Assembly: GCF_900446255.1 (NCBI RefSeq)
Contig: NZ_UIGI01000001.1
Coordinates: 4,366,763-4,430,762, forward strand
Source: Buttiauxella agrestis
Lineage (GTDB): Bacteria > Pseudomonadota > Gammaproteobacteria > Enterobacterales > Enterobacteriaceae
Reading direction: 5' to 3'
Length of the DNA stretch: 64,000 nucleotides
Shown here: piece by piece, positions 1-64,000 of the stretch
Layout of the letters: the number at the start of each line of letters is the position of its first letter
How positions within the stretch are numbered: the stretch's first letter is position 1
Notes under the pieces: generated by a model
What the model saw: only the letters and a program-made list of their open reading frames with translations
Databases searched by the model: none
What the model was told of the DNA's origin: nothing
Made by a program: the position numbers and the translations under genes

Positions 1-21
1 ACCCAAAATATGAATGCGCAT
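1..21 (-). CDS. mpl: Mpl UDP-MurNAc-tripeptide ligase, first seven codons only
   Basis: Reading leftwards from position 21, the sequence encodes MRIHILG, the start of the murein-recycling ligase Mpl, which reattaches the tripeptide L-Ala-D-Glu-mDAP to UDP-MurNAc. The rest of the gene lies outside the window. The divergent arrangement with fbp is the same as in E. coli, which supports the call despite the very short stretch visible. Confidence 0.75.
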
Positions 22-196
22 AAAAACCATCCTTTCATTATTTGGCGCACATTCTAACCGTATGTGAGGTGGTGGCAAATCGCATTTAAGTTAATTCCGT
101 ATTTTGCTGGCGCGATTCACCTGTACGCTACTATTTGAATCTTTGTTAGGATTGTTGCAATCGTTTTATTTAACTGACTGATGCAGGGAAAGTGTT
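22..196. promoter_or_regulatory. mpl/fbp divergent intergenic region
   Basis: This 175-bp gap must carry the promoters of both divergent genes. A possible fbp -10 (TACTAT, 129-134) has only a poor -35 partner (TTGCTG, 104-109, spacing 19), so I do not assign it firmly. A purine-rich ribosome binding site (AGGGAAAG) sits just before the fbp ATG. Confidence 0.4.
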
Positions 197-1195
197 ATGA
201 AAACGTTAGGTGAATTTATTGTCGAAAAGCAGCACGAGTTCTCCCACGCAACCGGTGAACTGACTGCCTTGCTGTCGGCGATAAAGCTCGGCGCAAAGAT
301 CATCCACCGCGACATCAACAAAGCGGGTCTGGTTGATATTCTGGGTGCCAGCGGAGCTGAAAACGTTCAGGGCGAAGTGCAGCAAAAACTCGACCTGTTC
401 GCGAACGAAAAACTGAAAGCCGCACTGAAAGCCCGAGGGATTGTGGCGGGTGTGGCTTCCGAAGAAGAAGATGACATCGTTGTTTTCGAAGGCGCGGAAC
501 ATGCCAAGTATGTTGTATTGATGGACCCGCTCGACGGCTCATCAAACATCGATGTGAACGTGTCAGTAGGAACAATTTTCTCTATCTATCGCCGTATTAC
601 ACCAGTCGGCACACCTGTAACTGAAGCTGATTTCCTTCAGCCAGGCAACCGCCAGGTCGCCGCCGGTTATGTGGTTTACGGTTCCTCAACCATGCTGGTT
701 TACACCACCGGTTGTGGCGTTCACGCCTTCACCTACGACCCTTCCCTTGGCGTGTTCTGCCTGTGCCAGGAGCGCATGCGCTTCCCGGAAATTGGCAGCA
801 CCTATTCCATCAACGAAGGGAACTACATCCGTTTCCCACAGGGTGTGAAAAAGTACATTAAGTTCTGCCAGGAAGAAGATTCAAATACTCAGCGCCCGTA
901 CACCTCGCGCTACATCGGTTCGCTGGTGGCAGATTTCCACCGTAACCTGCTGAAAGGTGGAATTTATCTCTACCCAAGCACCGCCAGCCACCCGCAAGGG
1001 AAACTGCGTTTGCTGTATGAAGGCAATCCGATGGCGTTCCTGGCAGAACAGGCCGGGGGGAAAGCGAGCGACGGTAAAGAACGTATTCTGGATATCATCC
1101 CGGAAACCCTGCATCAGCGCCGCCCGTTCTTTGTGGGCAACGAACATATGGTTGATGATGTAGAACGTTTTATCCGTGAGTACCCGGACGCTTAA
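197..1195 (+). CDS. fbp: Fructose-1,6-bisphosphatase class 1
   Basis: This cytoplasmic gluconeogenic enzyme hydrolyses fructose 1,6-bisphosphate to fructose 6-phosphate. The product is 332 aa, the same length as the E. coli enzyme. The metal-binding signature DPLDGSSN lies at residues 110-117, and the substrate-binding stretch with [10 protein letters not shown] is near residues 270-280. The ATG is preceded by AGGGAAAG. It is transcribed divergently from mpl and convergently with the chemoreceptor gene, from which a palindromic repeat separates it. Confidence 0.98.
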
Positions 1196-1198
1196 TTG

Positions 1199-1278
1199 CC
1201 CTCACCCTAACCCTCTCCCACGGGAGAGGGTATTGCCCGGTTTTCGCCCTCTCCTTCAAGGAGAGGGTCGGGGTGAAG
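1199..1278. repeat. Composite palindromic intergenic repeat
   Basis: Outer arms (CCCTCACCC on the left, GGGGTGAAG on the right) enclose two inner hairpins, CCCTCTCCCACGGGAGAGGG and CCCTCTCCTTCAAGGAGAGGG. It lies between the convergent fbp and chemoreceptor genes. A shorter relative lies at 6490-6533. This type is common in enterobacterial intergenic DNA. It may act as a bidirectional terminator or RNA stabiliser, which is inference. Confidence 0.85.
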
Positions 1279-1292
1279 ATGGATTTACGGCG

Positions 1293-2846
1293 TTAACAAC
1301 GAAACGTCGCCATTGCCGCCACCAAATGCTGTGACTGCTCTTCAAGCGATCGCGTAGCCGCTGTTGATTCCTGAACCAGTGCCGCATTTTGCTGCGCCGC
1401 TTCATCCATCTGGCTGACCGCGATATTCACCTGCTCGATACCATAACTTTGTTCGTTCGATGCATTGGCGATTTCACTGACCAGTCGGGTCATACGCATC
1501 ACTTCTTCGGCGATTTCATCCATCGTTTCCCCGGCTTGTTGCGCCAGTTCACGGCCTTCGCCAACGTGGTTTTGCGAGTCAGAAATCAAGGTGCGGATCT
1601 CTTTTGCTGCATCAGCACTTCGGCTTGCCAGGGTACGTACTTCGCCCGCCACCACCGCAAACCCGCGCCCTTGCTCACCTGCACGCGCAGCTTCTACCGA
1701 GGCGTTAAGCGCCAGAATATTGGTCTGGAAGGCGATGCCGTCGATAACGCTCAGGATATCGGCGATACGATCGGAACTGCTGGAGATATCACGCATTTTC
1801 TCAATCACGTAGCACACCATTTCGCTGCCACGATCGGCGGTATCAGAGACATCTTTCGCCAGCTTATGTGCCTGCTCCGCGTTGTCGGCGTTCTGTTTCA
1901 CCGTCGCGGTAATTTGCTCCATGCTGGCAGCGGTTTGCTCCAGAGAAGTCGCCGTGGATTCAGTCCGTTGCGCAAGATTCTGGTTGCCCGCCGCCAGTTC
2001 ACGGCTGCCGGTGTCGATTTGCGAACTTGCGTCGCGCACACGGCTCACCGATTCCATCAGGGAATCACGCATTACCGTAATCGCCGCCGCGAGGCGACCA
2101 AATTCATTATTCCCCGCCGCAGGCAGTTGCTGAGTTAAATCACCTTTGGCGACAAACTCCAGTTGCTCAATTGACTGATTAAGCGGTTTGAGCAGCAAAT
2201 GACGCAGCGCCAGCCACACCAGCACGATAATCCCGGCGGTGAGTAAGGCCGCAATGATGATGAGCGTCAGGACGATGGTTTTGTGCCGTTGTACGGCGTC
2301 CACTTCGCTGTTGCCGCGCTGTTCGCCCCACTGCTGGAAAATCTCCACGTCGGTATCAAACTTCTGCGATAGCGGGATCAGCGTGTGCTCAAGCAAATCG
2401 TAGTAATCATCGGGGTTTTGTTTGGTGAGTGCAGCCAGCATCGGATTAATGCCTTTTGCGAGATAGTCCGCATAACTTTGCGATAAGTTTTGAATCAGGC
2501 GGTTGCCCTCTTCGTCTCCGACACCGCTATCGATAAACTCTTTCAGCTTCTGCTGCGCCGCAGTGACGTCACTTGCGACGTAATCGGTAGATTTTGTCGC
2601 ATCATCCAGCAACCCGATTTCCATCTGTCGAACCGCCTGCCCGGCACCATTACGCGCGCGCAGCAAAGAGACATAACCATCAGACAAGCGCACCATCTGC
2701 TCGCCCTGTAGGCTGTTGATTTTCTGGAGTGAAGTCGAGCTTTGTTGCAGAGCGTAAATGCCCATGCCGCTGACAAATAACAACAGGAAGGTCATAACTG
2801 CCAACAGCGTCAGCAGCCCCGTGCGAATAGACAAATTTTTCAACAT
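1293..2846 (-). CDS. Methyl-accepting chemotaxis protein
   Basis: This 517-aa inner-membrane chemoreceptor relays periplasmic ligand signals to CheA/CheW. An N-terminal membrane segment (about residues 11-32) is followed by a four-helix-bundle-type periplasmic domain (to about 190), a second membrane segment (about 191-215), HAMP, and the cytoplasmic coiled-coil. The hairpin tip reads [20 protein letters not shown]. The C-terminus ends MATFRC, so there is no NWETF-type CheR/CheB tether. It sits just downstream of the galactofuranose transporter on the same strand but has its own sigma-28 promoter. I see no orthologue at this site in E. coli. The ligand is unknown. Confidence 0.95.
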
Positions 2847-2887
2847 GCTCTTTTCCCGGTGACAGAACGATAGAAACGATTGAAGTG

Positions 2888-2914
2888 TTATCGACCATCA
2901 CCGGAGAAAGTTTA
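2888..2914 (-). promoter_or_regulatory. Sigma-28 (FliA) flagellar-class promoter for the chemoreceptor
   Basis: On the minus strand the sequence reads TAAACTTT (2907-2914), 11 bp, then GTCGATAA (2888-2895). The enterobacterial FliA consensus is TAAAGTTT-N11-GCCGATAA, so the spacing is exact and only two of 16 bases differ. The predicted start point leaves a leader of about 35 nt before the ATG at 2846. This places the receptor in the flagellar late-gene regulon. Confidence 0.9.
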
Positions 2915-2925
2915 GGCAAAGCGAT

Positions 2926-3927
2926 TCAGCTTTGACCAGGCGTCACGTTAATGCGCTTCACTGGCGAGCTTTGGCGGTTTTCCCACAGCACCGTCAGGCC
3001 GCGCTGTAGGGCAATGAAAATAAACAGCAAAATGCCGATGGCGATTTTCGTCCACCAGGAACTGAGCGTGCCATCGAAGTTGATATAGGTCTGAATCAGC
3101 CCCTGAATCGCCACGCCAAACAGCGTGCCGAGCACGGTTCCCACGCCGCCGCTTAACAACGTGCCGCCGATAACCACCGAGGCAATCGCGTCCAGCTCCA
3201 CGCCCATTCCCGCCAGCGCATAACCCGCTGAGGTATAGAGCGAAAACACAATTCCAGCGAGCGTGGCAAGCCCGGTTGAAAGCATATAAATGCGAATGGT
3301 GGTGCTGCGGGTGGAAATCCCCATCAGGTTGGCCGACGTGGCGTTGCCGCCAATCGCATAAACCTGGTTGCCAAAACGGGTGCGGTGCGCAAGGAAAATA
3401 CCAATCACCACCACGGCCAGCATCAGCAGGCCCATAGCACTTAATCGCCCACCGCCGGGAATGCGCCAGGCAAGGTTAGACAGCGTGTCGTAAATCGGGT
3501 GATCAATCGGAATCGACTCTTCGGACACCAGGTAACTGACCCCGCGCAGGAAGAACATCCCGGCAAGCGTAATTATAAACGCCGGGATTTTCAGCGCATC
3601 AATGAGCAGCCCCATAAACGCGCCGAATGCGCAGCCCATCAGCAGCACCAGCGGGAAAGCGACCAGCGGCGATAATCCCCAGAAGCCAATCGCTTTGGCG
3701 AGGAATACGCCGGTAAAGGCGATCACCGAACCGACGGAAAGATCGATGCCGCCGGAGAGGATCACAAACGTCATACCAACGGCAATAATCCCCAGAAACG
3801 CGTTGTCGGTCAGAATGTTGCAAATTACCCGCGTTGAGGCAAAACCGGGGAATTGCGTCAGGCAGTACAGATACCCCAGCACAAACACCGCCAGGGTAAT
3901 CATCAACGGCAAGTTACGTTTGATCAT
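2926..3927 (-). CDS. yjfF: Galactofuranose ABC transporter permease YjfF
   Basis: This multi-pass inner-membrane permease of the ribose/xylose-type ABC family is one of two for galactofuranose uptake. I start it at the internal ATG (MIKRNLPLM...), which matches the E. coli protein. The longer in-frame upstream ATG at 3975 would add 16 residues inside ytfT. With this choice it overlaps the 3' end of ytfT by 14 bp, consistent with translational coupling. The conserved AVGMTFVILSGGIDLSVGS motif is near the N-terminus. Confidence 0.95.
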   Translation of the reverse strand: MIKRNLPLMITLAVFVLGYLYCLTQFPGFASTRVICNILTDNAFLGIIAVGMTFVILSGGIDLSVGSVIAFTGVFLAKAIGFWGLSPLVAFPLVLLMGCAFGAFMGLLIDALKIPAFIITLAGMFFLRGVSYLVSEESIPIDHPIYDTLSNLAWRIPGGGRLSAMGLLMLAVVVIGIFLAHRTRFGNQVYAIGGNATSANLMGISTRSTTIRIYMLSTGLATLAGIVFSLYTSAGYALAGMGVELDAIASVVIGGTLLSGGVGTVLGTLFGVAIQGLIQTYINFDGTLSSWWTKIAIGILLFIFIALQRGLTVLWENRQSSPVKRINVTPGQS

Positions 3928-4945
3928 GGCGACGGAGTCCTTTGAGCAAAGCAATAAAACGCGGTGACTGAACAATCAGCACACACATCACCACTACCGC
4001 TTTCACCACCTGGTTAAGCTCAGGCGGGAAACCAGAAAGCAGAATGCCGGTGTTCATCCCCTGAATAATCAGCGCCCCAATTACCGAAAGCGCGATGTTA
4101 AACCGTCCGCCCATCAGCGAACCGCCACCGATAACCACCGCCAGAATGGCGTCCAGTTCCAGCCACAAACCGGCGTTATTGGCATCGGCACCGCGAATAT
4201 CGGCGGTCACGATAATCCCGGCGATAGCGGCGCACAGGCCACTCAGTACGTAAGTCAGCATCACGACGAGGCGCGTATTCACCCCGGCGTTTTTCGCCGC
4301 ACGAATGTTAATCCCGACCGATTCAATAAACAGACCCAGCGCCGTTTTACGGGTAAACAGCCAGAAGAGCAGCAGCGTTGCCAGCACGATAATCACCGGC
4401 GTCGGGAAGAAGAACAGCGCGCCGCTGCCAAGGTATGAAAGGTTGGGCGAGTTGAACGTAACGATTTGCCCGGCAGTGATAAGTTGCGCGACACCGCGCC
4501 CGGCGACCATCAGAATCAGGGTGGCGACAAACGGCTGGATCTTGAGAATGGCGACCAGAATCCCGTTCCACAATCCGGCCAGAATGCCGACACCCAGTGA
4601 CGCCAGGATCACAACCACCAGGCTGTGTCCGTCGACGGTTAACGTCGCGGCGGTCGCACCCGCAATCGCCATCACCGCGCCCACGGAAAGATCGATACCG
4701 CCGGTGGCGATCACCAGAGTCATGCCAATCGCCAATAATGCGACCGGTGCCGCACGGTTGAGAATATCTATCGGACTGCCGAACAGGCGTCCGTTTTGCA
4801 CCACGATATCAAAGAAATGGTTGGCGACCAGGCTATCAACTAACAGCACCAACACCAGCGCGACTAACTGGGGAATACCCGGCGGCCAGCGGAAATTCCG
4901 CTTTGGCTTTTCGGCATCCGTTTGCGGCAATGAACGAGGCATCAC
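3914..4945 (-). CDS. ytfT: Galactofuranose ABC transporter permease YtfT
   Basis: This is the second inner-membrane permease of the YtfQ-YtfR-YtfT-YjfF importer, 343 aa against about 341 in E. coli. It has multiple hydrophobic segments and the family motif AIGMTLVIATGGIDLSVGA. The start MMPRSLPQTD matches the orthologue. It lies 10 bp downstream of ytfR and overlaps yjfF, so the importer genes form one transcription unit. Confidence 0.96.
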   Translation of the reverse strand: MMPRSLPQTDAEKPKRNFRWPPGIPQLVALVLVLLVDSLVANHFFDIVVQNGRLFGSPIDILNRAAPVALLAIGMTLVIATGGIDLSVGAVMAIAGATAATLTVDGHSLVVVILASLGVGILAGLWNGILVAILKIQPFVATLILMVAGRGVAQLITAGQIVTFNSPNLSYLGSGALFFFPTPVIIVLATLLLFWLFTRKTALGLFIESVGINIRAAKNAGVNTRLVVMLTYVLSGLCAAIAGIIVTADIRGADANNAGLWLELDAILAVVIGGGSLMGGRFNIALSVIGALIIQGMNTGILLSGFPPELNQVVKAVVVMCVLIVQSPRFIALLKGLRRHDQT

Positions 4946-4955
4946 GTGTTACTCC

Positions 4956-6458
4956 TTATGCCGCAATGGCATTCATAATTGCCGATACGGAAAGTTCAGC
5001 GAGCGGGATCTCCGCCACTTGCTGCCTGTCACGCATAATGATCACGCGATCCGCATAACCCACCAGCTCTTCGAGTTCGGAAGAAATAACCAGCAGCGCC
5101 AGACCATCGGCACATAAGGTTTCGATCAGGCGGATAATTTCGGCGTGCGCACCCACGTCGATCCCACGCGTCGGTTCATCGAGGATCAGGAATTGCGGTT
5201 TGGTTAGCAGCCACCGCGACAGCAGAACTTTTTGCTGATTGCCGCCAGAGAGAAATTCAATCGGTTGATCCGGGCCGGGGGTTCGAATCCCCAACTGGCG
5301 GATAAAGCGTTCGGCTATCTGGTACTGCTCACGCTTAGGGATTGGGCGCAGCCAGCCGCGCTGGGCCTGCAATGCCAGAATGATGTTTTCACGTACCGAG
5401 GCGGCGGCAATAATGCCGTCGGTTTTCCTGTCTTCCGGGCAAAAACCAATGCCGAGCGACGAGGCTTTATGCGGCGATCGCAGCGATTGCTGTTTGCCTT
5501 TGATCCACGCGTTACCGCTGTCTGCGGGCTTGATCCCAAATATCACTTCGGCGGTTTCGGTGCGACCGGACCCTAATAATCCCGCCAGGCCGACGATCTC
5601 GCCTGGACGGACTTCCAGATCGAATGGGTTGATCACCCCTTTCTTTCCGAAATCTTTAAACGCGGCGACCGGTTTATCGCTCAGTAACGTGCGGCCCGCA
5701 CGGTTCAGGGCGTTAGTTTCCAGTTCACGCCCCAGCATCATTTTCACCAGCTCGATCTGCGGCAGATCTTTTGTATTGCGCGTGCCAACAAATGATCCGT
5801 TGCGCAAAACGGTGATGCGATCGGTGACTTCATAAACTTGATCGAGAAAGTGGGTGACGAAGATCAGACTCACCCCCTGATCGCGCAACTGACGCATCAG
5901 GGTGAAAAGCATTTCGACTTCTTTGGTGTCGAGGCTAGCGGTGGGTTCATCGAGGATCAGCACTTTGGCCGACAGATCGATGGCCCGGCAAATCGCGACG
6001 ATCTGCTGCATCGCCACGGAATAGCGGTTGAGTGGTTCGGCGACATCGAGTGAAAACCCGTAGGATTCCATCAGCCGGGTGGCGCGTTTTTCCATCTCTT
6101 TGCGTTGTAAAAACCCAAAGCGACGCGGCTCGCGGCCAATAAACAGATTGTCCGCCACCGACATATTCGGCAGCAGGTTCACTTCCTGGTACACCGTGCC
6201 GATGCCAAGCTGTTGGGCATGGGCGGTATTCTTTGGTGAGATAAGCTCACCTTCGAGGTAAATATTGCCGCTATCGCGCTGATAAACACCGGTCAGGGCT
6301 TTAATTAGCGTTGATTTCCCTGCTCCGTTTTCACCCAGCAACGCCATGATTTCGCCGCGATTGAGGCTGAAGTCCACTTTGTCTAGCGCCTTAACCCCTG
6401 GGAAATGTTTCGATAAGCCTTCCGTGCGCAGAATTTCCTGGTTGTTGTTGGTGTTCAT
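4956..6458 (-). CDS. ytfR: Galactofuranose ABC transporter ATP-binding protein YtfR
   Basis: This 500-aa tandem-domain ATPase energises galactofuranose import. The first Walker A, GENGAGKST, is at residues 42-50, with LILDEPTASLD as its Walker B. The second half keeps the signature LSGGNQQKV and LILDEPTRGIDVG but has a degenerate P-loop (GLLGSGRTE), as usual in this sugar-ABC class. I start at the ATG giving MNTNNNQEIL, which has an AGAGGA site about 8 nt upstream and gives the E. coli length. The upstream ATG at 6473 is less likely. Confidence 0.96.
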   Translation of the reverse strand: MNTNNNQEILRTEGLSKHFPGVKALDKVDFSLNRGEIMALLGENGAGKSTLIKALTGVYQRDSGNIYLEGELISPKNTAHAQQLGIGTVYQEVNLLPNMSVADNLFIGREPRRFGFLQRKEMEKRATRLMESYGFSLDVAEPLNRYSVAMQQIVAICRAIDLSAKVLILDEPTASLDTKEVEMLFTLMRQLRDQGVSLIFVTHFLDQVYEVTDRITVLRNGSFVGTRNTKDLPQIELVKMMLGRELETNALNRAGRTLLSDKPVAAFKDFGKKGVINPFDLEVRPGEIVGLAGLLGSGRTETAEVIFGIKPADSGNAWIKGKQQSLRSPHKASSLGIGFCPEDRKTDGIIAAASVRENIILALQAQRGWLRPIPKREQYQIAERFIRQLGIRTPGPDQPIEFLSGGNQQKVLLSRWLLTKPQFLILDEPTRGIDVGAHAEIIRLIETLCADGLALLVISSELEELVGYADRVIIMRDRQQVAEIPLAELSVSAIMNAIAA

Positions 6459-6489
6459 TATTGTCCTCTGCACGCTACAAGTCCGGACG

Positions 6490-6533
6490 CCCTCACCCCG
6501 GCCCTCTCCCCAAGGAGAGGGTTAGGGTGAGGG
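6490..6533. repeat. Palindromic intergenic repeat within the ytfQ operon
   Basis: A near-perfect 44-bp palindrome (CCCTCACCCCGG ... GGGTTAGGGTGAGGG) sits between ytfQ and ytfR. It is related to the composite copy at 1199-1278. Its position after the binding-protein gene is typical of hairpins that stabilise the upstream mRNA so that more binding protein than ATPase is made. That role is inference. Confidence 0.85.
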
Positions 6534-6543
6534 GTAAAGCAGC

Positions 6544-7500
6544 TTAGTAGCCCATCGATTTTTTCTTCTCAAGCTCTTCTTTCGCGGTATCCGGGAGATA
6601 CAAAGTAGACTTGGTGATGGTCACTTTTTCCGGCATGGTGCCGTCTTTTTTGAACTTCTCGAGTGCGTCAAACGCCGGGCCTGCCATGTTTGGCGTCAGC
6701 TCTACGCTGGCGTTAGCTTCGCCATCAATCATCGCTTTGTAGATATCCGGCACGCCATCGATTGAACCGGTCAGAATGTCTTTGCCTGGTTTCAGGCCCG
6801 CTTCTTTGATGGCCTGGATCGCACCGATCGCCATGTCATCGTTATGCGCGTAAACCATGCAGATGTTTTTGCCGTTGTTCTCGGCTTTGATGAAGCTTTC
6901 CATGACTTCTTTACCTTTGCTGCGGGTAAAGTCGCCAGACTGGGAACGAATGATTTTCACGTTAGACGCTTTAGAAATGGCGTCGGCAAAACCTTTCTTA
7001 CGGTCGATTGCCACGCTCGCGCCCACGGTGCCTTGCAGCTCAACCACGTTACATTGTTTACCGTTAAGCTCTTTGAGCAGCCACTCGCCGATCAACTGGC
7101 CTTCCAGCACGTTGTTGGCGGTCACTACCGTCATGTACAGCGATTTGTCTTTTACATCGATATTACGGTCGAGCAGGAATACCGGGATTTTTGCCTCTTT
7201 TGCTTCTTGTAGTACTGGCTCCCAGCCCGTGGCGACGATTGGCGCGATGAAGATAGCGTCAACGCCCTGGGCAATGAATGAACGCACTGCTTTAATCTGG
7301 TTTTCTTGTTTTTGTTGTCCATCAGCGATTTTCAGCGTGATGCCACGCTTCTGAGCTTCGCTCTTTGCAACCGACGTTTCTGCCGCACGCCAACCGGATT
7401 CAGATCCTACCTGCGAAAATCCGACCGTTAACGGAGCAGCTATCGCCATAGACGACATAGCTGCGGAGACAGCAGAGACCAAAAGTAAGCGCTTCCACAT
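6544..7500 (-). CDS. ytfQ: Galactofuranose-binding periplasmic protein YtfQ
   Basis: This is the substrate-binding component of the importer, a LacI/RbsB-type periplasmic protein of 318 aa. A Sec signal peptide (MWKRLLLVSAVSAAMSSMAIA) is followed by APLTVGFSQVGSESGWR, the usual sugar-binding fold start. It is first in the operon ytfQ-ytfR-ytfT-yjfF. Binding proteins of this family (RbsB, MglB) also serve as chemoreceptor ligands. The next gene beyond the operon is a chemoreceptor, so an interaction is possible but unproven. Confidence 0.96.
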   Translation of the reverse strand: MWKRLLLVSAVSAAMSSMAIAAPLTVGFSQVGSESGWRAAETSVAKSEAQKRGITLKIADGQQKQENQIKAVRSFIAQGVDAIFIAPIVATGWEPVLQEAKEAKIPVFLLDRNIDVKDKSLYMTVVTANNVLEGQLIGEWLLKELNGKQCNVVELQGTVGASVAIDRKKGFADAISKASNVKIIRSQSGDFTRSKGKEVMESFIKAENNGKNICMVYAHNDDMAIGAIQAIKEAGLKPGKDILTGSIDGVPDIYKAMIDGEANASVELTPNMAGPAFDALEKFKKDGTMPEKVTITKSTLYLPDTAKEELEKKKSMGY

Positions 7501-7576
7501 AGGTACATCCTCGTAGGGTTATTGTTGGTTAATACCTGACCTTCGAGAAAACTATAGACGACATAGTGGCTAACAG

Positions 7577-7592
7577 AATGAGTTACATCACA
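7577..7592. promoter_or_regulatory. Candidate CRP site upstream of ytfQ
   Basis: AATGA-GTTACA-TCACA fits the CRP pattern TGTGA-N6-TCACA, with a perfect right half and three of five bases in the left half. It lies about 80 bp upstream of ytfQ beside the GalR-like operator, as expected for a catabolite-regulated sugar importer. The match is only moderate. Confidence 0.4.
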
Positions 7593-7615
7593 CTTCAAAC
7601 AAGTCATACGCATGG

Positions 7616-7631
7616 CTGTAACCGCTTACAC
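7616..7631. promoter_or_regulatory. GalR/GalS-like operator
   Basis: CTGTAACCGCTTACAC matches the palindromic GalR/GalS consensus GTGTAANCGNTTACAC at all but the first base. It is about 115 bp upstream of ytfQ. The E. coli ytfQ operon is known to belong to the galactose regulator network, so conservation of control is plausible. Confidence 0.65.
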
Positions 7632-7726
7632 AATTTTATAAAGAATATGGCTATGTTTATGGATTTTCCCGTTGTCGGAAGGTTCTGGAAACGGTTGCGG
7701 CTAAGAAGTGAAGGCAAAAAGAGGCG

Positions 7727-7754
7727 AAGACATTTAAATCGAGTTAGCTATAAT
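7727..7754 (+). promoter_or_regulatory. Putative ppa promoter
   Basis: A perfect -10 TATAAT (7749-7754) follows AAGACA (7727-7732) at 16-bp spacing, about 40 bp before the ppa start codon. The strong -10 fits a constitutively high-expressed housekeeping gene. Confidence 0.6.
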
Positions 7755-7793
7755 ACGCGGCACTTGAATGACATCAGTTTAAAGGAAAAAGAC

Positions 7794-8321
7794 ATGAGCT
7801 TACTCAACGTCCCTGCGGGCAAAGATATGCCGGAAGACATCTACGTTGTTATCGAAATCCCAGCGAACGCTGATCCTATCAAATATGAAATTGATAAAGA
7901 CACCGGCGCGCTGTTTGTTGACCGTTTCATGTCCACCGCGATGTTCTATCCGTGCAACTACGGCTACATCAACCATACCCTGTCTTTAGACGGTGACCCG
8001 GTTGACGTTCTGGTTCCAACGCCATACCCACTGCAACCAGGTTCTGTGATTCGCTGCCGTCCAGTTGGCGTGCTGAAAATGACTGACGAAGCGGGTGAAG
8101 ATGCCAAGCTGGTTGCCGTTCCGCACACCAAACTGAGCAAAGAATACGATCACATTAAAGATGTGAACGACCTGCCAGAACTGCTGAAAGCGCAGATCTC
8201 CCACTTCTTCGAGCAGTACAAAGCTCTCGAAAAAGGCAAATGGGTTAAAGTTGAAGGTTGGGACAATGCAGAAGCGGCTAAAGCTGAGATCGTTGCTTCC
8301 TTCGAGCGCGCTAAGAAGTAA
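7794..8321 (+). CDS. ppa: Inorganic pyrophosphatase
   Basis: This essential cytoplasmic enzyme hydrolyses pyrophosphate and so drives biosynthetic reactions. The product starting at 7794 ([15 protein letters not shown]) is 175 aa, one residue shorter at the C-terminus than in E. coli (ends FERAKK). The active-site signature DGDPVDVLV is present near residues 65-73. An in-frame ATG at 7566 would add 76 residues upstream of the promoter and is rejected. The site AAGGA precedes the chosen ATG. Confidence 0.98.
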
Positions 8322-8346
8322 TTCTCGCCTCGCTGAATGCTTGTGA

Positions 8347-8376
8347 AAACACCGCCAGATGGCGGTGTTTTTTTAT
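8347..8376 (+). terminator. Rho-independent terminator of ppa
   Basis: The stem AACACCGCC / GGCGGTGTT with a short loop is followed by a run of seven T, about 25 bp after the ppa stop. Confidence 0.9.
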
Positions 8377-8384
8377 GCAGCTTA

Positions 8385-8414
8385 TGTCGAATGTCGCTTT
8401 CGCTAATCCGACCT
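8385..8414. repeat. REP-like palindrome
   Basis: GTCGAATGTCGC...GCTAATCCGACC is an imperfect palindrome of the enterobacterial REP type, between the convergent ppa and ytfP. A close relative lies at 52374-52403. Confidence 0.7.
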
Positions 8415-8423
8415 AAGAAGTCA

Positions 8424-8768
8424 CTAATACTTATCTTTATCCAGCCAGTCACCGCTTTCGATGCGGGTAAGGCCATCCACCGGCCTTTGGTAAACGTACA
8501 TCCATGCACTGCCGTATGGGGTCTGAATGAGCTGGCGTTTGTACTCTCCGCCTTTGGTGCGAAGAGCATCCAGCTCAGAGAGTGTGGACGCATCAATTCG
8601 ATACACTTCACCCATCACGGAACCTTCACCCGGGACGACGCCCGGATAGTGGCCGAGGCTGTATAAAGCGTAGTTTTCGACATGATGCTCCCCAAGCCAC
8701 TGGGCGTTTGTCATCCAGTGGCTGTTACCTTGCTTGCGTCTTAAACTGCCGTAAACAAATATTCGCAT
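8424..8768 (-). CDS. ytfP: YtfP, gamma-glutamylcyclotransferase-fold family protein
   Basis: This 114-aa cytoplasmic protein has the N-terminal VYGSLRR motif that forms the substrate pocket of the GGCT/AIG2 family. The exact substrate is not established. It follows tamB with a 2-bp gap, so it is probably the last gene of a tamA-tamB-ytfP transcription unit. In E. coli the chpSB toxin-antitoxin genes lie between ppa and ytfP. They are absent here. Confidence 0.93.
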   Translation of the reverse strand: MRIFVYGSLRRKQGNSHWMTNAQWLGEHHVENYALYSLGHYPGVVPGEGSVMGEVYRIDASTLSELDALRTKGGEYKRQLIQTPYGSAWMYVYQRPVDGLTRIESGDWLDKDKY

Positions 8769-8770
8769 TG

Positions 8771-11700
8771 CTAAAACTCAAACTGATAAAGCAGATCAAG
8801 TGCCTGATCGATACCAGACACCGCTTCCAGATACAGCTTAGGCATCAGGCGATAACGCAGTGTTAGTGTCGCCAATGAGTCAAAAATACCCACTCCATAT
8901 TTCACCTGGAGACCTGGCAGTACATAGCCACTGACCACCACTTGTGAGGAATCCCCCACCCCTGCGGTATCAAGCGCCAGATTGCTTACGCCAAACGTCT
9001 CGCCGATTTTACCCACAACCTGCCCACTTTGTGCAACCCCCAGACCCACAAGCATTGACGTCATGGCGTTGCCATCGTCGCCAGAACTGTCTAAACCTTG
9101 CCCGCGAAGCAGGTAGGACAAGGCTTCTTGCTGTGACATAGCAGGATCAGAAAATATTTCAGCTTTTGGCTCATCAGCCGATCCTGTGACACGAACACCA
9201 GCAATAACGTCGTTTTCTGTAGATTCCGGGTTACGAATCGCTTCGATATTCAGCAAAGGTTGATCCGGCGGGCCTGAGAACAACAGCTCGCCTTTGCGCA
9301 CAATCAGATCCTGCCCGTAAGCGTGGAAGCGCCCTTCTGGAATATTGATCTGCCCGTTCAAGCCCAAGCCCTGGCGATCCTGCACCATTTTCAAATCGCC
9401 GCTTAAGCGCGCTTTCAGGCCAAATGCATCCAGACGCACATTGTTGCCGACGTGGATCACCAGATTGCTGTTGATCGGGATCCCCGCCGTTTGCGGTTTA
9501 ACGGGTTTCAGATCTTTATCCAGCATCACTTCATCGCTGGAAACCCCCACCGAGCTTTCCGGAACTTCATGCACCACAATTCGCGCCCAAGGAATATCGA
9601 CGCTGCCATCAAGCGTAAACAGACTTGGCGTAGCGACAAACTCAACATCCGGTGACACATCGAGTCGTACCATTGGCGGCACCGTAATGCGCACCTTATT
9701 ACCTTTCGCCGCCACCCGCGCTCGCCAGTTATCGATTTGCGTCCAGTCCGCATCGCCGCTCAGGGCAATGTCGCCCTGTTTGGTGCGCACCGTTCCGGCA
9801 AGCGTCGAGTTCATGCCATTAAAGTTCATGGCAAGCTGGCTTGGCTGCATGTCGAACGGCATAAAGTTGCCATCAACATCCACACCATTAAGCTGCAACT
9901 GGCCGAAGATTTGTGGTCGCTCGGCATTGCCCGCGAGGCGCAAATTGGCGTTAAGTTTGCCAGCGGCTTTTTCCCCCCGGGCGAACACCGCATTGGCGAT
10001 GGCCAAATCAAAGTTGCGCATATTCACATTACCGGCGAGATTACGGCGGTTCTGCGGATCGCTAATTTGAACCTGGCCGTCGAACTGGCCGTTTTGAGCA
10101 ACACGAATCAACCAGCCCAGCTTCGCCTGGTTGTTTTTGAGTTCCGCATTCAAATTAAGCGTGTCGAACGCCACCAGCAGCGGGCTGTCGTTCACCATCT
10201 GCGTGACTTTCACGCCGTTGCCCGCGAGCGTCACAGAACCCTGCGGCAAGCCTTCAGATTCTGCATCCCAACTGACATCCGCCCGGCCACTGAACGTGCC
10301 TACCGCCTGCGTATCGGCTGGCATAAACGGTTTGAGCATCGCCAAATCAAAGCGATTCAGATTGACCAACGCCCGCCCTTTCGCACCAGCATCAATCGGT
10401 TGCGGCACGCAAAGTTCAGCATTCGGGTTCGTCCAGCAATGCGCGCCAATATTGATTTTCTGCTCTTTGTTGCGGTAATCGAGCGCCAGCGTGCGGTTCA
10501 GCGACCACGGACCAACCGGCGTTTCAAAGCGCGTATTGCTGAGATTGCCACGCCAGCGTTCTTCTTCGCGAGAGAAGCTGCCACTCAAATCTAACTGCCC
10601 GGAAACCGGCTCCCCCTGAATTCGCACTTGCAGCTGGTGCTGTTTTTCAGAACCTTTTGCAGCCAGCGTCACAAGGCTAAGATCAACGCCCGGCTGGGAA
10701 ATTCGCTCAACGCGTAAATCCAGAGTGCCCGCAATTTGATCGGTGGACTTCACGTCCCCTTTCAGCAGAACACGTGCAATCGAAAGCTCCTGCCAGCGCA
10801 AATTATTCGCCGTGACATCCGCCAGCAACTGCGGTGCTTTCACATCGCCGCGCACTTTAATCGTGCCTTTCGCCGTACCGCCCAGACCTGGCAGCGCATT
10901 GTCGAGATTAGGCGCGTCAATGGTGGCATCCAGCGCTAAATCTTTCTGGCCCAGTTCACCTTTGACATCCGCGCTATTGCGCCCCAGTTCAATGTGCAGG
11001 CCAGGGATCTTCCACTGCATATAGCTGTTGCCGTTGAGCTTCCCGGCGACATTCACTTTGTTATTTTTGACGTTACCGGCGAGTTTCAGGTCAGACACAT
11101 CCACCTGCCAGCTCCCGCCGTACAAACTGCCGCTGGTTTTCACCAGACCGTCGAGTTTGGCAGGCCAGTCCGGGAATTGCTTCGCCGTGTTGATGCCGTC
11201 GAGTTTCAGCTCGCCGCGCCAGCTAATGGCTTTGCTCCAGTCGAGCACGGCTTTCAGGTCGGTGTTGCCCTGCAAAGCTGCCACGCGCAGTTTGTCGAGA
11301 TTGAGCTGTTGCTCATTGCCTTTAGCGTCAAGCGTGATGGTGGCTGGCGGGATTTGCTCGCCTTTCACATCGGTGCGCAATGACAGCGTGTAGTCAGTCA
11401 TTTTGCCGCTGAATTTCAGCTTAAGGTTATCGGCCTGATACTCCTTTTTGCCGGTAAACGGCCAGTAAAGCTGCTTGCTCACCACTTCGAGATTAAGCGG
11501 CAAACCGGCTTCGGCAAGTTGCGTATGCGCGGTGAGTTCCATATCAACCGGGCCTGAGAGATTCATGCCGACTTTCAGCACATCCCGCAGCTCCCCGCCA
11601 ATTTTCATCTTCACCTTTTCGCCTTTTATCGGGTCGATATTCAGCGTGGTATTGAGCGTCAAATCGACCGGCCATTTGTCGCGCAGTTCCGCGCTCCCGG

Positions 11701-12547
11701 TGGCATTGACGATACCTTGTGAGGAGTCGACATCCAGCGCATCAAGCTTCAGAGAGCCGTCGATGCTGCTGACTTTCAGCAACAGGCTGCTGACCAGCAA
11801 ATCGGTGTCACCCGTCAGGCGCAGTTGCGAGCCACGGAACTCCTGAATATTCAGGTTCAACGGCAAATGCACATCGGTCATTTCTGGCAAAACAGGTTTT
11901 TCAAAGAGTTGCTTGAGCGTTTCGCCCAGCGGCAACTCTTCCGGTTGCGGGTTCTGAATTTTCGGTTCGACCACCTGTTCCTGAGCGACTTTCGCGACCT
12001 TTGGCAAGGCAATCAATAAGCCTTCGAGGTTGGTCGGCGTAACCGTCAGATTACGCTCCTGCCAGTTAAGGCCCGAGGTGAATTCCATCACCGAAACGGT
12101 GGTGTTATCAATTTTGATATTGACGTTATTGAGCGCCACGCGGCTTAACGTGATGGGATACGGCGTGGTGAGATTGAGCGGGCCGGTGTCTTCTTCCTGA
12201 ACCGGGGCCGACGGCGGCATTTTTTTGCTGTCGATAACCACGTCGATATCTTTGAGCGAGAGATTATTCACGCACAGGCTGCTGTCACGCAGGCAGCCGA
12301 GTTTGACCGCGAGGTTCACTTCCCCCGCCCGAACGTCCACGCCCGGTTGTTGGTAGCGCAGACCTTTGATGGTCAGATTACGCCAGCCACCGGTAACGCT
12401 GGTGATATCTAAGCCCGGCACCCAACGGTTCGCGGCATTAAATAATACGTGTAGCCCGGTGGTTGTTCCCACCAGGAAACCCACGGCGCCAATCAGCAGC
12501 ACCACAAATACCAACACCGCGAGGCTTATCTTCTTCCAGCGACTCAT
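8771..12547 (-). CDS. tamB: Translocation and assembly module protein TamB
   Basis: This 1258-aa AsmA-like envelope protein spans the periplasm from an inner-membrane anchor (hydrophobic residues about 7-29). It works with the outer-membrane protein TamA in autotransporter assembly and phospholipid transport. The body is long, beta-rich and repetitive, and the C-terminal domain ends in LYQFEF. The start overlaps the stop of tamA by 4 bp (ATGA), indicating translational coupling. Length and order match E. coli. Confidence 0.97.
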
Positions 12548-14277
12548 AGTTCAGGCCCCAGACCGATGTAAAACTGTACGCCATGCTCATCTTTATCCGC
12601 CACCGGAACGGCGAAATCGAGCTTGATTGGCCCAACGGGTGACTGCCAGCGCACGCCAACACCTGCGCCAGTTTTAAAGTTGCTCTGTTTAATATCATTC
12701 ACCGCTTCGCCTGAATCGACGAACACCGCGCCCCACCATTTCCCGGTCACGTTGTATTGATATTCCAGCGAACCGGTGAGGAGTTTGGATGCCCCGGTCA
12801 GTTCGCCTTTCTCGTTTTCAGGTGAGATAGATTTGTAGGAATAGCCGCGAATACTGCGGTCGCCACCGGCAAAGAAACGCAAGTCTGGCGGCACTTTGTC
12901 GAAGTTATTGGTTTCAATCCAGCCCACATTGCCGCGCACCACAAAGCGGTGCTTTTCCTGCAAAGTACGGATCCAGACCTGTTGCGCCTGCGCGACGGCG
13001 AAGTCCACATCGGAACCCCACATGGTGTCGGAAACGTCTATCGAATAGCGTTGTGAGTCGCCCCAGGTCGGCATTAAACCACCGCGAGAACGGGTGCGGT
13101 TAAGGCTCACGCCCGGATAAAGCAGCATCGTGGTATTGGTGACGTCTGCCTGCGTAAAGTGGTCGAGACTCCAGCGCAGGTTGATGGCATGTTGCCAGCC
13201 ACTGGATAAATCCCAGTAACGCGAGACGGCAAGCGTGGTGGAATCTGACTTGGTATCGTTCAGGTCGGTGGCTTTAAAGCCGCCCTGCACCAGATAATAT
13301 TGCTCGAGCGGATTTTTCAGCAGTGGCATTTTGTAGCTGAAATCGAAAATCTGCTCTGGCGCTGACAGGCTGATACTGCTGGTCAGGCTGTGGCCGTAAG
13401 AGTTCATCCACGGCTTTTTCCACGAGGCTTTCACACGAGGCCCAACGTCGGTGGAATAACCCACACCGGTTTCGATGGTGTTTTCAGTACGCGGTGAAAC
13501 CACACCGTGCAGCGGCAATATTTTGGTTTTGCGCGCTTCGTCGAATTCTGGTGCAACCACCACGGAATTAAACCAACCCGTGGCAGACAAACGGCGGTTC
13601 AGTTCAGCCAGGTCTTTCGACTGGTAATAATCGCCCTGCTTAAACGGTACCAGGTTTTGCAGATATTCTTCGCGAATCTGCGAACCTTCAAACGTTACGG
13701 CACCAAAACGGTAACGCTCGCCGCTGTTGTAATCGATATCCCAGAACGCCTGACGGCGCTCAAGCGACACACCGAGCTGGCTTTTGGTGAACTCGCTGTC
13801 GAAATAACCTTTGCGCACCGCAATATTCGAGAGATCTTTTTTGAAACTGTCGTAATCATGATGATTCAGAACGGTGCCAATTTTCGGGCGTTCGCCCAGC
13901 AGCGCGATGTAATCTTTATCATTGCGCGCGCCGCCACGCAGAATCACATCGGTGCCGCCAATTAATACCGGCGGGCCGGGATCGACTTTGGCAATCAACA
14001 CCTGGCGCCCTTTGGCTGGCGGCGGCCGCAGGTCGAAATCAATAGTCGGTTCGTAATAGCCGAGCGCTTTCAGGCCATTACGAATAGCATCGTCCACACG
14101 GGCACGGAAACGCCGGTCCGGCGTCACTTCATCACTCTGAATGGTAGAAAGCTGTGCGCGAACGTTTTTTTGTAGTTCGCCGCTTAGCCCATCAACCTGC
14201 AAACGCACGTTGGCAGCTCCGGCCCACGTGCTTACCAGGCACAAACAGGCCGAGCAAATAATACGGATTTGTGGCAC
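12544..14277 (-). CDS. tamA: Translocation and assembly module outer-membrane protein TamA
   Basis: This 577-aa Omp85-family protein has an N-terminal signal peptide ending near TWAGA, three POTRA domains (about residues 22-265) and a C-terminal 16-strand barrel. The barrel includes the conserved lock motif [12 protein letters not shown], and the C-terminus reads [11 protein letters not shown]. It partners with TamB. It is divergent from msrA across a 225-bp gap containing a hairpin at 14345-14363. Confidence 0.97.
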
Positions 14278-14344
14278 GTTTTCTCCTGAATATCCTTGTT
14301 CCCACCCCTGGAAGGAAACGTTTAGCCGCCCTTAGGCTTAACAA

Positions 14345-14363
14345 AACCCCAACAATTGGGGTT
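14345..14363 (-). promoter_or_regulatory. Hairpin followed by T-rich tract upstream of tamA
   Basis: AACCCCAA-CAA-TTGGGGTT is a perfect 8-bp inverted repeat. Read on the tamA strand it is followed by TTTTGTT, like an intrinsic terminator, about 67 bp before the tamA start codon. It could be a leader attenuator or an operator shared with msrA. Confidence 0.5.
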
Positions 14364-14502
14364 GAAAATCGCACAATAACCCAAATATTTCTTATATGTA
14401 CTGTAGTCTCATAAGGCGTGGTTATTGTCCGCAATAACGCACTTCGTTACAACCGCACGCAGGTTGTTGTTAAATTTAGTCAACATCGGGAGATCACGAC
14501 TG

Positions 14503-15141
14503 ATGAAATTATTTGAGAAAACCCATCGCGTCACCCAGTCGGAAGCGCTGCCTGGCCGCAATACCCCGATGCCAATCGCCACTTTGCATGCGGTTAACGA
14601 GCATTCCATGACAAATGTACCAGATGGCATGGAAATCGCTTATTTTGCGATGGGCTGTTTCTGGGGCGTTGAGCGTTTATTCTGGAGATTACCGGGGGTT
14701 TACAGTACCGCCGCCGGGTATGCCGGAGGTTTTACCCCTAATCCCACTTATCATGAAGTTTGTAGCGGCATGACCGGGCACACCGAGGCCGTGCGCGTGG
14801 TTTACGATCCCAACGTGGTGAGTTACGAACAATTGCTACACGTGTTCTGGGAAAACCACGATCCCGCTCAGGGCATGCGTCAGGGCGGCGACACAGGCAC
14901 GCAATATCGTTCCGCAATCTACCCGCTCACACCAGAACAAGATGCGGCGGCTCGCGCCAGTTTTGAGCGCTTCCAGCAGGCAATGACGCAATCCGGGGAT
15001 GACCGAAAAATCACCACCGAAATCGCTAACGCCGGGCCGTTCTATTACGCCGAAGATGACCACCAGCAGTATCTGCATAAAAACCCGTATGGTTACTGCG
15101 GCATCGGTGGCATTGGTGTTTGTTTGCCGCCACAAGGCTAA
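14503..15141 (+). CDS. msrA: Peptide methionine sulfoxide reductase MsrA
   Basis: This cytoplasmic repair enzyme reduces methionine-S-sulfoxide in proteins. The product is 212 aa, as in E. coli. The catalytic GCFWGVE motif has Cys52, and the recycling cysteines are Cys199 and Cys207 in the C-terminal [12 protein letters not shown]. The start at 14503 has a GGGAG site upstream. The longer in-frame start at 14425 would add 26 residues with no homology and is rejected. It is the left backbone gene of the accessory block. Confidence 0.97.
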
Positions 15142-15146
15142 ATCAC

Positions 15147-15174
15147 AGGTCGGATAAGCGGCTGCGACATCCGA
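15147..15174. repeat. REP-like palindrome at the left edge of the accessory block
   Basis: AGGTCGGATAAGCGGCTGCGACATCCGAC lies just after the msrA stop. REP-like elements also bound or punctuate the rest of the inserted region, at 19053-19088, 25294-25369 and 26063-26145. Confidence 0.7.
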
Positions 15175-15294
15175 CATGATCAGCAGGAACATGAATATCA
15201 GTGAGGTTCAGGCGATGCGCTAACACTTGTTGGCTCTCGCCGAATTCAGCCCTGCAACGACAACGCAGATCGCCAGCGAGGATTTCATATAATT

Positions 15295-15846
15295 TTATTG
15301 AAGTTTTCTATTCATCCAGGAAATAAAGAAAAATAGAGCAATAATACAAGCAATGAATATTGACACACGCCTAAACATCTCTTGTTCAAAGAACAGACAA
15401 ACTGGATATATCACTAACAGGATGGTTTTCAGGTATCTTATGCATTTAGAAAATCCAGATATTGATTGTTTAAATTGAAAATTACATATAAAAACAAACG
15501 AATATGCCAAAGCAGCCGCAAATATGAACAATAATGCCCGATACGGCAAACCCTCGTTAAAAATACCCCCCCCTAAAACTAGAGTTGAACATATTGCCAC
15601 TGCAATACCTATGGATTGCTTAGATATAACTGTCACGATGAAAATAAATGCAGCAAGAAACAAATATGAATAAAAAACAGAGAGATTCGTTGATATGTAA
15701 ATTTTATGAGGAACGAAAAAATGAGTATAAATTGTTGCAAGTGATATAGAAACGACTCTATAAACCATACATGCAAACAAACCAACCAGTAGTCGACCAT
15801 TTAATAAATCAATGTTTTTATTTTTTCCAGATTGCATATGTATCAT
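15295..15846 (-). CDS. Multi-pass membrane protein, candidate T6SS immunity protein
   Basis: I do not recognise this 183-aa protein by family. It is very hydrophobic, with about five or six predicted membrane segments, a short basic N-terminus (SGKNKN) and a basic tail (MNRKLQ). It overlaps the end of the preceding 264-aa gene by 29 bp (20 bp if the ATG at 15837 is used), and the pair follows vgrG on the same strand. Its DNA is strikingly AT-rich: 15661-15720 has 15 G/C of 60. Position, coupling and topology fit an inner-membrane immunity protein guarding against the adjacent putative effector. That role is inferred from context only. Confidence 0.55.
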   Translation of the reverse strand: MIHMQSGKNKNIDLLNGRLLVGLFACMVYRVVSISLATIYTHFFVPHKIYISTNLSVFYSYLFLAAFIFIVTVISKQSIGIAVAICSTLVLGGGIFNEGLPYRALLFIFAAALAYSFVFICNFQFKQSISGFSKCIRYLKTILLVIYPVCLFFEQEMFRRVSIFIACIIALFFFISWMNRKLQ

Positions 15847-16612
15847 ACTCTTCAGGTGTTATTGAATTACCTAATGTATCGTCTGGCGTAGCATTATCTT
15901 TTTCAACAACATCCACCGCAGGATAGGTACCATCGCCAGATTTAATGCCGTATGTGAACCTTTGACTTGCATATAAAGTCCCTCTTAGTACAAAGAAGTT
16001 ATCATAAGTATTTGTCCTGTCAGCTGCGTCAGAACGTCTCCCTGTCCCCCATATCATTCCCGTTTCAACAGTCGACGGTATATTTCTATTCATTCTGTAA
16101 GTATCGATTGAAAATGGTATTTGCCCTACAGCATCCGTCCAATATGGAATTTTATTTATCATGACGAGCAGATATCCACCCCCACCTACAGAATTACTCT
16201 TCCAATCTCCCTCACAATTTGGACGAAAAGCTAATGGGGTGCGATCTATAAGAGAGAATGTTACGATATCCGTCCATGTAAATAATTTGTAGGCATCCTT
16301 AGCATAATCCGCATCGTTAACGTACAATAACTCACGATAGTTATCAGCCAATGGTTCAAACCACTGATATTTAAATTTATCGTATAAGTCCTGAGCTGTC
16401 ACAACCTTAAAAGAGTCTGTATCTCCACCTCTCAGAACAAATAAAACATCAGCATTTTTCCTTGTGATAATTAAAACGTTAGGAATATCTACATCATGAG
16501 ATTCCTCCTCCGTTTCAGGTGTGGTGTTTCCTTTAAAGCCTAACTCCGTCTTTTCATCTTTTGTTATTATCAAATAAGGTTGACCATCAATGTCCAGATC
16601 TATTTTTTCCAT
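15818..16612 (-). CDS. Unrecognised protein, candidate VgrG-linked T6SS effector
   Basis: This 264-aa soluble protein has no signal peptide and no family I recognise. I start it at MEKIDLDIDG (16612), preceded by GAGAG about ten bases upstream. An in-frame ATG at 16642 lies inside vgrG. Visible features are a beta-rich N-terminus (IDLDIDGQPYLIITKDE), a Gly-rich VGGGGYLL stretch in the middle and many aromatic residues. I see no catalytic signature such as GxSxG or HxxxD. It begins 12 bp after the vgrG stop and overlaps the membrane-protein gene. This vgrG-effector-immunity order is standard, but the function is inferred. Confidence 0.55.
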   Translation of the reverse strand: MEKIDLDIDGQPYLIITKDEKTELGFKGNTTPETEEESHDVDIPNVLIITRKNADVLFVLRGGDTDSFKVVTAQDLYDKFKYQWFEPLADNYRELLYVNDADYAKDAYKLFTWTDIVTFSLIDRTPLAFRPNCEGDWKSNSVGGGGYLLVMINKIPYWTDAVGQIPFSIDTYRMNRNIPSTVETGMIWGTGRRSDAADRTNTYDNFFVLRGTLYASQRFTYGIKSGDGTYPAVDVVEKDNATPDDTLGNSITPEEYDTYAIWKK

Positions 16613-16623
16613 TTTTTTATCTC

Positions 16624-18852
16624 TCAACTCACAAATACCCAATATTCCGACTGACTATCTTTTTTGCCGATATATCCACTTACTCCAGACCCGGAAAGAA
16701 TTTCCTCCCCCTCAGTTGTTTCTACCCTGTAAGTAATGTCTGATGAAAAACGAAGTTTTCGGTCGAAATACTGTGTCAATAATTCCCCAGGTAAGGAACC
16801 GTCCCCGGCTATCTTAACTGGCGTCCCCGGACTTCCCCCACCGTTAAGATTGATTTTCAGCCCGGTGATGTCCACGCCGCCGGGGTGGATGACCACAAAC
16901 GAACTCCCCACCCGCAGCGTGATTTTGATTTGACTCTGCAGCACGATATCACCCTGCGCATCCACACCCAGCGCCCCCGCCACTTTCTGCGCCAGGTCGC
17001 CTTTCACTTCCAGGCTGTGATTGCCTTTCACCAGGCTGATATGGTCTTTTGTCGTGTTGTGTTCCTGATTGCCTTTTACCGTCACTTTGCGGTCGCGTTC
17101 CACATACAGATTGTCATCGCGCCCGCTGTTTACCGTCCGGTCGCGGGTGACTTTCAGCGTCTGGTCATTGCGTACGGTGATGCTGCGGTCGTGCGCCACG
17201 GTGATGTTCTGGTCGTGCCCGGTGGCGTTCTCCTGGCCGACTTTTACCGTCTGCCCCAGCCCGACTGTGACCTGCTGGTTATGGCCGATGGTTTCGCTGT
17301 GGTCGACTTTCACATTCGTATCGCGGTTATTGAGCACCACCGTTTTCATGTCCTTCTGGGCATGCATCGACAGCAGTTCCTGGCCGGTCTGGTCGTCAAA
17401 CATTAATTCGTTGTATCCATTACCCTTATACGTCTGCGAGCGTATCGCCATCTGGGTTTTGGTCCCTGGCAGGTCGCCCGGTGCGCGGTTGGCAGCGTGG
17501 TATGTGCGCCCGGTGATAATCGGCTGGTCCGGGTCGCCGTTCAGGAAATCGACAATCACTTCCTGGCCGACGCGCGGGATGGCGATGTTGCCGAATCCGG
17601 TGCCCGCCCACGCCTGAGAGACGCGCACCCAGCACGAGCTTTCCTCGTTGCTTTTGTTATACCGGTCCCAGGCAAATTTCACCGTCACGCGCCCGTGTTC
17701 GTCGCAGTAGATTTCTTCCCCGGCAGGACCGGTGACAATGCCGATTTGCGGGCCATCCACCAGCGGTTTCGGTAACGGCGCAGGGCGCCAGGTCTGGGTG
17801 GCCGGGATAACATGAAAGCGGTTGGTGAGCGTGGTACCCTGGCCGGCGCTGCCGATATGCGCCTGCGGCTGGCTGCCGGTCATCTCGCACGACACCACCT
17901 GCCACGGGCTGTTTAAATCTTCACGCGGGTGGTCGGTGAGGGTGAACCAGCGCCCCGGCTGTAACTGCGGGCAATTACTGGTACCGCTGGCAAAATCGAC
18001 GTTATTGCGCCAGCCGTCCATCTGATATTTGGCAAAATCGGCCCCGTGCTGTTCATCCTTAAAACGCCCCGGATAGTCAAAAATCTCATAATCCGGGCGC
18101 TGATATGACAGGTCCGCCCCTTCTTCCTGGTACTGCGCCTGCCAGCCGGGGGCGGTGAAGGTGTAATCCTTTGTGGTGACTTTCGCCGGGCGGATTTGCG
18201 CGCTGCGGCGAAAGGTGTTGATGCAGTACGTGGACGATTCAGAGGCGGCATTCGGGTTATACGGAAAAGCCCCGAGGCCGCGCAGGTTGCAGCGGTCATC
18301 GGTGAAGGTCAGCTTCTGGTCTCTGTCGTCGAGGTATTCATCCTCGAAAAAGAATATCCCTTCTTCCGCGGCGAGGCGGGCAATAAAATCGTAATCCGAT
18401 TCCATAAACTGAACACAGAATTCGCGCGGCGGATGCGAGCGGCGGAACAGCGCGTCATGCGTGCGGATACGCATTTCTTTCAGCAACTTTGCGAAGATGT
18501 ACTGGATGTCGTAATTCTGAAAGCTGCGGCAGTTCTGCCGCTGTGAGCTGCGCCAGAACTCCGGGCGCACCGTCATCGAGTAAAGCGTCTGGTGCTTGCC
18601 GCTGTCACCCTGTTCGCAGAAGGTGACGATACCGCGCACCCGGCGCTTAATGACCTCGCCCTGCCAGATGGTGAGCAGCGCGTATTCATCGAGAATGGCT
18701 TTAAAGCCAATCGCCGGGTCGTTACAGGACACGGTGATATCCAGAGCGAATAGCGAAGAGAGGGATTGTTTGAGCTTAAAACCCACCACCGCAAAAGTGT
18801 CCGCCGGAGTACGCCCGGCGGTGAAGGTAAAGCGGGTGCCGTCTGAAGCCAT
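16624..18852 (-). CDS. vgrG: Type VI secretion tip protein VgrG
   Basis: This 742-aa spike protein of the type VI secretion system has a gp27-like N-terminal half, a gp5 OB-fold region with the hallmark WVRVSQAWAG and PRVGQEVIVDFLNGDPDQP near residues 410-450, and a triple-stranded beta-helix of repeated short T/V/D units (about 510-660). After GGGSPG (residue 676) a 66-residue extension contains YFDRKLRFS and TYRVETTEGEEIL. It resembles the small beta-sandwich (transthyretin-like) tails on cargo-binding VgrGs. No PAAR, Hcp or T6SS structural gene is present in the window, so this is an orphan vgrG island. Confidence 0.93.
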   Translation of the reverse strand: MASDGTRFTFTAGRTPADTFAVVGFKLKQSLSSLFALDITVSCNDPAIGFKAILDEYALLTIWQGEVIKRRVRGIVTFCEQGDSGKHQTLYSMTVRPEFWRSSQRQNCRSFQNYDIQYIFAKLLKEMRIRTHDALFRRSHPPREFCVQFMESDYDFIARLAAEEGIFFFEDEYLDDRDQKLTFTDDRCNLRGLGAFPYNPNAASESSTYCINTFRRSAQIRPAKVTTKDYTFTAPGWQAQYQEEGADLSYQRPDYEIFDYPGRFKDEQHGADFAKYQMDGWRNNVDFASGTSNCPQLQPGRWFTLTDHPREDLNSPWQVVSCEMTGSQPQAHIGSAGQGTTLTNRFHVIPATQTWRPAPLPKPLVDGPQIGIVTGPAGEEIYCDEHGRVTVKFAWDRYNKSNEESSCWVRVSQAWAGTGFGNIAIPRVGQEVIVDFLNGDPDQPIITGRTYHAANRAPGDLPGTKTQMAIRSQTYKGNGYNELMFDDQTGQELLSMHAQKDMKTVVLNNRDTNVKVDHSETIGHNQQVTVGLGQTVKVGQENATGHDQNITVAHDRSITVRNDQTLKVTRDRTVNSGRDDNLYVERDRKVTVKGNQEHNTTKDHISLVKGNHSLEVKGDLAQKVAGALGVDAQGDIVLQSQIKITLRVGSSFVVIHPGGVDITGLKINLNGGGSPGTPVKIAGDGSLPGELLTQYFDRKLRFSSDITYRVETTEGEEILSGSGVSGYIGKKDSQSEYWVFVS

Positions 18853-19156
18853 GAGGGAGGTCCTTTCCTGTCCGTGGAGTTATTGACCAGAGCTTATAGT
18901 CGAAACTAAATCATCACCCTAATAAATATAATAAAATCAATATGATGATCGGCAATAAAGATAGGATTGATGAAGGTATTTGACTGTGATGGGTATCACG
19001 AAGATTGATTTTGTTGGGTAGGGAAACGTACCGGGGAAATAATTGTTCTAAAGGTGGTGGATGACGCTAACGCTTATCCGGCCTACAAAACCGCGCTCCA
19101 CGCCCCCTTTGTACAAACCGTTACCCGCACTCCATTTACGGATAATTCATCTCCGT
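18853..19156. other. Intergenic region between vgrG and the SPFH/metal operon
   Basis: About 300 bp upstream of divergent vgrG and the SPFH operon. The vgrG-proximal part is AT-rich (around 18901-18960) and probably holds its promoter. A REP-like palindrome lies at 19053-19088. I see no ORF or RNA gene in it. Confidence 0.6.
19053..19088. repeat. REP-like palindrome
   Basis: GGTGGATGACGCTAACGC followed by TTATCCGGCCTAC is an imperfect REP-type palindrome between the VgrG module and the SPFH operon. It resembles the copies at 31690-31770. Confidence 0.65.
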
Positions 19157-19179
19157 GATATGTTATATGGTAACAATTA
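19157..19179. promoter_or_regulatory. Zur-like operator upstream of the SPFH/P-type ATPase operon
   Basis: The core TGTTATATGGTAACA (19161-19175) is a palindrome (TGTTA-N5-TAACA). Aligned to the gamma-proteobacterial Zur signal, 17 of 22 informative positions match over 19157-19179. It ends 43 bp before the ATG and overlaps a possible -10 (TATGTT, 19159-19164, with TTTACG at 19135-19140, spacing 18). That placement would suit repression by zinc-loaded Zur. The assignment is by eye. Confidence 0.55.
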
Positions 19180-19222
19180 ACCTCAATGATGCAGACACCT
19201 TGCGTCTGAAAGTAATCATTCC

Positions 19223-21190
19223 ATGCAGCCCTCCCCATTATCTGAACCGACGGAACATTCGCCGTTAGTCGCTCAGGCTCGATATTCTTTGGCGTCTTCG
19301 CAGGCCATGCTGGCCGCAAGAGTCGTTTTCGGGCTAGGTGCGACGATTTTCCTTATGCTGGTTGTGGCGCTGATCACTCATATTTTCGAGTCATCTTCCC
19401 GCTGGACAGCGTTGTTAACCAGCAATGCCGCGGTGCTGGTTTTGTTAGCCGTCGCGTTTTATAACGCACAGCGAATTTGCCAGTGGCGTGCTGATATCTT
19501 CGCTCCACCGTTGAAAATTGAAGAAGCTCTCACGGAAACTGAAGCCTCGCCGACCATTTATCAGCGGCTTGGCTCGCTCATTCCGGTTAACGTCAAACGC
19601 ATCAACGCGGCGCTCAAAAGCGATGGAATTAGCCTTGCCTTGATGGCGGCACTCGTGTTGTTTGTCACGCTTTCAGGCTGGGGCGCTCATTATGTCGGGC
19701 TGGATGAAGGCACACTGCGCTGGGCGGCGGTCGGCATAATTGCGGCGGCGATGTTTGCCACTCTGGTTGCCGAACGTCATCTGGCGGCGACTGCCAGCGA
19801 AGCCTGGCCGGAAGCGAAATTCATTGCGCCGATATTGCGCCTGGCGCTTGCGGTGCAATTCCTCTCTTTACCGCCGTTGGTTTTCCCATCCGTCACGCTA
19901 TCACTGCTGATTAACCTGCCCGCGATTCTGGTGTTACTGGTGGCGATTGAGTTCCTGCTGCGCGGTCTTTTTTCGCTGTTTATGCCGCCAAAAGCGGAAG
20001 ACGCAGAACCGGAATATCTGGCAAAAAGCCAACTGGCGGCACAGCTCGTCTGGCCGCCGCGCCCGCTGCTGTTTCTCCAGCACGAAATCCATCAGCACTT
20101 TGGCATTGATTTGCGCCAGCTTTGGGCGTTCATCGTCCTGAAACGTGCTTTTGTGCCGGTTGTTGCGGTGATGATGCTTTGCGGCTGGCTGTTGACGGGT
20201 ATCCAGCAAGTTTCTACCACCCAGCGCGGCATTTACGAACGTTTTGGTAAACCTGTTGTGGTCTTACCTGCCGGACTGCATTACGGGCTGCCGTGGCCTT
20301 TCGGGCAGGTGATGCTGACTGAAAACGGCCAGGTGCATGAACTGGCTGCCGGAGAAGAACCGGATGCCGCATCCGAACCGCTGGCAAGTGCGGAAGGTAA
20401 CGCGCCGCAAAGTGCGGACCGCCTGTGGGATACCGTTCATAGCTTTGATAAAGCGCAGATTATCGCCTGCCAAAGTGGCGACCAGCAAAGCCTGCAAATC
20501 ATTAATAGCGATGTGCGTTTTATGTGGCGCATTGGCTTAACCGATAACGCAGCGCTGGCGGCGACTTACCGCAGCAACAATCTGCCAGAGCTTATCCGCA
20601 GCACCGCCAATCAAGTGCTGGTGCATCAGTTTTCCTCGCTCACGCTTGAACAGTTACTTGGCGAGCAACGCAATGCCTTAGCCAGCCAGATTAACCGGTC
20701 GGTGCAACAAAGGCTCGACGAGTTACACAGCGGCGTGGAGTTGCTTTCAACGGTGGTCGAAGCCATTCACCCGCCAGCGGGTGCCGCCGACGCGTTTCAT
20801 GGCGTGCAGGCCGCGCAAATTTCAGCGCAGGCACTGGTATCGCGCGAGCGTGGGCACGCGGCGGAACTCGCGGCCAGCGCGCAAACCACTGCGACAACCC
20901 GCCAGAACCAGGCACAAATGAACGCCACCGATGTCACCAGCAAGGCGCAGGCAACTGCCGTGCGTTTTGCCGCGCAAAAGCAGGCGGTCGCGCAATCTGG
21001 CCAGGTTTTTGTTGATGAGTTGTGGTTCAGCCAGTTGCATCAAACCTTAGGCCATAGCCCATTGATGATTATCGACAGTCGTATTGGCGCAGGTTCGCCA
21101 CCCACCATCGACCTGCGTGAATTTCCTTCTTTGAACGAAGCAGCACGGCGTGACGCGCCTTCCAAACCGACACAGGAGTCTTCCCGTTGA
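19223..21190 (+). CDS. Polytopic SPFH-domain (HflK-like) membrane protein
   Basis: This 655-aa protein has about six predicted membrane segments in its N-terminal 250 residues (near 32-54, 62-80, 136-152, 166-184, 202-218, 223-246) and another at about 310-328. An SPFH/band-7 domain beginning QQVSTTQRGIYERFGKP follows, then an Ala/Gln-rich coiled region (about 545-600) as in HflK. Ordinary HflK has only one membrane segment, so the polytopic half is unusual. The ATG at 19223 has a weak ribosome binding site. It is first of four overlapping genes. The role may be a membrane scaffold or modulator for the co-encoded metal ATPase (inference). Confidence 0.8.
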   Translation: MQPSPLSEPTEHSPLVAQARYSLASSQAMLAARVVFGLGATIFLMLVVALITHIFESSSRWTALLTSNAAVLVLLAVAFYNAQRICQWRADIFAPPLKIEEALTETEASPTIYQRLGSLIPVNVKRINAALKSDGISLALMAALVLFVTLSGWGAHYVGLDEGTLRWAAVGIIAAAMFATLVAERHLAATASEAWPEAKFIAPILRLALAVQFLSLPPLVFPSVTLSLLINLPAILVLLVAIEFLLRGLFSLFMPPKAEDAEPEYLAKSQLAAQLVWPPRPLLFLQHEIHQHFGIDLRQLWAFIVLKRAFVPVVAVMMLCGWLLTGIQQVSTTQRGIYERFGKPVVVLPAGLHYGLPWPFGQVMLTENGQVHELAAGEEPDAASEPLASAEGNAPQSADRLWDTVHSFDKAQIIACQSGDQQSLQIINSDVRFMWRIGLTDNAALAATYRSNNLPELIRSTANQVLVHQFSSLTLEQLLGEQRNALASQINRSVQQRLDELHSGVELLSTVVEAIHPPAGAADAFHGVQAAQISAQALVSRERGHAAELAASAQTTATTRQNQAQMNATDVTSKAQATAVRFAAQKQAVAQSGQVFVDELWFSQLHQTLGHSPLMIIDSRIGAGSPPTIDLREFPSLNEAARRDAPSKPTQESSR

Positions 21191-22179
21191 GCCATTCACA
21201 TCAGCATGGTTGCAGTCACGGTTGCCACCACAGCCACCACAACCATCACTCTGAAGCGCCTAAATCCGGAGTCTGGAAGCGTATTGCAGGCGCCGGTTTA
21301 CTCGTGCTGATCCTCGTCGCTGCCGCCAGTCTGGTTCAGGTTCGCTCCGGCGAATCGCTGATCATTACCCGTTTTGGCAACCCGGTGCGCGTGCTGCTCA
21401 ATCCAGGGCTTGCGTGGCGGCTACCAGCGCCTTTTGAAACGGCTACCACCGTGGATTTGCGGATGCGCACCACCTCAAGCGGTTTACAGGATGTCGGCAC
21501 GCGTGATGGGCTGCGGATCATCGTTCAGTCTTATGCGGTGTGGCAGGTCGATAACACGCCGGAACATGTGCAGCGTTTTATGCGTGCGGTACAAAATCAG
21601 CCTGACGAAGCCGCACGGCAGATCCGGGCTTATTTGGGTTCGGCGCTGGAAACCACCACCAGTGGCTTTACCCTCTCGCAGCTGGTGAATACCGACAGCA
21701 AACAGGTACAGCTCGGTCAGTTTGAATCGCATTTACAGGCGCAAATCAGCCAGCCGCTGCTGGAAAGTTACGGCATTCGTCTGGTGCAGGTGGGAACCGA
21801 ACGTCTGACGCTCCCTGCGGTCACGCTCAACGCCACGGTCGATCGGATGCGGGCCGAACGTGAAACCATTGCCACAGAACGCACCGCCGAAGGCAAACGT
21901 GCTGCCGCAGAAATCCGCTCGGCGGCCGAGCGCGACGCACGTATTGTCGAAGCGCAGGCGCAAGTTCAGGCCGCCGATATCGAAGCGCAATCTCAGGTGC
22001 AGGCGGCGGAAATTTATGGCAAGGCTTACGCCAGTTCGCCACAGCTTTACAGTCTGTTACGCCAGCTTGATGCCCTTAGCGGCGTGGTGAATTCCAGCAC
22101 TCGCCTGGTGTTGCGCACCGATGCGGCCCCCTTCCGCCTGTTGGTAGAAGGGCCGAAGCTGGATAAAACCCATGAGTGA
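21187..22179 (+). CDS. SPFH-domain (HflC-like) protein with His/Cys-rich N-terminal tail
   Basis: This 330-aa protein has one membrane segment (about residues 34-51), a band-7 domain starting VRSGESLIITRFGNPV, and an Ala/Glu/Gln-rich coiled coil (about 220-280), the layout of HflC. Residues 3-21 contain ten His and two Cys (H3, H5, H7, C9, H11, C13, H14, H15, H17, H18, H20, H21), which suggests metal binding. It starts at a TTG overlapping the upstream stop (TTGA), with AGGAG 8 nt before it. A short basic stretch (PKSGVWKR) separates the tail from the membrane segment. Confidence 0.82.
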   Translation: MSHSHQHGCSHGCHHSHHNHHSEAPKSGVWKRIAGAGLLVLILVAAASLVQVRSGESLIITRFGNPVRVLLNPGLAWRLPAPFETATTVDLRMRTTSSGLQDVGTRDGLRIIVQSYAVWQVDNTPEHVQRFMRAVQNQPDEAARQIRAYLGSALETTTSGFTLSQLVNTDSKQVQLGQFESHLQAQISQPLLESYGIRLVQVGTERLTLPAVTLNATVDRMRAERETIATERTAEGKRAAAEIRSAAERDARIVEAQAQVQAADIEAQSQVQAAEIYGKAYASSPQLYSLLRQLDALSGVVNSSTRLVLRTDAAPFRLLVEGPKLDKTHE

Positions 22180-23224
22180 GCATCAGCCGAAATCATCCGC
22201 AGGCCCGTGGACGCAATCCATACGCCTCGCCTTTTACGCGCTGCTCGGGCTGACGCTGCTGGCCGCCGCAAGCTGGCTGTTCTCCAACATCCGCCAAATC
22301 CCTGCTGACAGCCGCGCCGTGGTGCTTCATTTTGGCGCCCAGCAACGCATTGCCGAACCCGGTTTATTACTGAGCTGGCCAAAGCCGATTGATGACGTGG
22401 TGATGGTGCCTGCACCAGACCGCGTTATTGAACATCGCGTTAGCGCACTTTTACGTTCGCCCAACGCGCTGAATGCGGACATGCGCGACGATAACAGCAG
22501 CGACGCGCTGGCAGGGTCCGGCTACTTGCTCACCGGCGATGCGGGTGTGGTACAGCTGGATATCAGCGTGTTTTATCGAGTCAACAGCCCGATGGATTAT
22601 GTGTTGCAGGGTGAACACGTTATTCCCGCGCTCGATCGCCTGGTTGAACGTGCCGCCGTTGCGGTGTGTGCCGCGCGCGATCTCGACACGATTCTGGTCG
22701 CCCGTCCGGAAATGATCAGCAATGATATGAACGTCGCGAAGCTGCGCGAACGCCTGCGTGCGGATGTGCAGCATAACGTCGAGCAGAATCTGCAACGCCT
22801 GGCGCAATCGGGCAGCTCGCTGGGAATTACCCTTGAGCGTGTCACCGTCCAGTCGACGCTGCCTGCCACGACCGTCACCGCCTTTAACGCCGTGCTCACC
22901 GCCAGCCAGAAAGCATCACAGGCCATCGCCACCGCGAATACCGATGCTTCTTTAATCCGGCAAAAATCGACCCAACTTGCCGATCAGACGCGCCAGACAG
23001 CCCAGGCACAAGCGCAAGAAAAAGTCGCAAAAGCCCAGTCCGATACGGCGATGGTCGCTCGGTTAGCCAACACCCCACACGATCCAGACCTGCTGCCACG
23101 CGTTTACCGCGAACGCATTGCGGCGATTCTGGCGCAGGCCGAATCGGTGATCACCGTTTCACCGCAGGATGATGCGAATTTGATTCTGCAAGCCGCCGGG
23201 CAAAAGGAACCTTCTCCAAAATGA
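22172..23224 (+). CDS. SPFH-domain (HflK-like) protein
   Basis: This 350-aa protein has one N-terminal membrane segment (about residues 19-38) and a band-7 domain starting RQIPADSRAVVLHFGAQQRI. The C-terminal coiled coil is Ala/Gln-rich (about 250-300). It overlaps the HflC-like gene by 8 bp and the ATPase gene by 4 bp, so all are translationally coupled. By analogy with HflK-HflC, the three SPFH proteins probably form a hetero-oligomeric membrane ring. Confidence 0.8.
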   Translation: MSEHQPKSSAGPWTQSIRLAFYALLGLTLLAAASWLFSNIRQIPADSRAVVLHFGAQQRIAEPGLLLSWPKPIDDVVMVPAPDRVIEHRVSALLRSPNALNADMRDDNSSDALAGSGYLLTGDAGVVQLDISVFYRVNSPMDYVLQGEHVIPALDRLVERAAVAVCAARDLDTILVARPEMISNDMNVAKLRERLRADVQHNVEQNLQRLAQSGSSLGITLERVTVQSTLPATTVTAFNAVLTASQKASQAIATANTDASLIRQKSTQLADQTRQTAQAQAQEKVAKAQSDTAMVARLANTPHDPDLLPRVYRERIAAILAQAESVITVSPQDDANLILQAAGQKEPSPK

Positions 23225-25119
23225 GTACCGATTCTATTAATCCTGGCGGCGCGTTAAGCCATCAGGAGCAGCGCCAGATTACCCGTCAACTGATTCTGGC
23301 GCTGGTCGCCAGCGGCACGTTAATTCTCGGTCTGCTGTGGCGCGGCCTGGCACCGGAACAAGTCGCCGTGGCGGATATTCTGTTGGGTGTGGCCTCGCTG
23401 ATGGTCGGCATTCCGGTGCTGCGCCACGCCTTTTACAGCTTGCGCTACCCGAGCCTGCACGGCATTACCGATCAACTGGTGGCGCTGGCGCTGATTGGCT
23501 CCTGGGCGACGGGTGATTTGCTCACCGCCGCCTTGCTTCCGTTGATCATGACCGTTGGCCACATTCTTGAAGAACGCAGCGTGATTGGCTCGCAAGAGGC
23601 GATTGAAGCGCTCGGCAAGCTCACCCGCAGCCGGGCGCGACGTTTTGATGTAGACGGCAATCTGCACGATATCGACAACCACGAACTGGTGGCGGGCGAC
23701 ATCGTGGAAGTGCGGGCGGGCGACCGTTTACCCGCTGACGGTCGCGTGCTGGAGGGCCAGGCGAGCCTCGACACCGCGCCCATTACCGGAGAGTCCGTTC
23801 CGCTGGAAGTGAAACCCGGCATGAACGTTTATGGTGGCGCGATTAATCTCGACGGACGGCTGCGTATTGAAGTCACGCGCACGGGAGAAACCTCAACGCT
23901 TGGCCGCGTTATCGCGCTGATGCAAAGTGCCGAACAGGCCAGCCCGCCGATTACCCGCTTGCTGGAACGCCACGCCGCACGCTACTTGCTGCTGGTTTTA
24001 CTGATTGCCGCCAGCACGTGGTTTTTGACGCAGAATAACCAGGCGATGTTAGCCGTGCTGGTTGCCGCCTGCCCGTGTGCGCTGGTGCTTTCCGCACCAG
24101 CAACGTCGATTGCCGGGCTAACCGTCGCCGCCCGTCACGGGATTTTGATTCGCGGTGCGGCGTTCCTCGAAGAACTTGCCGAACTCAATGCGGTGATTAT
24201 CGACAAAACCGGCACGCTCACGCACGGCAAACTGCAATTGCATGAATTGCTTGCTGAACCCGGCGAATCACCGCAAGCGCTGTCCGCTCTGGCGGCGAGT
24301 CTCGGCGCGACCAGTAACCACCCGGTCAGCCGGGCGCTGGTCAATATCGCCCCGCAAAGTGCGTGGCCCGCGCTTGAAAATGTTCATGAACATCAAGGTT
24401 TGGGCATTTCTGCCACCACAGCGGCGGGCGAGGCGTATCTTGGCCGACATGAATTGTTAAAAACTCAGGTTGCTGATTTACCAGAAGAACCGCCACACGA
24501 CGGGCCAATTGTCGGCCTGGTGCTGGCGGGTCGTTTCCGTGGCTGGATTTTACTGGCCGACAGCCTACGCGACGAAGCGGCAGAGGCAATGACCGAACTG
24601 CGCGACCTCGGGCTGAATCAGCAATTATTACTGACCGGCGACCGTGAAGCTGTGGCGCAACGCATCGCCAAAAAAATCGGCATCAACAACGTCATCGCAG
24701 GTGCACTTCCCGCCGATAAACTGCACCAGGTCAGCGTGCAAATCGACAACGGCTTCCGACCAATGGTGGTCGGCGATGGCATCAACGACTCGCTGGCCAT
24801 CAAAGCAGGCGTGGTCGGTGTCGCGATGGGCGCAGGCGGTTCGGATATCGCCATGGCTTCCGCCGATATCGTACTGATTGGCGGGGATTTACGCCGCCTC
24901 GGCACCTGCGTGCGCTTAAGCCGCCGCTGCCGCCGTACGCTGCAAGTCAACGTGATGATTGGCCTGGGCTGGACGCTGGTGATTGTCGCCGCTGCGGCTT
25001 TCGGCTGGCTCGGCGCATCTGGCGCAGTGATTGCCGCCATTTTGCATAACCTGAGCACGCTGCTGGTACTGGGGAATGCCGGGCGTATATTACGGTTTGA
25101 AGAAAAGTTGAGCGGGTGA
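23221..25119 (+). CDS. P1B-type heavy-metal translocating ATPase
   Basis: This 632-aa inner-membrane pump has the complete P-type core: TGES (189-192), the transport-site CPC (284-286), DKTGT with the phosphorylated Asp (328-332), the HP motif SNHPVS (367-368) and GDGIND (518-523). No N-terminal HMA domain or CxxC is present. In the last membrane helices LHNLST (608-613) replaces the DxG of ZntA-type zinc pumps and the Met/Ser signature of CopA. Metal specificity is therefore open. The Zur-like operator upstream suggests zinc, and the HN-type motif resembles Mn/Zn/Co-class pumps. It overlaps the upstream SPFH gene by 4 bp (ATGA). Confidence 0.92.
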   Translation: MSTDSINPGGALSHQEQRQITRQLILALVASGTLILGLLWRGLAPEQVAVADILLGVASLMVGIPVLRHAFYSLRYPSLHGITDQLVALALIGSWATGDLLTAALLPLIMTVGHILEERSVIGSQEAIEALGKLTRSRARRFDVDGNLHDIDNHELVAGDIVEVRAGDRLPADGRVLEGQASLDTAPITGESVPLEVKPGMNVYGGAINLDGRLRIEVTRTGETSTLGRVIALMQSAEQASPPITRLLERHAARYLLLVLLIAASTWFLTQNNQAMLAVLVAACPCALVLSAPATSIAGLTVAARHGILIRGAAFLEELAELNAVIIDKTGTLTHGKLQLHELLAEPGESPQALSALAASLGATSNHPVSRALVNIAPQSAWPALENVHEHQGLGISATTAAGEAYLGRHELLKTQVADLPEEPPHDGPIVGLVLAGRFRGWILLADSLRDEAAEAMTELRDLGLNQQLLLTGDREAVAQRIAKKIGINNVIAGALPADKLHQVSVQIDNGFRPMVVGDGINDSLAIKAGVVGVAMGAGGSDIAMASADIVLIGGDLRRLGTCVRLSRRCRRTLQVNVMIGLGWTLVIVAAAAFGWLGASGAVIAAILHNLSTLLVLGNAGRILRFEEKLSG

Positions 25120-25126
25120 TGGACTA

Positions 25127-25282
25127 ATGCAAAACCAAGACGTACGCGAAGAACAAGCAGAATCCAGATTGCAGCAGTTACGCGACTTGCTGGCTGAAGG
25201 CATCAGCAGCGGCGCTCCGCAAATTTGGGAACAGGATAGTTTTCTACAACGGATGAAAGAAAAACATCAAAACAAGGGATAA
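25127..25282 (+). CDS. 51-aa ORF resembling the C-terminal half of ParD-type antitoxins
   Basis: This ORF begins 7 bp after the ATPase stop. The translation contains RLQQLRDLLAEGISSGAP and ends DSFLQRMKEKHQNKG, like the toxin-binding tail of ParD antitoxins (xLRxxLxEGxxSG...). The ribbon-helix-helix DNA-binding half is missing, and an in-frame stop (25109-25111) prevents an upstream extension. No ParE toxin follows. It may be a remnant or a small co-translated protein of the metal operon. Confidence 0.45.
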   Translation: MQNQDVREEQAESRLQQLRDLLAEGISSGAPQIWEQDSFLQRMKEKHQNKG

Positions 25283-25293
25283 AAACCGCAGTT

Positions 25294-25369
25294 GTAGGGC
25301 GGATAAGTGAAGCGTCATCCGCCGTTTTCACCCATGCTGGCGGGGGCGCTGCGCTTGCCCGCCCTACGA
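25294..25369. repeat. Approximately 80-bp direct repeat, copy 1
   Basis: The element begins GTTGTAGGGCGGATAAG, includes AGCGTCATCCGCCGTTTTCA, and ends GCGCTTGCCCGCCCTACGAA. A second copy in the same orientation lies at 26063-26145. The two ends pair (GTAGGGCGG / CCGCCCTAC), so each copy is a composite REP-like hairpin element. Confidence 0.85.
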
Positions 25370-25375
25370 AAACCG

Positions 25376-25744
25376 CTACACCTGATTCATCCCCACCAGT
25401 AAGCGATCAGCTTTTTGCTCAAGCCGATGCAGCACAGGTATAAGTGAGCTAATCGCCGCAATCCCGTGCCCCGCCTGGCAAAGTGTTTCTTGTGAAAACT
25501 CCACCACGTTGTGATCGGCAAAGGTTATGAAGGATTTACCGATAAAGCGCAGTGTATGGCAAAGCCCTGCGATACTGTCCTCGCAATGGCTAGCAAGCTC
25601 CAGGGCTTCCTCACTCGTCAACGATTCAAGGTTAATTGCAGATATCGCGTATGCCATATCCGAATAGAGAACATCCGTATCAGCAAGGTGCGCAAAGGTG
25701 TGGTCGGTAGATTGTGCTGCTGTGTTACTATTAGCGTCAGCCAT
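25376..25744 (-). CDS. Unrecognised 122-aa protein
   Basis: I do not recognise this protein. It is acidic and helical, with a Ser/Thr-rich N-terminus, LTSEEALELASHCEDSIAGLCHTL in the middle and a hydrophobic GHGIAAISSLIPVLHRL helix near the C-terminus. There is no signal peptide. TAGGA precedes the ATG at 25744. It diverges from the 55-aa ribbon-helix-helix gene, and the pair is enclosed by the two direct repeats. The style recalls small prophage or toxin-antitoxin-like loci, but there is no direct evidence of function. Confidence 0.6.
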   Translation of the reverse strand: MADANSNTAAQSTDHTFAHLADTDVLYSDMAYAISAINLESLTSEEALELASHCEDSIAGLCHTLRFIGKSFITFADHNVVEFSQETLCQAGHGIAAISSLIPVLHRLEQKADRLLVGMNQV

Positions 25745-25832
25745 AGCATTATCCTAAGTAATGGTGGTGGTTAGACGCCCTGCATGTGTTCGAGCACATT
25801 CGGGGCGTTGTCATTTCTGTCATGTGATAGTA

Positions 25833-25848
25833 ATGTGTCATCACACAT
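25833..25848. promoter_or_regulatory. Palindromic operator candidate between the divergent small genes
   Basis: ATGTGT-CATC-ACACAT is a perfect 6-bp inverted repeat 40 bp before the 55-aa gene. Related half-sites occur at 25821 (CATGTGAT) and 25882 (ACACACATG). It would suit autoregulation by the adjacent ribbon-helix-helix protein. Confidence 0.4.
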
Positions 25849-25887
25849 AACCACCATACTCCAAGTGTAATTTAGGTATCAACACAC

Positions 25888-26055
25888 ATGAATGAAAGAA
25901 GAGGAAATCCCCCGTTCCAGTTTCGGTTAGATCCCGAACTGCGTAAGGCGATGGAAGAAGCACAACGTCAGGATGGTGACGAATCTTTGGCGGCATGGAT
26001 TAAGCGCATCATCAGGAAAGAATTGCAGTCGAAGGGAATTAAGGCTGATGAATGA
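25888..26055 (+). CDS. 55-aa Arc/CopG-like ribbon-helix-helix protein
   Basis: MNERRGNPPFQFRLDPELRK begins the protein. The short strand FQFRLD followed by two helices (PELRKAMEEAQ and SLAAWIKRIIRKEL) is the typical layout of Arc/CopG DNA-binding proteins, found in antitoxins and small phage repressors. The ATG at 25888 lies beside a palindrome that may be its operator. It is divergent from the 122-aa gene. No toxin family is recognisable in the partner. Confidence 0.65.
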   Translation: MNERRGNPPFQFRLDPELRKAMEEAQRQDGDESLAAWIKRIIRKELQSKGIKADE

Positions 26056-26062
26056 TTTGTCA

Positions 26063-26145
26063 GTTGTAGGATGGATTAGCAGTTAGCGTCATCCGCCGTT
26101 TTCACCAATGCTGGCGAGGGCGCTGCGCTTGCCCGCCCTACGAAA
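26063..26145. repeat. Approximately 80-bp direct repeat, copy 2
   Basis: This copy has the same orientation as 25294-25369 and is nearly identical to it from AGCGTCATCCGCCGTTTTCA to GCCCGCCCTACGAA. It diverges more in the first 25 bp. It closes the small divergent gene pair and marks the right edge of the accessory block before ytfL. Confidence 0.85.
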
Positions 26146-26196
26146 GGCCGTCTGCGGCCAAATTCTACCCTCTGGCAGCCCCATACACCCTTACGC

Positions 26197-26202
26197 TATA
26201 CT
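26197..26202 (+). promoter_or_regulatory. Putative -10 of the ytfL promoter
   Basis: TATACT about 108 bp upstream of ytfL is the best -10-like hexamer in the gap. No convincing -35 accompanies it. The implied leader is about 100 nt long. Confidence 0.35.
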
Positions 26203-26309
26203 ACCCGTTGAAATTGCTGGCCCAACCTCCACGGACTGGCAGTCAAAATGTACTAACCCTTAGATTTTCAACTTTCCTTCCGAGGCTCTGGCTCTAAGCC
26301 GGATAAACT

Positions 26310-27647
26310 ATGTTAAACAGTATTTTATTAATACTTCTTCTTATCTCTGTCAGTGCGTTTTTCTCGATTTCCGAGATCTCGCTGGCTGCTTCCCGCAAGA
26401 TCAAACTCAAGCTGCTGGCGGATGATGGCAACGTTAACGCGCAACGTGTATTGAAAATGCAGGAAAGCCCTGGCATGTTCTTTACCGTGGTGCAGATTGG
26501 CCTGAACGCGGTCGCGATTCTCGGTGGTATCGTCGGCGATGCAGCGTTTTCTCCGGCCTTTAAAGTACTTCTGGAGCGTTTCTTCTCCCCAGAAATGGCT
26601 GACCAACTGAGCTTTATCATCTCCTTTACGCTCGTCACCAGCCTGTTCATTCTGTTTGCAGACCTCACTCCGAAACGCATCGGTATGATTTCGCCTGAAT
26701 CAGTTGCTTTGCGAATCATCAACCCGATGCGCTTCTGTCTGTTTATCTTCCGCCCGCTGGTGTGGTTCTTTAACGGCCTGGCGAACGTCATTTTCCGCAT
26801 TTTCAAACTGCCGATGGTGCGTAATGACGACATCACTTCTGATGATGTTTACGCCGTGTTTGAAGCTGGCGCGTTGGCTGGCGTGTTGCGTAAGCAAGAA
26901 CATGAGCTGATTGAAAACGTGTTTGAACTGGAATCGCGTACCGTACCGTCGTCGATGACGTCGCGCGAAAACGTCATCTGGTTTGATTTGCATGAAGACG
27001 AGCAAAGCCTGAAAAACAAAATCGCCGAACATCCGCACTCGAAGTTCCTGGTGTGTAATGGCGATATCGACCATATCGTCGGTTATGTGGACTCCAAAGA
27101 GCTGCTCAACCGCGTGCTGGGCAACCAGAGCATGGCGCTTAACAGCGGTGTGCATCTGCGTAATACGCTGATTGTGCCGGATACCCTGACGCTTTCCGAA
27201 GCGCTGGAAAGCTTTAAAACGGCCGGTGAAGACTTCGCAGTTATCATGAACGAATACGCATTGGTGGTGGGCATCATCACGCTCAATGATGTGATGACCA
27301 CGCTGATGGGTGATCTGGTCGGCCAGGGCATGGAAGAGCAAATCGTGGCTCGCGATGAAAACTCGTGGCTGGTTGAGGGCGGTACGCCAATTGACGACGT
27401 CATGCGCGTGCTGGATATCGACGAGTTCCCGCAGTCTGGAAATTACGAAACCATCGGCGGCTTTATGATGTTTATGCTACGAAAAATCCCGAAACGCACC
27501 GATTCGGTGAAGTTCTCCGGGTATAAGTTCGAAGTCGTGGATATCGATAACTACCGAATTGACCAGCTGCTGGTGACGCGAATCGACAATAAGCCGACAC
27601 CGTTGACGCCAAAATTACCTGATGGTGAAGAGCAGAACGCGGCGTAA
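26310..27647 (+). CDS. ytfL: YtfL, CNNM/CorC-type membrane protein with CBS domains
   Basis: This 445-aa inner-membrane protein has an N-terminal DUF21 transmembrane domain (starting MLNSILLILLLISVSAFFSISEISLAASR), a central CBS-domain pair (about residues 215-345) and a C-terminal CorC_HlyC domain. E. coli YtfL has been linked to cation or polyamine export and pH tolerance. Length and order (ytfL-ytfK-ytfJ) match E. coli. It is the right backbone neighbour of the accessory insert. Confidence 0.95.
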   Translation: MLNSILLILLLISVSAFFSISEISLAASRKIKLKLLADDGNVNAQRVLKMQESPGMFFTVVQIGLNAVAILGGIVGDAAFSPAFKVLLERFFSPEMADQLSFIISFTLVTSLFILFADLTPKRIGMISPESVALRIINPMRFCLFIFRPLVWFFNGLANVIFRIFKLPMVRNDDITSDDVYAVFEAGALAGVLRKQEHELIENVFELESRTVPSSMTSRENVIWFDLHEDEQSLKNKIAEHPHSKFLVCNGDIDHIVGYVDSKELLNRVLGNQSMALNSGVHLRNTLIVPDTLTLSEALESFKTAGEDFAVIMNEYALVVGIITLNDVMTTLMGDLVGQGMEEQIVARDENSWLVEGGTPIDDVMRVLDIDEFPQSGNYETIGGFMMFMLRKIPKRTDSVKFSGYKFEVVDIDNYRIDQLLVTRIDNKPTPLTPKLPDGEEQNAA

Positions 27648-27670
27648 TTATCAAAACTTAGAAACACTAA

Positions 27671-27692
27671 CGGCACCCTCGGGTGCCGTTTT
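27671..27692 (+). terminator. Terminator of ytfL
   Basis: CGGCACC-CTCG-GGTGCCG is followed by TTTTGGG, 23 bp after the ytfL stop, in the short convergent gap with ytfK. Confidence 0.85.
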
Positions 27693-27709
27693 GGGTATGA
27701 CTTATGGCT

Positions 27710-27916
27710 TCATGCCATTTCCGCCTGCATGCGTATAACCTGGCGGTTTACTTCAGACATAACAGATAGATGCTGCTTATCTTTCACTTTTGGGATAAGA
27801 ATCTTGCCCTTATCAAATTCAAAAGCGCCAACGTCCTTGATGTACAACCGTCCACGGAACAGGATTTTCACGTACTTCGCCACCTGAAGCGGGTTGTACC
27901 GTTGGAAAATTTTCAT
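27710..27916 (-). CDS. ytfK: YtfK, SpoT-activating stress factor
   Basis: This 68-aa cytoplasmic protein is almost identical to E. coli YtfK ([17 protein letters not shown]...). In E. coli it binds SpoT and shifts it towards (p)ppGpp synthesis during phosphate or fatty-acid starvation. It is convergent with ytfL and divergent from ytfJ. A likely -10 (TATAGT on the minus strand) lies about 90 bp upstream, near 28002-28007. Confidence 0.95.
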
Positions 27917-28256
27917 TCTTCTTTTCTCCTGCAGTGTTAACGCCCCTGCGGTTCCACATTTGGTCCGACAAAACGAGGCGAAAAATTTGGTGCCTGGAAA
28001 CTATAGTCCATATACAAACCGACACCTAGTTTGCACAATCTTATTTACCGTATGATTACAATTTCTCAGAATATTCTTTTCAATTGTAAACAAAACTTAG
28101 TTTAAGCCTTCAAAAAATAGGGATATGTGCGGTCGCCCGCAAACTGGCATTGTTGTTGCGGGACAGAAACCTATTCAGCACATATGCTTAAAACGTCACG
28201 ACGAAGTGGTCGGAGCACCTGCAAACTTTTCACAAATAATAAGATAAGGAGTCCTC
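27917..28256. other. ytfK/ytfJ divergent intergenic region
   Basis: This 340-bp AT-rich region carries the promoters of both small genes. A hairpin, CCCGCAA (28136-28142) with TTGCGGG (28156-28162), lies in the presumed ytfJ leader. I see no ORF or known small RNA here. Confidence 0.5.
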
Positions 28257-28814
28257 ATGTCTCTACGCAAAACCCTTGCGCTTGCCCTGCTGCTACTGCC
28301 TCTTGCGGCATCGGCACATAACTTTGAGAAAAATCAGCGAGTCTCGCCTATTGGCATTACGGATAAAGGCGAGTTGATGCTCGACAATGATAAGTTTAGC
28401 TATAAAAACTGGAATAGTGCGCAGCTCGTGGGAAAAGTGCGAGTGGTGCAGCATATTGCCGGTCGCACCAGTGCTAAAGAGAAGAATGCTGGTTTAATCG
28501 AAGCGATTAAAGCCGCAAAATTCCCTCATGACCGCTATCAAACCACCACTATCGTCAATACCGATGATGCGATTGTGGGCACCGGAATGTTTGTGCGTAG
28601 CAGTCTTGAGAGCAATAAAACCCAGTATCCATGGTCGCAGTTTATTGTCGATAGTAATGGCGTTGCGCAGAAATCCTGGCAACTAGAAACCGGCAGTTCA
28701 GCGATTGTGGTGTTGGATAAGGAAGGCCGCGTGCAGTTTGCCAAAGATGGCTCACTCACCCAGGAAGAAGTGCAGCAGGTGATTAGCCTGCTGCGTGGAT
28801 TGCTTAGTAAATAG
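28257..28814 (+). CDS. ytfJ: YtfJ, periplasmic thioredoxin-fold protein
   Basis: This 185-aa protein has a cleavable signal peptide ([20 protein letters not shown]). The mature part matches E. coli YtfJ (GQ-rich start, [30 protein letters not shown]). The fold is thioredoxin-like but lacks a CxxC, and its function is unknown. AGGAG lies just before the ATG. Its stop overlaps the convergent cysQ 3' end by 11 bp. Confidence 0.95.
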
Positions 28815-29544
28815 AAACCCGGAAGCCAGGGTTTAAGAATGACTCACGCGGGGTGTAGTCGAGTGGCTTACCCTGCCAGTCATGAACGTGCGCGCCAGCA
28901 GCGGCAGCAACCGCATGCCCTGCTGCGGTATCCCAGATATTGGTTGGCCCAAAGCGTGGGTAAAGCTGCGCTTGCCCCTCTGCTACCAGGCAAAATTTAA
29001 GCGACGAGCCGATAGATGTCGTCTGGTGTTCACCCAATTGATGAAGATATTCTTTCAGTTCGTCATCACTATGAGATCGGCTGATGACCACCAACGGCGG
29101 GCGAGCATCGCGCACCTGAATCTGATTGCGCGTGCCGTTTTCTTCTTTCCAGGCTTTGCCTTCTGCCGCGCTGTACATCACGTTCAGCACTGGCGCATAT
29201 ACCACGCCCAACACCGCTTTGCCCTTTTCGATAAGCGCGATGTTAACGGTGAATTCGCCATTACGTTTCAGGAATTCTTTGGTGCCGTCGAGCGGGTCCA
29301 CCAGCCAGTAGCGATCCCAACTTTGGCGAGTTTCCCAACTCTGAGGATCTTCTTCTGAAAGCACCGGTATTTCCGGCGTCAATGTTTGCAGTCCTTTCAG
29401 GATAATGGTGTGCGCTGCGATGTCCGCTGCCGTCACAGGTGAATCATCGGATTTTTGGGTCGCCTCCAGCGGCTTTTGCCCTTCATACACCTGCATGATG
29501 GCAGCTCCAGCCTCCCGAGCCAGTTGGCAAATTTTATCTAACAT
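28804..29544 (-). CDS. cysQ: 3'(2'),5'-bisphosphate nucleotidase CysQ
   Basis: This Li+-sensitive Mg2+ phosphatase converts 3'-phosphoadenosine 5'-phosphate to AMP and keeps PAPS flux in check during sulfate assimilation. The product is 246 aa, the E. coli length. The inositol-monophosphatase signature [12 protein letters not shown] is near residues 80-92 and [14 protein letters not shown] near the C-terminus. I start it at 29544 (MLDKICQ) behind AGGTGGAG. The ATG at 29556 adds only four residues. Confidence 0.97.
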
Positions 29545-29747
29545 TCTCCACCTCATGTTGTGTCATGCAAATAACCTATTGTTTTGCTTAGACCCTAGGG
29601 TATATATCTCATCGCATCCGATTGCGCTAGATGTGAAGCGATTCCGGTTTAATGATTCTTATTTCTGGCACACTTCACAAAAATGTAAGCAACAACGTTT
29701 TATATACATAGCCTTGTGTGGACTACCTCGAAAAAAGGACCTTAATC

Positions 29748-31679
29748 ATGATCAAGTTTAGCGCAACGATCCTTGCCACGCTGATTGCAACCAGCGTTAG
29801 CGCGGCAACCGTTGACCTGCGTATCCTGGAAACCAGCGATCTTCACAGCAACATGATGGATTTCGATTACTACAAAGACACACCGACGGAGAAATTCGGG
29901 TTGGTGCGTACGGCGAGTTTAATCAATGCCGCCCGTGGTGAGACAGTCAACAGCGTCCTGGTGGATAACGGTGACCTGATTCAGGGCAGCCCGCTGGGTG
30001 ATTACATGGCGGCAAAAGGGCTGAAGAAAGGTGATATCCACCCGGTTTATAAGGCACTGAATACGCTGGATTACGCCGTGGGAAACCTGGGGAATCACGA
30101 GTTTAACTATGGTCTCGATTACCTGCATATGGCGCTGTCTGGGGCAAAATTCCCGTATGTGAATGCCAATATTATCGATGCTAAAACCAATAAACCGCTG
30201 TTCACGCCGTATGTGATTAAAGAAACCGTGGTTAAGGATAAAGACGGCAAAGAGCAGACGCTGCGCATCGGTTATATCGGTTTTGTGCCGCCACAAATTA
30301 TGACGTGGGATAAAACGAATCTGGAAGGCAAAGTGACGGTGAAAGATATCACCGAAACCGCTCGCCAGTACGTGCCTGAAATGCGTAAGCAAGGTGCTGA
30401 TTTAGTGGTGGTTATCGCCCACTCAGGCCTGTCCAGTGACCCGTATCATGCGATGGCTGAAAACTCGGTTTATTACCTCAGCAAAGTTCCGGGCGTGGAT
30501 ACCATCCTGTTCGGCCATGCTCACGCTGTCTTCCCAGGCAAAGACTTCGCCAATATCAAAGGTGTTGATCTCGAAAAAGGTACGCTGAACGGCATTCCAG
30601 CGGTGATGCCGGGCATGTGGGGCGATCATCTTGGCGTGGTTGATTTAGTGCTGAACAACGATAGCGGCGCCTGGAAAGTGGTCAGCAGCAAAGCGGAAGC
30701 ACGCCCGATTTATGACAGCGTGGCGAAGAAAGCACTGGTGTCAGAAGATGCCAAACTGGTTGATGTGCTCAAGCACGATCATGATGCGACGCGCGAGTTC
30801 GTCAGCAAACCTATCGGCAAATCTTCCGACAACATGTACAGCTACCTGGCGCTGGTGCAGGACGATCCTACCGTGCAGGTGGTGAATAACGCGCAAACTG
30901 CCTACGTTGAAAAATACATTCAGGGCGATCCGGATCTGGCGCATCTGCCGGTGTTGTCGGCTGCTGCTCCGTTTAAAGTCGGCGGGCGTAAAAACGATCC
31001 GGCCAGTTTTGTCGAAGTGGAAAAAGGCCAGCTCACCTTCCGTAACGCCGCCGATTTGTATCTCTACCCGAACACGCTTGTTGTGGTGAAAGCGTCCGGG
31101 AAAGAGGTCAAAGAGTGGCTGGAATGTTCTGCCGGGCAGTTTAATCAGATTGATGTGAACAGCACGAAACCGCAGTCATTGATTAACTGGGATGGTTTCC
31201 GCACTTATAACTTTGATGTTATCGACGGCGTGGATTACCAGATTGATGTGTCGCAACCGGCACGTTACGACGGCGAATGCCAGATGGTGAACCCGAAAGC
31301 CGAGCGCATTAAAGGGCTGACGTTCAAGGGCAAGCCAATTGACCCGAACGCGACTTTCCTGGTGGCGACCAATAACTATCGCGCTTACGGCGGCAAGTTT
31401 GCCGGAACTGGCGATAGCCATATCGCTTTCGCATCGCCTGATGAAAACCGCTCGGTGCTGGCAAACTGGATTACCGCGAGCAAAGAAATTCACCCGGCGG
31501 CGGATAACAACTGGCGCCTGGCACCGATTCACAGCAATCAGAAATTAGATATTCGCTTTGAAACCTCACCGGGCGACAAAGCGGCGGCCTTCATCAAAGA
31601 GAAAGGCCAGTATCCGATGAAGAATGTGGGAACGGATGAAATCGGCTTTGCGATTTATCAGTTGGATTTAGGTAAGTAG
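29748..31679 (+). CDS. cpdB: 2',3'-cyclic-nucleotide 2'-phosphodiesterase/3'-nucleotidase
   Basis: This periplasmic bifunctional enzyme degrades 2',3'-cyclic nucleotides to nucleosides. The product is 643 aa, with signal peptide [19 protein letters not shown]. The N-terminal metallophosphatase has [17 protein letters not shown] and GHAHAVFPG motifs, and the 5'-nucleotidase-type C-terminal domain has the substrate-stacking region NNYRAYGG. I start it at the ATG at 29748. The upstream GTG at 29718 would put ten residues before the signal peptide. Confidence 0.97.
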
Positions 31680-31689
31680 GTTTAACCAC

Positions 31690-31770
31690 GCGTCGGATGA
31701 CGCTGCGCTTATCCGACCTACAAGTGCATGATTTTGTAGGGTGGATAAGCGCAAGCGTCATCCACCGGCG
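31690..31770. repeat. Pair of inverted REP-like elements (BIME-like)
   Basis: CGTCGGATGACGCTGCGCTTATCCGACC and GGGTGGATAAGCGCAAGCGTCATCCACC face each other across a short spacer, between the convergent cpdB and ytfH. This is the arrangement of a bacterial interspersed mosaic element. Confidence 0.8.
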
Positions 31771-31774
31771 AGTG

Positions 31775-32164
31775 TTAGCGTTCCGAACGGGACGCCATAA
31801 CTCTTGGCAAATTCCCTTCAATCCAGTCGGCAAGTCCAGCCACTTTTTCGGCGACCTCAAAACCTAACGGTGTCAGGCTGTATTCCACATGCGGAGGCAC
31901 AACCGCGTAGGATTTGCGATTCACAAACCCATCCGCTTCTAACCATTGCAGAGTTTGCGCGAGCATTTTTTCACTCACACCACCCATTTTGCGGCGCAAT
32001 TCGCTAAAACGGTGCGTTCCCTGCTGCAAAGCCACCAAAATCAATACCCCCCATCGGCTGGTGACATGTTTTAGCACATCGCGAGAGGGGCATTGTTCGG
32101 CAAACAAATTGCCGTCACGCATCTGCTCGGTTAACGACGGTGCGCGAGTTTCAATCTCACTCAT
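31775..32164 (-). CDS. ytfH: HxlR-family transcriptional regulator YtfH
   Basis: This 129-aa winged-helix regulator has a Cys in the N-terminal LFAEQCPSR and the HxlR core HVTSRWGVLILVAL...HRFSELRRKMGGVSEKML. That is the layout of redox- or electrophile-sensing HxlR proteins such as QorR/HypR. It is divergent from qorB, with only 91 bp between start codons, and probably regulates it. The start at 32164 matches E. coli. Confidence 0.93.
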   Translation of the reverse strand: MSEIETRAPSLTEQMRDGNLFAEQCPSRDVLKHVTSRWGVLILVALQQGTHRFSELRRKMGGVSEKMLAQTLQWLEADGFVNRKSYAVVPPHVEYSLTPLGFEVAEKVAGLADWIEGNLPRVMASRSER

Positions 32165-32255
32165 TTCATACTTACCTTTTTGTGCGTACTTACTAAAAGT
32201 TAGTGCTGGTGATAGTGTGGCACAACTTAAGCAGAACCCCCACAGGAGATTTACC

Positions 32256-33104
32256 ATGATTGCGATTACCGGTGCTTCTGGCCAACTGGGCCAACTCGTT
32301 GTTGAAGAATTACTGAAATCCGTAGCAGCTGACCAACTGGTTGCTATTGTCCGTAACCCATCAAAAATTCAGGCGTTTGCAGACCGTGGCGTTCAGGTTC
32401 GTGCTGCCAGCTATCAAGATAAAGCCGCACTGGTGAAGGTGCTGAGTGGCGTGGAAAAACTGCTGCTGATCTCTTCAAGTGAAGTAGGACAACGTGCGGT
32501 TCAGCATCGCAATGTGATTGAAGCCGCCAAAGAAGCAGGCGTGAAACTGATTGCTTACACCAGTGTGCTGCATGCCGACTCTTCGCCACTGGGCCTTGCA
32601 GAAGAACACGTTGCGACTGAAAAAATGCTGCAAGAGTCCGGCGTTCCGTTTGTGCTGCTGCGCAACGGCTGGTATACCGAAAACTACCTCGCCAGCGTGC
32701 CGCCTGCACTGCAACACGGCGTATTTATTGGTAGCACTGGCGAAGGCAAAATCGCCTCCGCAACGCGGGCCGATTATGCGGCTGCGGCTGCAAAAGTGAT
32801 GACCCTCGACAACCAGGCAGGCAAAGTTTACGAGTTGGCGGGCGACCACGGCTGGACGCTGTCTGAGCTGACTGCTGAGTTGACCAAACAGAGCGGCAAA
32901 ACCGTGGTGTATCAGAACTTGCCGGAAGCTGATTTTAAAGCGGCATTGCTCGGTGCTGGCTTGCCTGAAGGGTTAGCAGCAATGCTGGCAAACTCTGACG
33001 TTGGCGCGTCCAAAGGTGGCCTGTTTGATGACAGCCGCCAGTTAAGCGCGCTGATTGGCCGCCCGACCACCCCGCTTGCCGAAAGCATTCGCGCCGCGCT
33101 GTAA
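32256..33104 (+). CDS. qorB: NAD(P)H:quinone oxidoreductase 2 QorB
   Basis: This 282-aa NmrA-type atypical short-chain dehydrogenase reduces quinones with NADPH. The N-terminal dinucleotide-binding motif is TGASGQLGQ, and the LLRNGWYTENYLA stretch is typical of QorB. ACAGGAG precedes the chosen ATG. The C-terminus is four residues shorter than in E. coli. The longer in-frame reading starting at 31914 is only the antisense of ytfH. Confidence 0.95.
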   Translation: MIAITGASGQLGQLVVEELLKSVAADQLVAIVRNPSKIQAFADRGVQVRAASYQDKAALVKVLSGVEKLLLISSSEVGQRAVQHRNVIEAAKEAGVKLIAYTSVLHADSSPLGLAEEHVATEKMLQESGVPFVLLRNGWYTENYLASVPPALQHGVFIGSTGEGKIASATRADYAAAAAKVMTLDNQAGKVYELAGDHGWTLSELTAELTKQSGKTVVYQNLPEADFKAALLGAGLPEGLAAMLANSDVGASKGGLFDDSRQLSALIGRPTTPLAESIRAAL

Positions 33105-33167
33105 TTGCTAACTTTCCGTTAAACCAGGACATCCCTATACTGATGGGGTGTCCATACGGAGATTAGT

Positions 33168-33992
33168 GTGCAAGGCGTTCCTGAACAGTTCAGCGATGAA
33201 AAAGACAACGCTCAATTCCGGCATTTACCGCAATTGCCCGGCGTTGAGCTTTATCACGCCCATATTTCTCGTTACGCCTTTGAACCGCACACCCACGAAG
33301 CGTTTGGCATTGGGACGGTAACGCGTGGCGCTGAGCGTTTTCGCTATCGGGGTGTTCAGCATGTTGCTGCGCGGGATTCGTTAGTGCTGATGAACCCGGA
33401 CGAGCTTCATACCGGAGAAGCCGCGACGGAAGACGGCTGGCAGTACCGCATGATTTATCTCGAACCGGATCTTGTTGAGAGAGTGACCGGTTCGCGAAAC
33501 TGGTCGTTTAGCGAGGTCGTGAAGCACGATCCGCAACGGGCAGGAAATATTTCCCAACTGATCAACCAGTTGTGGAGCGAGAATGACTCGCTGGCACAGC
33601 AAGGTTTGTTACTCAATCTGATCGAAACTTTCCGGCCCTACGCGCAACATCAGTCTGGCGGAGTGCAAGACCCGGCGCACCGTTTCGAGCAAATACGCGA
33701 TTATCTACACGATAATTATATGCACCCGGTAATGCTTGATGAACTGGCGGCCGTGGTGTCACTGAGTCCGTATCATTTCCAGCGCATGTTTAAAGCTCAC
33801 TATCACGTCACGCCGCACCAGATGCTGATGGCGATTCGCCTGTGGCACGCCAAACGGCTGCTGACGAGCGGCATGCCCGCCGTACACGTGGCGGCAGCCT
33901 GCGGTCTAACCGACCAGGCGCATCTGACTCGTGCCTTCTCGCAGCGCTATGGCATCACGCCTGTGCGTTACCAGAAGCAGGTCGCCCGCTAG
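33168..33992 (+). CDS. AraC-family transcriptional regulator
   Basis: This 274-aa protein has an N-terminal cupin ligand domain (HAHISRYAFEPHTHEAFGIG) and two C-terminal helix-turn-helix motifs (about residues 175-270, with LSPYHFQRMFKAHYHVTPHQ and the closing FSQRYGITPVRYQKQ). It begins at GTG with GGAG 6 nt upstream. It lies between qorB and ytfF, a place where E. coli has no gene. It is co-oriented with ytfF 86 bp downstream, so control of that exporter is likely. Confidence 0.88.
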   Translation: MQGVPEQFSDEKDNAQFRHLPQLPGVELYHAHISRYAFEPHTHEAFGIGTVTRGAERFRYRGVQHVAARDSLVLMNPDELHTGEAATEDGWQYRMIYLEPDLVERVTGSRNWSFSEVVKHDPQRAGNISQLINQLWSENDSLAQQGLLLNLIETFRPYAQHQSGGVQDPAHRFEQIRDYLHDNYMHPVMLDELAAVVSLSPYHFQRMFKAHYHVTPHQMLMAIRLWHAKRLLTSGMPAVHVAAACGLTDQAHLTRAFSQRYGITPVRYQKQVAR

Positions 33993-34078
33993 TTAAAGCC
34001 GCTAAACCGCAAGCTGGTACAATATTTTCCTGCGCACGCCACCTACACTCTACGCAAAGAGTTAAGTGGATAAAGAAG

Positions 34079-35053
34079 ATGTTAACTGGTGTGTTGTACG
34101 CCCTGCTGGCAGGGCTGATGTGGGGACTGATTTTTGTCGGCCCGCTGATTGTTCCTGATTACCCCGCCGCCATGCAGTCAACCGGCCGCTATCTGGCTCT
34201 GGGATTTATTGCCCTGCCTTTGGCCTGGTTTGGACGCCAACGTTTACGGCAGCTCAAGCGCGAGGACTGGTTTACCGCGCTTAAATTGTCGACCGTTGGC
34301 AATCTCATTTATTACGTCTGCCTCGCGAGCGCTATTCAGCGCACCGGTGCGCCGATTTCGACCATGATTATCGGCACGCTTCCGGTCGTGATCCCGGTGT
34401 TCGCCAATCTGCTTTACAGCAAACGTGATGGCAAATTGCCGTGGCATCGGCTGGCGCCTGCGCTGGTGATTATCGCGCTGGGTCTGGTGATGGTGAATAC
34501 CGCCGAGTTACGCACCGGGCAACTCGATTTCAGCTGGTGGCGTTATGTGAGCGGGATTGGTCTGGCGTTTATTTCGGTGGCCTGCTGGGCGTGGTATGCG
34601 CTGCGTAACGCTTGCTGGCTGCGCGAAAATCCGGACAAAAACCCTTTAATGTGGGCGACGGCGCAAGGCCTGGCGATCCTGCCTTTTTCACTGATCGGCT
34701 ATATTGCCGTTTGCCTGTGGATGTCGCACACCGAGAGCAACTTCGCCCTGCCCTTCGGCCCGCGCCCGGAAGTGTTTTTAACGCTGATGTTAGCGATTGC
34801 CCTCTTCTGCTCCTGGCTTGGTGCATTGTGCTGGAACATTGCCAGCCAACGATTGCCGACGGTGATCGTCGGCCCGCTGATTGTCTTTGAAACGCTGGCG
34901 GGACTGGCTTACACCTTTATGCTGCGCCACAGCTGGCCGCCGCTGCTGACGTTACTCGGGATTATTTGCCTGGTGGTTGGCGTGGTGATGGCGGTGCTGA
35001 CAAAACCGCAGAAAAACACGCTCGCGGAAGTGGTTATCACGGCGGATAAATAA
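34079..35053 (+). CDS. ytfF: EamA/DMT-family inner-membrane transporter YtfF
   Basis: This 324-aa protein has ten predicted membrane helices in two EamA repeats, probably a metabolite exporter of unknown substrate. MLTGVLYALLAGLMWGLIFVGPLIVP and PLIVFETLAGL closely match E. coli YtfF. The ATG at 34079 is preceded by AAAGAAG. A longer in-frame reading from 33842 overlaps the AraC gene and is an artefact. Confidence 0.93.
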   Translation: MLTGVLYALLAGLMWGLIFVGPLIVPDYPAAMQSTGRYLALGFIALPLAWFGRQRLRQLKREDWFTALKLSTVGNLIYYVCLASAIQRTGAPISTMIIGTLPVVIPVFANLLYSKRDGKLPWHRLAPALVIIALGLVMVNTAELRTGQLDFSWWRYVSGIGLAFISVACWAWYALRNACWLRENPDKNPLMWATAQGLAILPFSLIGYIAVCLWMSHTESNFALPFGPRPEVFLTLMLAIALFCSWLGALCWNIASQRLPTVIVGPLIVFETLAGLAYTFMLRHSWPPLLTLLGIICLVVGVVMAVLTKPQKNTLAEVVITADK

Positions 35054-35087
35054 CGCGTTACCTCGAAATAGTCATAGCGCCGACTTA

Positions 35088-35110
35088 AAGATGCATTTAA
35101 TATGCATCTT
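35088..35110. promoter_or_regulatory. NsrR operator upstream of ytfE
   Basis: The halves AAGATGCATTT and ATATGCATCTT are separated by one base, fitting the 11-1-11 NsrR palindrome (AAGATGCNTTT-N-AAATGCATCTT) with almost no mismatch. It lies 27 bp before the ytfE start codon. The regulator itself is encoded at 54929-55354. Confidence 0.92.
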
Positions 35111-35137
35111 ATATTATCGACAACGAGGTAACTGCTC

Positions 35138-35800
35138 ATGGCTTTTCGCGATCAAGCATTAGGTGAACTGGCTTTAACTATTCCACGCGCTTCTGCGCTG
35201 TTCCGTAAATTGGATCTCGATTTTTGCTGCGGCGGGAAGCAGACGCTTGAGCGTGCCGCAACGCGCAAAGAGTTGGACCTGGAAGCCATCGAAACCGAGC
35301 TTGCAAAGCTTGCTCAAGAACCTGTCGAAAAAGACTGGCAAAGTGCGCCGCTGGCCGAAATCATCGACCATATAATCGTGCGCTATCACGATCGCCACCG
35401 CGAACAATTACCGGAGTTGATTCTTCAGGCGACCAAAGTTGAACGCGTTCACGCCGATAAACCGAACGTGCCGAAAGGGTTGGCGAAGTACCTCACCATG
35501 CTGCATCAGGAACTGAGCAGCCACATGATGAAAGAAGAGCAAATCCTGTTCCCGATGATTAAACAGGGAATGGGAACCCAGGCCAACGGCCCGATTAGCG
35601 TGATGGAAAGTGAGCATGACGACGCAGGCGAATTGCTGGAAGTGATTAAGCACACCACGAATAACGTGACGCCGCCACCGGAAGCCTGCACGACATGGAA
35701 AGCGATGTATAACGGAATTAATGAGTTGATTGACGACCTGATGAATCACATCAGTCTTGAGAATAACGTGCTGTTTCCGCGAGCTTTAGCTGGGGAATAG
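35138..35800 (+). CDS. ytfE: Iron-sulfur cluster repair di-iron protein YtfE (RIC)
   Basis: This 220-aa cytoplasmic protein repairs nitrosative or oxidative damage to Fe-S clusters. The N-terminal ScdA domain has the CCGGKQ pair (Cys30-Cys31), and the hemerythrin-like di-iron domain has its His/Glu ligands in [14 protein letters not shown]-type, [20 protein letters not shown] and NHISLENN stretches. GAGG precedes the ATG. The NsrR site in its promoter implies derepression by nitric oxide. Confidence 0.97.
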
Positions 35801-35805
35801 TTGAA

Positions 35806-35840
35806 ATTAGCTCCTTCCCCGCCATGGAGAAGGCGCTAAT
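35806..35840. terminator. Candidate bidirectional terminator between ytfE and cycA
   Basis: ATTAGC...GCTAAT arms with an inner CTCCTTC/GGAGAAGG pairing form a stem in the 42-bp convergent gap. T-runs are weak on both sides, so activity is uncertain. Confidence 0.45.
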
Positions 35841-35842
35841 AA

Positions 35843-37255
35843 TTACTTACGCATTGTCGCGATGCGTTTCTTGCCGATAAACATCCAGCACACACCCAAC
35901 AACACAAACCACAATGGCGTTACGATCAGCGCCTGGCGGGTATCTGCTTCCAGTGTCAGCAGCACAATCACAAACACGAAGAATGCCATACACATCCAGC
36001 ACATAAACTTGCCGAGCGGCATTTTATAGATGGATTTTTCATGCAGGTGTGGGCGTTGTTTGCGGTACACCAGATACGAACACAAGATAATCGTCCACAC
36101 GAACATGAACAAAATCGCCGATACGGTGGTGATCATGGTGAATGCAGCAATCACGTTCGGGTTAACGTACAGCATCACCACACCGCCCAACAGGCAGATA
36201 CAAGAGAAGGTTAAACCCTTCGCAGGAACCGCGCGTTTAGAGAGCTTGGCGAACGCTTTCGGTGCCATACCGTCTTGCGCGAGGCCGAAGAGCATACGGC
36301 TGGTCGAAAACACCCCGCTGTTTGCCGAAGAAGCCGCAGAAGTCAGCACCACGAAGTTGATGATGCTCGCGGCGGCAGGAAGACCCACCAACACAAACAG
36401 TTCAACAAACGGGCTTTTATCCGGCACGACTGAACGCCATGGTGTGACTGACATAATCACAATCAGCGCAAACACGTAGAACATGATGATACGAATCGGA
36501 ATGGAGTTGATTGCGCGGGGCAGGGATTTTTCCGGGTCTTTAGTTTCAGCCGCCGTCGTGCCCACCAGCTCAATGCCGACAAACGCAAACACCGCTATCT
36601 GGAAGCCCGCGAAGAAACCACTGATACCTTTCGGGAACCAGCCGCCGTCATTCCACAAGTTATTGATAGAGGCTTCGACACCCGACGGAGAATGGAAATG
36701 GGTCAGAATCATCACCAGGCCAATCACAATCAGCGCGACAATGGCGACGATTTTAATCATCGCGAACCAGAATTCCATTTCCCCGAACATTTTCACGGTG
36801 GCGAGGTTTAAGGTCAGCAGCAGGACGACAACCGAAAGCGATGCGACCCAATCTGAAAGCCCTGGGAACCAGAACTGCGCATAGGCCGTTATCGCCACCA
36901 CGTCGGCCATGCCGGTAACGACCCAGCAGAACCAGTAAGTCCAGCCGGTAAAATACCCCGCCCACGGGCCGAGTAAATCGGCTGCAAAATCACTGAAGGA
37001 TTTGTATTCGAGGTTTGAAAGCAGCAGCTCCCCCATCGCACGCATCACGAAGAACAGCATAAAGCCGATAATCATGTAGACGAAAATGATGGATGGCCCT
37101 GCGAGGCTAATTGTTTTACCGGAGCCCATGAACAGGCCTGTTCCGATGGCTCCGCCAATCGCGATAAGTTGAATGTGACGGTTGGTTAAATTACGCCGTA
37201 GCGACTGCTCAGCCGGAGCCTCAGCTTCGTCTGCAACTTTTATCTGATCTACCAT
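35843..37255 (-). CDS. cycA: D-serine/D-alanine/glycine:H+ symporter CycA
   Basis: This 470-aa inner-membrane permease of the amino acid-polyamine-organocation superfamily has 12 predicted helices and the family signature NRHIQLIAIGGAIGTGLFMGS near residue 25. It imports glycine, D-alanine, D-serine and D-cycloserine. Length matches E. coli. Confidence 0.97.
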   Translation of the reverse strand: MVDQIKVADEAEAPAEQSLRRNLTNRHIQLIAIGGAIGTGLFMGSGKTISLAGPSIIFVYMIIGFMLFFVMRAMGELLLSNLEYKSFSDFAADLLGPWAGYFTGWTYWFCWVVTGMADVVAITAYAQFWFPGLSDWVASLSVVVLLLTLNLATVKMFGEMEFWFAMIKIVAIVALIVIGLVMILTHFHSPSGVEASINNLWNDGGWFPKGISGFFAGFQIAVFAFVGIELVGTTAAETKDPEKSLPRAINSIPIRIIMFYVFALIVIMSVTPWRSVVPDKSPFVELFVLVGLPAAASIINFVVLTSAASSANSGVFSTSRMLFGLAQDGMAPKAFAKLSKRAVPAKGLTFSCICLLGGVVMLYVNPNVIAAFTMITTVSAILFMFVWTIILCSYLVYRKQRPHLHEKSIYKMPLGKFMCWMCMAFFVFVIVLLTLEADTRQALIVTPLWFVLLGVCWMFIGKKRIATMRK

Positions 37256-37519
37256 GTTGTGTTTATCCTGTACCTGTCTGTTGTGTTCAGGCTCTGCTGG
37301 CCTTTATTAAAATTTTGAGGATGTGATGTTGTTGTTCCAGGGAACGCAATGATAGTAGGGAAGAATTGGCGGGTTGAATACTAAGAATGAAATTATTTGT
37401 TAATTTGATGTTTGTTTTGAGTGCAAAATCACGGCTAAAGAGTGAGGAGCCTCACACAAACACTTATGAAGGAAGTGTTTACCAGATAAAATCGTGTTGG
37501 TTTTGTTAATAGCCAAATA

Positions 37520-37541
37520 AAAACCCCGCCGCAGCGGGGTC
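37520..37541 (-). terminator. Terminator of fklB
   Basis: Read on the minus strand, ACCCCGC-TGCG-GCGGGGT is followed by TTTTA, 11 bp after the fklB stop. Confidence 0.88.
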
Positions 37542-37551
37542 GTTTGAACGC

Positions 37552-38172
37552 TTACAGAATTTCCAGCAGTTCAACCTCAAATACCAACGTGCTGTACGGA
37601 GGAATGGACGCACCTGCGCCACGCTCGCCGTATGCCAGGTTATGAGGGATAGTCAGTTCCCACTTAGAGCCAACCGGCATCAGAGTCAGTGCTTCAATCC
37701 AGCCTGCGATAACACCGCTTACCGGGAATTCAGCTGGCTCGCCACGTTGTACTGAGCTGTCGAACACGGTGCCATCAACCAGTTTACCGGTGTAATGCAC
37801 GCGAACGTGATCTTTGCGAGCCGGGATTGGGCCTGTACCCTGAGTCAGAACGCGGAATTGCAGACCAGATTCGGTGCTGCTCACGCCTTCTTTGCTGCTG
37901 TTTTCTTGCAGATATTTCTGACCTTCAACAGCCATTTCTTTCTGGCGTTCCTGGCGAACAGCATCAGCACGCTCGTGAACTTCACGCAGTGCGCGATGAA
38001 CCACGTCAACCGGAACTGCCGGAGCATTCCCTTCCAGCGCATCACGCAGACCAGCTACCAGTGCTTCTGGCAGCAAACCTTGCAGACCAGACTCGCTCAG
38101 TTGTTGACCTACCTGTAAACCAATACCGTAACTTGCTTGCGCTTCGACGCTGTCAAAAGAAGGGGTCGTCAT
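37552..38172 (-). CDS. fklB: FKBP-type peptidyl-prolyl cis-trans isomerase FklB (FKBP22)
   Basis: This 206-aa protein, the E. coli length, has an N-terminal dimerisation domain ([12 protein letters not shown]...) and a C-terminal FKBP domain ([16 protein letters not shown]...[25 protein letters not shown]). It catalyses proline isomerisation. I start it at MTTPSFDS (38172) behind AAAGGAAATCCC. The reading from 38337 adds 55 unrelated residues. Confidence 0.97.
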
Positions 38173-38409
38173 GGGATTTCCTTTAATGTATTTAAAAGCA
38201 AGCCCGCAGCATAACAGCGTCATCCGGACGGGTAAAATGCAAAAGCGGCAAAGGTGACAAATGCAGAGGAAACAGGAACAATGGTTTAGCTGGACGTTAA
38301 ATTGCTGTTGAGCGTCACGTAAAGCTGGATTGTTCAATGCATCAAACAGTTAGCGTTCTATAATGGAGTGGATAAATGAACCGAGCACATTGTGTGGAAA
38401 TGAGGAGTA

Positions 38410-39015
38410 ATGCCGATGCGATTCGCTGTTAAACCCTGGCTTGCGCGGATTTGGCATGCACCCGATAATTTCCGCCTGATGGACCCACTTCCGGTCATGC
38501 ATCGACGTGGAATTATTATTGCCGCGATCGTGGTGGTACTCGGTTTCCTGTGGCCTACGCCAGATGAAACCACTCGCCCGGTCACACGCGACGCGCAGCT
38601 TTCCATTGAATCGCAATCCCCAATTCGTGCCCACTTAGTCAACCCGCCAGCCAATACCGAGCCTGCGACTCCTGTCGAACCTTCTCGCATTGAAGAACAG
38701 CCGCAAGTCGAAACTCAGGCACCTGTTCCGCACGCTAATAATGACATTGAGCAGCAATGGCGTTCGTATCGTGTGGAATCCGGGCAGACGATGGCGCAGC
38801 TGTTCCGCGATCATAATTTACCGCCCGCAGATGTCTATTCGATGGCGCAGGTAGAAGGCAGCAATAAGCCGCTGAGTACTTTGCAAACCGGGCAGATGGT
38901 GCAGATTCGCCAGAATGCGAATGGCGTAGTGACGGGGCTGACGATTGATATTGGTAACGATCAGCAGGTGCTGTTTACACGCCAGCCTGATGGCAGCTTC
39001 GTACGGGCGCGTTAA
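38410..39015 (+). CDS. ytfB: YtfB, cell-division-associated OapA/LysM-like protein
   Basis: This 201-aa single-pass inner-membrane protein has a cytoplasmic N-terminus (HAPDNFRLMDPLPVMHRRG), a membrane segment at about residues 34-46, a Pro/Gln-rich linker and a periplasmic OapA/LysM-like domain (YRVESGQTMAQLFRDHNLPPADVYSMAQ). E. coli YtfB localises to the division ring and binds glycans. The linker is about ten residues shorter here. GAGGAG immediately precedes the ATG. Confidence 0.93.
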   Translation: MPMRFAVKPWLARIWHAPDNFRLMDPLPVMHRRGIIIAAIVVVLGFLWPTPDETTRPVTRDAQLSIESQSPIRAHLVNPPANTEPATPVEPSRIEEQPQVETQAPVPHANNDIEQQWRSYRVESGQTMAQLFRDHNLPPADVYSMAQVEGSNKPLSTLQTGQMVQIRQNANGVVTGLTIDIGNDQQVLFTRQPDGSFVRAR

Positions 39016-39052
39016 TTTTTTGGGGATTTATTTTTAGATTCAGAAATGCAAA

Positions 39053-39073
39053 ACGCCGGCACAAGGCCGGCGT
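39053..39073 (-). terminator. Terminator of the rpsF-priB-rpsR-rplI operon
   Basis: The stem ACGCCGGC / GCCGGCGT is followed on the minus strand by TTTTGC, 26 bp after the rplI stop. It may also stop ytfB transcripts from the other side. Confidence 0.8.
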
Positions 39074-39098
39074 CTTAACGTATATACGTCCGCGTAAA

Positions 39099-39563
<465 letters not shown>

Positions 39564-39590
39564 TCAAAGTCATTAATGGACAGTGGCCGA

Positions 39591-40140
<550 letters not shown>

Positions 40141-40146
40141 TGGAAA

Positions 40147-40640
<494 letters not shown>

Positions 40641-40643
40641 GTA

Positions 40644-40672
40644 ATCATACAAGCGCAGCCCAATTAACTCAA
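40644..40672 (-). promoter_or_regulatory. rpsF operon promoter
   Basis: On the minus strand TTGAGT (40667-40672), 17 bp, then TATGAT (40644-40649) is a good sigma-70 promoter about 100 bp upstream of rpsF. Confidence 0.75.
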
Positions 40673-40902
40673 GGTGATATGGAAATTAATTCTTTTGCAT
40701 GAAGGATAAAGTTTCAACAACAGGCTAACCCGGTGAAATTTATAACTTTGAGCTGAATCGCTTAAATTTTTTGACCAACACCATCAGAAATGGTCGCTTT
40801 TTATTCAATGATGAGGGATTACACTTGTTGTCATAGGCCGCCACTTTTTATTAACAGGAACGACGACCGCAGCAGACACATTAAGTTGTAGTGGAGCGGA
40901 CC

Positions 40903-41178
40903 ATGAAAATGATTACTTTAGCTTTTGTCGCTGTTTTCTTGCTTTGCTCGAATGCGACAGCCGCTATCAAAATCGACAACCATCAGGCCAAAAATATGGA
41001 TGATGTAATGAGTTTGGGCGTGATTTACATCAATCATAATTTTGCTACTGAACAAGAGGCTGAAGTCGCGATCGAAAACGACGCGGATCAACACGGAGCA
41101 AAGTACTACCACTCGATATTGATGAGAGAACCCGGTAGCAACGGCAATATGCATGTCAGCGCCGACATCTACCGCTAA
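40903..41178 (+). CDS. yjfY: YjfY, small periplasmic YhcN/YdgH-family protein
   Basis: This 91-aa protein has a signal peptide (MKMITLAFVAVFLLCSNATA), followed by the DUF1471-type domain (NMDDVMSLGVIYINHNFATEQEAE...KYYHSILMREPGSNGNMHVSADIYR) that closely matches E. coli YjfY. I start at the ATG at 40903, with GGAG 8 nt upstream. The in-frame GTG at 40891 overlaps that ribosome site. The family is linked to stress and biofilm. This member's role is unknown. Confidence 0.92.
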   Translation: MKMITLAFVAVFLLCSNATAAIKIDNHQAKNMDDVMSLGVIYINHNFATEQEAEVAIENDADQHGAKYYHSILMREPGSNGNMHVSADIYR

Positions 41179-41247
41179 CTGAATGCAATGAAGTAGTGAA
41201 GTAATGCGTTAACACCAGGAATACCACAACGACATAGAAAGCCAACG

Positions 41248-41275
41248 TTGCCCCCGCTTGCGGGGGCCTTTTTAT
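41248..41275 (+). terminator. Terminator downstream of yjfY
   Basis: TTGCCCCCGC-TTGC-GGGGGCC is followed by TTTTTATT, about 70 bp after the yjfY stop. Confidence 0.85.
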
Positions 41276-41400
41276 TACGCGAACTCATTCAAAATAAAGA
41301 GGTGTTGGCTGCGTTCACTCACCCCAGTCACTTACTTGAGTAAGCTCCCGGGGATTCGCTCGCTTGCCGCCTACCTGTATTTCGAATGAGTGCGCGTAAT
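41274..41400. repeat. ERIC element (127 bp)
   Basis: The central CTCACCCCAGTCACTTAC and GTAAGCTCCCGGGGATTC blocks are the sequences targeted by the classical ERIC2 and ERIC1R primers. The element is exactly 127 bp from ATTACGCGAACTCATTC to its imperfect inverted copy GAATGAGTGCGCGTAAT. These ends differ from the standard TATACCC/GGGTATA termini of the copy at 55401-55527. Confidence 0.88.
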
Positions 41401-41414
41401 TGTCGATTAACACT

Positions 41415-42104
41415 CTACTCATGTTGGCCGTAATAGGCATTTTTGCCGTGTTTACGTTGGAAGTGCTTGTTCATTAAATAGCTATCGATCGGTTTTAACT
41501 GCGGATTAATGCCGCGCGAGATCCATGCCATTCGTGCGACTTCCTCCATAACCACCGCGTTATGAACGGCGTCTTCAATACTTTTTCCCCACGCAAATGG
41601 CCCGTGCTGATAAACCACAATACCTGGAGTGTGCAACGGATTAGTATTGTTCAGCGTTTCAATAATAACGTTGCCGGTATTTAACTCGTATTCACCCTGC
41701 ACTTCTTCGCTGGTCAGCGGGCGCGAGCACGGAATATCCCCGAAAAAATAATCGGCATGGGTAGTGCCAAGCGCCGGAATACTTAGTCCGGCCTGCGCCC
41801 AGGCCGTAGCGTGAGTGGAATGAGTGTGAACCACACCGCCAATTTCTGGGTATTGCTTATAAAGCGCCAGGTGCGTTGCGGTATCTGACGATGGTCGATA
41901 CTTGCCTTCAATCACCACACCGTTCATATCCACGATAACCATGTCGTTAGCAGACATTGTCTCGTAAGGCACCCCACTAGGCTTGATGGCTATACACTGC
42001 TTCTCACGGTCGATACCACTGACATTTCCCCAGGTAAATGTCACCAGCCCATGGCGCGGTAACGCCATATTCGCTTCAAAAACCTGCTGCTTAAGCTGTT
42101 GCAT
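41415..42104 (-). CDS. ulaF: L-ribulose-5-phosphate 4-epimerase UlaF
   Basis: This is the last step of anaerobic L-ascorbate catabolism, converting L-ribulose 5-phosphate to D-xylulose 5-phosphate. The 229-aa class II aldolase has the zinc-ligand stretch [12 protein letters not shown] and the catalytic region [14 protein letters not shown] start at [13 protein letters not shown] (42104), matching E. coli. It overlaps the 3' end of ulaE by 14 bp. Confidence 0.97.
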
Positions 42105-42957
42105 GATTAGTCTCCACAAGCCCGGCAGTTACCATGCGCGCTAATACCCAATCGCGAGCGGCGATGACTTCAGCAATCGGATCAGCGGCATTTTCGCTCC
42201 ACATTTCAATCAAATACGGACCGCGATAACCACTGCGTTTCAAGGTCTCAAAACAGCGTTCAAATTCCACCACACCGCTTCCGAAAGGAACGTTTTTAAA
42301 TACGCCGGGGCGGGTGTCTTTTACGTGAACCGCAACGATGTGCCCTCGCCCGGCCTCAAGCTCCATCTGCACGTCGTTATCCCATGCGGATAAATTGCCG
42401 ATATCCGGGTAGAGCTGGAACCATGGATTATTCAAATAATGCGCGTATCCCATCGCTTTACTAATGGAATTCATCAGCGGGTAGTCCATGATTTCCATCG
42501 CCAGCGTCACCTGAGCGCGGCTCGCCATTTCAACTGCCAGCGTCAAACCCTCGCGGAAACGACGACGCGTTTCGTCATTCGCTTGCTGGTAATAAACGTC
42601 ATAACCTGCCAGCTGAATAACGCGGATCCCGACATCCTGCGCAAACTCGATGGCTTTACGCATGATCTCCAGCCCATGATTACGCACCGCGTCGTCTTCA
42701 CTTCCTAATGGATAACGACGATGAGCGCTCAGACACATCGAGGGAACACGAACCCCGGTTTGCGCGACAGCCTGCACTAGCGAAAGACGCTGCTCCCGGC
42801 TCCACTCCAGACGCGCCAGTCGCTCGTCTGTTTCATCAACCGACATCTCAACAAAATCGAAATCCAGGCGGGCTGCCAGTTGCAACCTCTCCAGCCAGCA
42901 CTCCCCGGCGGGGAGTGCTTTTTCGTAGATGCCCAGTGGAACTTGCTTATGTAACAT
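42091..42957 (-). CDS. ulaE: L-xylulose-5-phosphate 3-epimerase UlaE
   Basis: This 288-aa TIM-barrel epimerase converts L-xylulose 5-phosphate to L-ribulose 5-phosphate. Metal and substrate residues lie in [29 protein letters not shown] and [11 protein letters not shown]. The start [19 protein letters not shown] matches E. coli. It is embedded in ulaABCDEF. Confidence 0.97.
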
Positions 42958-42966
42958 GAGCAGTCC

Positions 42967-43623
42967 TTAACCCCAGAGCTGGGCGATAGCGCGCTTGAAC
43001 TGGCGAGCGGCTTCTACCGGCGAAGCCGCATCACGAATGCTGCGACCGGCGATAAACACATGAATAGGAATACCTTTAAACAGCGGTAAATCTTCCAGCG
43101 CCAGGCCACCCGTAACCGTCACTTTAAAGCCCATATCGGAAAGACGCTTTATAGCGCTGATGTCGGCTTCACTCCAGGCTACACCCGCTGCCTGTGCGTC
43201 ACGACTACGGTGATAAACCACCTGTTCAATACCTGCCGCACGCCATTCTTGCGCCTGCTCCCAGGTCCAGAAACCGGTCAGTTCAATCTGCACATCGCCG
43301 TTAAATTCGCGGGCCACTTCCAGAGCGCCTTTGGTGGTATTGATATCGGCACAACAAATCACCGTTACCCAATCTGCATTCGCTTCAAAACACATACGTG
43401 AGAGAATTTTCCCGGCATCCGCAATTTTGGCATCGGCCAGAACGATTTTATGTGGGTAAAGCGCCTTAAGGTCACGTACCGCGCGAACCCCTTCGCCGAC
43501 ACAAAGAATGGTTCCCACTTCAATAATGTCGACTTCCTCGGCAATCAGGCGCGTGGTTTTGTAAGCGTCTGACATCGTCTGGTTATCCAGCGCAACTTGC
43601 AGCATCGGTAATGAATGAGACAT
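42967..43623 (-). CDS. ulaD: 3-keto-L-gulonate-6-phosphate decarboxylase UlaD
   Basis: This 218-aa enzyme of the orotidine-monophosphate-decarboxylase suprafamily forms L-xylulose 5-phosphate and CO2. The Mg-binding DAKIADAGK motif is near residues 64-72, with the phosphate-binding VTGGL and VFIAGRSI near the C-terminus. It lies 9 bp upstream of ulaE. Confidence 0.97.
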
Positions 43624-43633
43624 ATAAAACTCC

Positions 43634-44104
43634 TTAAACAGTAGCCGACGCCGTAGCGCGGTCGATTAAATCCAGAACGTCCTGCTCGCAACGGCAGGCA
43701 CGTAAGCGGTCAAAATTAGCTTCATCTTCAAACAGATTGACGATTTGCATGATGCCCACTTCCTGATGAGTTGTGGCATCAACGGCGGCCATGGTGATGA
43801 GGATATCCACCGGGTCGTTATCGTCATGGTTAAACACCAGCGGTGTTTTCAGCGTGACCAGAGAAAAACCGGTGCTTTTCACCCCTTCTTCCGGGCGACC
43901 ATGTGGCATAGCGAGGCCCGGAGCGATGACAAAGTAGGGGCCAAATTGCGCTACGCCATCGAGGATGGCCTGGTAATATCGCGGTTCGACGATGCCTGCA
44001 TCCACCAGCAAATCGACGCCTATTTTTACCGCTTCCTGCCAAGTGTTGGCTTCCGCCTGCAAACGTACTGAATGATTTTGTGCCAGAGAATCACGTAATT
44101 TCAT
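43634..44104 (-). CDS. ulaC: L-ascorbate PTS EIIA component UlaC
   Basis: This 156-aa cytoplasmic phosphocarrier receives phosphate from HPr and passes it to UlaB. The phosphorylatable His68 lies in [15 protein letters not shown]. It is about two residues longer than E. coli UlaC. Confidence 0.97.
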
Positions 44105-44113
44105 TGGCGTTCC

Positions 44114-44419
44114 TTACTTCAGATCCTGAGGAAAATGCGCGGTGATCACTTCCATCAGCTTCGGTCCGAAATCCGCCGCAGACAGCATGTTGCGCACTCC
44201 CACCACATGTTTGTTGCCAGTCACAGTGATTTCGCCAGCGATATGCGTCGAGGCAATAATCACATCAGCACCGCTTAGTTCACTTTTGTACTCACCCACG
44301 GCACAACTGTTTACGGAATGATCCACCCCCTGCTGAGTCAGAAACTGATCCACTTTCATTTTCATAATCATGGAACTACCTTGCCCGTTACCACACACTG
44401 CCAGAATTCGTACGGTCAT
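44114..44419 (-). CDS. ulaB: L-ascorbate PTS EIIB component UlaB
   Basis: This 101-aa cytoplasmic component has the phosphorylated Cys9 in the loop [15 protein letters not shown]. It phosphorylates ascorbate entering through UlaA. It lies 12 bp after ulaA. Confidence 0.98.
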
Positions 44420-44431
44420 AATCTCAATTCC

Positions 44432-46207
<1,776 letters not shown>

Positions 46208-47272
46208 ATGAGTAAGGTAAAAACGATTACCCGCGAATCCTGGATTTTAAGCACGTTCCCGGAGTGGGGAAGTTGGTTGAATGAAGAGATTGAACAAGAA
46301 GTTGTCGCCCCTGGAACCTTTGCGATGTGGTGGCTGGGCTGTACCGGTATCTGGCTGAAATCCCAGGGTGAGGCAAATATCTGCGTAGATTTCTGGTGCG
46401 GTACGGGTAAGCAAAGCCATGGTAATCCGCTCATGAAAGCAGGTCATCAGATGCAGCGCATGGCTGGAGTAGAAAAATTACAGCCTAATCTGCGCACCAC
46501 TCCGTTTGTGCTCGATCCTTTTGCCATTCGCAAGATTGATGCGGTGCTTTCAACACACGATCACAACGATCATATCGACGTCAACGTAGCCGCTGCCGTG
46601 ATGCAAAATTGCGCTGAAGACGTGCCTTTTATTGGGCCACAGACCTGCGTGGATTTATGGATTGGTTGGGGCGTTCCACGTGAGCGCTGCATTGTGATGA
46701 AACCGGGCGATATCGTGAAAGTGAAAGATATTGAAATTCACGCCCTCGATGCTTTTGATCGCACCGCGCTTATCACACTGCCCGCCGGGGAAAAGGCGGC
46801 AGGCGTGTTACCCGACGGCATGGACCAGCGTGCGGTGAACTACTTGTTCAAAACACCTGGCGGCAACCTTTACCACAGCGGTGATTCCCACTATTCCAAC
46901 TATTACGCGAAACACGGAAATGACCATCAGATTGATGTTGCGCTAGGCTCCTACGGTGAGAACCCACGTGGCATCACGGATAAAATGACCAGTGCCGATA
47001 TTTTACGCATGGCTGAGTCACTCAATACCAAAGTTGTCATCCCTTTCCATCATGATATCTGGTCGAATTTCCAGGCCGATCCACAAGAGATCCGCGTTTT
47101 GTGGAACATGAAGAAAGATCGCCTGAAATACGGCTTTAAGCCGTTTATCTGGCAGGTGGGTGGTAAATTCACCTGGCCGCTGGATAAAGATTTGTTCGAG
47201 TATCACTACCCACGCGGGTTTGACGATTGCTTCACTCTGGAACCAGATTTACCCTTTAAATCGTTCCTGTAA
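46208..47272 (+). CDS. ulaG: L-ascorbate-6-phosphate lactonase UlaG
   Basis: This 354-aa cytoplasmic metallo-beta-lactamase-fold enzyme opens the lactone ring of ascorbate 6-phosphate. The metal motif is [11 protein letters not shown] near residue 115, with further ligands in [10 protein letters not shown] and [10 protein letters not shown] start at [11 protein letters not shown] (46208) behind AAGAGGAG. The ATG at 46163 is rejected because it adds 15 residues to the well-matched start. Confidence 0.97.
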
Positions 47273-47280
47273 GTTTAAAC

Positions 47281-47308
47281 AGCCGGGTAAAATGCCCGGC
47301 TTTTCTTT
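47281..47308 (+). terminator. Terminator of ulaG
   Basis: AGCCGGG-TAAAAT-GCCCGGCT is followed by TTTCTTTT, 9 bp after the ulaG stop. Confidence 0.88.
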
Positions 47309-47368
47309 TAGGTATTTCATTCTTTTTCAAATATCATCTTTAAAAATCATCTTTCATCGGGAATACGC

Positions 47369-48124
47369 ATGACCGAAGCACAACGCCATCAGATCCTGCT
47401 CGAGCTGCTCCAGCAAACAGGGTTTGTAACCGTCGAACAAGTTATGGAACGACTTGCCATTTCTCCTGCAACTGCACGACGTGACATTAATAAGCTGGAT
47501 GAAAGCGGCAAGCTGAAAAAAGTCCGTAACGGTGCCGAAGCCATCAGCCAACAGCGCCAGCGCTGGACACCGATGAACATTCATTTGACGCCTAATCACG
47601 ATGAGAAAAGCCGTATTGCCACTGCGGCCTCGGCTCTTGTAAAGCAGGGTGAAAGTGTTGTGATCAACTGCGGATCGACCGCTTTTTTACTCGGCCAGCA
47701 GATCTGCGGAAAACCGGTGCAAATCATCACTAACTACCTCCCTCTTGCGAATTACCTTATCGATCAAGAGCATGACAGTGTTGTTATCATGGGAGGGCAG
47801 TACAATAAGAGCCATTCGATTACCCTCGGCCCCCAGGATAACGAAACATCTCTATATGCCGGGCACTGGATGTTTACCAGCGGCAAAGGTTTAACTGCCG
47901 AGGGTCTTTATAAGACCGATATGTTGACGGCTATGGCAGAACAGAAAATGTTGGGGGTGGTGGGTAAATTGGCGGTACTGGTCGATAGTTCTAAAGTCGG
48001 GCAACGGGCTGGGATGCTATTTAGCCGGGCAGAACAAATTGATTTAGTGATTACTGGCAAGCAAGCCAACCCTGAAGTGGTCAAAAAGCTTGAGGATCAG
48101 GGCGTGCAGGTCATTCTGGTTTGA
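47369..48124 (+). CDS. ulaR: DeoR-family repressor UlaR
   Basis: This 251-aa regulator has an N-terminal DeoR helix-turn-helix ([25 protein letters not shown]) and a C-terminal sugar-phosphate-sensing domain. In E. coli it represses ulaG and ulaABCDEF and is relieved by L-ascorbate 6-phosphate. Its stop is immediately adjacent to the convergent yjfP stop. Confidence 0.96.
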
Positions 48125-48850
48125 TTAAAGGTTTTCACAAAAGAAGCGCCTGGCGGCCTCTAAGGCCGTAGGCGTAATACGATGCTTTACGCCTGCTTCC
48201 CGTAAACAGAGCATGTGTTTATCCAGCCCATTTTCGATCAGCGCGTGTTCCAGACGCCATGTTTCTGTTGCCGGAACGACATCATCCTGCTCACCATGCC
48301 ACAGCAAAAGTGGTCGGTTCCCAATTTTTTCGAGTTGATGGCTAATGTCGTAGTCAGCAAGTTTGTTAAGGGAGTCGAGGTCCAACGCCTGCGGGGGGAA
48401 CAAATTCTTCCCAAGCGACATGAAATATCCCGACCCCATCAGGCACGCCACGCAGCGCACTTGCGGGTAACGCGCCATAATTCCCAGCGCTGTCATTCCT
48501 CCCATTGAAGCGCCACCCACGGCAATTCGTTGCTCATCGACTGGATAACGTTCAGATAAAGCCTGCTGAAGCTGTGAAAACTCATCAATGTTACTTTTGA
48601 GAATCGACCAGAATTGGTACAGACGGGCGCTTTCATCACCATCAAAACGCGCCCCGTGTTGTTGGGCATCGGGCATAATCACCCGCATTCCAGACTGAGC
48701 TAATGCCACGGCAAAGTAGCTGTAAACCAGTTTCGATGATGTAAAACCATGATAGAAAAACACGACGGGAAGTTGGCTCTCTTTTTTCCCGGCAGGTACA
48801 GCATGCAGAACTTCAATACCGGCCAACTGTTCGGTGTACATTTCTATCAT
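48125..48850 (-). CDS. yjfP: YjfP, alpha/beta-hydrolase carboxylesterase
   Basis: This 241-aa alpha/beta hydrolase has the nucleophile elbow GGASMGG, the oxyanion region FYHGFTSS and an Asp/His pair in GEQDDVVPA and GVKHRITP. E. coli YjfP has esterase activity on short-chain esters. It is slightly shorter than E. coli (249 aa). It converges directly on ulaR with no intergenic bases. Confidence 0.93.
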   Translation of the reverse strand: MIEMYTEQLAGIEVLHAVPAGKKESQLPVVFFYHGFTSSKLVYSYFAVALAQSGMRVIMPDAQQHGARFDGDESARLYQFWSILKSNIDEFSQLQQALSERYPVDEQRIAVGGASMGGMTALGIMARYPQVRCVACLMGSGYFMSLGKNLFPPQALDLDSLNKLADYDISHQLEKIGNRPLLLWHGEQDDVVPATETWRLEHALIENGLDKHMLCLREAGVKHRITPTALEAARRFFCENL

Positions 48851-49071
48851 GGGATTCGTTCCGTATCAGGGTGAGACTTCCTTTGTAAGCCAGCAACCAC
48901 GGGATGGCAAGCTATTGGCACCAGGGGAGAATTCTTAACTATGAGATCTGCTTAGCGATTTTCATTCGAAAGTGATTAAAAAGCGCGGGGGAGCTAACAG
49001 AATGGGAACATTCCCTCTTCTTCGAAAAAAACCGGAGCTACAATATGTGTATTAAGAGACGAGAAACGATC

Positions 49072-49374
49072 ATGCGACTGTTATCAGCTTTGCTAATTGC
49101 GATGACGCTCAGTGCCTGTAGCGTGTTACAAGGTACGCCGCAGCCTGCACCGCCAGCAACCGGAACGCCTCAGGAAATTCAGCGTTATCAAACGCAGGGT
49201 TTAACCAAGATAGGAACGGTAACAGCACTTGAGCGCGGCTCACCAATGGACTCTGAGACAGCGCTAAAAGAAAAGGCAATTGCTGCAAAAGCAGATTACT
49301 ACGTCATCTTGTTAAACGATGAGACGGTGGTGCCGGGCCAGTGGTACGCCCAGGCGATTTTATACCGTAAGTAA
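49072..49374 (+). CDS. bsmA: BsmA, biofilm/stress outer-membrane lipoprotein
   Basis: From the ATG at 49072 the product is 100 aa, with a lipoprotein signal MRLLSALLIAMTLSAC (lipidated Cys16) followed by a Pro-rich linker and a YhcN/DUF1471-type domain (QTQGLTKIGTVTAL...PGQWYAQAILYRK). It matches E. coli BsmA (YjfO), tied to peroxide and acid stress in biofilms. An in-frame ATG at 49045 would place nine charged residues before the lipoprotein signal and is less likely. Confidence 0.88.
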   Translation: MRLLSALLIAMTLSACSVLQGTPQPAPPATGTPQEIQRYQTQGLTKIGTVTALERGSPMDSETALKEKAIAAKADYYVILLNDETVVPGQWYAQAILYRK

Positions 49375-49525
49375 TTAGCGCTGACTTATTTATGCAGATT
49401 TACAAAGCCTTGCACCAATTGATCGTTTGTTATGCACAATGAACTTCAGCCAACGGACAGGTCTGGGGTTCGCCAACGCGAAGGAATGCCCTGCTGATTT
49501 AGGGTAAGTATTAAAGGAGCTAATT

Positions 49526-49801
49526 ATGAAACGATCGCTTGCCTTAACCTCGCTATTATTGTCGGTTGGGTTAATCACAACGTCGGCGCAATCGGCAGAA
49601 GATGTTGCCGCAGATTGTGTGACGGGTTTGAATGAAATCGGCATGATTTCAGTAAACGGTATTGCCGGTAGCGTGCAAGATGTGGAAAAAGTGATTGCCT
49701 TAAAGGCTGATGAACACGGTGCATCGTATTATCGCATCGTAAAAATGCAGGAAAACCAGCTTGCTGAAGGCTGGCGTGTACAAGCCATTATTTATGCATA
49801 A
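49526..49801 (+). CDS. yjfN: YjfN, small periplasmic YhcN/YdgH-family protein
   Basis: This 91-aa protein has a signal peptide (MKRSLALTSLLLSVGLITTSAQS) and a DUF1471-type domain containing ADCVTGLNEIGMISVNGIAGSVQDVEKVI. E. coli YjfN has been reported to influence the DegP periplasmic protease. AAAGGAG precedes the ATG. It follows bsmA by about 150 bp in the same direction. Confidence 0.92.
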   Translation: MKRSLALTSLLLSVGLITTSAQSAEDVAADCVTGLNEIGMISVNGIAGSVQDVEKVIALKADEHGASYYRIVKMQENQLAEGWRVQAIIYA

Positions 49802-49851
49802 GTAAGCCAGCGACCATGTCATTCAACTCTATGGCGCTGGCTTATATTTTT

Positions 49852-51486
49852 CTATCCCGTGCGTCCCGTCGCCCGCAGCAATACATCAATTAATACCTGA
49901 TTTGGTAATACACTTTCTCCTCGCGAGTCCAACATCATTCGGCACCAGGCTTCCCCTGACGGTGGAGACAGATGCTTCAAAACTTGTGCGCCTGTCGCCA
50001 GCAGAGCCAACAATCGGGTGAGCTCTCTCCCCCACTCCTCTTGTGGCTTATGCAGCCGCTGTTGCAGTTGCCGCCAACTGCGATCGAAATGTCGGTTTTG
50101 CCCTTTCACCTCATCAAATTCTGCATGCAGCATTTCCATCGTACCGGGCTGTTTTGCCAGCACTCGCAACACATCCAGGCTCATAATATTGCCGGAGCCT
50201 TCCCAGATGCTGTTCACCGGCATTTCACGATAGATACGCGGCAGTTCGCTGTCTTCGCAGTAACCGACTCCGCCAAGGACTTCCATCGCTTCTGCAACAA
50301 ATGGGATGCCTGCTTTACAAATGCTAAATTTGGCAGCCGGGGTAAACAGGCGGCTGTAGGCTAATTCATGTGGATTGCCTGGTGATTCCCAGGCTCGAGC
50401 CAGGCGGAACAAAAATGCGGTTTGCCCTTCAAGCTGTAAAGCCATACGCCCAAGCACCTGGCGCATAAGAGGTAAATCAATGAGATTTTTACCGAATGCC
50501 TGCCGTTGATGTGCGTGATACAACGCAACGGACAGCGCACGACGCATCAAACCATGGCTACCCAGCGCACAGTCAAAGCGGGTGTAACCGCCCATTTTTA
50601 ATATCGAGCGCACCCCCTCGCCCTCTTCACCTATCAGCCAGGCGGTAGCATCGCAAAATTCAACTTCACTGCTGGCGTTGGAACGGTTGCCAAGTTTGTC
50701 TTTCAAACGCTCAAAGCGAACCTGGTTACGTTGGCCGTCGGGTAAGAAGCGTGGCAAGAAGAAGCAAGACAGCCCGCCTTTTGCCTGAGCCAGCACCAAA
50801 TGAGCATCACTTTGTGGAACCGAGAAGAACCATTTGTGTCCCACTAAACGATACATTTCACCAGAACCTCGTCTCTCAATGGGTTCAGCGCGAGTGGTAT
50901 TGCTCAACACATCGGAACCACCTTGTTTTTCGGTCATTCCCATACCAATCAGCAGGCCACGTTTTTGCGCACCGGGTGAGAGATGGGCATCATAACGGTC
51001 GCTCAGTAATGGTTTAAGCCATGACTGAAACTCTTTCGGCAAGTGCTTTTGTAAGAGGGGAATTGCGCCGAACGTCATGGTTATCGGGCATAACGTACCG
51101 GCTTCCACCTGGGCGTGCTGAACAAATCGCGCGGCACGAGCAACAAATGAGCCATGACGAGCATCTTCTTGCCACGGTAAGTTATGTACCCGGTTGGCGC
51201 ACAATCCCTGCATCAACAAATGCCAGGCGGGATAAAAGCGGACATCATCAAGCCTTTCGCCACTGGAATCATAACGAAGTAATTCAGGGGGATTCGCGTT
51301 TGCCAGTCGCCCGAGCTCCAGGGATTCAGCCGAGCCGAGTTGTTGGCCAATACTCGCCAGAAGTTCAGCATCCCAGCCAGCGCCTTCACGGGCTACAGCC
51401 TCAGTTAATGAGATATCGGAAAGGAAAAGGTTACTGTTATTGAGGGGTATTGGTTGGTTAAAAACGGTATGAGTTTGCCAGCGCAT
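49852..51486 (-). CDS. aidB: AidB, FAD-dependent alkylation-response protein
   Basis: This 544-aa acyl-CoA-dehydrogenase-like flavoprotein is induced by Ada during alkylation stress and binds DNA. FAD and substrate regions include MGMTEKQGGSDVLSNTT, LVGHKWFFSVPQSD and VNSIWEGSGNIMSLD. I start at MRWQTHTVFNQPIPLNNSN (51486), which matches E. coli. The ATG at 51582 adds 32 unrelated residues. Confidence 0.96.
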   Translation of the reverse strand: MRWQTHTVFNQPIPLNNSNLFLSDISLTEAVAREGAGWDAELLASIGQQLGSAESLELGRLANANPPELLRYDSSGERLDDVRFYPAWHLLMQGLCANRVHNLPWQEDARHGSFVARAARFVQHAQVEAGTLCPITMTFGAIPLLQKHLPKEFQSWLKPLLSDRYDAHLSPGAQKRGLLIGMGMTEKQGGSDVLSNTTRAEPIERRGSGEMYRLVGHKWFFSVPQSDAHLVLAQAKGGLSCFFLPRFLPDGQRNQVRFERLKDKLGNRSNASSEVEFCDATAWLIGEEGEGVRSILKMGGYTRFDCALGSHGLMRRALSVALYHAHQRQAFGKNLIDLPLMRQVLGRMALQLEGQTAFLFRLARAWESPGNPHELAYSRLFTPAAKFSICKAGIPFVAEAMEVLGGVGYCEDSELPRIYREMPVNSIWEGSGNIMSLDVLRVLAKQPGTMEMLHAEFDEVKGQNRHFDRSWRQLQQRLHKPQEEWGRELTRLLALLATGAQVLKHLSPPSGEAWCRMMLDSRGESVLPNQVLIDVLLRATGRTG

Positions 51487-51562
51487 CGTGTTCCCTCCAT
51501 TTATGGCAATGCCATTAGTATGGACGGTGACAGCAGTTATGCATGGAGGAGGATCACAAAGC

Positions 51563-51580
51563 GGGGTGCGAGCGCACCCC
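51563..51580 (-). terminator. Candidate terminator of the nsrR-rnr-rlmB operon
   Basis: GGGGTGC...GCACCCC forms a strong stem 9 bp after the rlmB stop. On the minus strand only CGCTTTG follows, so the T-run is poor. Confidence 0.5.
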
Positions 51581-51588
51581 ACAGGAGA

Positions 51589-52320
51589 TTAACTGCGTTG
51601 ACGCACAGCTTCAAACAGGCAAATACCGGTCGCAACGGAGACGTTCAATGAAGAAACCGTCCCGGCCATTGGGATGCTGATAAGCTCATCGCAATGTTCA
51701 CGCGTCAGGCGACGCATACCTTCACCTTCAGCGCCCATCACCAGCGCCATTGGGCCGGTCATTTTGCTCTGGAATAAAGTGTGGTCAGCTTCGCCAGCCG
51801 TACCGACGATCCAGACGTTCGATTCCTGCAATAAACGCATGGTTCGAGCCAGGTTGGTCACACTGATAAGCGGAACGTGCTCTGCAGCACCGCAGGCCAC
51901 TTTCTTGGCCGTCGCGTTCAGTTGCGCAGATCTGTCTTTTGGTACGATAACCGCATGCACACCAGCAGCATCTGCGCTACGCAGGCAGGCACCGAGGTTG
52001 TGGGGATCGGTAACGCCATCGAGAATGAGCAGGAACGGGGTATCGATACTGGCAAGCAGGTCTGGAATATCATTTTCCTGATACTGACGACCCGGTTTCA
52101 CGCGAGCAATAATGCCCTGGTGCACCGCGCCTTCAGATTTTTCATCCAGCCATTGGCGGTTTGCCATTTGAACCGGCACACCCTGAGCTTCCAGCGCATG
52201 AATTAAAGGCATCAGACGTTTGTCTTCACGGCCTTTAAGAATAAAGACTTCCCGAAAACGCTGAGGGGCGTTATCAAGCAGTGCCTGGACGGCGTGGATG
52301 CCGTAAATCATTTCACTCAT
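51589..52320 (-). CDS. rlmB: 23S rRNA (guanosine-2251-2'-O)-methyltransferase RlmB
   Basis: This 243-aa SPOUT-family enzyme methylates Gm2251 of 23S rRNA. The N-terminal substrate domain is [15 protein letters not shown], and the SPOUT motifs are [30 protein letters not shown] and [15 protein letters not shown]. It is downstream of rnr, as in E. coli. Confidence 0.97.
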
Positions 52321-52373
52321 TACTGTTACTCATTTCAGGTGCTAATGCACCAGTGTTAATTTGCTCGTAAAGG

Positions 52374-52403
52374 TCGGATGTCGCTTACGCTAATCCGACC
52401 TAC
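52374..52403. repeat. REP-like palindrome between rlmB and rnr
   Basis: GGTCGGATGTCGC...GCTAATCCGACC closely resembles the copy at 8385-8414. Confidence 0.75.
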
Positions 52404-52420
52404 GAAAAGCAATTGGAGAC

Positions 52421-54889
52421 TTAGCTCGGCTGCTTTTTCGCAGCGCGCTTGGCTTTTGTAGCGGCGGCTATTTTACGAGTTTTGTCCGACTGCGTTTTTG
52501 GTTTCTTCGCTTTCGGCTCGGCTTTTGTGTCGGCGCTTTTCTCGGCTTTCGCTTTCTTCGGCTTGGCTGGCCCTTTCTCTTTACGGAAAGTGCTGTCTGG
52601 CTCGAAGTTCGTGCGTTTACCGCCCTGACGACGTTTTGGCCCGTTGCCGTTTGCGCCTTTTTTCGCTCGGTCTTTCTCAGTTTTACCCGCGCCACGAGGA
52701 ACACGAGTGCTGGAGATCAGAGCAAAATCAATTTTGCGCTCGTCCATGTGGACGGCTTCAACGCGCACTTCGACACGGTCACCCAAACGATAAGTCTGGC
52801 CGCCGGACTCACCAATCAGGCGCTGCCCGATTTGGTCGAAACGGTAGTAATCGTTATCAAGAGTAGAAACGTGTACCAGGCCGTCGATAAACAGATCCGT
52901 CAGGCGGACAAAGAAGCCGAAACCGGTAACGCTGGCGATGATGCCAGTAAAGGTATTACCGACCTGATCCTGCATAAAGTCGCATTTCAGCCAGTCGGCA
53001 ACATCGCGTGTCGCTTCATCAGCGCGGCGTTCAGCCATAGAACAATGCTGACCCAGTTGCAGCATCTCTTCCATGTCATAGTGCCAGCCACCCGATTCGG
53101 TGCTGTTGCCTTTGTGACCCTGCTCTTTTGCCAGCAAATATTTAATTGCACGGTGTAACAGCAAATCCGGGTAACGACGAATCGGCGAGGTAAAGTGCGC
53201 ATAGGATTGCAGCGCCAGGCCAAAGTGACCACGGTTTTCTGGATCGTACACCGCCTGTTTCATGGAACGCAGCAGCATCGTTTGCAGCATTTCATGATCC
53301 GGTCGATCGGCAATCGAGTTCAGTAATTCTGCGTAATCACGCGGTTCTGGTTTCTGCCCGCCAGGCAATTCCAGACCCAGTTCGGCCAGCACAGAACGGA
53401 ACGCGGTGATGGCGTCGTTGCTTGGACGATCGTGATCGCGGAACAAAGATGGCTCGTTGTTCTTCTCAACAAAGCGCGCCGCCGCGATATTCGCGAGGAT
53501 CATGCACTCTTCGATAAGTTTGTGCGCATCATTACGAACGGTTTGTTCAACACGTTCAATGCGGCGCTCGGCGTTGAAGATAAACTTCGCTTCTTCGCTT
53601 TCAAACGAGATACCACCGCGCTGCGCACGAGAAACATCCAGCACTTTGTAGAGGTTATGCAGCTCTTCGATGTGCTTAACCAACGGCGCGTACTGCTCGC
53701 GCAGTTCCTGATCACCTTGCAACATGTGCCACACTTTGGTGTAGGTCAGACGCGCATGGGAACTCATTACCGCTTCGTAGAATTTAGAGCCGGTCAGGCG
53801 GCCAGTCGAAGAGATGGTCATTTCACAGACCATACACAGACGGTCAACCTGCGGGTTCAGCGAGCACAAACCGTTGGACAGCACTTCCGGCAGCATCGGG
53901 ATAACCTGCGATGGGAAGTAAACTGACGTACCACGGTTGCGAGCTTCTTTATCCAGCGCAGTTGGTGGGCGAACGTAATAGCTTACGTCGGCAATAGCGA
54001 CATATAAACGCCAGCCGCCGCCACGTTTCTTCTCACAGAACACAGCATCATCGAAGTCACGCGCATCTTCACCATCGATGGTGACAAGCGGCAGGTCACG
54101 CAAATCCACGCGGCCAATTTTGGCTTCTTCCGGCACTTGTTCTTTCAGCGAAGCAACCTGAGCTTCCACTTCTGGCGGCCAGACATAAGGGATTTCATGG
54201 GTACGCAGGGCCATATCGACAGCCATGCCGGTGCCCATGTTGTCACCCAGCACTTCAACGATTTTACCCACCGCTTTGGTGCGGCGAGTTGGGCGTTGGG
54301 TGAGTTCAACCACCACCACAAAGCCCATGCGTGCGCCCATCACACCTTCTGGTGGGATAAGGATATCGAAGCTCAGACGGCTGTCGTCTGGCACCACAAA
54401 ACTGATACCAGCATCGGTAAAGTAGCGGCCCACGATTTGCCCGGTTCTTGGCTCCAGCACGCGTACAATACGCGCTTCGCGACGGCCTTTACGGTCGGCA
54501 CCCAGTGGTTGTGCCAGCACGATGTCGCCATGCATACACATTTTCATCTGTTCAGATGAAAGGTAGAGATCGTCTTTACGGCCTTCTACACGTAGGAAAC
54601 CGAAGCCATCACGGTGGCCAATGACTTTGCCTTTTAGCAAATCGAGACGTTCTGGCAGGGCGTAACACTGGCGGCGGGTAAAGACCAACTGTCCATCGCG
54701 TTCCATGGCTCGCAAACGGCGACGCAGCGCTTCAAGTTGTTCTTCACCAGTAATATTCAGTTCTTCAGCCAGTTCGTCACGATTGGCTGGTTTTTCACGT
54801 TTGGAGAGATGAGCGAGAATAAACTCCCGGCTTGGGATCGGGTTTTCGTATTTTTCGGCTTCTCGTTCCTGAAAAGGATCTTTTGACAT
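52421..54889 (-). CDS. rnr: Ribonuclease R
   Basis: This 822-aa processive 3'-5' exoribonuclease degrades structured RNA and acts in tmRNA-linked decay. It has an N-terminal helix-turn-helix, two cold-shock domains, an RNB domain with the metal-binding cluster [12 protein letters not shown] near residues 275-286, an S1 domain ([18 protein letters not shown]) and a long Lys/Ala-rich tail. It is about ten residues longer than in E. coli, mainly in the basic tail. Confidence 0.98.
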
Positions 54890-54928
54890 TGCGGTTCCTC
54901 CGTTGTCATTTGCTGAGGAAATCGTGAT

Positions 54929-55354
54929 TTATTCCACCAGCAATAATTTGTAGAGCGGTTGGTTTTGGTCCACCAAATCGGCCAGGGTGTGCTTATCCAG
55001 CTCTGTAAGAAAGCTTTGCACCGCCTGGGCCAGTGCCTGTTTCAGACGACATGCGGGGGTGATATGACAAAACTCACTACTACAGTTCACCAAAGAAAGC
55101 GGTTCCAGCTCGCGCACCACATCACCGACACGGATAGATACCGCCGGCTTGCCGAGGCGAATGCCACCGTTTTTGCCGCGCACTGCCGTCACATAGCCTG
55201 CGCGACTGAGTTGATTGATGATTTTCACCATATGATTACGTGATACACCATACACTTCTGTTACCTCAGAAATGCTCGTCATCTTGCCTTCTGGCAAAGA
55301 CGCCATGTAAATCAAAGCACGTAAACCGTAATCAGTAAAACTCGTTAACTGCAC
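54929..55354 (-). CDS. nsrR: Nitric-oxide-sensing repressor NsrR
   Basis: This 141-aa Rrf2-family regulator has a winged helix ([31 protein letters not shown]) and the Fe-S ligands Cys91, Cys96 and Cys102. Nitric oxide damages the cluster and releases repression of genes such as ytfE, whose promoter in this window has a clear site. It heads the nsrR-rnr-rlmB unit. Confidence 0.97.
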
Positions 55355-55400
55355 ATCAACCTCTAGGGTGGGAGGGGAAACGCTTAATAGCTGTAAATAC

Positions 55401-55527
55401 TATACCCTAAATAATTCGGGTTGCAGCCAGGCGGCCGGCTCAAGAATCCCCGGGAGCTTACTTAAGTAAGTGACTGGGGTGAGTGAGTGCAGCCAACGCC
55501 GCTGCAACGTGAAGTATGACGGGTATA
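55401..55527. repeat. ERIC element (127 bp)
   Basis: It begins TATACCC, ends GGGTATA and is exactly 127 bp. Internally it has GAATCCCCGGGAGCTTAC and AAGTAAGTGACTGGGGTGAG, the two conserved ERIC blocks. It lies between nsrR and purA. Confidence 0.95.
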
Positions 55528-55608
55528 GATTGATGATAAACCAGCCATATGGTTGCCAGCTAATTTATTTGACGGGGAAGGGTGATAAAACGGCAGGATA
55601 AAGCAGTT

Positions 55609-55629
55609 GGGGCGTGCTAAGCACACCCC
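55609..55629 (-). terminator. Hairpin downstream of purA
   Basis: GGGCGTGC-TAA-GCACACCC forms a stem 10 bp after the purA stop. No good T-run follows on the minus strand, so it may be a stabilising hairpin rather than a full terminator. Confidence 0.5.
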
Positions 55630-55638
55630 ATCACATCA

Positions 55639-56940
<1,302 letters not shown>

Positions 56941-56943
56941 TCA

Positions 56944-56959
56944 AAATCACCGTTTGCTT
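56944..56959. promoter_or_regulatory. Candidate PurR operator upstream of purA
   Basis: On the minus strand AAGCAAACGGTGATTT resembles the PurR palindrome ACGCAAACGTTTGCGT, with the left half nearly intact. It sits within 25 bp of the purA start codon. E. coli purA is a known PurR target with an operator in this area. Confidence 0.5.
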
Positions 56960-57039
56960 AAAAAAGGATTCTACCATCGGTTTCCTAGATGATCAGCCCT
57001 TTTAGTATACAAAATGGTAATCGTCCACCTCAATGCGGT

Positions 57040-57237
57040 TCAGCCAGCGGCTCGACTCAACATGTAGTAGATAACGATACCTGCAACCACTAGTCCGCCA
57101 CCAAAACGACGAAGCGTATTGTCGGGAAGTTGTGTTAACGCGGCGATCATTCGGCGCCACATGCGTGGATAAAGCATCGGTCCGAGTCCTTCGAGCACCA
57201 AAACCAGCGCTAATGCCATCCAGATAGTCGAATTCAT
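57040..57237 (-). CDS. yjeT: YjeT, small DUF2065 membrane protein
   Basis: This 65-aa inner-membrane protein has two predicted helices (STIWMALALVLVLEGLGPML and FGGGLVVAGIVIYYML). It is encoded after hflC in many proteobacteria. Function is unknown. I start at MNSTIWMA (57237), matching E. coli. A terminator lies between it and hflC. Confidence 0.92.
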   Translation of the reverse strand: MNSTIWMALALVLVLEGLGPMLYPRMWRRMIAALTQLPDNTLRRFGGGLVVAGIVIYYMLSRAAG

Positions 57238-57258
57238 AATTCCCTCTAACACCAATAA

Positions 57259-57283
57259 AAAAAGAGCCGGTCAGACCGGCTCT
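57259..57283 (-). terminator. Terminator after hflC
   Basis: On the minus strand AGAGCCGGT-CTG-ACCGGCTCT is followed by TTTTTTT, about 20 bp after the hflC stop. It closes the mutL-miaA-hfq-hflX-hflK-hflC unit. Confidence 0.92.
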
Positions 57284-57303
57284 TGATAAGTTTTTTGCGA
57301 CTA

Positions 57304-58308
57304 TTAACGTGTGCTATTCGCAGGTGTTTTCATGTAGCGGAAGAAATCGCTATCCGGGCTTAACACCATCACGTCCTGACCACTACTGAAGCTTGCTTCA
57401 TAAGCACGCAGGCTACGAATGAATGCATAGAAGTCTGGATCCTGGCTGAATGCATCAGCAAACAGTTTGGCAGCTTCTGCATCACCTTCACCACGGCTAA
57501 TACGGCCCTGACGCTCGGCTTCTGCCAGAGTACGAGTCACTTCGTAGTCGGCGGTAGCACGCAGCTTCTCAGCTTCTTCCTGACCTTGTGAACGGTGACG
57601 ACGAGCAACAGCTTCACGTTCGGCACGCATACGGTTGTAGATGGCTTCAGAAACCTCAGCAGGCAGGTTGATCTGCTTGATACGCACATCGACCACTTCG
57701 ATACCCAGCGCCGCCATACTGTTCGGGTTAACCACTGGTACTTTACCTTTGGTTTCCGCAGTGACACGCGCAGCAGCAGAGGCAATTGCATCATCCGCAG
57801 CAGGTGTAGCCACTTCATCGTCAGTACCCGCGGTACCTGAGTTCAGCGCATCACGCACATCCAGAGTCAGACGGCCACGAGAATCGGTCACGATGTCTTT
57901 CACATCAAGACGACCAATTTCAGAACGCAGACGGTCACTGAATTTACGTTTTAACAGCACTTCTGCCTGAGAAACGTCACCACCGCCTGTTGCCAGGTAG
58001 TAGCGGCTGAAATCACTGATACGCCATTTGATATAGGAATCGACGATCAGGTCTTTCTTCTCTTTGGTCACAAAGCGATCGGCCTGGTTATCCATGGTCT
58101 GAATACGCGCATCAAGCGTTTTAACCGACTCGATAAACGGTACTTTGAAATGCAGACCTGGTTCGTAGACCACCGGCTTGTTTTCATCATCACGCAACAC
58201 TTTACCGAAGCGTAACGTAATCCCGCGCTCGCCTTCCTGTACCACGAAGACCGAGGTAAACAGCACAACCAGCACGATGATAATTAAAGCAATGACTGAC
58301 TTACGCAT
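57304..58308 (-). CDS. hflC: HflC, SPFH-domain modulator of FtsH
   Basis: This 334-aa inner-membrane protein forms the HflKC cage around the FtsH protease and limits its access to substrates. It has an N-terminal membrane segment (VIALIIIVLVVLFTSVFVV), a band-7 domain and a C-terminal region DPDFYAFIRSLRAYEASF. It follows hflK by 2 bp. It is the canonical counterpart of the accessory SPFH proteins at 21187-23224. Confidence 0.98.
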   Translation of the reverse strand: MRKSVIALIIIVLVVLFTSVFVVQEGERGITLRFGKVLRDDENKPVVYEPGLHFKVPFIESVKTLDARIQTMDNQADRFVTKEKKDLIVDSYIKWRISDFSRYYLATGGGDVSQAEVLLKRKFSDRLRSEIGRLDVKDIVTDSRGRLTLDVRDALNSGTAGTDDEVATPAADDAIASAAARVTAETKGKVPVVNPNSMAALGIEVVDVRIKQINLPAEVSEAIYNRMRAEREAVARRHRSQGQEEAEKLRATADYEVTRTLAEAERQGRISRGEGDAEAAKLFADAFSQDPDFYAFIRSLRAYEASFSSGQDVMVLSPDSDFFRYMKTPANSTR

Positions 58309-58310
58309 CG

Positions 58311-59573
58311 TTATTCACTCCCTACGCGCTGGTTATCAGTGCGCTGCGCGTTCACGCGGCGCTGATCCATGATATCGCCCCGGCTTGACGAGGACTGTGT
58401 GCTGGCGCTACCGCTGCTTGAACTTGATGCAGGTGGCAGACGCAACAAGTTGTTCGCCCCTGTGTTATCAGTCTTTGCCGCTGGCTGTGAGCCACCTTTG
58501 AGCATCTGATCCAGAGGCAGAACCATCAGGTTGCCACCTTTGTCGTTAACCAGAACTTTACGGGTATGGCTAAGCACTTTTTCCATGGTTTCGATATACA
58601 GACGCTCCCGGGTAATTTCCGGTGCAGCTTTGTATTCCGGCAACATTTTGGCGAAGCGAGCCACTTCACCCTGCGCTTCTAACACGGTCTGTGTTTTATA
58701 AGCACGCGCTTCTTCAAGAATACGCTGCGCCTGACCGTTAGCACGCGGCTGAACTTCGTTGGTATACGCTTCTGCTTCACGGATATATTGCTGTTCGTTT
58801 TCACGCGCGGAAATCGCATCATCAAACGCAGCCTTCACCTCTTCCGGCGGACGAGCAGCCTGGAAGTTGACGTCCAGCAAGGTGATACCCATGTTGTAAG
58901 GACGAATGGTTTCTTCCAGTTCGCGCTGCGTATCATTACGAATAATGGTACGACCCTCGGTGAGGATTTTATCCATGGTGTATTTACCAATAACACCACG
59001 CAGTGCGCTGTCGGTTGCCTGACGCAGGCTATCGTCCGCGCTGGTTACGCTAAACAGATAACGACGCGGATCGGTAACACGGTACTGCACGTTCATTTCA
59101 ACGCGAACCACGTTCTCGTCGGAAGTCAGCATCACACCTGACGCAGCCAATTCACGTACCGCTTCCACGTTTACCGCTCGGACGCTATCAATGAATGTCG
59201 GTTTCCAGTTCAGGCCCGGCTCAACCAAATGGCTGAATTGACCAAAACGCGTTACTACACCACGTTCAGCTTCTTTGATGGTATAGAACCCGGTTGCAGC
59301 CCAAATAACGACAGCGACGGCGGCAACGATACCGACCATACGACCACCGATGTGCGGACGCGGAAGCTGTGAAGAACCGCCACCGGAACCACTGCCACCA
59401 CTTTTACCGCCGCCCAGGCCACCCAGTTTTTTGCTTAATTTACGGAAGATATCATCCAGATCAGGTGGACCCTGATCCCGCCCTCCTTTGTTACCCCCAG
59501 AGTCGCCGCCAGGTTTGCTGCTTCCCCACGGGTCGCGGTCCTGTCCGTTATTACCGGGCTGATTCCACGCCAT
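58311..59573 (-). CDS. hflK: HflK, SPFH-domain modulator of FtsH
   Basis: This 420-aa partner of HflC has a Gly/Pro-rich cytoplasmic N-terminus (MAWNQPGNNGQDRDPWG...), a membrane segment at about residues 80-97, a band-7 domain beginning IKEAERGVVTRFGQF and a low-complexity Ser-rich C-terminus. Length is typical (E. coli 419). Confidence 0.98.
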   Translation of the reverse strand: MAWNQPGNNGQDRDPWGSSKPGGDSGGNKGGRDQGPPDLDDIFRKLSKKLGGLGGGKSGGSGSGGGSSQLPRPHIGGRMVGIVAAVAVVIWAATGFYTIKEAERGVVTRFGQFSHLVEPGLNWKPTFIDSVRAVNVEAVRELAASGVMLTSDENVVRVEMNVQYRVTDPRRYLFSVTSADDSLRQATDSALRGVIGKYTMDKILTEGRTIIRNDTQRELEETIRPYNMGITLLDVNFQAARPPEEVKAAFDDAISARENEQQYIREAEAYTNEVQPRANGQAQRILEEARAYKTQTVLEAQGEVARFAKMLPEYKAAPEITRERLYIETMEKVLSHTRKVLVNDKGGNLMVLPLDQMLKGGSQPAAKTDNTGANNLLRLPPASSSSSGSASTQSSSSRGDIMDQRRVNAQRTDNQRVGSE

Positions 59574-59647
59574 GTTTATGCTCCATATTTGTTGTGCGGT
59601 GATATCCCCCGAAGGGGAAAAAGTCTTCAGGACATTCCCTTGACTGG

Positions 59648-60928
59648 CTAGACAATATAGTCAGCGAGTGCCGGTTCTTGTTTACAGAGGCGACGCCAGT
59701 CAACAATAGGCATACGAATTTGTAAGCCAACACTGCCGTCTTCCTCCATCCACTCTTTTTCTATTGCCTGAAGCTGATAAAACCGGCTCCGAAGTCGCCC
59801 AGCCTGGGGGGGCAAGCACAACGTATGCTGTGCAATTTCACCAGATAAACGCTCTGTCAAAGCCTGGAAAAGCAGTGGAATACCGTCACCGGTCTGGGCA
59901 GAAAGCCAGACCCGAATCGGCATATTTTCATCATCTCTGTCGATACGCGGAACAAAATCTTCCAACATATCTATCTTATTCATCACCATCAGCGTAGGAA
60001 TTTCATTAGCCTCAATCTCTTCGAGAACGGTATCAACCGCGGCAATGTTTTCCTCGATCCTCAGGTCACTTGCGTCAATCACATGTAATAACAGTGTCGC
60101 CTGACGTGTTTCCTGCAAGGTCGCTTTAAACGCTGCCACCAAATCGTGTGGCAAGTGACGAATAAAACCTACTGTGTCGGCCAATATTGTTTCACCGACA
60201 TCCGCGACGTTAATACGGCGCAATGTAGGATCCAGTGTGGCAAACAACTGATCTGCGGCATAAACGTCAGCCGCTGTTATTTGGTTAAACAGGGTGGATT
60301 TACCGGCGTTGGTGTAGCCCACCAGAGAAACGGTTGGGATATCAGCCTTGGCACGCGATCGCCGACCTTGCTCACGTTGTTTTTCAACTCGTTCTAAGCG
60401 ATTAAGGATCAGCATAATCCGGTTGCGCAGTAAACGGCGGTCGGTTTCGAGCTGAGTTTCCCCAGGGCCTCGCGAACCTATCCCCCCTCCCTGACGCTCA
60501 AGGTGGGTCCAGCCGCGCACAAGGCGAGTTGCCATGTGACGTAACTGAGCCAGTTCAACCTGCAACTTACCTTCATGGGTACGCGCACGTTGAGCAAAAA
60601 TATCTAAAATCAGGCCGGTTCTGTCGACGACGCGACATTCACACAGCGCTTCGAGGTTACGCTCCTGGGCTGGAGACAACGCGTGATCAAATAAAATGAC
60701 CGATGCCCCAGTGGCTTTCACTGCATCGGCAATTTCAATTGCCTTACCTTCACCAACAAAATACTTCGGGTGAGGAGCTTTACGGCTACCAGTAACCACC
60801 TGCAATGCTTCGACACCGGCTGAAGAGACCAGAGATTCAAATTCCTCTAGATCTTCCTTGTCTTTGTCTTGCGTAAAATAGATGTGTACCAGCACCGCCT
60901 GCTCACCGGCATCATAACGGTCAAACAA
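59648..60928 (-). CDS. hflX: HflX, ribosome-splitting GTPase
   Basis: This 426-aa GTPase binds 50S subunits and rescues stalled ribosomes after heat shock. The N-terminal domain has SRKAPHPKYFVGEGKA, the switch linker SRGPGETQLETDRR, P-loop GYTNAGKSTLFN, DTVGFIRHLPHDLV and NKIDML. It lies between hfq and hflK. Confidence 0.98.
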   Translation of the reverse strand: MFDRYDAGEQAVLVHIYFTQDKDKEDLEEFESLVSSAGVEALQVVTGSRKAPHPKYFVGEGKAIEIADAVKATGASVILFDHALSPAQERNLEALCECRVVDRTGLILDIFAQRARTHEGKLQVELAQLRHMATRLVRGWTHLERQGGGIGSRGPGETQLETDRRLLRNRIMLILNRLERVEKQREQGRRSRAKADIPTVSLVGYTNAGKSTLFNQITAADVYAADQLFATLDPTLRRINVADVGETILADTVGFIRHLPHDLVAAFKATLQETRQATLLLHVIDASDLRIEENIAAVDTVLEEIEANEIPTLMVMNKIDMLEDFVPRIDRDDENMPIRVWLSAQTGDGIPLLFQALTERLSGEIAQHTLCLPPQAGRLRSRFYQLQAIEKEWMEEDGSVGLQIRMPIVDWRRLCKQEPALADYIV

Positions 60929-60953
60929 GCGTATAACCTCTCAAAAAGACCAG

Positions 60954-60981
60954 CGGGGAACCCAGCATCCCTGGTTCCCCG
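60954..60981 (-). terminator. Hairpin between hfq and hflX
   Basis: CGGGGAACC...GGTTCCCCG is a perfect 9-bp inverted repeat. On the minus strand it is followed by GCTGGTCTTTTTGAG. It may attenuate readthrough from hfq into hflX or protect the abundant hfq mRNA end. Confidence 0.6.
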
Positions 60982-61004
60982 GCTTGGAAAAACAACGTTA
61001 CGCC

Positions 61005-61313
61005 TTATTCAGCGTCTTCGTTGTCTTGTTGTGGCGCAGAACCTTGCGCACTTCCACCATGGTGGTAGCTGCCAGAACCGCTAGTACCGGTGTTATTGCT
61101 GTGATGAGATACCGGACGAGACGGAACAACAGTAGAAATCGCGTGCTTATAGACCATCTGGCTAACCGTGTTTTTCAACAGGATTACAAACTGATCAAAA
61201 GACTCAATCTGACCTTGCAGCTTAATACCATTCACCAAATAAATAGAAACTGGAACACGTTCGCGACGCAGTGCGTTCAAGAACGGATCTTGTAATGATT
61301 GCCCCTTAGCCAT
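61005..61313 (-). CDS. hfq: RNA chaperone Hfq
   Basis: This 102-aa hexameric Sm-like protein pairs small RNAs with mRNAs. The Sm1 motif is [23 protein letters not shown] and Sm2 is VYKHAISTV, followed by a flexible Gly/Ser/His-rich tail ending NEDAE. Length equals E. coli. Confidence 0.99.
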
Positions 61314-61415
61314 TCTATCTTTTCCTTATATGCTTGTTGTTTGTAACTCAAGAACCCTGAGGCTCTGAAAAACTGCGTAAAATATTGCGCACCATAACGA
61401 TTCAATTGTACACAT

Positions 61416-62363
61416 TCATTGGTGCTTCGCACTAACAACCTGTAGTACATCGTTGTAAGATTGAGACGGATTCTCACTGTCTAACCAGTGAACACCCTCC
61501 CAACCTCGCAACCAGGTCATCTGGCGCTTAGCCAATTGTCTCGTCGCGCAAATACCACGATAAACCATTTCATCATGTGAAATTTCCCCTGCCAGATAAG
61601 ACCACATCTGCCGGTATCCCACACAACGAATGGAAGGCATGTCCGTATGCAAATCACTACGGGCAAAAAGAGCCCGCACTTCAGCTTCAAATCCAGAAGC
61701 TAACATCTGATGAAAACGCTGCTCAATTCTTTGATGGAGCAGTTCACGGCTCGCCGGGGCGATGGCGAACTGATGCACCTGGTAAGGCAGAGCTTCTCCT
61801 GACGTTTCCGTCAGTTCCGTTAAAGTTTTACCCGAAATGAAAAAAACTTCCAGTGCACGGGAAAGCCTTTGTGGATCATTTGGATGAATACGTGCAGCGG
61901 CGACAGGATCAACCTGTGCTAACTCACGATGCAACGCTTCCCATCCTTGCTCTGCAGCCTGTTTTTCTATCCGTTCCCGTACTTGCGGGTCAGCGGATGG
62001 TAAAGGAGACAAACCCTCTAACAATGCCTTGAAGTAGAGCATTGTTCCCCCGACTAACAAGGGAATACGCCCTGCCGCGGTAATTTCAGCCATTTCAGCC
62101 AACGCATCACGCCGGAAATCAGCGGCGGAATAGGATTGTGCCGGGTCGAGAATATCAAGTAACCGGTGCGGAGCCTGGGCCAGTTCTTCAGCCGTTGGCT
62201 TCGCGGTACCAATGTCCATCCCTTGATAGATAAGGGCCGAATCAACGCTTATCAACTCTACCGGCAACGTTTTACGCAAATTAATGGCTAACGCTGTCTT
62301 ACCTGAGGCCGTCGGCCCCATCAAAAAAATTGCCTGTGGCAGGCTTTGCTTAACTTCAGTCAT
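61416..62363 (-). CDS. miaA: tRNA dimethylallyltransferase MiaA
   Basis: This 315-aa enzyme adds the dimethylallyl group to A37 of tRNAs that read UNN codons. The P-loop is [12 protein letters not shown] near residue 15, followed by [16 protein letters not shown] and GYRQMWSYL. Its start overlaps the mutL stop by 8 bp. Confidence 0.98.
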
Positions 62364-64000
62364 GTTTCAGGGCGTTCATCGCCATATGTAAATCAACAGG
62401 TTGTAACAAACCGCCAGGTGGTAATTTCACCAGCTGCGGACAAAGACGCTCCACATCAGCCAGCAGGGCAATCGCCTGCGCCTGATTCCATTGTTCATGA
62501 TTACCGTCCATTTGACGAGCAAACCATTGAGCAATCTGTGTTGCATTCACCTCTGTCTGTCGCGCCAGGTATCCTGGCAGTTCGTGAATCAAGATTTGTA
62601 AATTTTGTTTACGCAAAGGTAAAGGTACAGAGCGAATTGTTATCTGACGCGACTCAATGGCGAATTCAATGCCCATTTCCAGTAAAAGCGGCTGATTTTT
62701 AATCAGAACGTCCTGTTCTTCTTTGGTGACTTTCAAACGAATGGGGATCAGCAGCGGTTGAGCACGTGCCCCTTCGGAGCCTGGCACTAACTGCGCCATT
62801 TTCAACCACCGTTCAGCCACGCTTAAGGAAAGCAGCATGATTTTGCCGTCACGCTCGAGCAATGCGATATCCGGATTGATGACGGTCAGCACGCGCCCAA
62901 AACTTTGTGCGTGACCGTCTAAAGCCTCGTAAAGCTCAGACTCAGGTTCAGCAACTCGATGTTTTGAGGCTACGGATGTCGATGTATTTAGCAATTCACG
63001 ATACACCGCCCCTTCTTTCTTCTGAAAACCAGGTGCCGCATGCGGCCATAAAGGCGCACTGCCTTTACTCGCACTTCCTTCACTATAGCCACCAGAAACC
63101 GGGGCCGTATTACGAGGTGTTGATTCGCGAGGTATTGATTCGCGAGAAGCTGTGGGAGCAGCAGGCGTGGCAAACTGGTTACGCCCGGATGCCACGCGGT
63201 TTTCCGGCTGCCAGCGCGGTTGCGGTTCTTCCGCCGTTTCTTCCAGCGGCAGGCGATTTTCACTTTGCTGTTGCAGCACGCTCAACACGCCCTGGTAGAT
63301 AAAATCATGCACCAGACGCGACTGATGAAAACGCACTTCATGTTTTGCAGGATGTACATTCACATCCACTTGATGCGGGTCGATTTCCAGGTACAGCACA
63401 AACGCCGGTTGCTGGTCGGCACCGAGTTTGTCTTCACAGGCCTGGCGGATAGCGTGATTGATCAGGCGGTCGCGCATCATGCGGCCATTCACATAGCAAT
63501 ATTGAATCTCTGCCAGAGCGGAAGTCGTCGCCGTGGGTTCAGCCACCCAGCCGCGTAATGCCAGGTCACCATGCTGCCATTCAATGGCCAGCGCTTGTTC
63601 GAGGAAAGCCGTGCCGCAAATCGAGCCAAGGCGGCGTTCGCGAGGAGCACCCTCCGCCACCGCGCGGTACTGACGAATCACCTTGCCGTTATGGGTGAGG
63701 TTTATCGATACATCAAAACGCGCCAGCGCAATACGTCTGACTATCTCATCAATATGATTAAATTCGGTTTTTTCGGTACGCATGAACTTGCGACGTGCGG
63801 GCGTGTTGTAGAACAAATCCAACACCTCAAGCGTGGTTCCGACTGGATGTGCCGCAGGTTTTACCGTCACATCCTGTTCACGCCCTTCGGCATAGGCTTG
63901 CCACGCTTCGCTTTGCTCGGCGGTACGCGAGGTTAACGTCAGTCGTGCGACCGAGCTAATACTCGCAAGCGCTTCACCACGAAACCCGAGGCTAATAATG
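62356..64000 (-). CDS. mutL: DNA mismatch repair protein MutL, missing its N-terminus at the window edge
   Basis: About 548 codons are visible. The first roughly 85-90 codons, with the first ATP-binding motifs, lie beyond position 64000. The visible part begins [17 protein letters not shown] (GHKL motif III) and continues through the ATPase domain (to about 63150), a Pro/Ser-rich linker and the dimerisation domain, ending [12 protein letters not shown]. MutL couples MutS mismatch recognition to MutH nicking. The linker contains a 15-bp tandem duplication at 63113-63142. Confidence 0.97.

What the first reader, a model, noticed from the sequence alone, without database searches (positions are those of the whole stretch)
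19157..25282. SPFH/P1B-ATPase operon: three stomatin-like proteins coupled to a metal pump
Three different SPFH (HflK/HflC-like) genes and a P1B metal ATPase overlap end to start (TTGA, 8-bp and ATGA junctions), so they are very likely made in fixed ratio as one complex. The first SPFH protein has an extra polytopic half, and the second has a His/Cys-rich tail. SPFH rings are known to cage the FtsH protease. A ring that scaffolds or gates a metal pump would be a different use. I know of no characterised function for this combination.
Basis: partly seen in the sequence, partly recalled or inferred. Interest (0 to 1): 0.8.

Follow-up and report, generated by a model that had tools for sequence, protein, structure and literature searches.

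The report
Zinc-starvation SPFH ring and pump operon
Three ring-type membrane proteins and a metal pump are encoded as one tightly linked gene set behind a zinc-starvation switch, so they probably work together to bring zinc into the cell rather than to throw metal out.

Summary
In detail: window 19223-25119 carries SPFH1, SPFH2, SPFH3 and a P1B ATPase, overlapping by 4, 8 and 4 bp. The His/Cys-rich segment is SPFH2's N-terminus, not its tail. Nearest genus: Buttiauxella. The genes stay together: same order in 80 of 80 genome loci and 5 of 5 plasmid loci, all chosen by SPFH1. In surveys by each gene alone, SPFH1 and the ATPase occur in the same 12 of 397 Pseudomonadota genomes. It looks like the enterobacterial form of the P. 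aeruginosa PA2439-PA2435 (hmtA) cluster. A Zur-type (zinc-uptake repressor) box precedes SPFH1 in 13 of 13 enterobacterial and 55 of 68 Pseudomonas loci, 0 of 5 plasmid loci. So the operon most likely serves zinc (perhaps copper) uptake, not metal resistance. SPFH2 groups with HflC, SPFH1 and SPFH3 with HflK: a paralogous HflKC-type set. SPFH1's polytopic half is predicted to resemble CDF zinc transporters in fold, without detectable sequence kinship. That the SPFH proteins hold the pump is inferred, untested. Pieces are known in P. aeruginosa; my searches listed no paper proposing an SPFH scaffold for HmtA.

The parts
19160..19176 (.). Zur-type box ATGTTATATGGTAACAA (core TGTTATATGGTAACA), 46 bp before the SPFH1 start codon
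   Evidence: 2 mismatches to ATGTTATANNATAACAT (alone not beyond chance there); fits the P. aeruginosa Zur consensus GWWAYWNNNTWHCR (consensus from PMC10393844) and resembles the E. coli Zur box (PMC4219657); TGTTATA and TAACA invariant in 13 of 13 enterobacterial sequences whose flanks diverge
19223..21190 (+). SPFH1: N-terminal polytopic domain (about residues 20-255), a further predicted TM helix (about 297-325, low confidence) and an HflK-like SPFH/coil region (329-620)
   Evidence: Pfam Band_7 residues 329-546; AF2 helices; structure matches to CDF transporters (about 21-258) and SPFH proteins (about 420-600)
21187..22179 (+). SPFH2: HflC-like SPFH protein with a His/Cys-rich N-terminus
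   Evidence: Pfam Band_7; groups with HflC in the tree, split supported 100/99
21187..21264 (+). His/Cys-rich N-terminal segment of SPFH2 (residues 1-26, 10 His and 2 Cys), probably cytosolic
   Evidence: at least 6 His+Cys in 84 of 85 sequences examined; topology inferred from HflC
22172..23224 (+). SPFH3: HflK-like SPFH protein
   Evidence: Pfam Band_7; TIGR01933 94.9 bits, below cut-off; groups with HflK and SPFH1
23221..25119 (+). HmtA-type P1B ATPase: CPC (284-286), DKTGTLT (328-334), HNLST (609-613), no N-terminal metal-binding domain detected
   Evidence: NCBIfam TIGR01525 510 bits; Pfam finds only E1-E2_ATPase and Hydrolase; motifs; alignment with ZntA structure 4umv

Best explanation
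A Zur-repressed zinc (possibly zinc/copper) uptake module. When zinc runs low Zur leaves the box at 19160-19176 and one transcript is made; overlapping genes help fix subunit ratios. The HmtA-type ATPase moves metal from periplasm to cytosol. SPFH2 (HflC-like) with SPFH1 and SPFH3 (HflK-like) assemble, as HflK/HflC do, into a ring or cage with SPFH domains on the periplasmic side; its client is the ATPase instead of FtsH. SPFH1's membrane domain docks on or next to the pump, and SPFH2's His-rich N-terminus on the cytosolic side buffers or receives the incoming metal, standing in for the metal-binding domain that the pump lacks in this species. Shown: gene unit, co-occurrence, Zur-type box, paralogy to HflK/C, conserved His-rich segment. 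Reported by others for P. aeruginosa: Zur binding to the first promoter, induction in zinc depletion, import by HmtA. Inferred: ring formation, contact with the pump, role of the tail, Zur control in this organism.
For: Gene unit: same order in 85 of 85 loci; SPFH1 and ATPase in the same 12 of 397 genomes, 2.0-2.8 kb apart on one contig in 12 of 12, and the same 1 of 249. Box: GTTATANNNTAAC near the SPFH1 start in 13 of 13 enterobacterial and 55 of 68 Pseudomonas loci, against 0 of 745 and 0 of 3882 background windows. In G001 a 17-mer search found 9 places with up to 2 mismatches; the three with 0-1 precede zinT, this operon and an AztA-like ABC transporter, and one with 2 lies between znuA and znuC. 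In Paraburkholderia the operon lies near a Fur-family regulator, ZigA, a zinc ABC transporter, a TonB receptor and ExbBD. Literature passages: Zur shifts the PA2439 promoter (PMC8531726); PA2434, PA2435 and PA2437-39 up in a znuA mutant (PMC4542158); PA2437-39 marked Zur regulon and up with N-acetylcysteine (PMC9431628). SPFH types. His-rich segment.
Against: I saw no physical evidence that SPFH proteins touch the ATPase. hmtA mRNA stayed low and was not repressed by zinc in PMC8531726, PMC10393844 excepts hmtA from Zur's targets, and hmtA is not named in PMC9431628 although the trio is. In PMC11761036 the rises are only partly significant. 13 of 68 Pseudomonas and 5 of 5 plasmid loci (alpha, beta, Klebsiella) lack the strict box; five of nine G001 box places had no zinc gene that I recognised. 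Deleting the SPFH trio in PA14 gave slight effects; I saw no zinc-starvation assay (PMC13086221). The import direction rests on overexpression data seen only through reviews. Orthology with PA2435 was inferred from gene order; sequences were not compared.
Confidence: 0.55

Rival explanations
1. The trio modulates FtsH under zinc starvation (a starvation-specific HflKC), and the ATPase is only co-regulated. FtsH is a zinc protease, so an alternative HflKC set could tune proteolysis when zinc is scarce.
For: The trio is clearly paralogous to HflK/HflC; authors of PMC9431628 and PMC11761036 read PA2437-39 this way.
Against: Linkage to one ATPase type in 12 of the 12 genomes that have either; each SPFH group sits on a long stem apart from enterobacterial HflK/C and below the equivalog cut-offs; canonical hflK/hflC are kept in the same window (57304-59573).
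Confidence: 0.2
2. General membrane scaffold: the SPFH proteins only stabilise or cluster the ATPase, as PacL1 does for CtpC in mycobacteria, with no closed cage and no gating.
For: PacL1-CtpC platforms need a scaffold with Glu/Ala repeats plus a metal-binding end, encoded with a P1B ATPase (PMC9374683 abstract and passages); SPFH2 likewise joins a scaffold domain and a His-rich end.
Against: Three distinct SPFH subunits, one C-type and two K-type, are more than clustering seems to need; HflK/C relatives form closed cages (known for PDB 7wi3 and 7vhp, which were matched).
Confidence: 0.2
3. Metal efflux or resistance operon.
For: P1B ATPases are mostly exporters; the protein passes the 'cadmium family' TIGR01512 cut-off, and the best solved relatives are a cadmium-type ATPase and ZntA.
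Against: Zur-type box and, in one locus, zinc-uptake neighbours; ZntA's K693 and D714 align with T585 and H609 (ZntA numbering recalled); HmtA reported as importer.
Confidence: 0.05

Closest known systems
P. aeruginosa PA2439-PA2434 cluster with hmtA (PA2435); PaFlo5-7 = PA14_33070/33080/33110
   Same: HflK family, HflC, HflC family, then P1B ATPase; Zur-linked promoter; raised on zinc depletion (passages of PMC4542158, PMC8531726, PMC11761036, PMC9431628)
   Different: An extra gene lies between SPFH3 and ATPase in P. citronellolis L098 and in G120, at the place of PA2436; in the window SPFH3 and ATPase overlap
HflK-HflC-FtsH complex
   Same: C-type plus K-type SPFH proteins made from one operon
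   Different: Two K-type genes, one with an added membrane domain; partner gene is a P1B ATPase, not FtsH; below HflK/HflC equivalog cut-offs
PacL1-CtpC metal efflux platform (Mycobacterium)
   Same: Membrane scaffold with a metal-binding end encoded beside a P1B ATPase
   Different: Efflux and zinc resistance; PacL1 is a small protein with one TM domain; flotillin not required (PMC9374683, passages)
Stomatin-aquaporin 1 and QmcA-YbbJ complexes (PDB 9zd2, 8z5g)
   Same: SPFH assemblies with a membrane-protein partner (entry titles seen)
   Different: Other partners, other SPFH types
CDF zinc transporters (YiiP, ZnT)
   Different: No sequence similarity detected; by eye no transport-site acidic/His set; fused to SPFH

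Membership tests
SPFH/Band_7 superfamily | Pfam PF01145 over gathering score | tested here: met
   90.6, 105.5, 66.4 bits against 23.6
HflK / HflC (FtsH modulators) | NCBIfam equivalog cut-offs TIGR01933 / TIGR01932 | tested here: not met
   SPFH1 62.9 and SPFH3 94.9 against 159.4; SPFH2 100.5 against 134.4
HflK / HflC (FtsH modulators) | Phylogenetic place inside HflK or HflC clade | tested here: not met
   Five separate groups; one split puts SPFH2 with HflC and SPFH1, SPFH3 with HflK; midpoint root, long branches flagged, only 6 enterobacterial HflK and 6 HflC included
HflK / HflC (FtsH modulators) | Binding to FtsH | not testable with these tools
   no interaction data
HmtA-type P1B ATPase | P1B signature, CPC and DKTGTLT motifs | tested here: met
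   TIGR01525 510 bits; CPC and DKTGTLT in 86 of 86, HNxST in 82 of 86 rows (two rows gapped there, two read HNVGT)
HmtA-type P1B ATPase | Gene order SPFH-SPFH-SPFH-ATPase as in PA2439-PA2435 | tested here: met
   P. aeruginosa order from PMC4542158 and PMC9431628 passages
HmtA-type P1B ATPase | Sequence orthology to PA2435 | not tested
   no record named P. aeruginosa was among the 80 loci listed
HmtA-type P1B ATPase | Import of Zn/Cu | not testable with these tools
   reported for HmtA in reviews; primary paper not held
ZntA (P1B-2 Zn/Cd/Pb exporter) | NCBIfam NF033775 / NF008262 cut-offs | tested here: not met
   287.1 against 1240 and 321.5 against 1005 bits
ZntA (P1B-2 Zn/Cd/Pb exporter) | Lys and Asp of the membrane metal site (K693, D714; numbers recalled) | tested here: not met
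   aligned residues are T585 and H609
Zur regulon | Zur-type box in the promoter region | tested here: met
   by pattern in the window alone not beyond chance
Zur regulon | Zur binding and zinc-dependent repression in this organism | not testable with these tools
   EMSA reported only for the PA2439 promoter (PMC8531726)
CDF transporters | Sequence match to PF01545 or a CDF profile | tested here: not met
   no Pfam hit at E 0.1; the operon's contig in G001 not among PF01545 hits; hhalign probability 0.2% with a shallow 10-row CDF profile
CDF transporters | CDF membrane-domain fold | tested here: inconclusive

The most novel reading that the evidence does not exclude
The three SPFH proteins build a closed hetero-oligomeric cage dedicated to one P-type ATPase, making a private zinc-import compartment: SPFH1's CDF-like domains stand inside the ring beside the pump, SPFH2's His-rich ends hang into the cytosol as a zinc acceptor, and the cage controls which metal reaches or leaves the pump. 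It would be, as far as I know, the first SPFH cage whose job is vectorial metal uptake, with a transporter-fold domain built into the cage wall.
Probability: 0.2. Interest if true: 0.85.

Novelty: new variant of a known kind. Interest (0 to 1): 0.62.

Why it matters
It gives a testable client and condition to orphan SPFH proteins: PaFlo5-7 of P. aeruginosa were deleted with only slight effects, and the passages I saw show no zinc-starvation assay. The strict gene linkage says the trio belongs with HmtA rather than with FtsH, and turns 'what do extra SPFH rings do?' into a zinc-limitation experiment. It may also explain how an importing P1B ATPase, an unusual direction for the family, is made to work.

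Tried and rejected
Defence-system reading: PADLOC gave 0 families for the four proteins. E. coli: no match in 20,395 records in 'near' mode, the only mode tried. CDF homology by sequence: Pfam, a genome search with PF01545 and hhalign gave nothing; I keep the fold likeness only as a suggestion. The two AF2 models are weak overall (mean pLDDT 63.5 and 62.4), so I used only the N-half of SPFH1 and did not use the ATPase model. Conserved His residues of SPFH1 (H353, H372, H406, H468, H516, H526) could be a metal site, but much of that region is below pLDDT 50, so I did not argue from it. His tail on the ATPase instead of SPFH2 in L001: one case only, and several other ATPases also have His-rich N-termini, so not used as evidence. 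Promoter and terminator scans were no richer than shuffles. In the window alone the box is not beyond chance: 17-mer with up to 3 mismatches, 2 found, 1.0 expected; loose consensus, 5 found, 4.6 expected. The argument rests on position and conservation.

Limits of counts: the 85 loci were chosen by SPFH1, and most are Pseudomonas, so they are not independent. The contig scan found 390 relatives and kept 80. Of 18 plasmid records with a match I opened 5. In some searches only 3 to 5 candidates per genome were scored, and some genomes occur in both surveys. SPFH2 counts leave out L026, whose gene is split. In one search the stretch searched runs from 250 bp before to 100 bp inside the longest ORF, because starts are uncertain. 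L171 was dropped from the CDF profile as wrongly trimmed. The genes near the G001 box places were partly named by profile (six proteins) and otherwise only looked at.
Full report
WHAT IS THERE. Four genes on the + strand overlap end to start: SPFH1 19223-21190, SPFH2 21187-22179, SPFH3 22172-23224 and a P1B ATPase 23221-25119. The non-ATG start of SPFH2 is kept: TTG in four other Buttiauxella loci and RIT714, GTG in Cedecea (six other loci looked at). SPFH3 and ATPase ORFs overlap in 78 of 80 loci. All three SPFH proteins pass Pfam's Band_7 cut-off and the ATPase passes the heavy-metal P-type ATPase cut-offs. The His/Cys-rich stretch of SPFH2 is N-terminal. The operon is richer in G+C (58.5%) than the window (51.9%). 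The canonical hflK and hflC are also in the window, at 57304-59573, so this is an additional set.

WHOSE IT IS. The nearest named records are Buttiauxella (SPFH1 97% identical in L026, B. agrestis). Among 60 related genomes, full-length SPFH1 is in 12 of 12 of the genus and in none of the other 48; 21 of those 48 have weak hits that cover only the SPFH end at 16-28% identity and look like HflK. It also occurs in Cedecea davisae, Enterobacteriaceae RIT714 and many Pseudomonas, and on plasmids of Klebsiella aerogenes, Rhizobium, Burkholderia and Paraburkholderia. In Buttiauxella it sits between msrA and the ytfL-like gene: both lie in 9 of the 10 Buttiauxella loci; in L033, which begins near a contig end, neither was found, though about 4 kb downstream is held. 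Neither was found in the Cedecea and RIT714 loci. A patchy spread across classes, plasmid copies and higher G+C suggest horizontal transfer (inference).

ONE UNIT. In 80 of 80 kept loci of genome contigs and 5 of 5 plasmid loci, the order SPFH1-SPFH2-SPFH3-ATPase is the same (in L026 SPFH2 is split by a stop, and L056 and L075 end inside the ATPase). These loci were selected by SPFH1. The test free of that choice searched 397 Pseudomonadota genomes twice: the SPFH1 profile at E<=1e-30 found 12; the ATPase P0004 at E<=1e-115 found the same 12, all with E below 1e-250. The two lie 2.04-2.77 kb apart on one contig in 12 of 12. In the order of G164, both searches found the same 1 of 249. So in these samples the ATPase type was not seen without SPFH1, nor the reverse. 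The genomes are related, so I give no probability.

WHAT TYPE OF SPFH. SPFH2 matches HflC best, SPFH1 and SPFH3 HflK best, all below the equivalog cut-offs; the same holds against solved structures. A tree of 48 sequences has one split with SPFH2 and HflC on one side and SPFH1, SPFH3 and HflK on the other (100/99); each of the five groups is one side of a branch with supports of 97 or more. The root is only the midpoint and long branches are flagged. So this is one C-type and two K-type subunits: a paralogous HflKC-like set with one K-type protein enlarged.

THE HIS-RICH SEGMENT. Of 85 SPFH2 sequences (window plus 84 loci), 84 have six or more His+Cys before the TM helix; only L001 does not (83 of 85 by His alone). 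Letters vary while composition stays, as in metal-buffering tails. By HflC topology this end is cytosolic (inference). The ATPase in the window has 1 His/Cys in its first 19 residues and no metal-binding domain that Pfam detects; over 86 rows the ATPase N-terminus has 0 to 18.

THE ATPASE. CPC and DKTGTLT are in 86 of 86 rows, HNxST in 82; 2 rows are gapped there and 2 read HNVGT. Against ZntA (4umv) the membrane-site Lys and Asp align with T585 and H609. It is far below the ZntA equivalog cut-offs but over the 'cadmium family' TIGR01512 cut-off. So it is P1B, but not a ZntA-type exporter by these marks.

REGULATION. A palindrome ATGTTATATGGTAACAA lies at 19160-19176. It fits the P. aeruginosa Zur consensus quoted in PMC10393844 and resembles the E. 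coli box quoted in PMC4219657. Across 13 enterobacterial sequences (window plus 12 loci) the half-sites TGTTATA and TAACA are invariant while the surroundings diverge. The strict form GTTATANNNTAAC is near the SPFH1 start in 13 of 13 enterobacterial, 55 of 68 Pseudomonas and 0 of 5 plasmid loci, against 0 of 745, 0 of 3882 and 0 of 284 background windows; the loose consensus in 13, 56 and 1, against 10, 49 and 4. In G001 the 17-mer with up to 2 mismatches has 14 strand-hits at 9 places, none for the reversed control; the three places with 0-1 mismatch precede zinT, this operon and an AztA-like ABC transporter (below that family's cut-off), and one with 2 lies between znuA and znuC; at the other five I recognised no zinc gene. 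In G012 there were 11 strand-hits and the control gave 4, so weak sites there mean little. In the window alone the patterns are not beyond chance.

NEIGHBOURS. On the Paraburkholderia sprentiae plasmid the operon follows a Fur-family regulator, ZigA, a second GTP-binding protein, a zinc ABC transporter and a PCu(A)C copper chaperone, with a TonB receptor and ExbBD beyond. I looked at the annotation of three other plasmid neighbourhoods and saw no such island there; the fifth record had none.

LITERATURE (passages only, unless said). PMC4542158: PA2434, PA2435, PA2437-39 up in a znuA mutant, weak Zur site. PMC8531726: Zur shifts the PA2439 promoter; hmtA mRNA stays low. PMC11761036 (preprint): HmtA and PA2437-39 higher in zinc depletion, partly significant. 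PMC9431628: PA2437 = PA14_33110, PA2438 = PA14_33080, PA2439 = PA14_33070, marked Zur regulon, described as FtsH modulators; hmtA not named. PMC13086221 (abstract, section 3.1, passages): these are PaFlo5-7, one operon; the triple deletion gave about 20% less biofilm and some attenuation in wax-moth larvae; the word ATPase was not found in its text. PMC8456098 and PMC10393844 (one section read): reviews of HmtA as importer. PMC9374683 (abstract, passages): PacL1-CtpC platforms. PMC2636767: term search only; no ATPase or metal in it. Lewinson 2009 was not held. Paper searches listed no paper that proposes an SPFH scaffold for HmtA; only open-licence PMC papers were searched and only the top rows shown.

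VERDICT. The unit and its link to zinc starvation are well supported (about 0.8). That the SPFH proteins act directly on the pump follows from tight linkage and precedent and is untested (about 0.5). The set is an enterobacterial member of the hmtA cluster; the mechanism, if right, is a new variant of SPFH-client complexes.

Noticed in passing
window 25127-25282 (+): 51-residue ORF matching the C-terminal half of ParD antitoxin (Pfam PF03693, 24.8 bits, profile positions 41-78 of 81); looks like a remnant.
   Followed up: partly
window 15295-18852 (-); L029 and L032 upstream of the operon: A VgrG-like gene (named by eye) plus two ORFs without Pfam match lie between msrA and the operon here; msrA is 95-223 bp from SPFH1 in 7 Buttiauxella loci but about 6.2 kb away in L029 and L032: a possible insertion hot spot.
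   Followed up: partly
window 25311-25371 and 26085-26145: 61-nt direct repeat, 97% identical, REP-like, downstream of the operon.
   Followed up: partly
L026 9965-10948: SPFH2 of B. agrestis ATCC 33320 (NZ_JMPI01000011) is split by an in-frame stop; intact copies exist in other Buttiauxella.
   Followed up: no
L026 and L032: Two records titled B. agrestis ATCC 33320 differ strongly (SPFH1 97% and 80% identical to the window); L032 is marked UNVERIFIED_ORG.
   Followed up: no
L098 5386-5991; L160 13142-13591: Extra gene for a 150-168 residue protein with a signal-like N-terminus between SPFH3 and ATPase, where PA2436 lies; the L160 protein has no Pfam match.
   Followed up: partly
L001 (K. aerogenes conjugative plasmid): The one SPFH2 of 85 without a His-rich N-terminus; its ATPase begins with a His-rich stretch instead. 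No strict Zur-type box.
   Followed up: partly
L141, L144: A second metal-type ABC transporter of Buttiauxella (AztA-like, below cut-off) has a Zur-type box upstream.
   Followed up: partly
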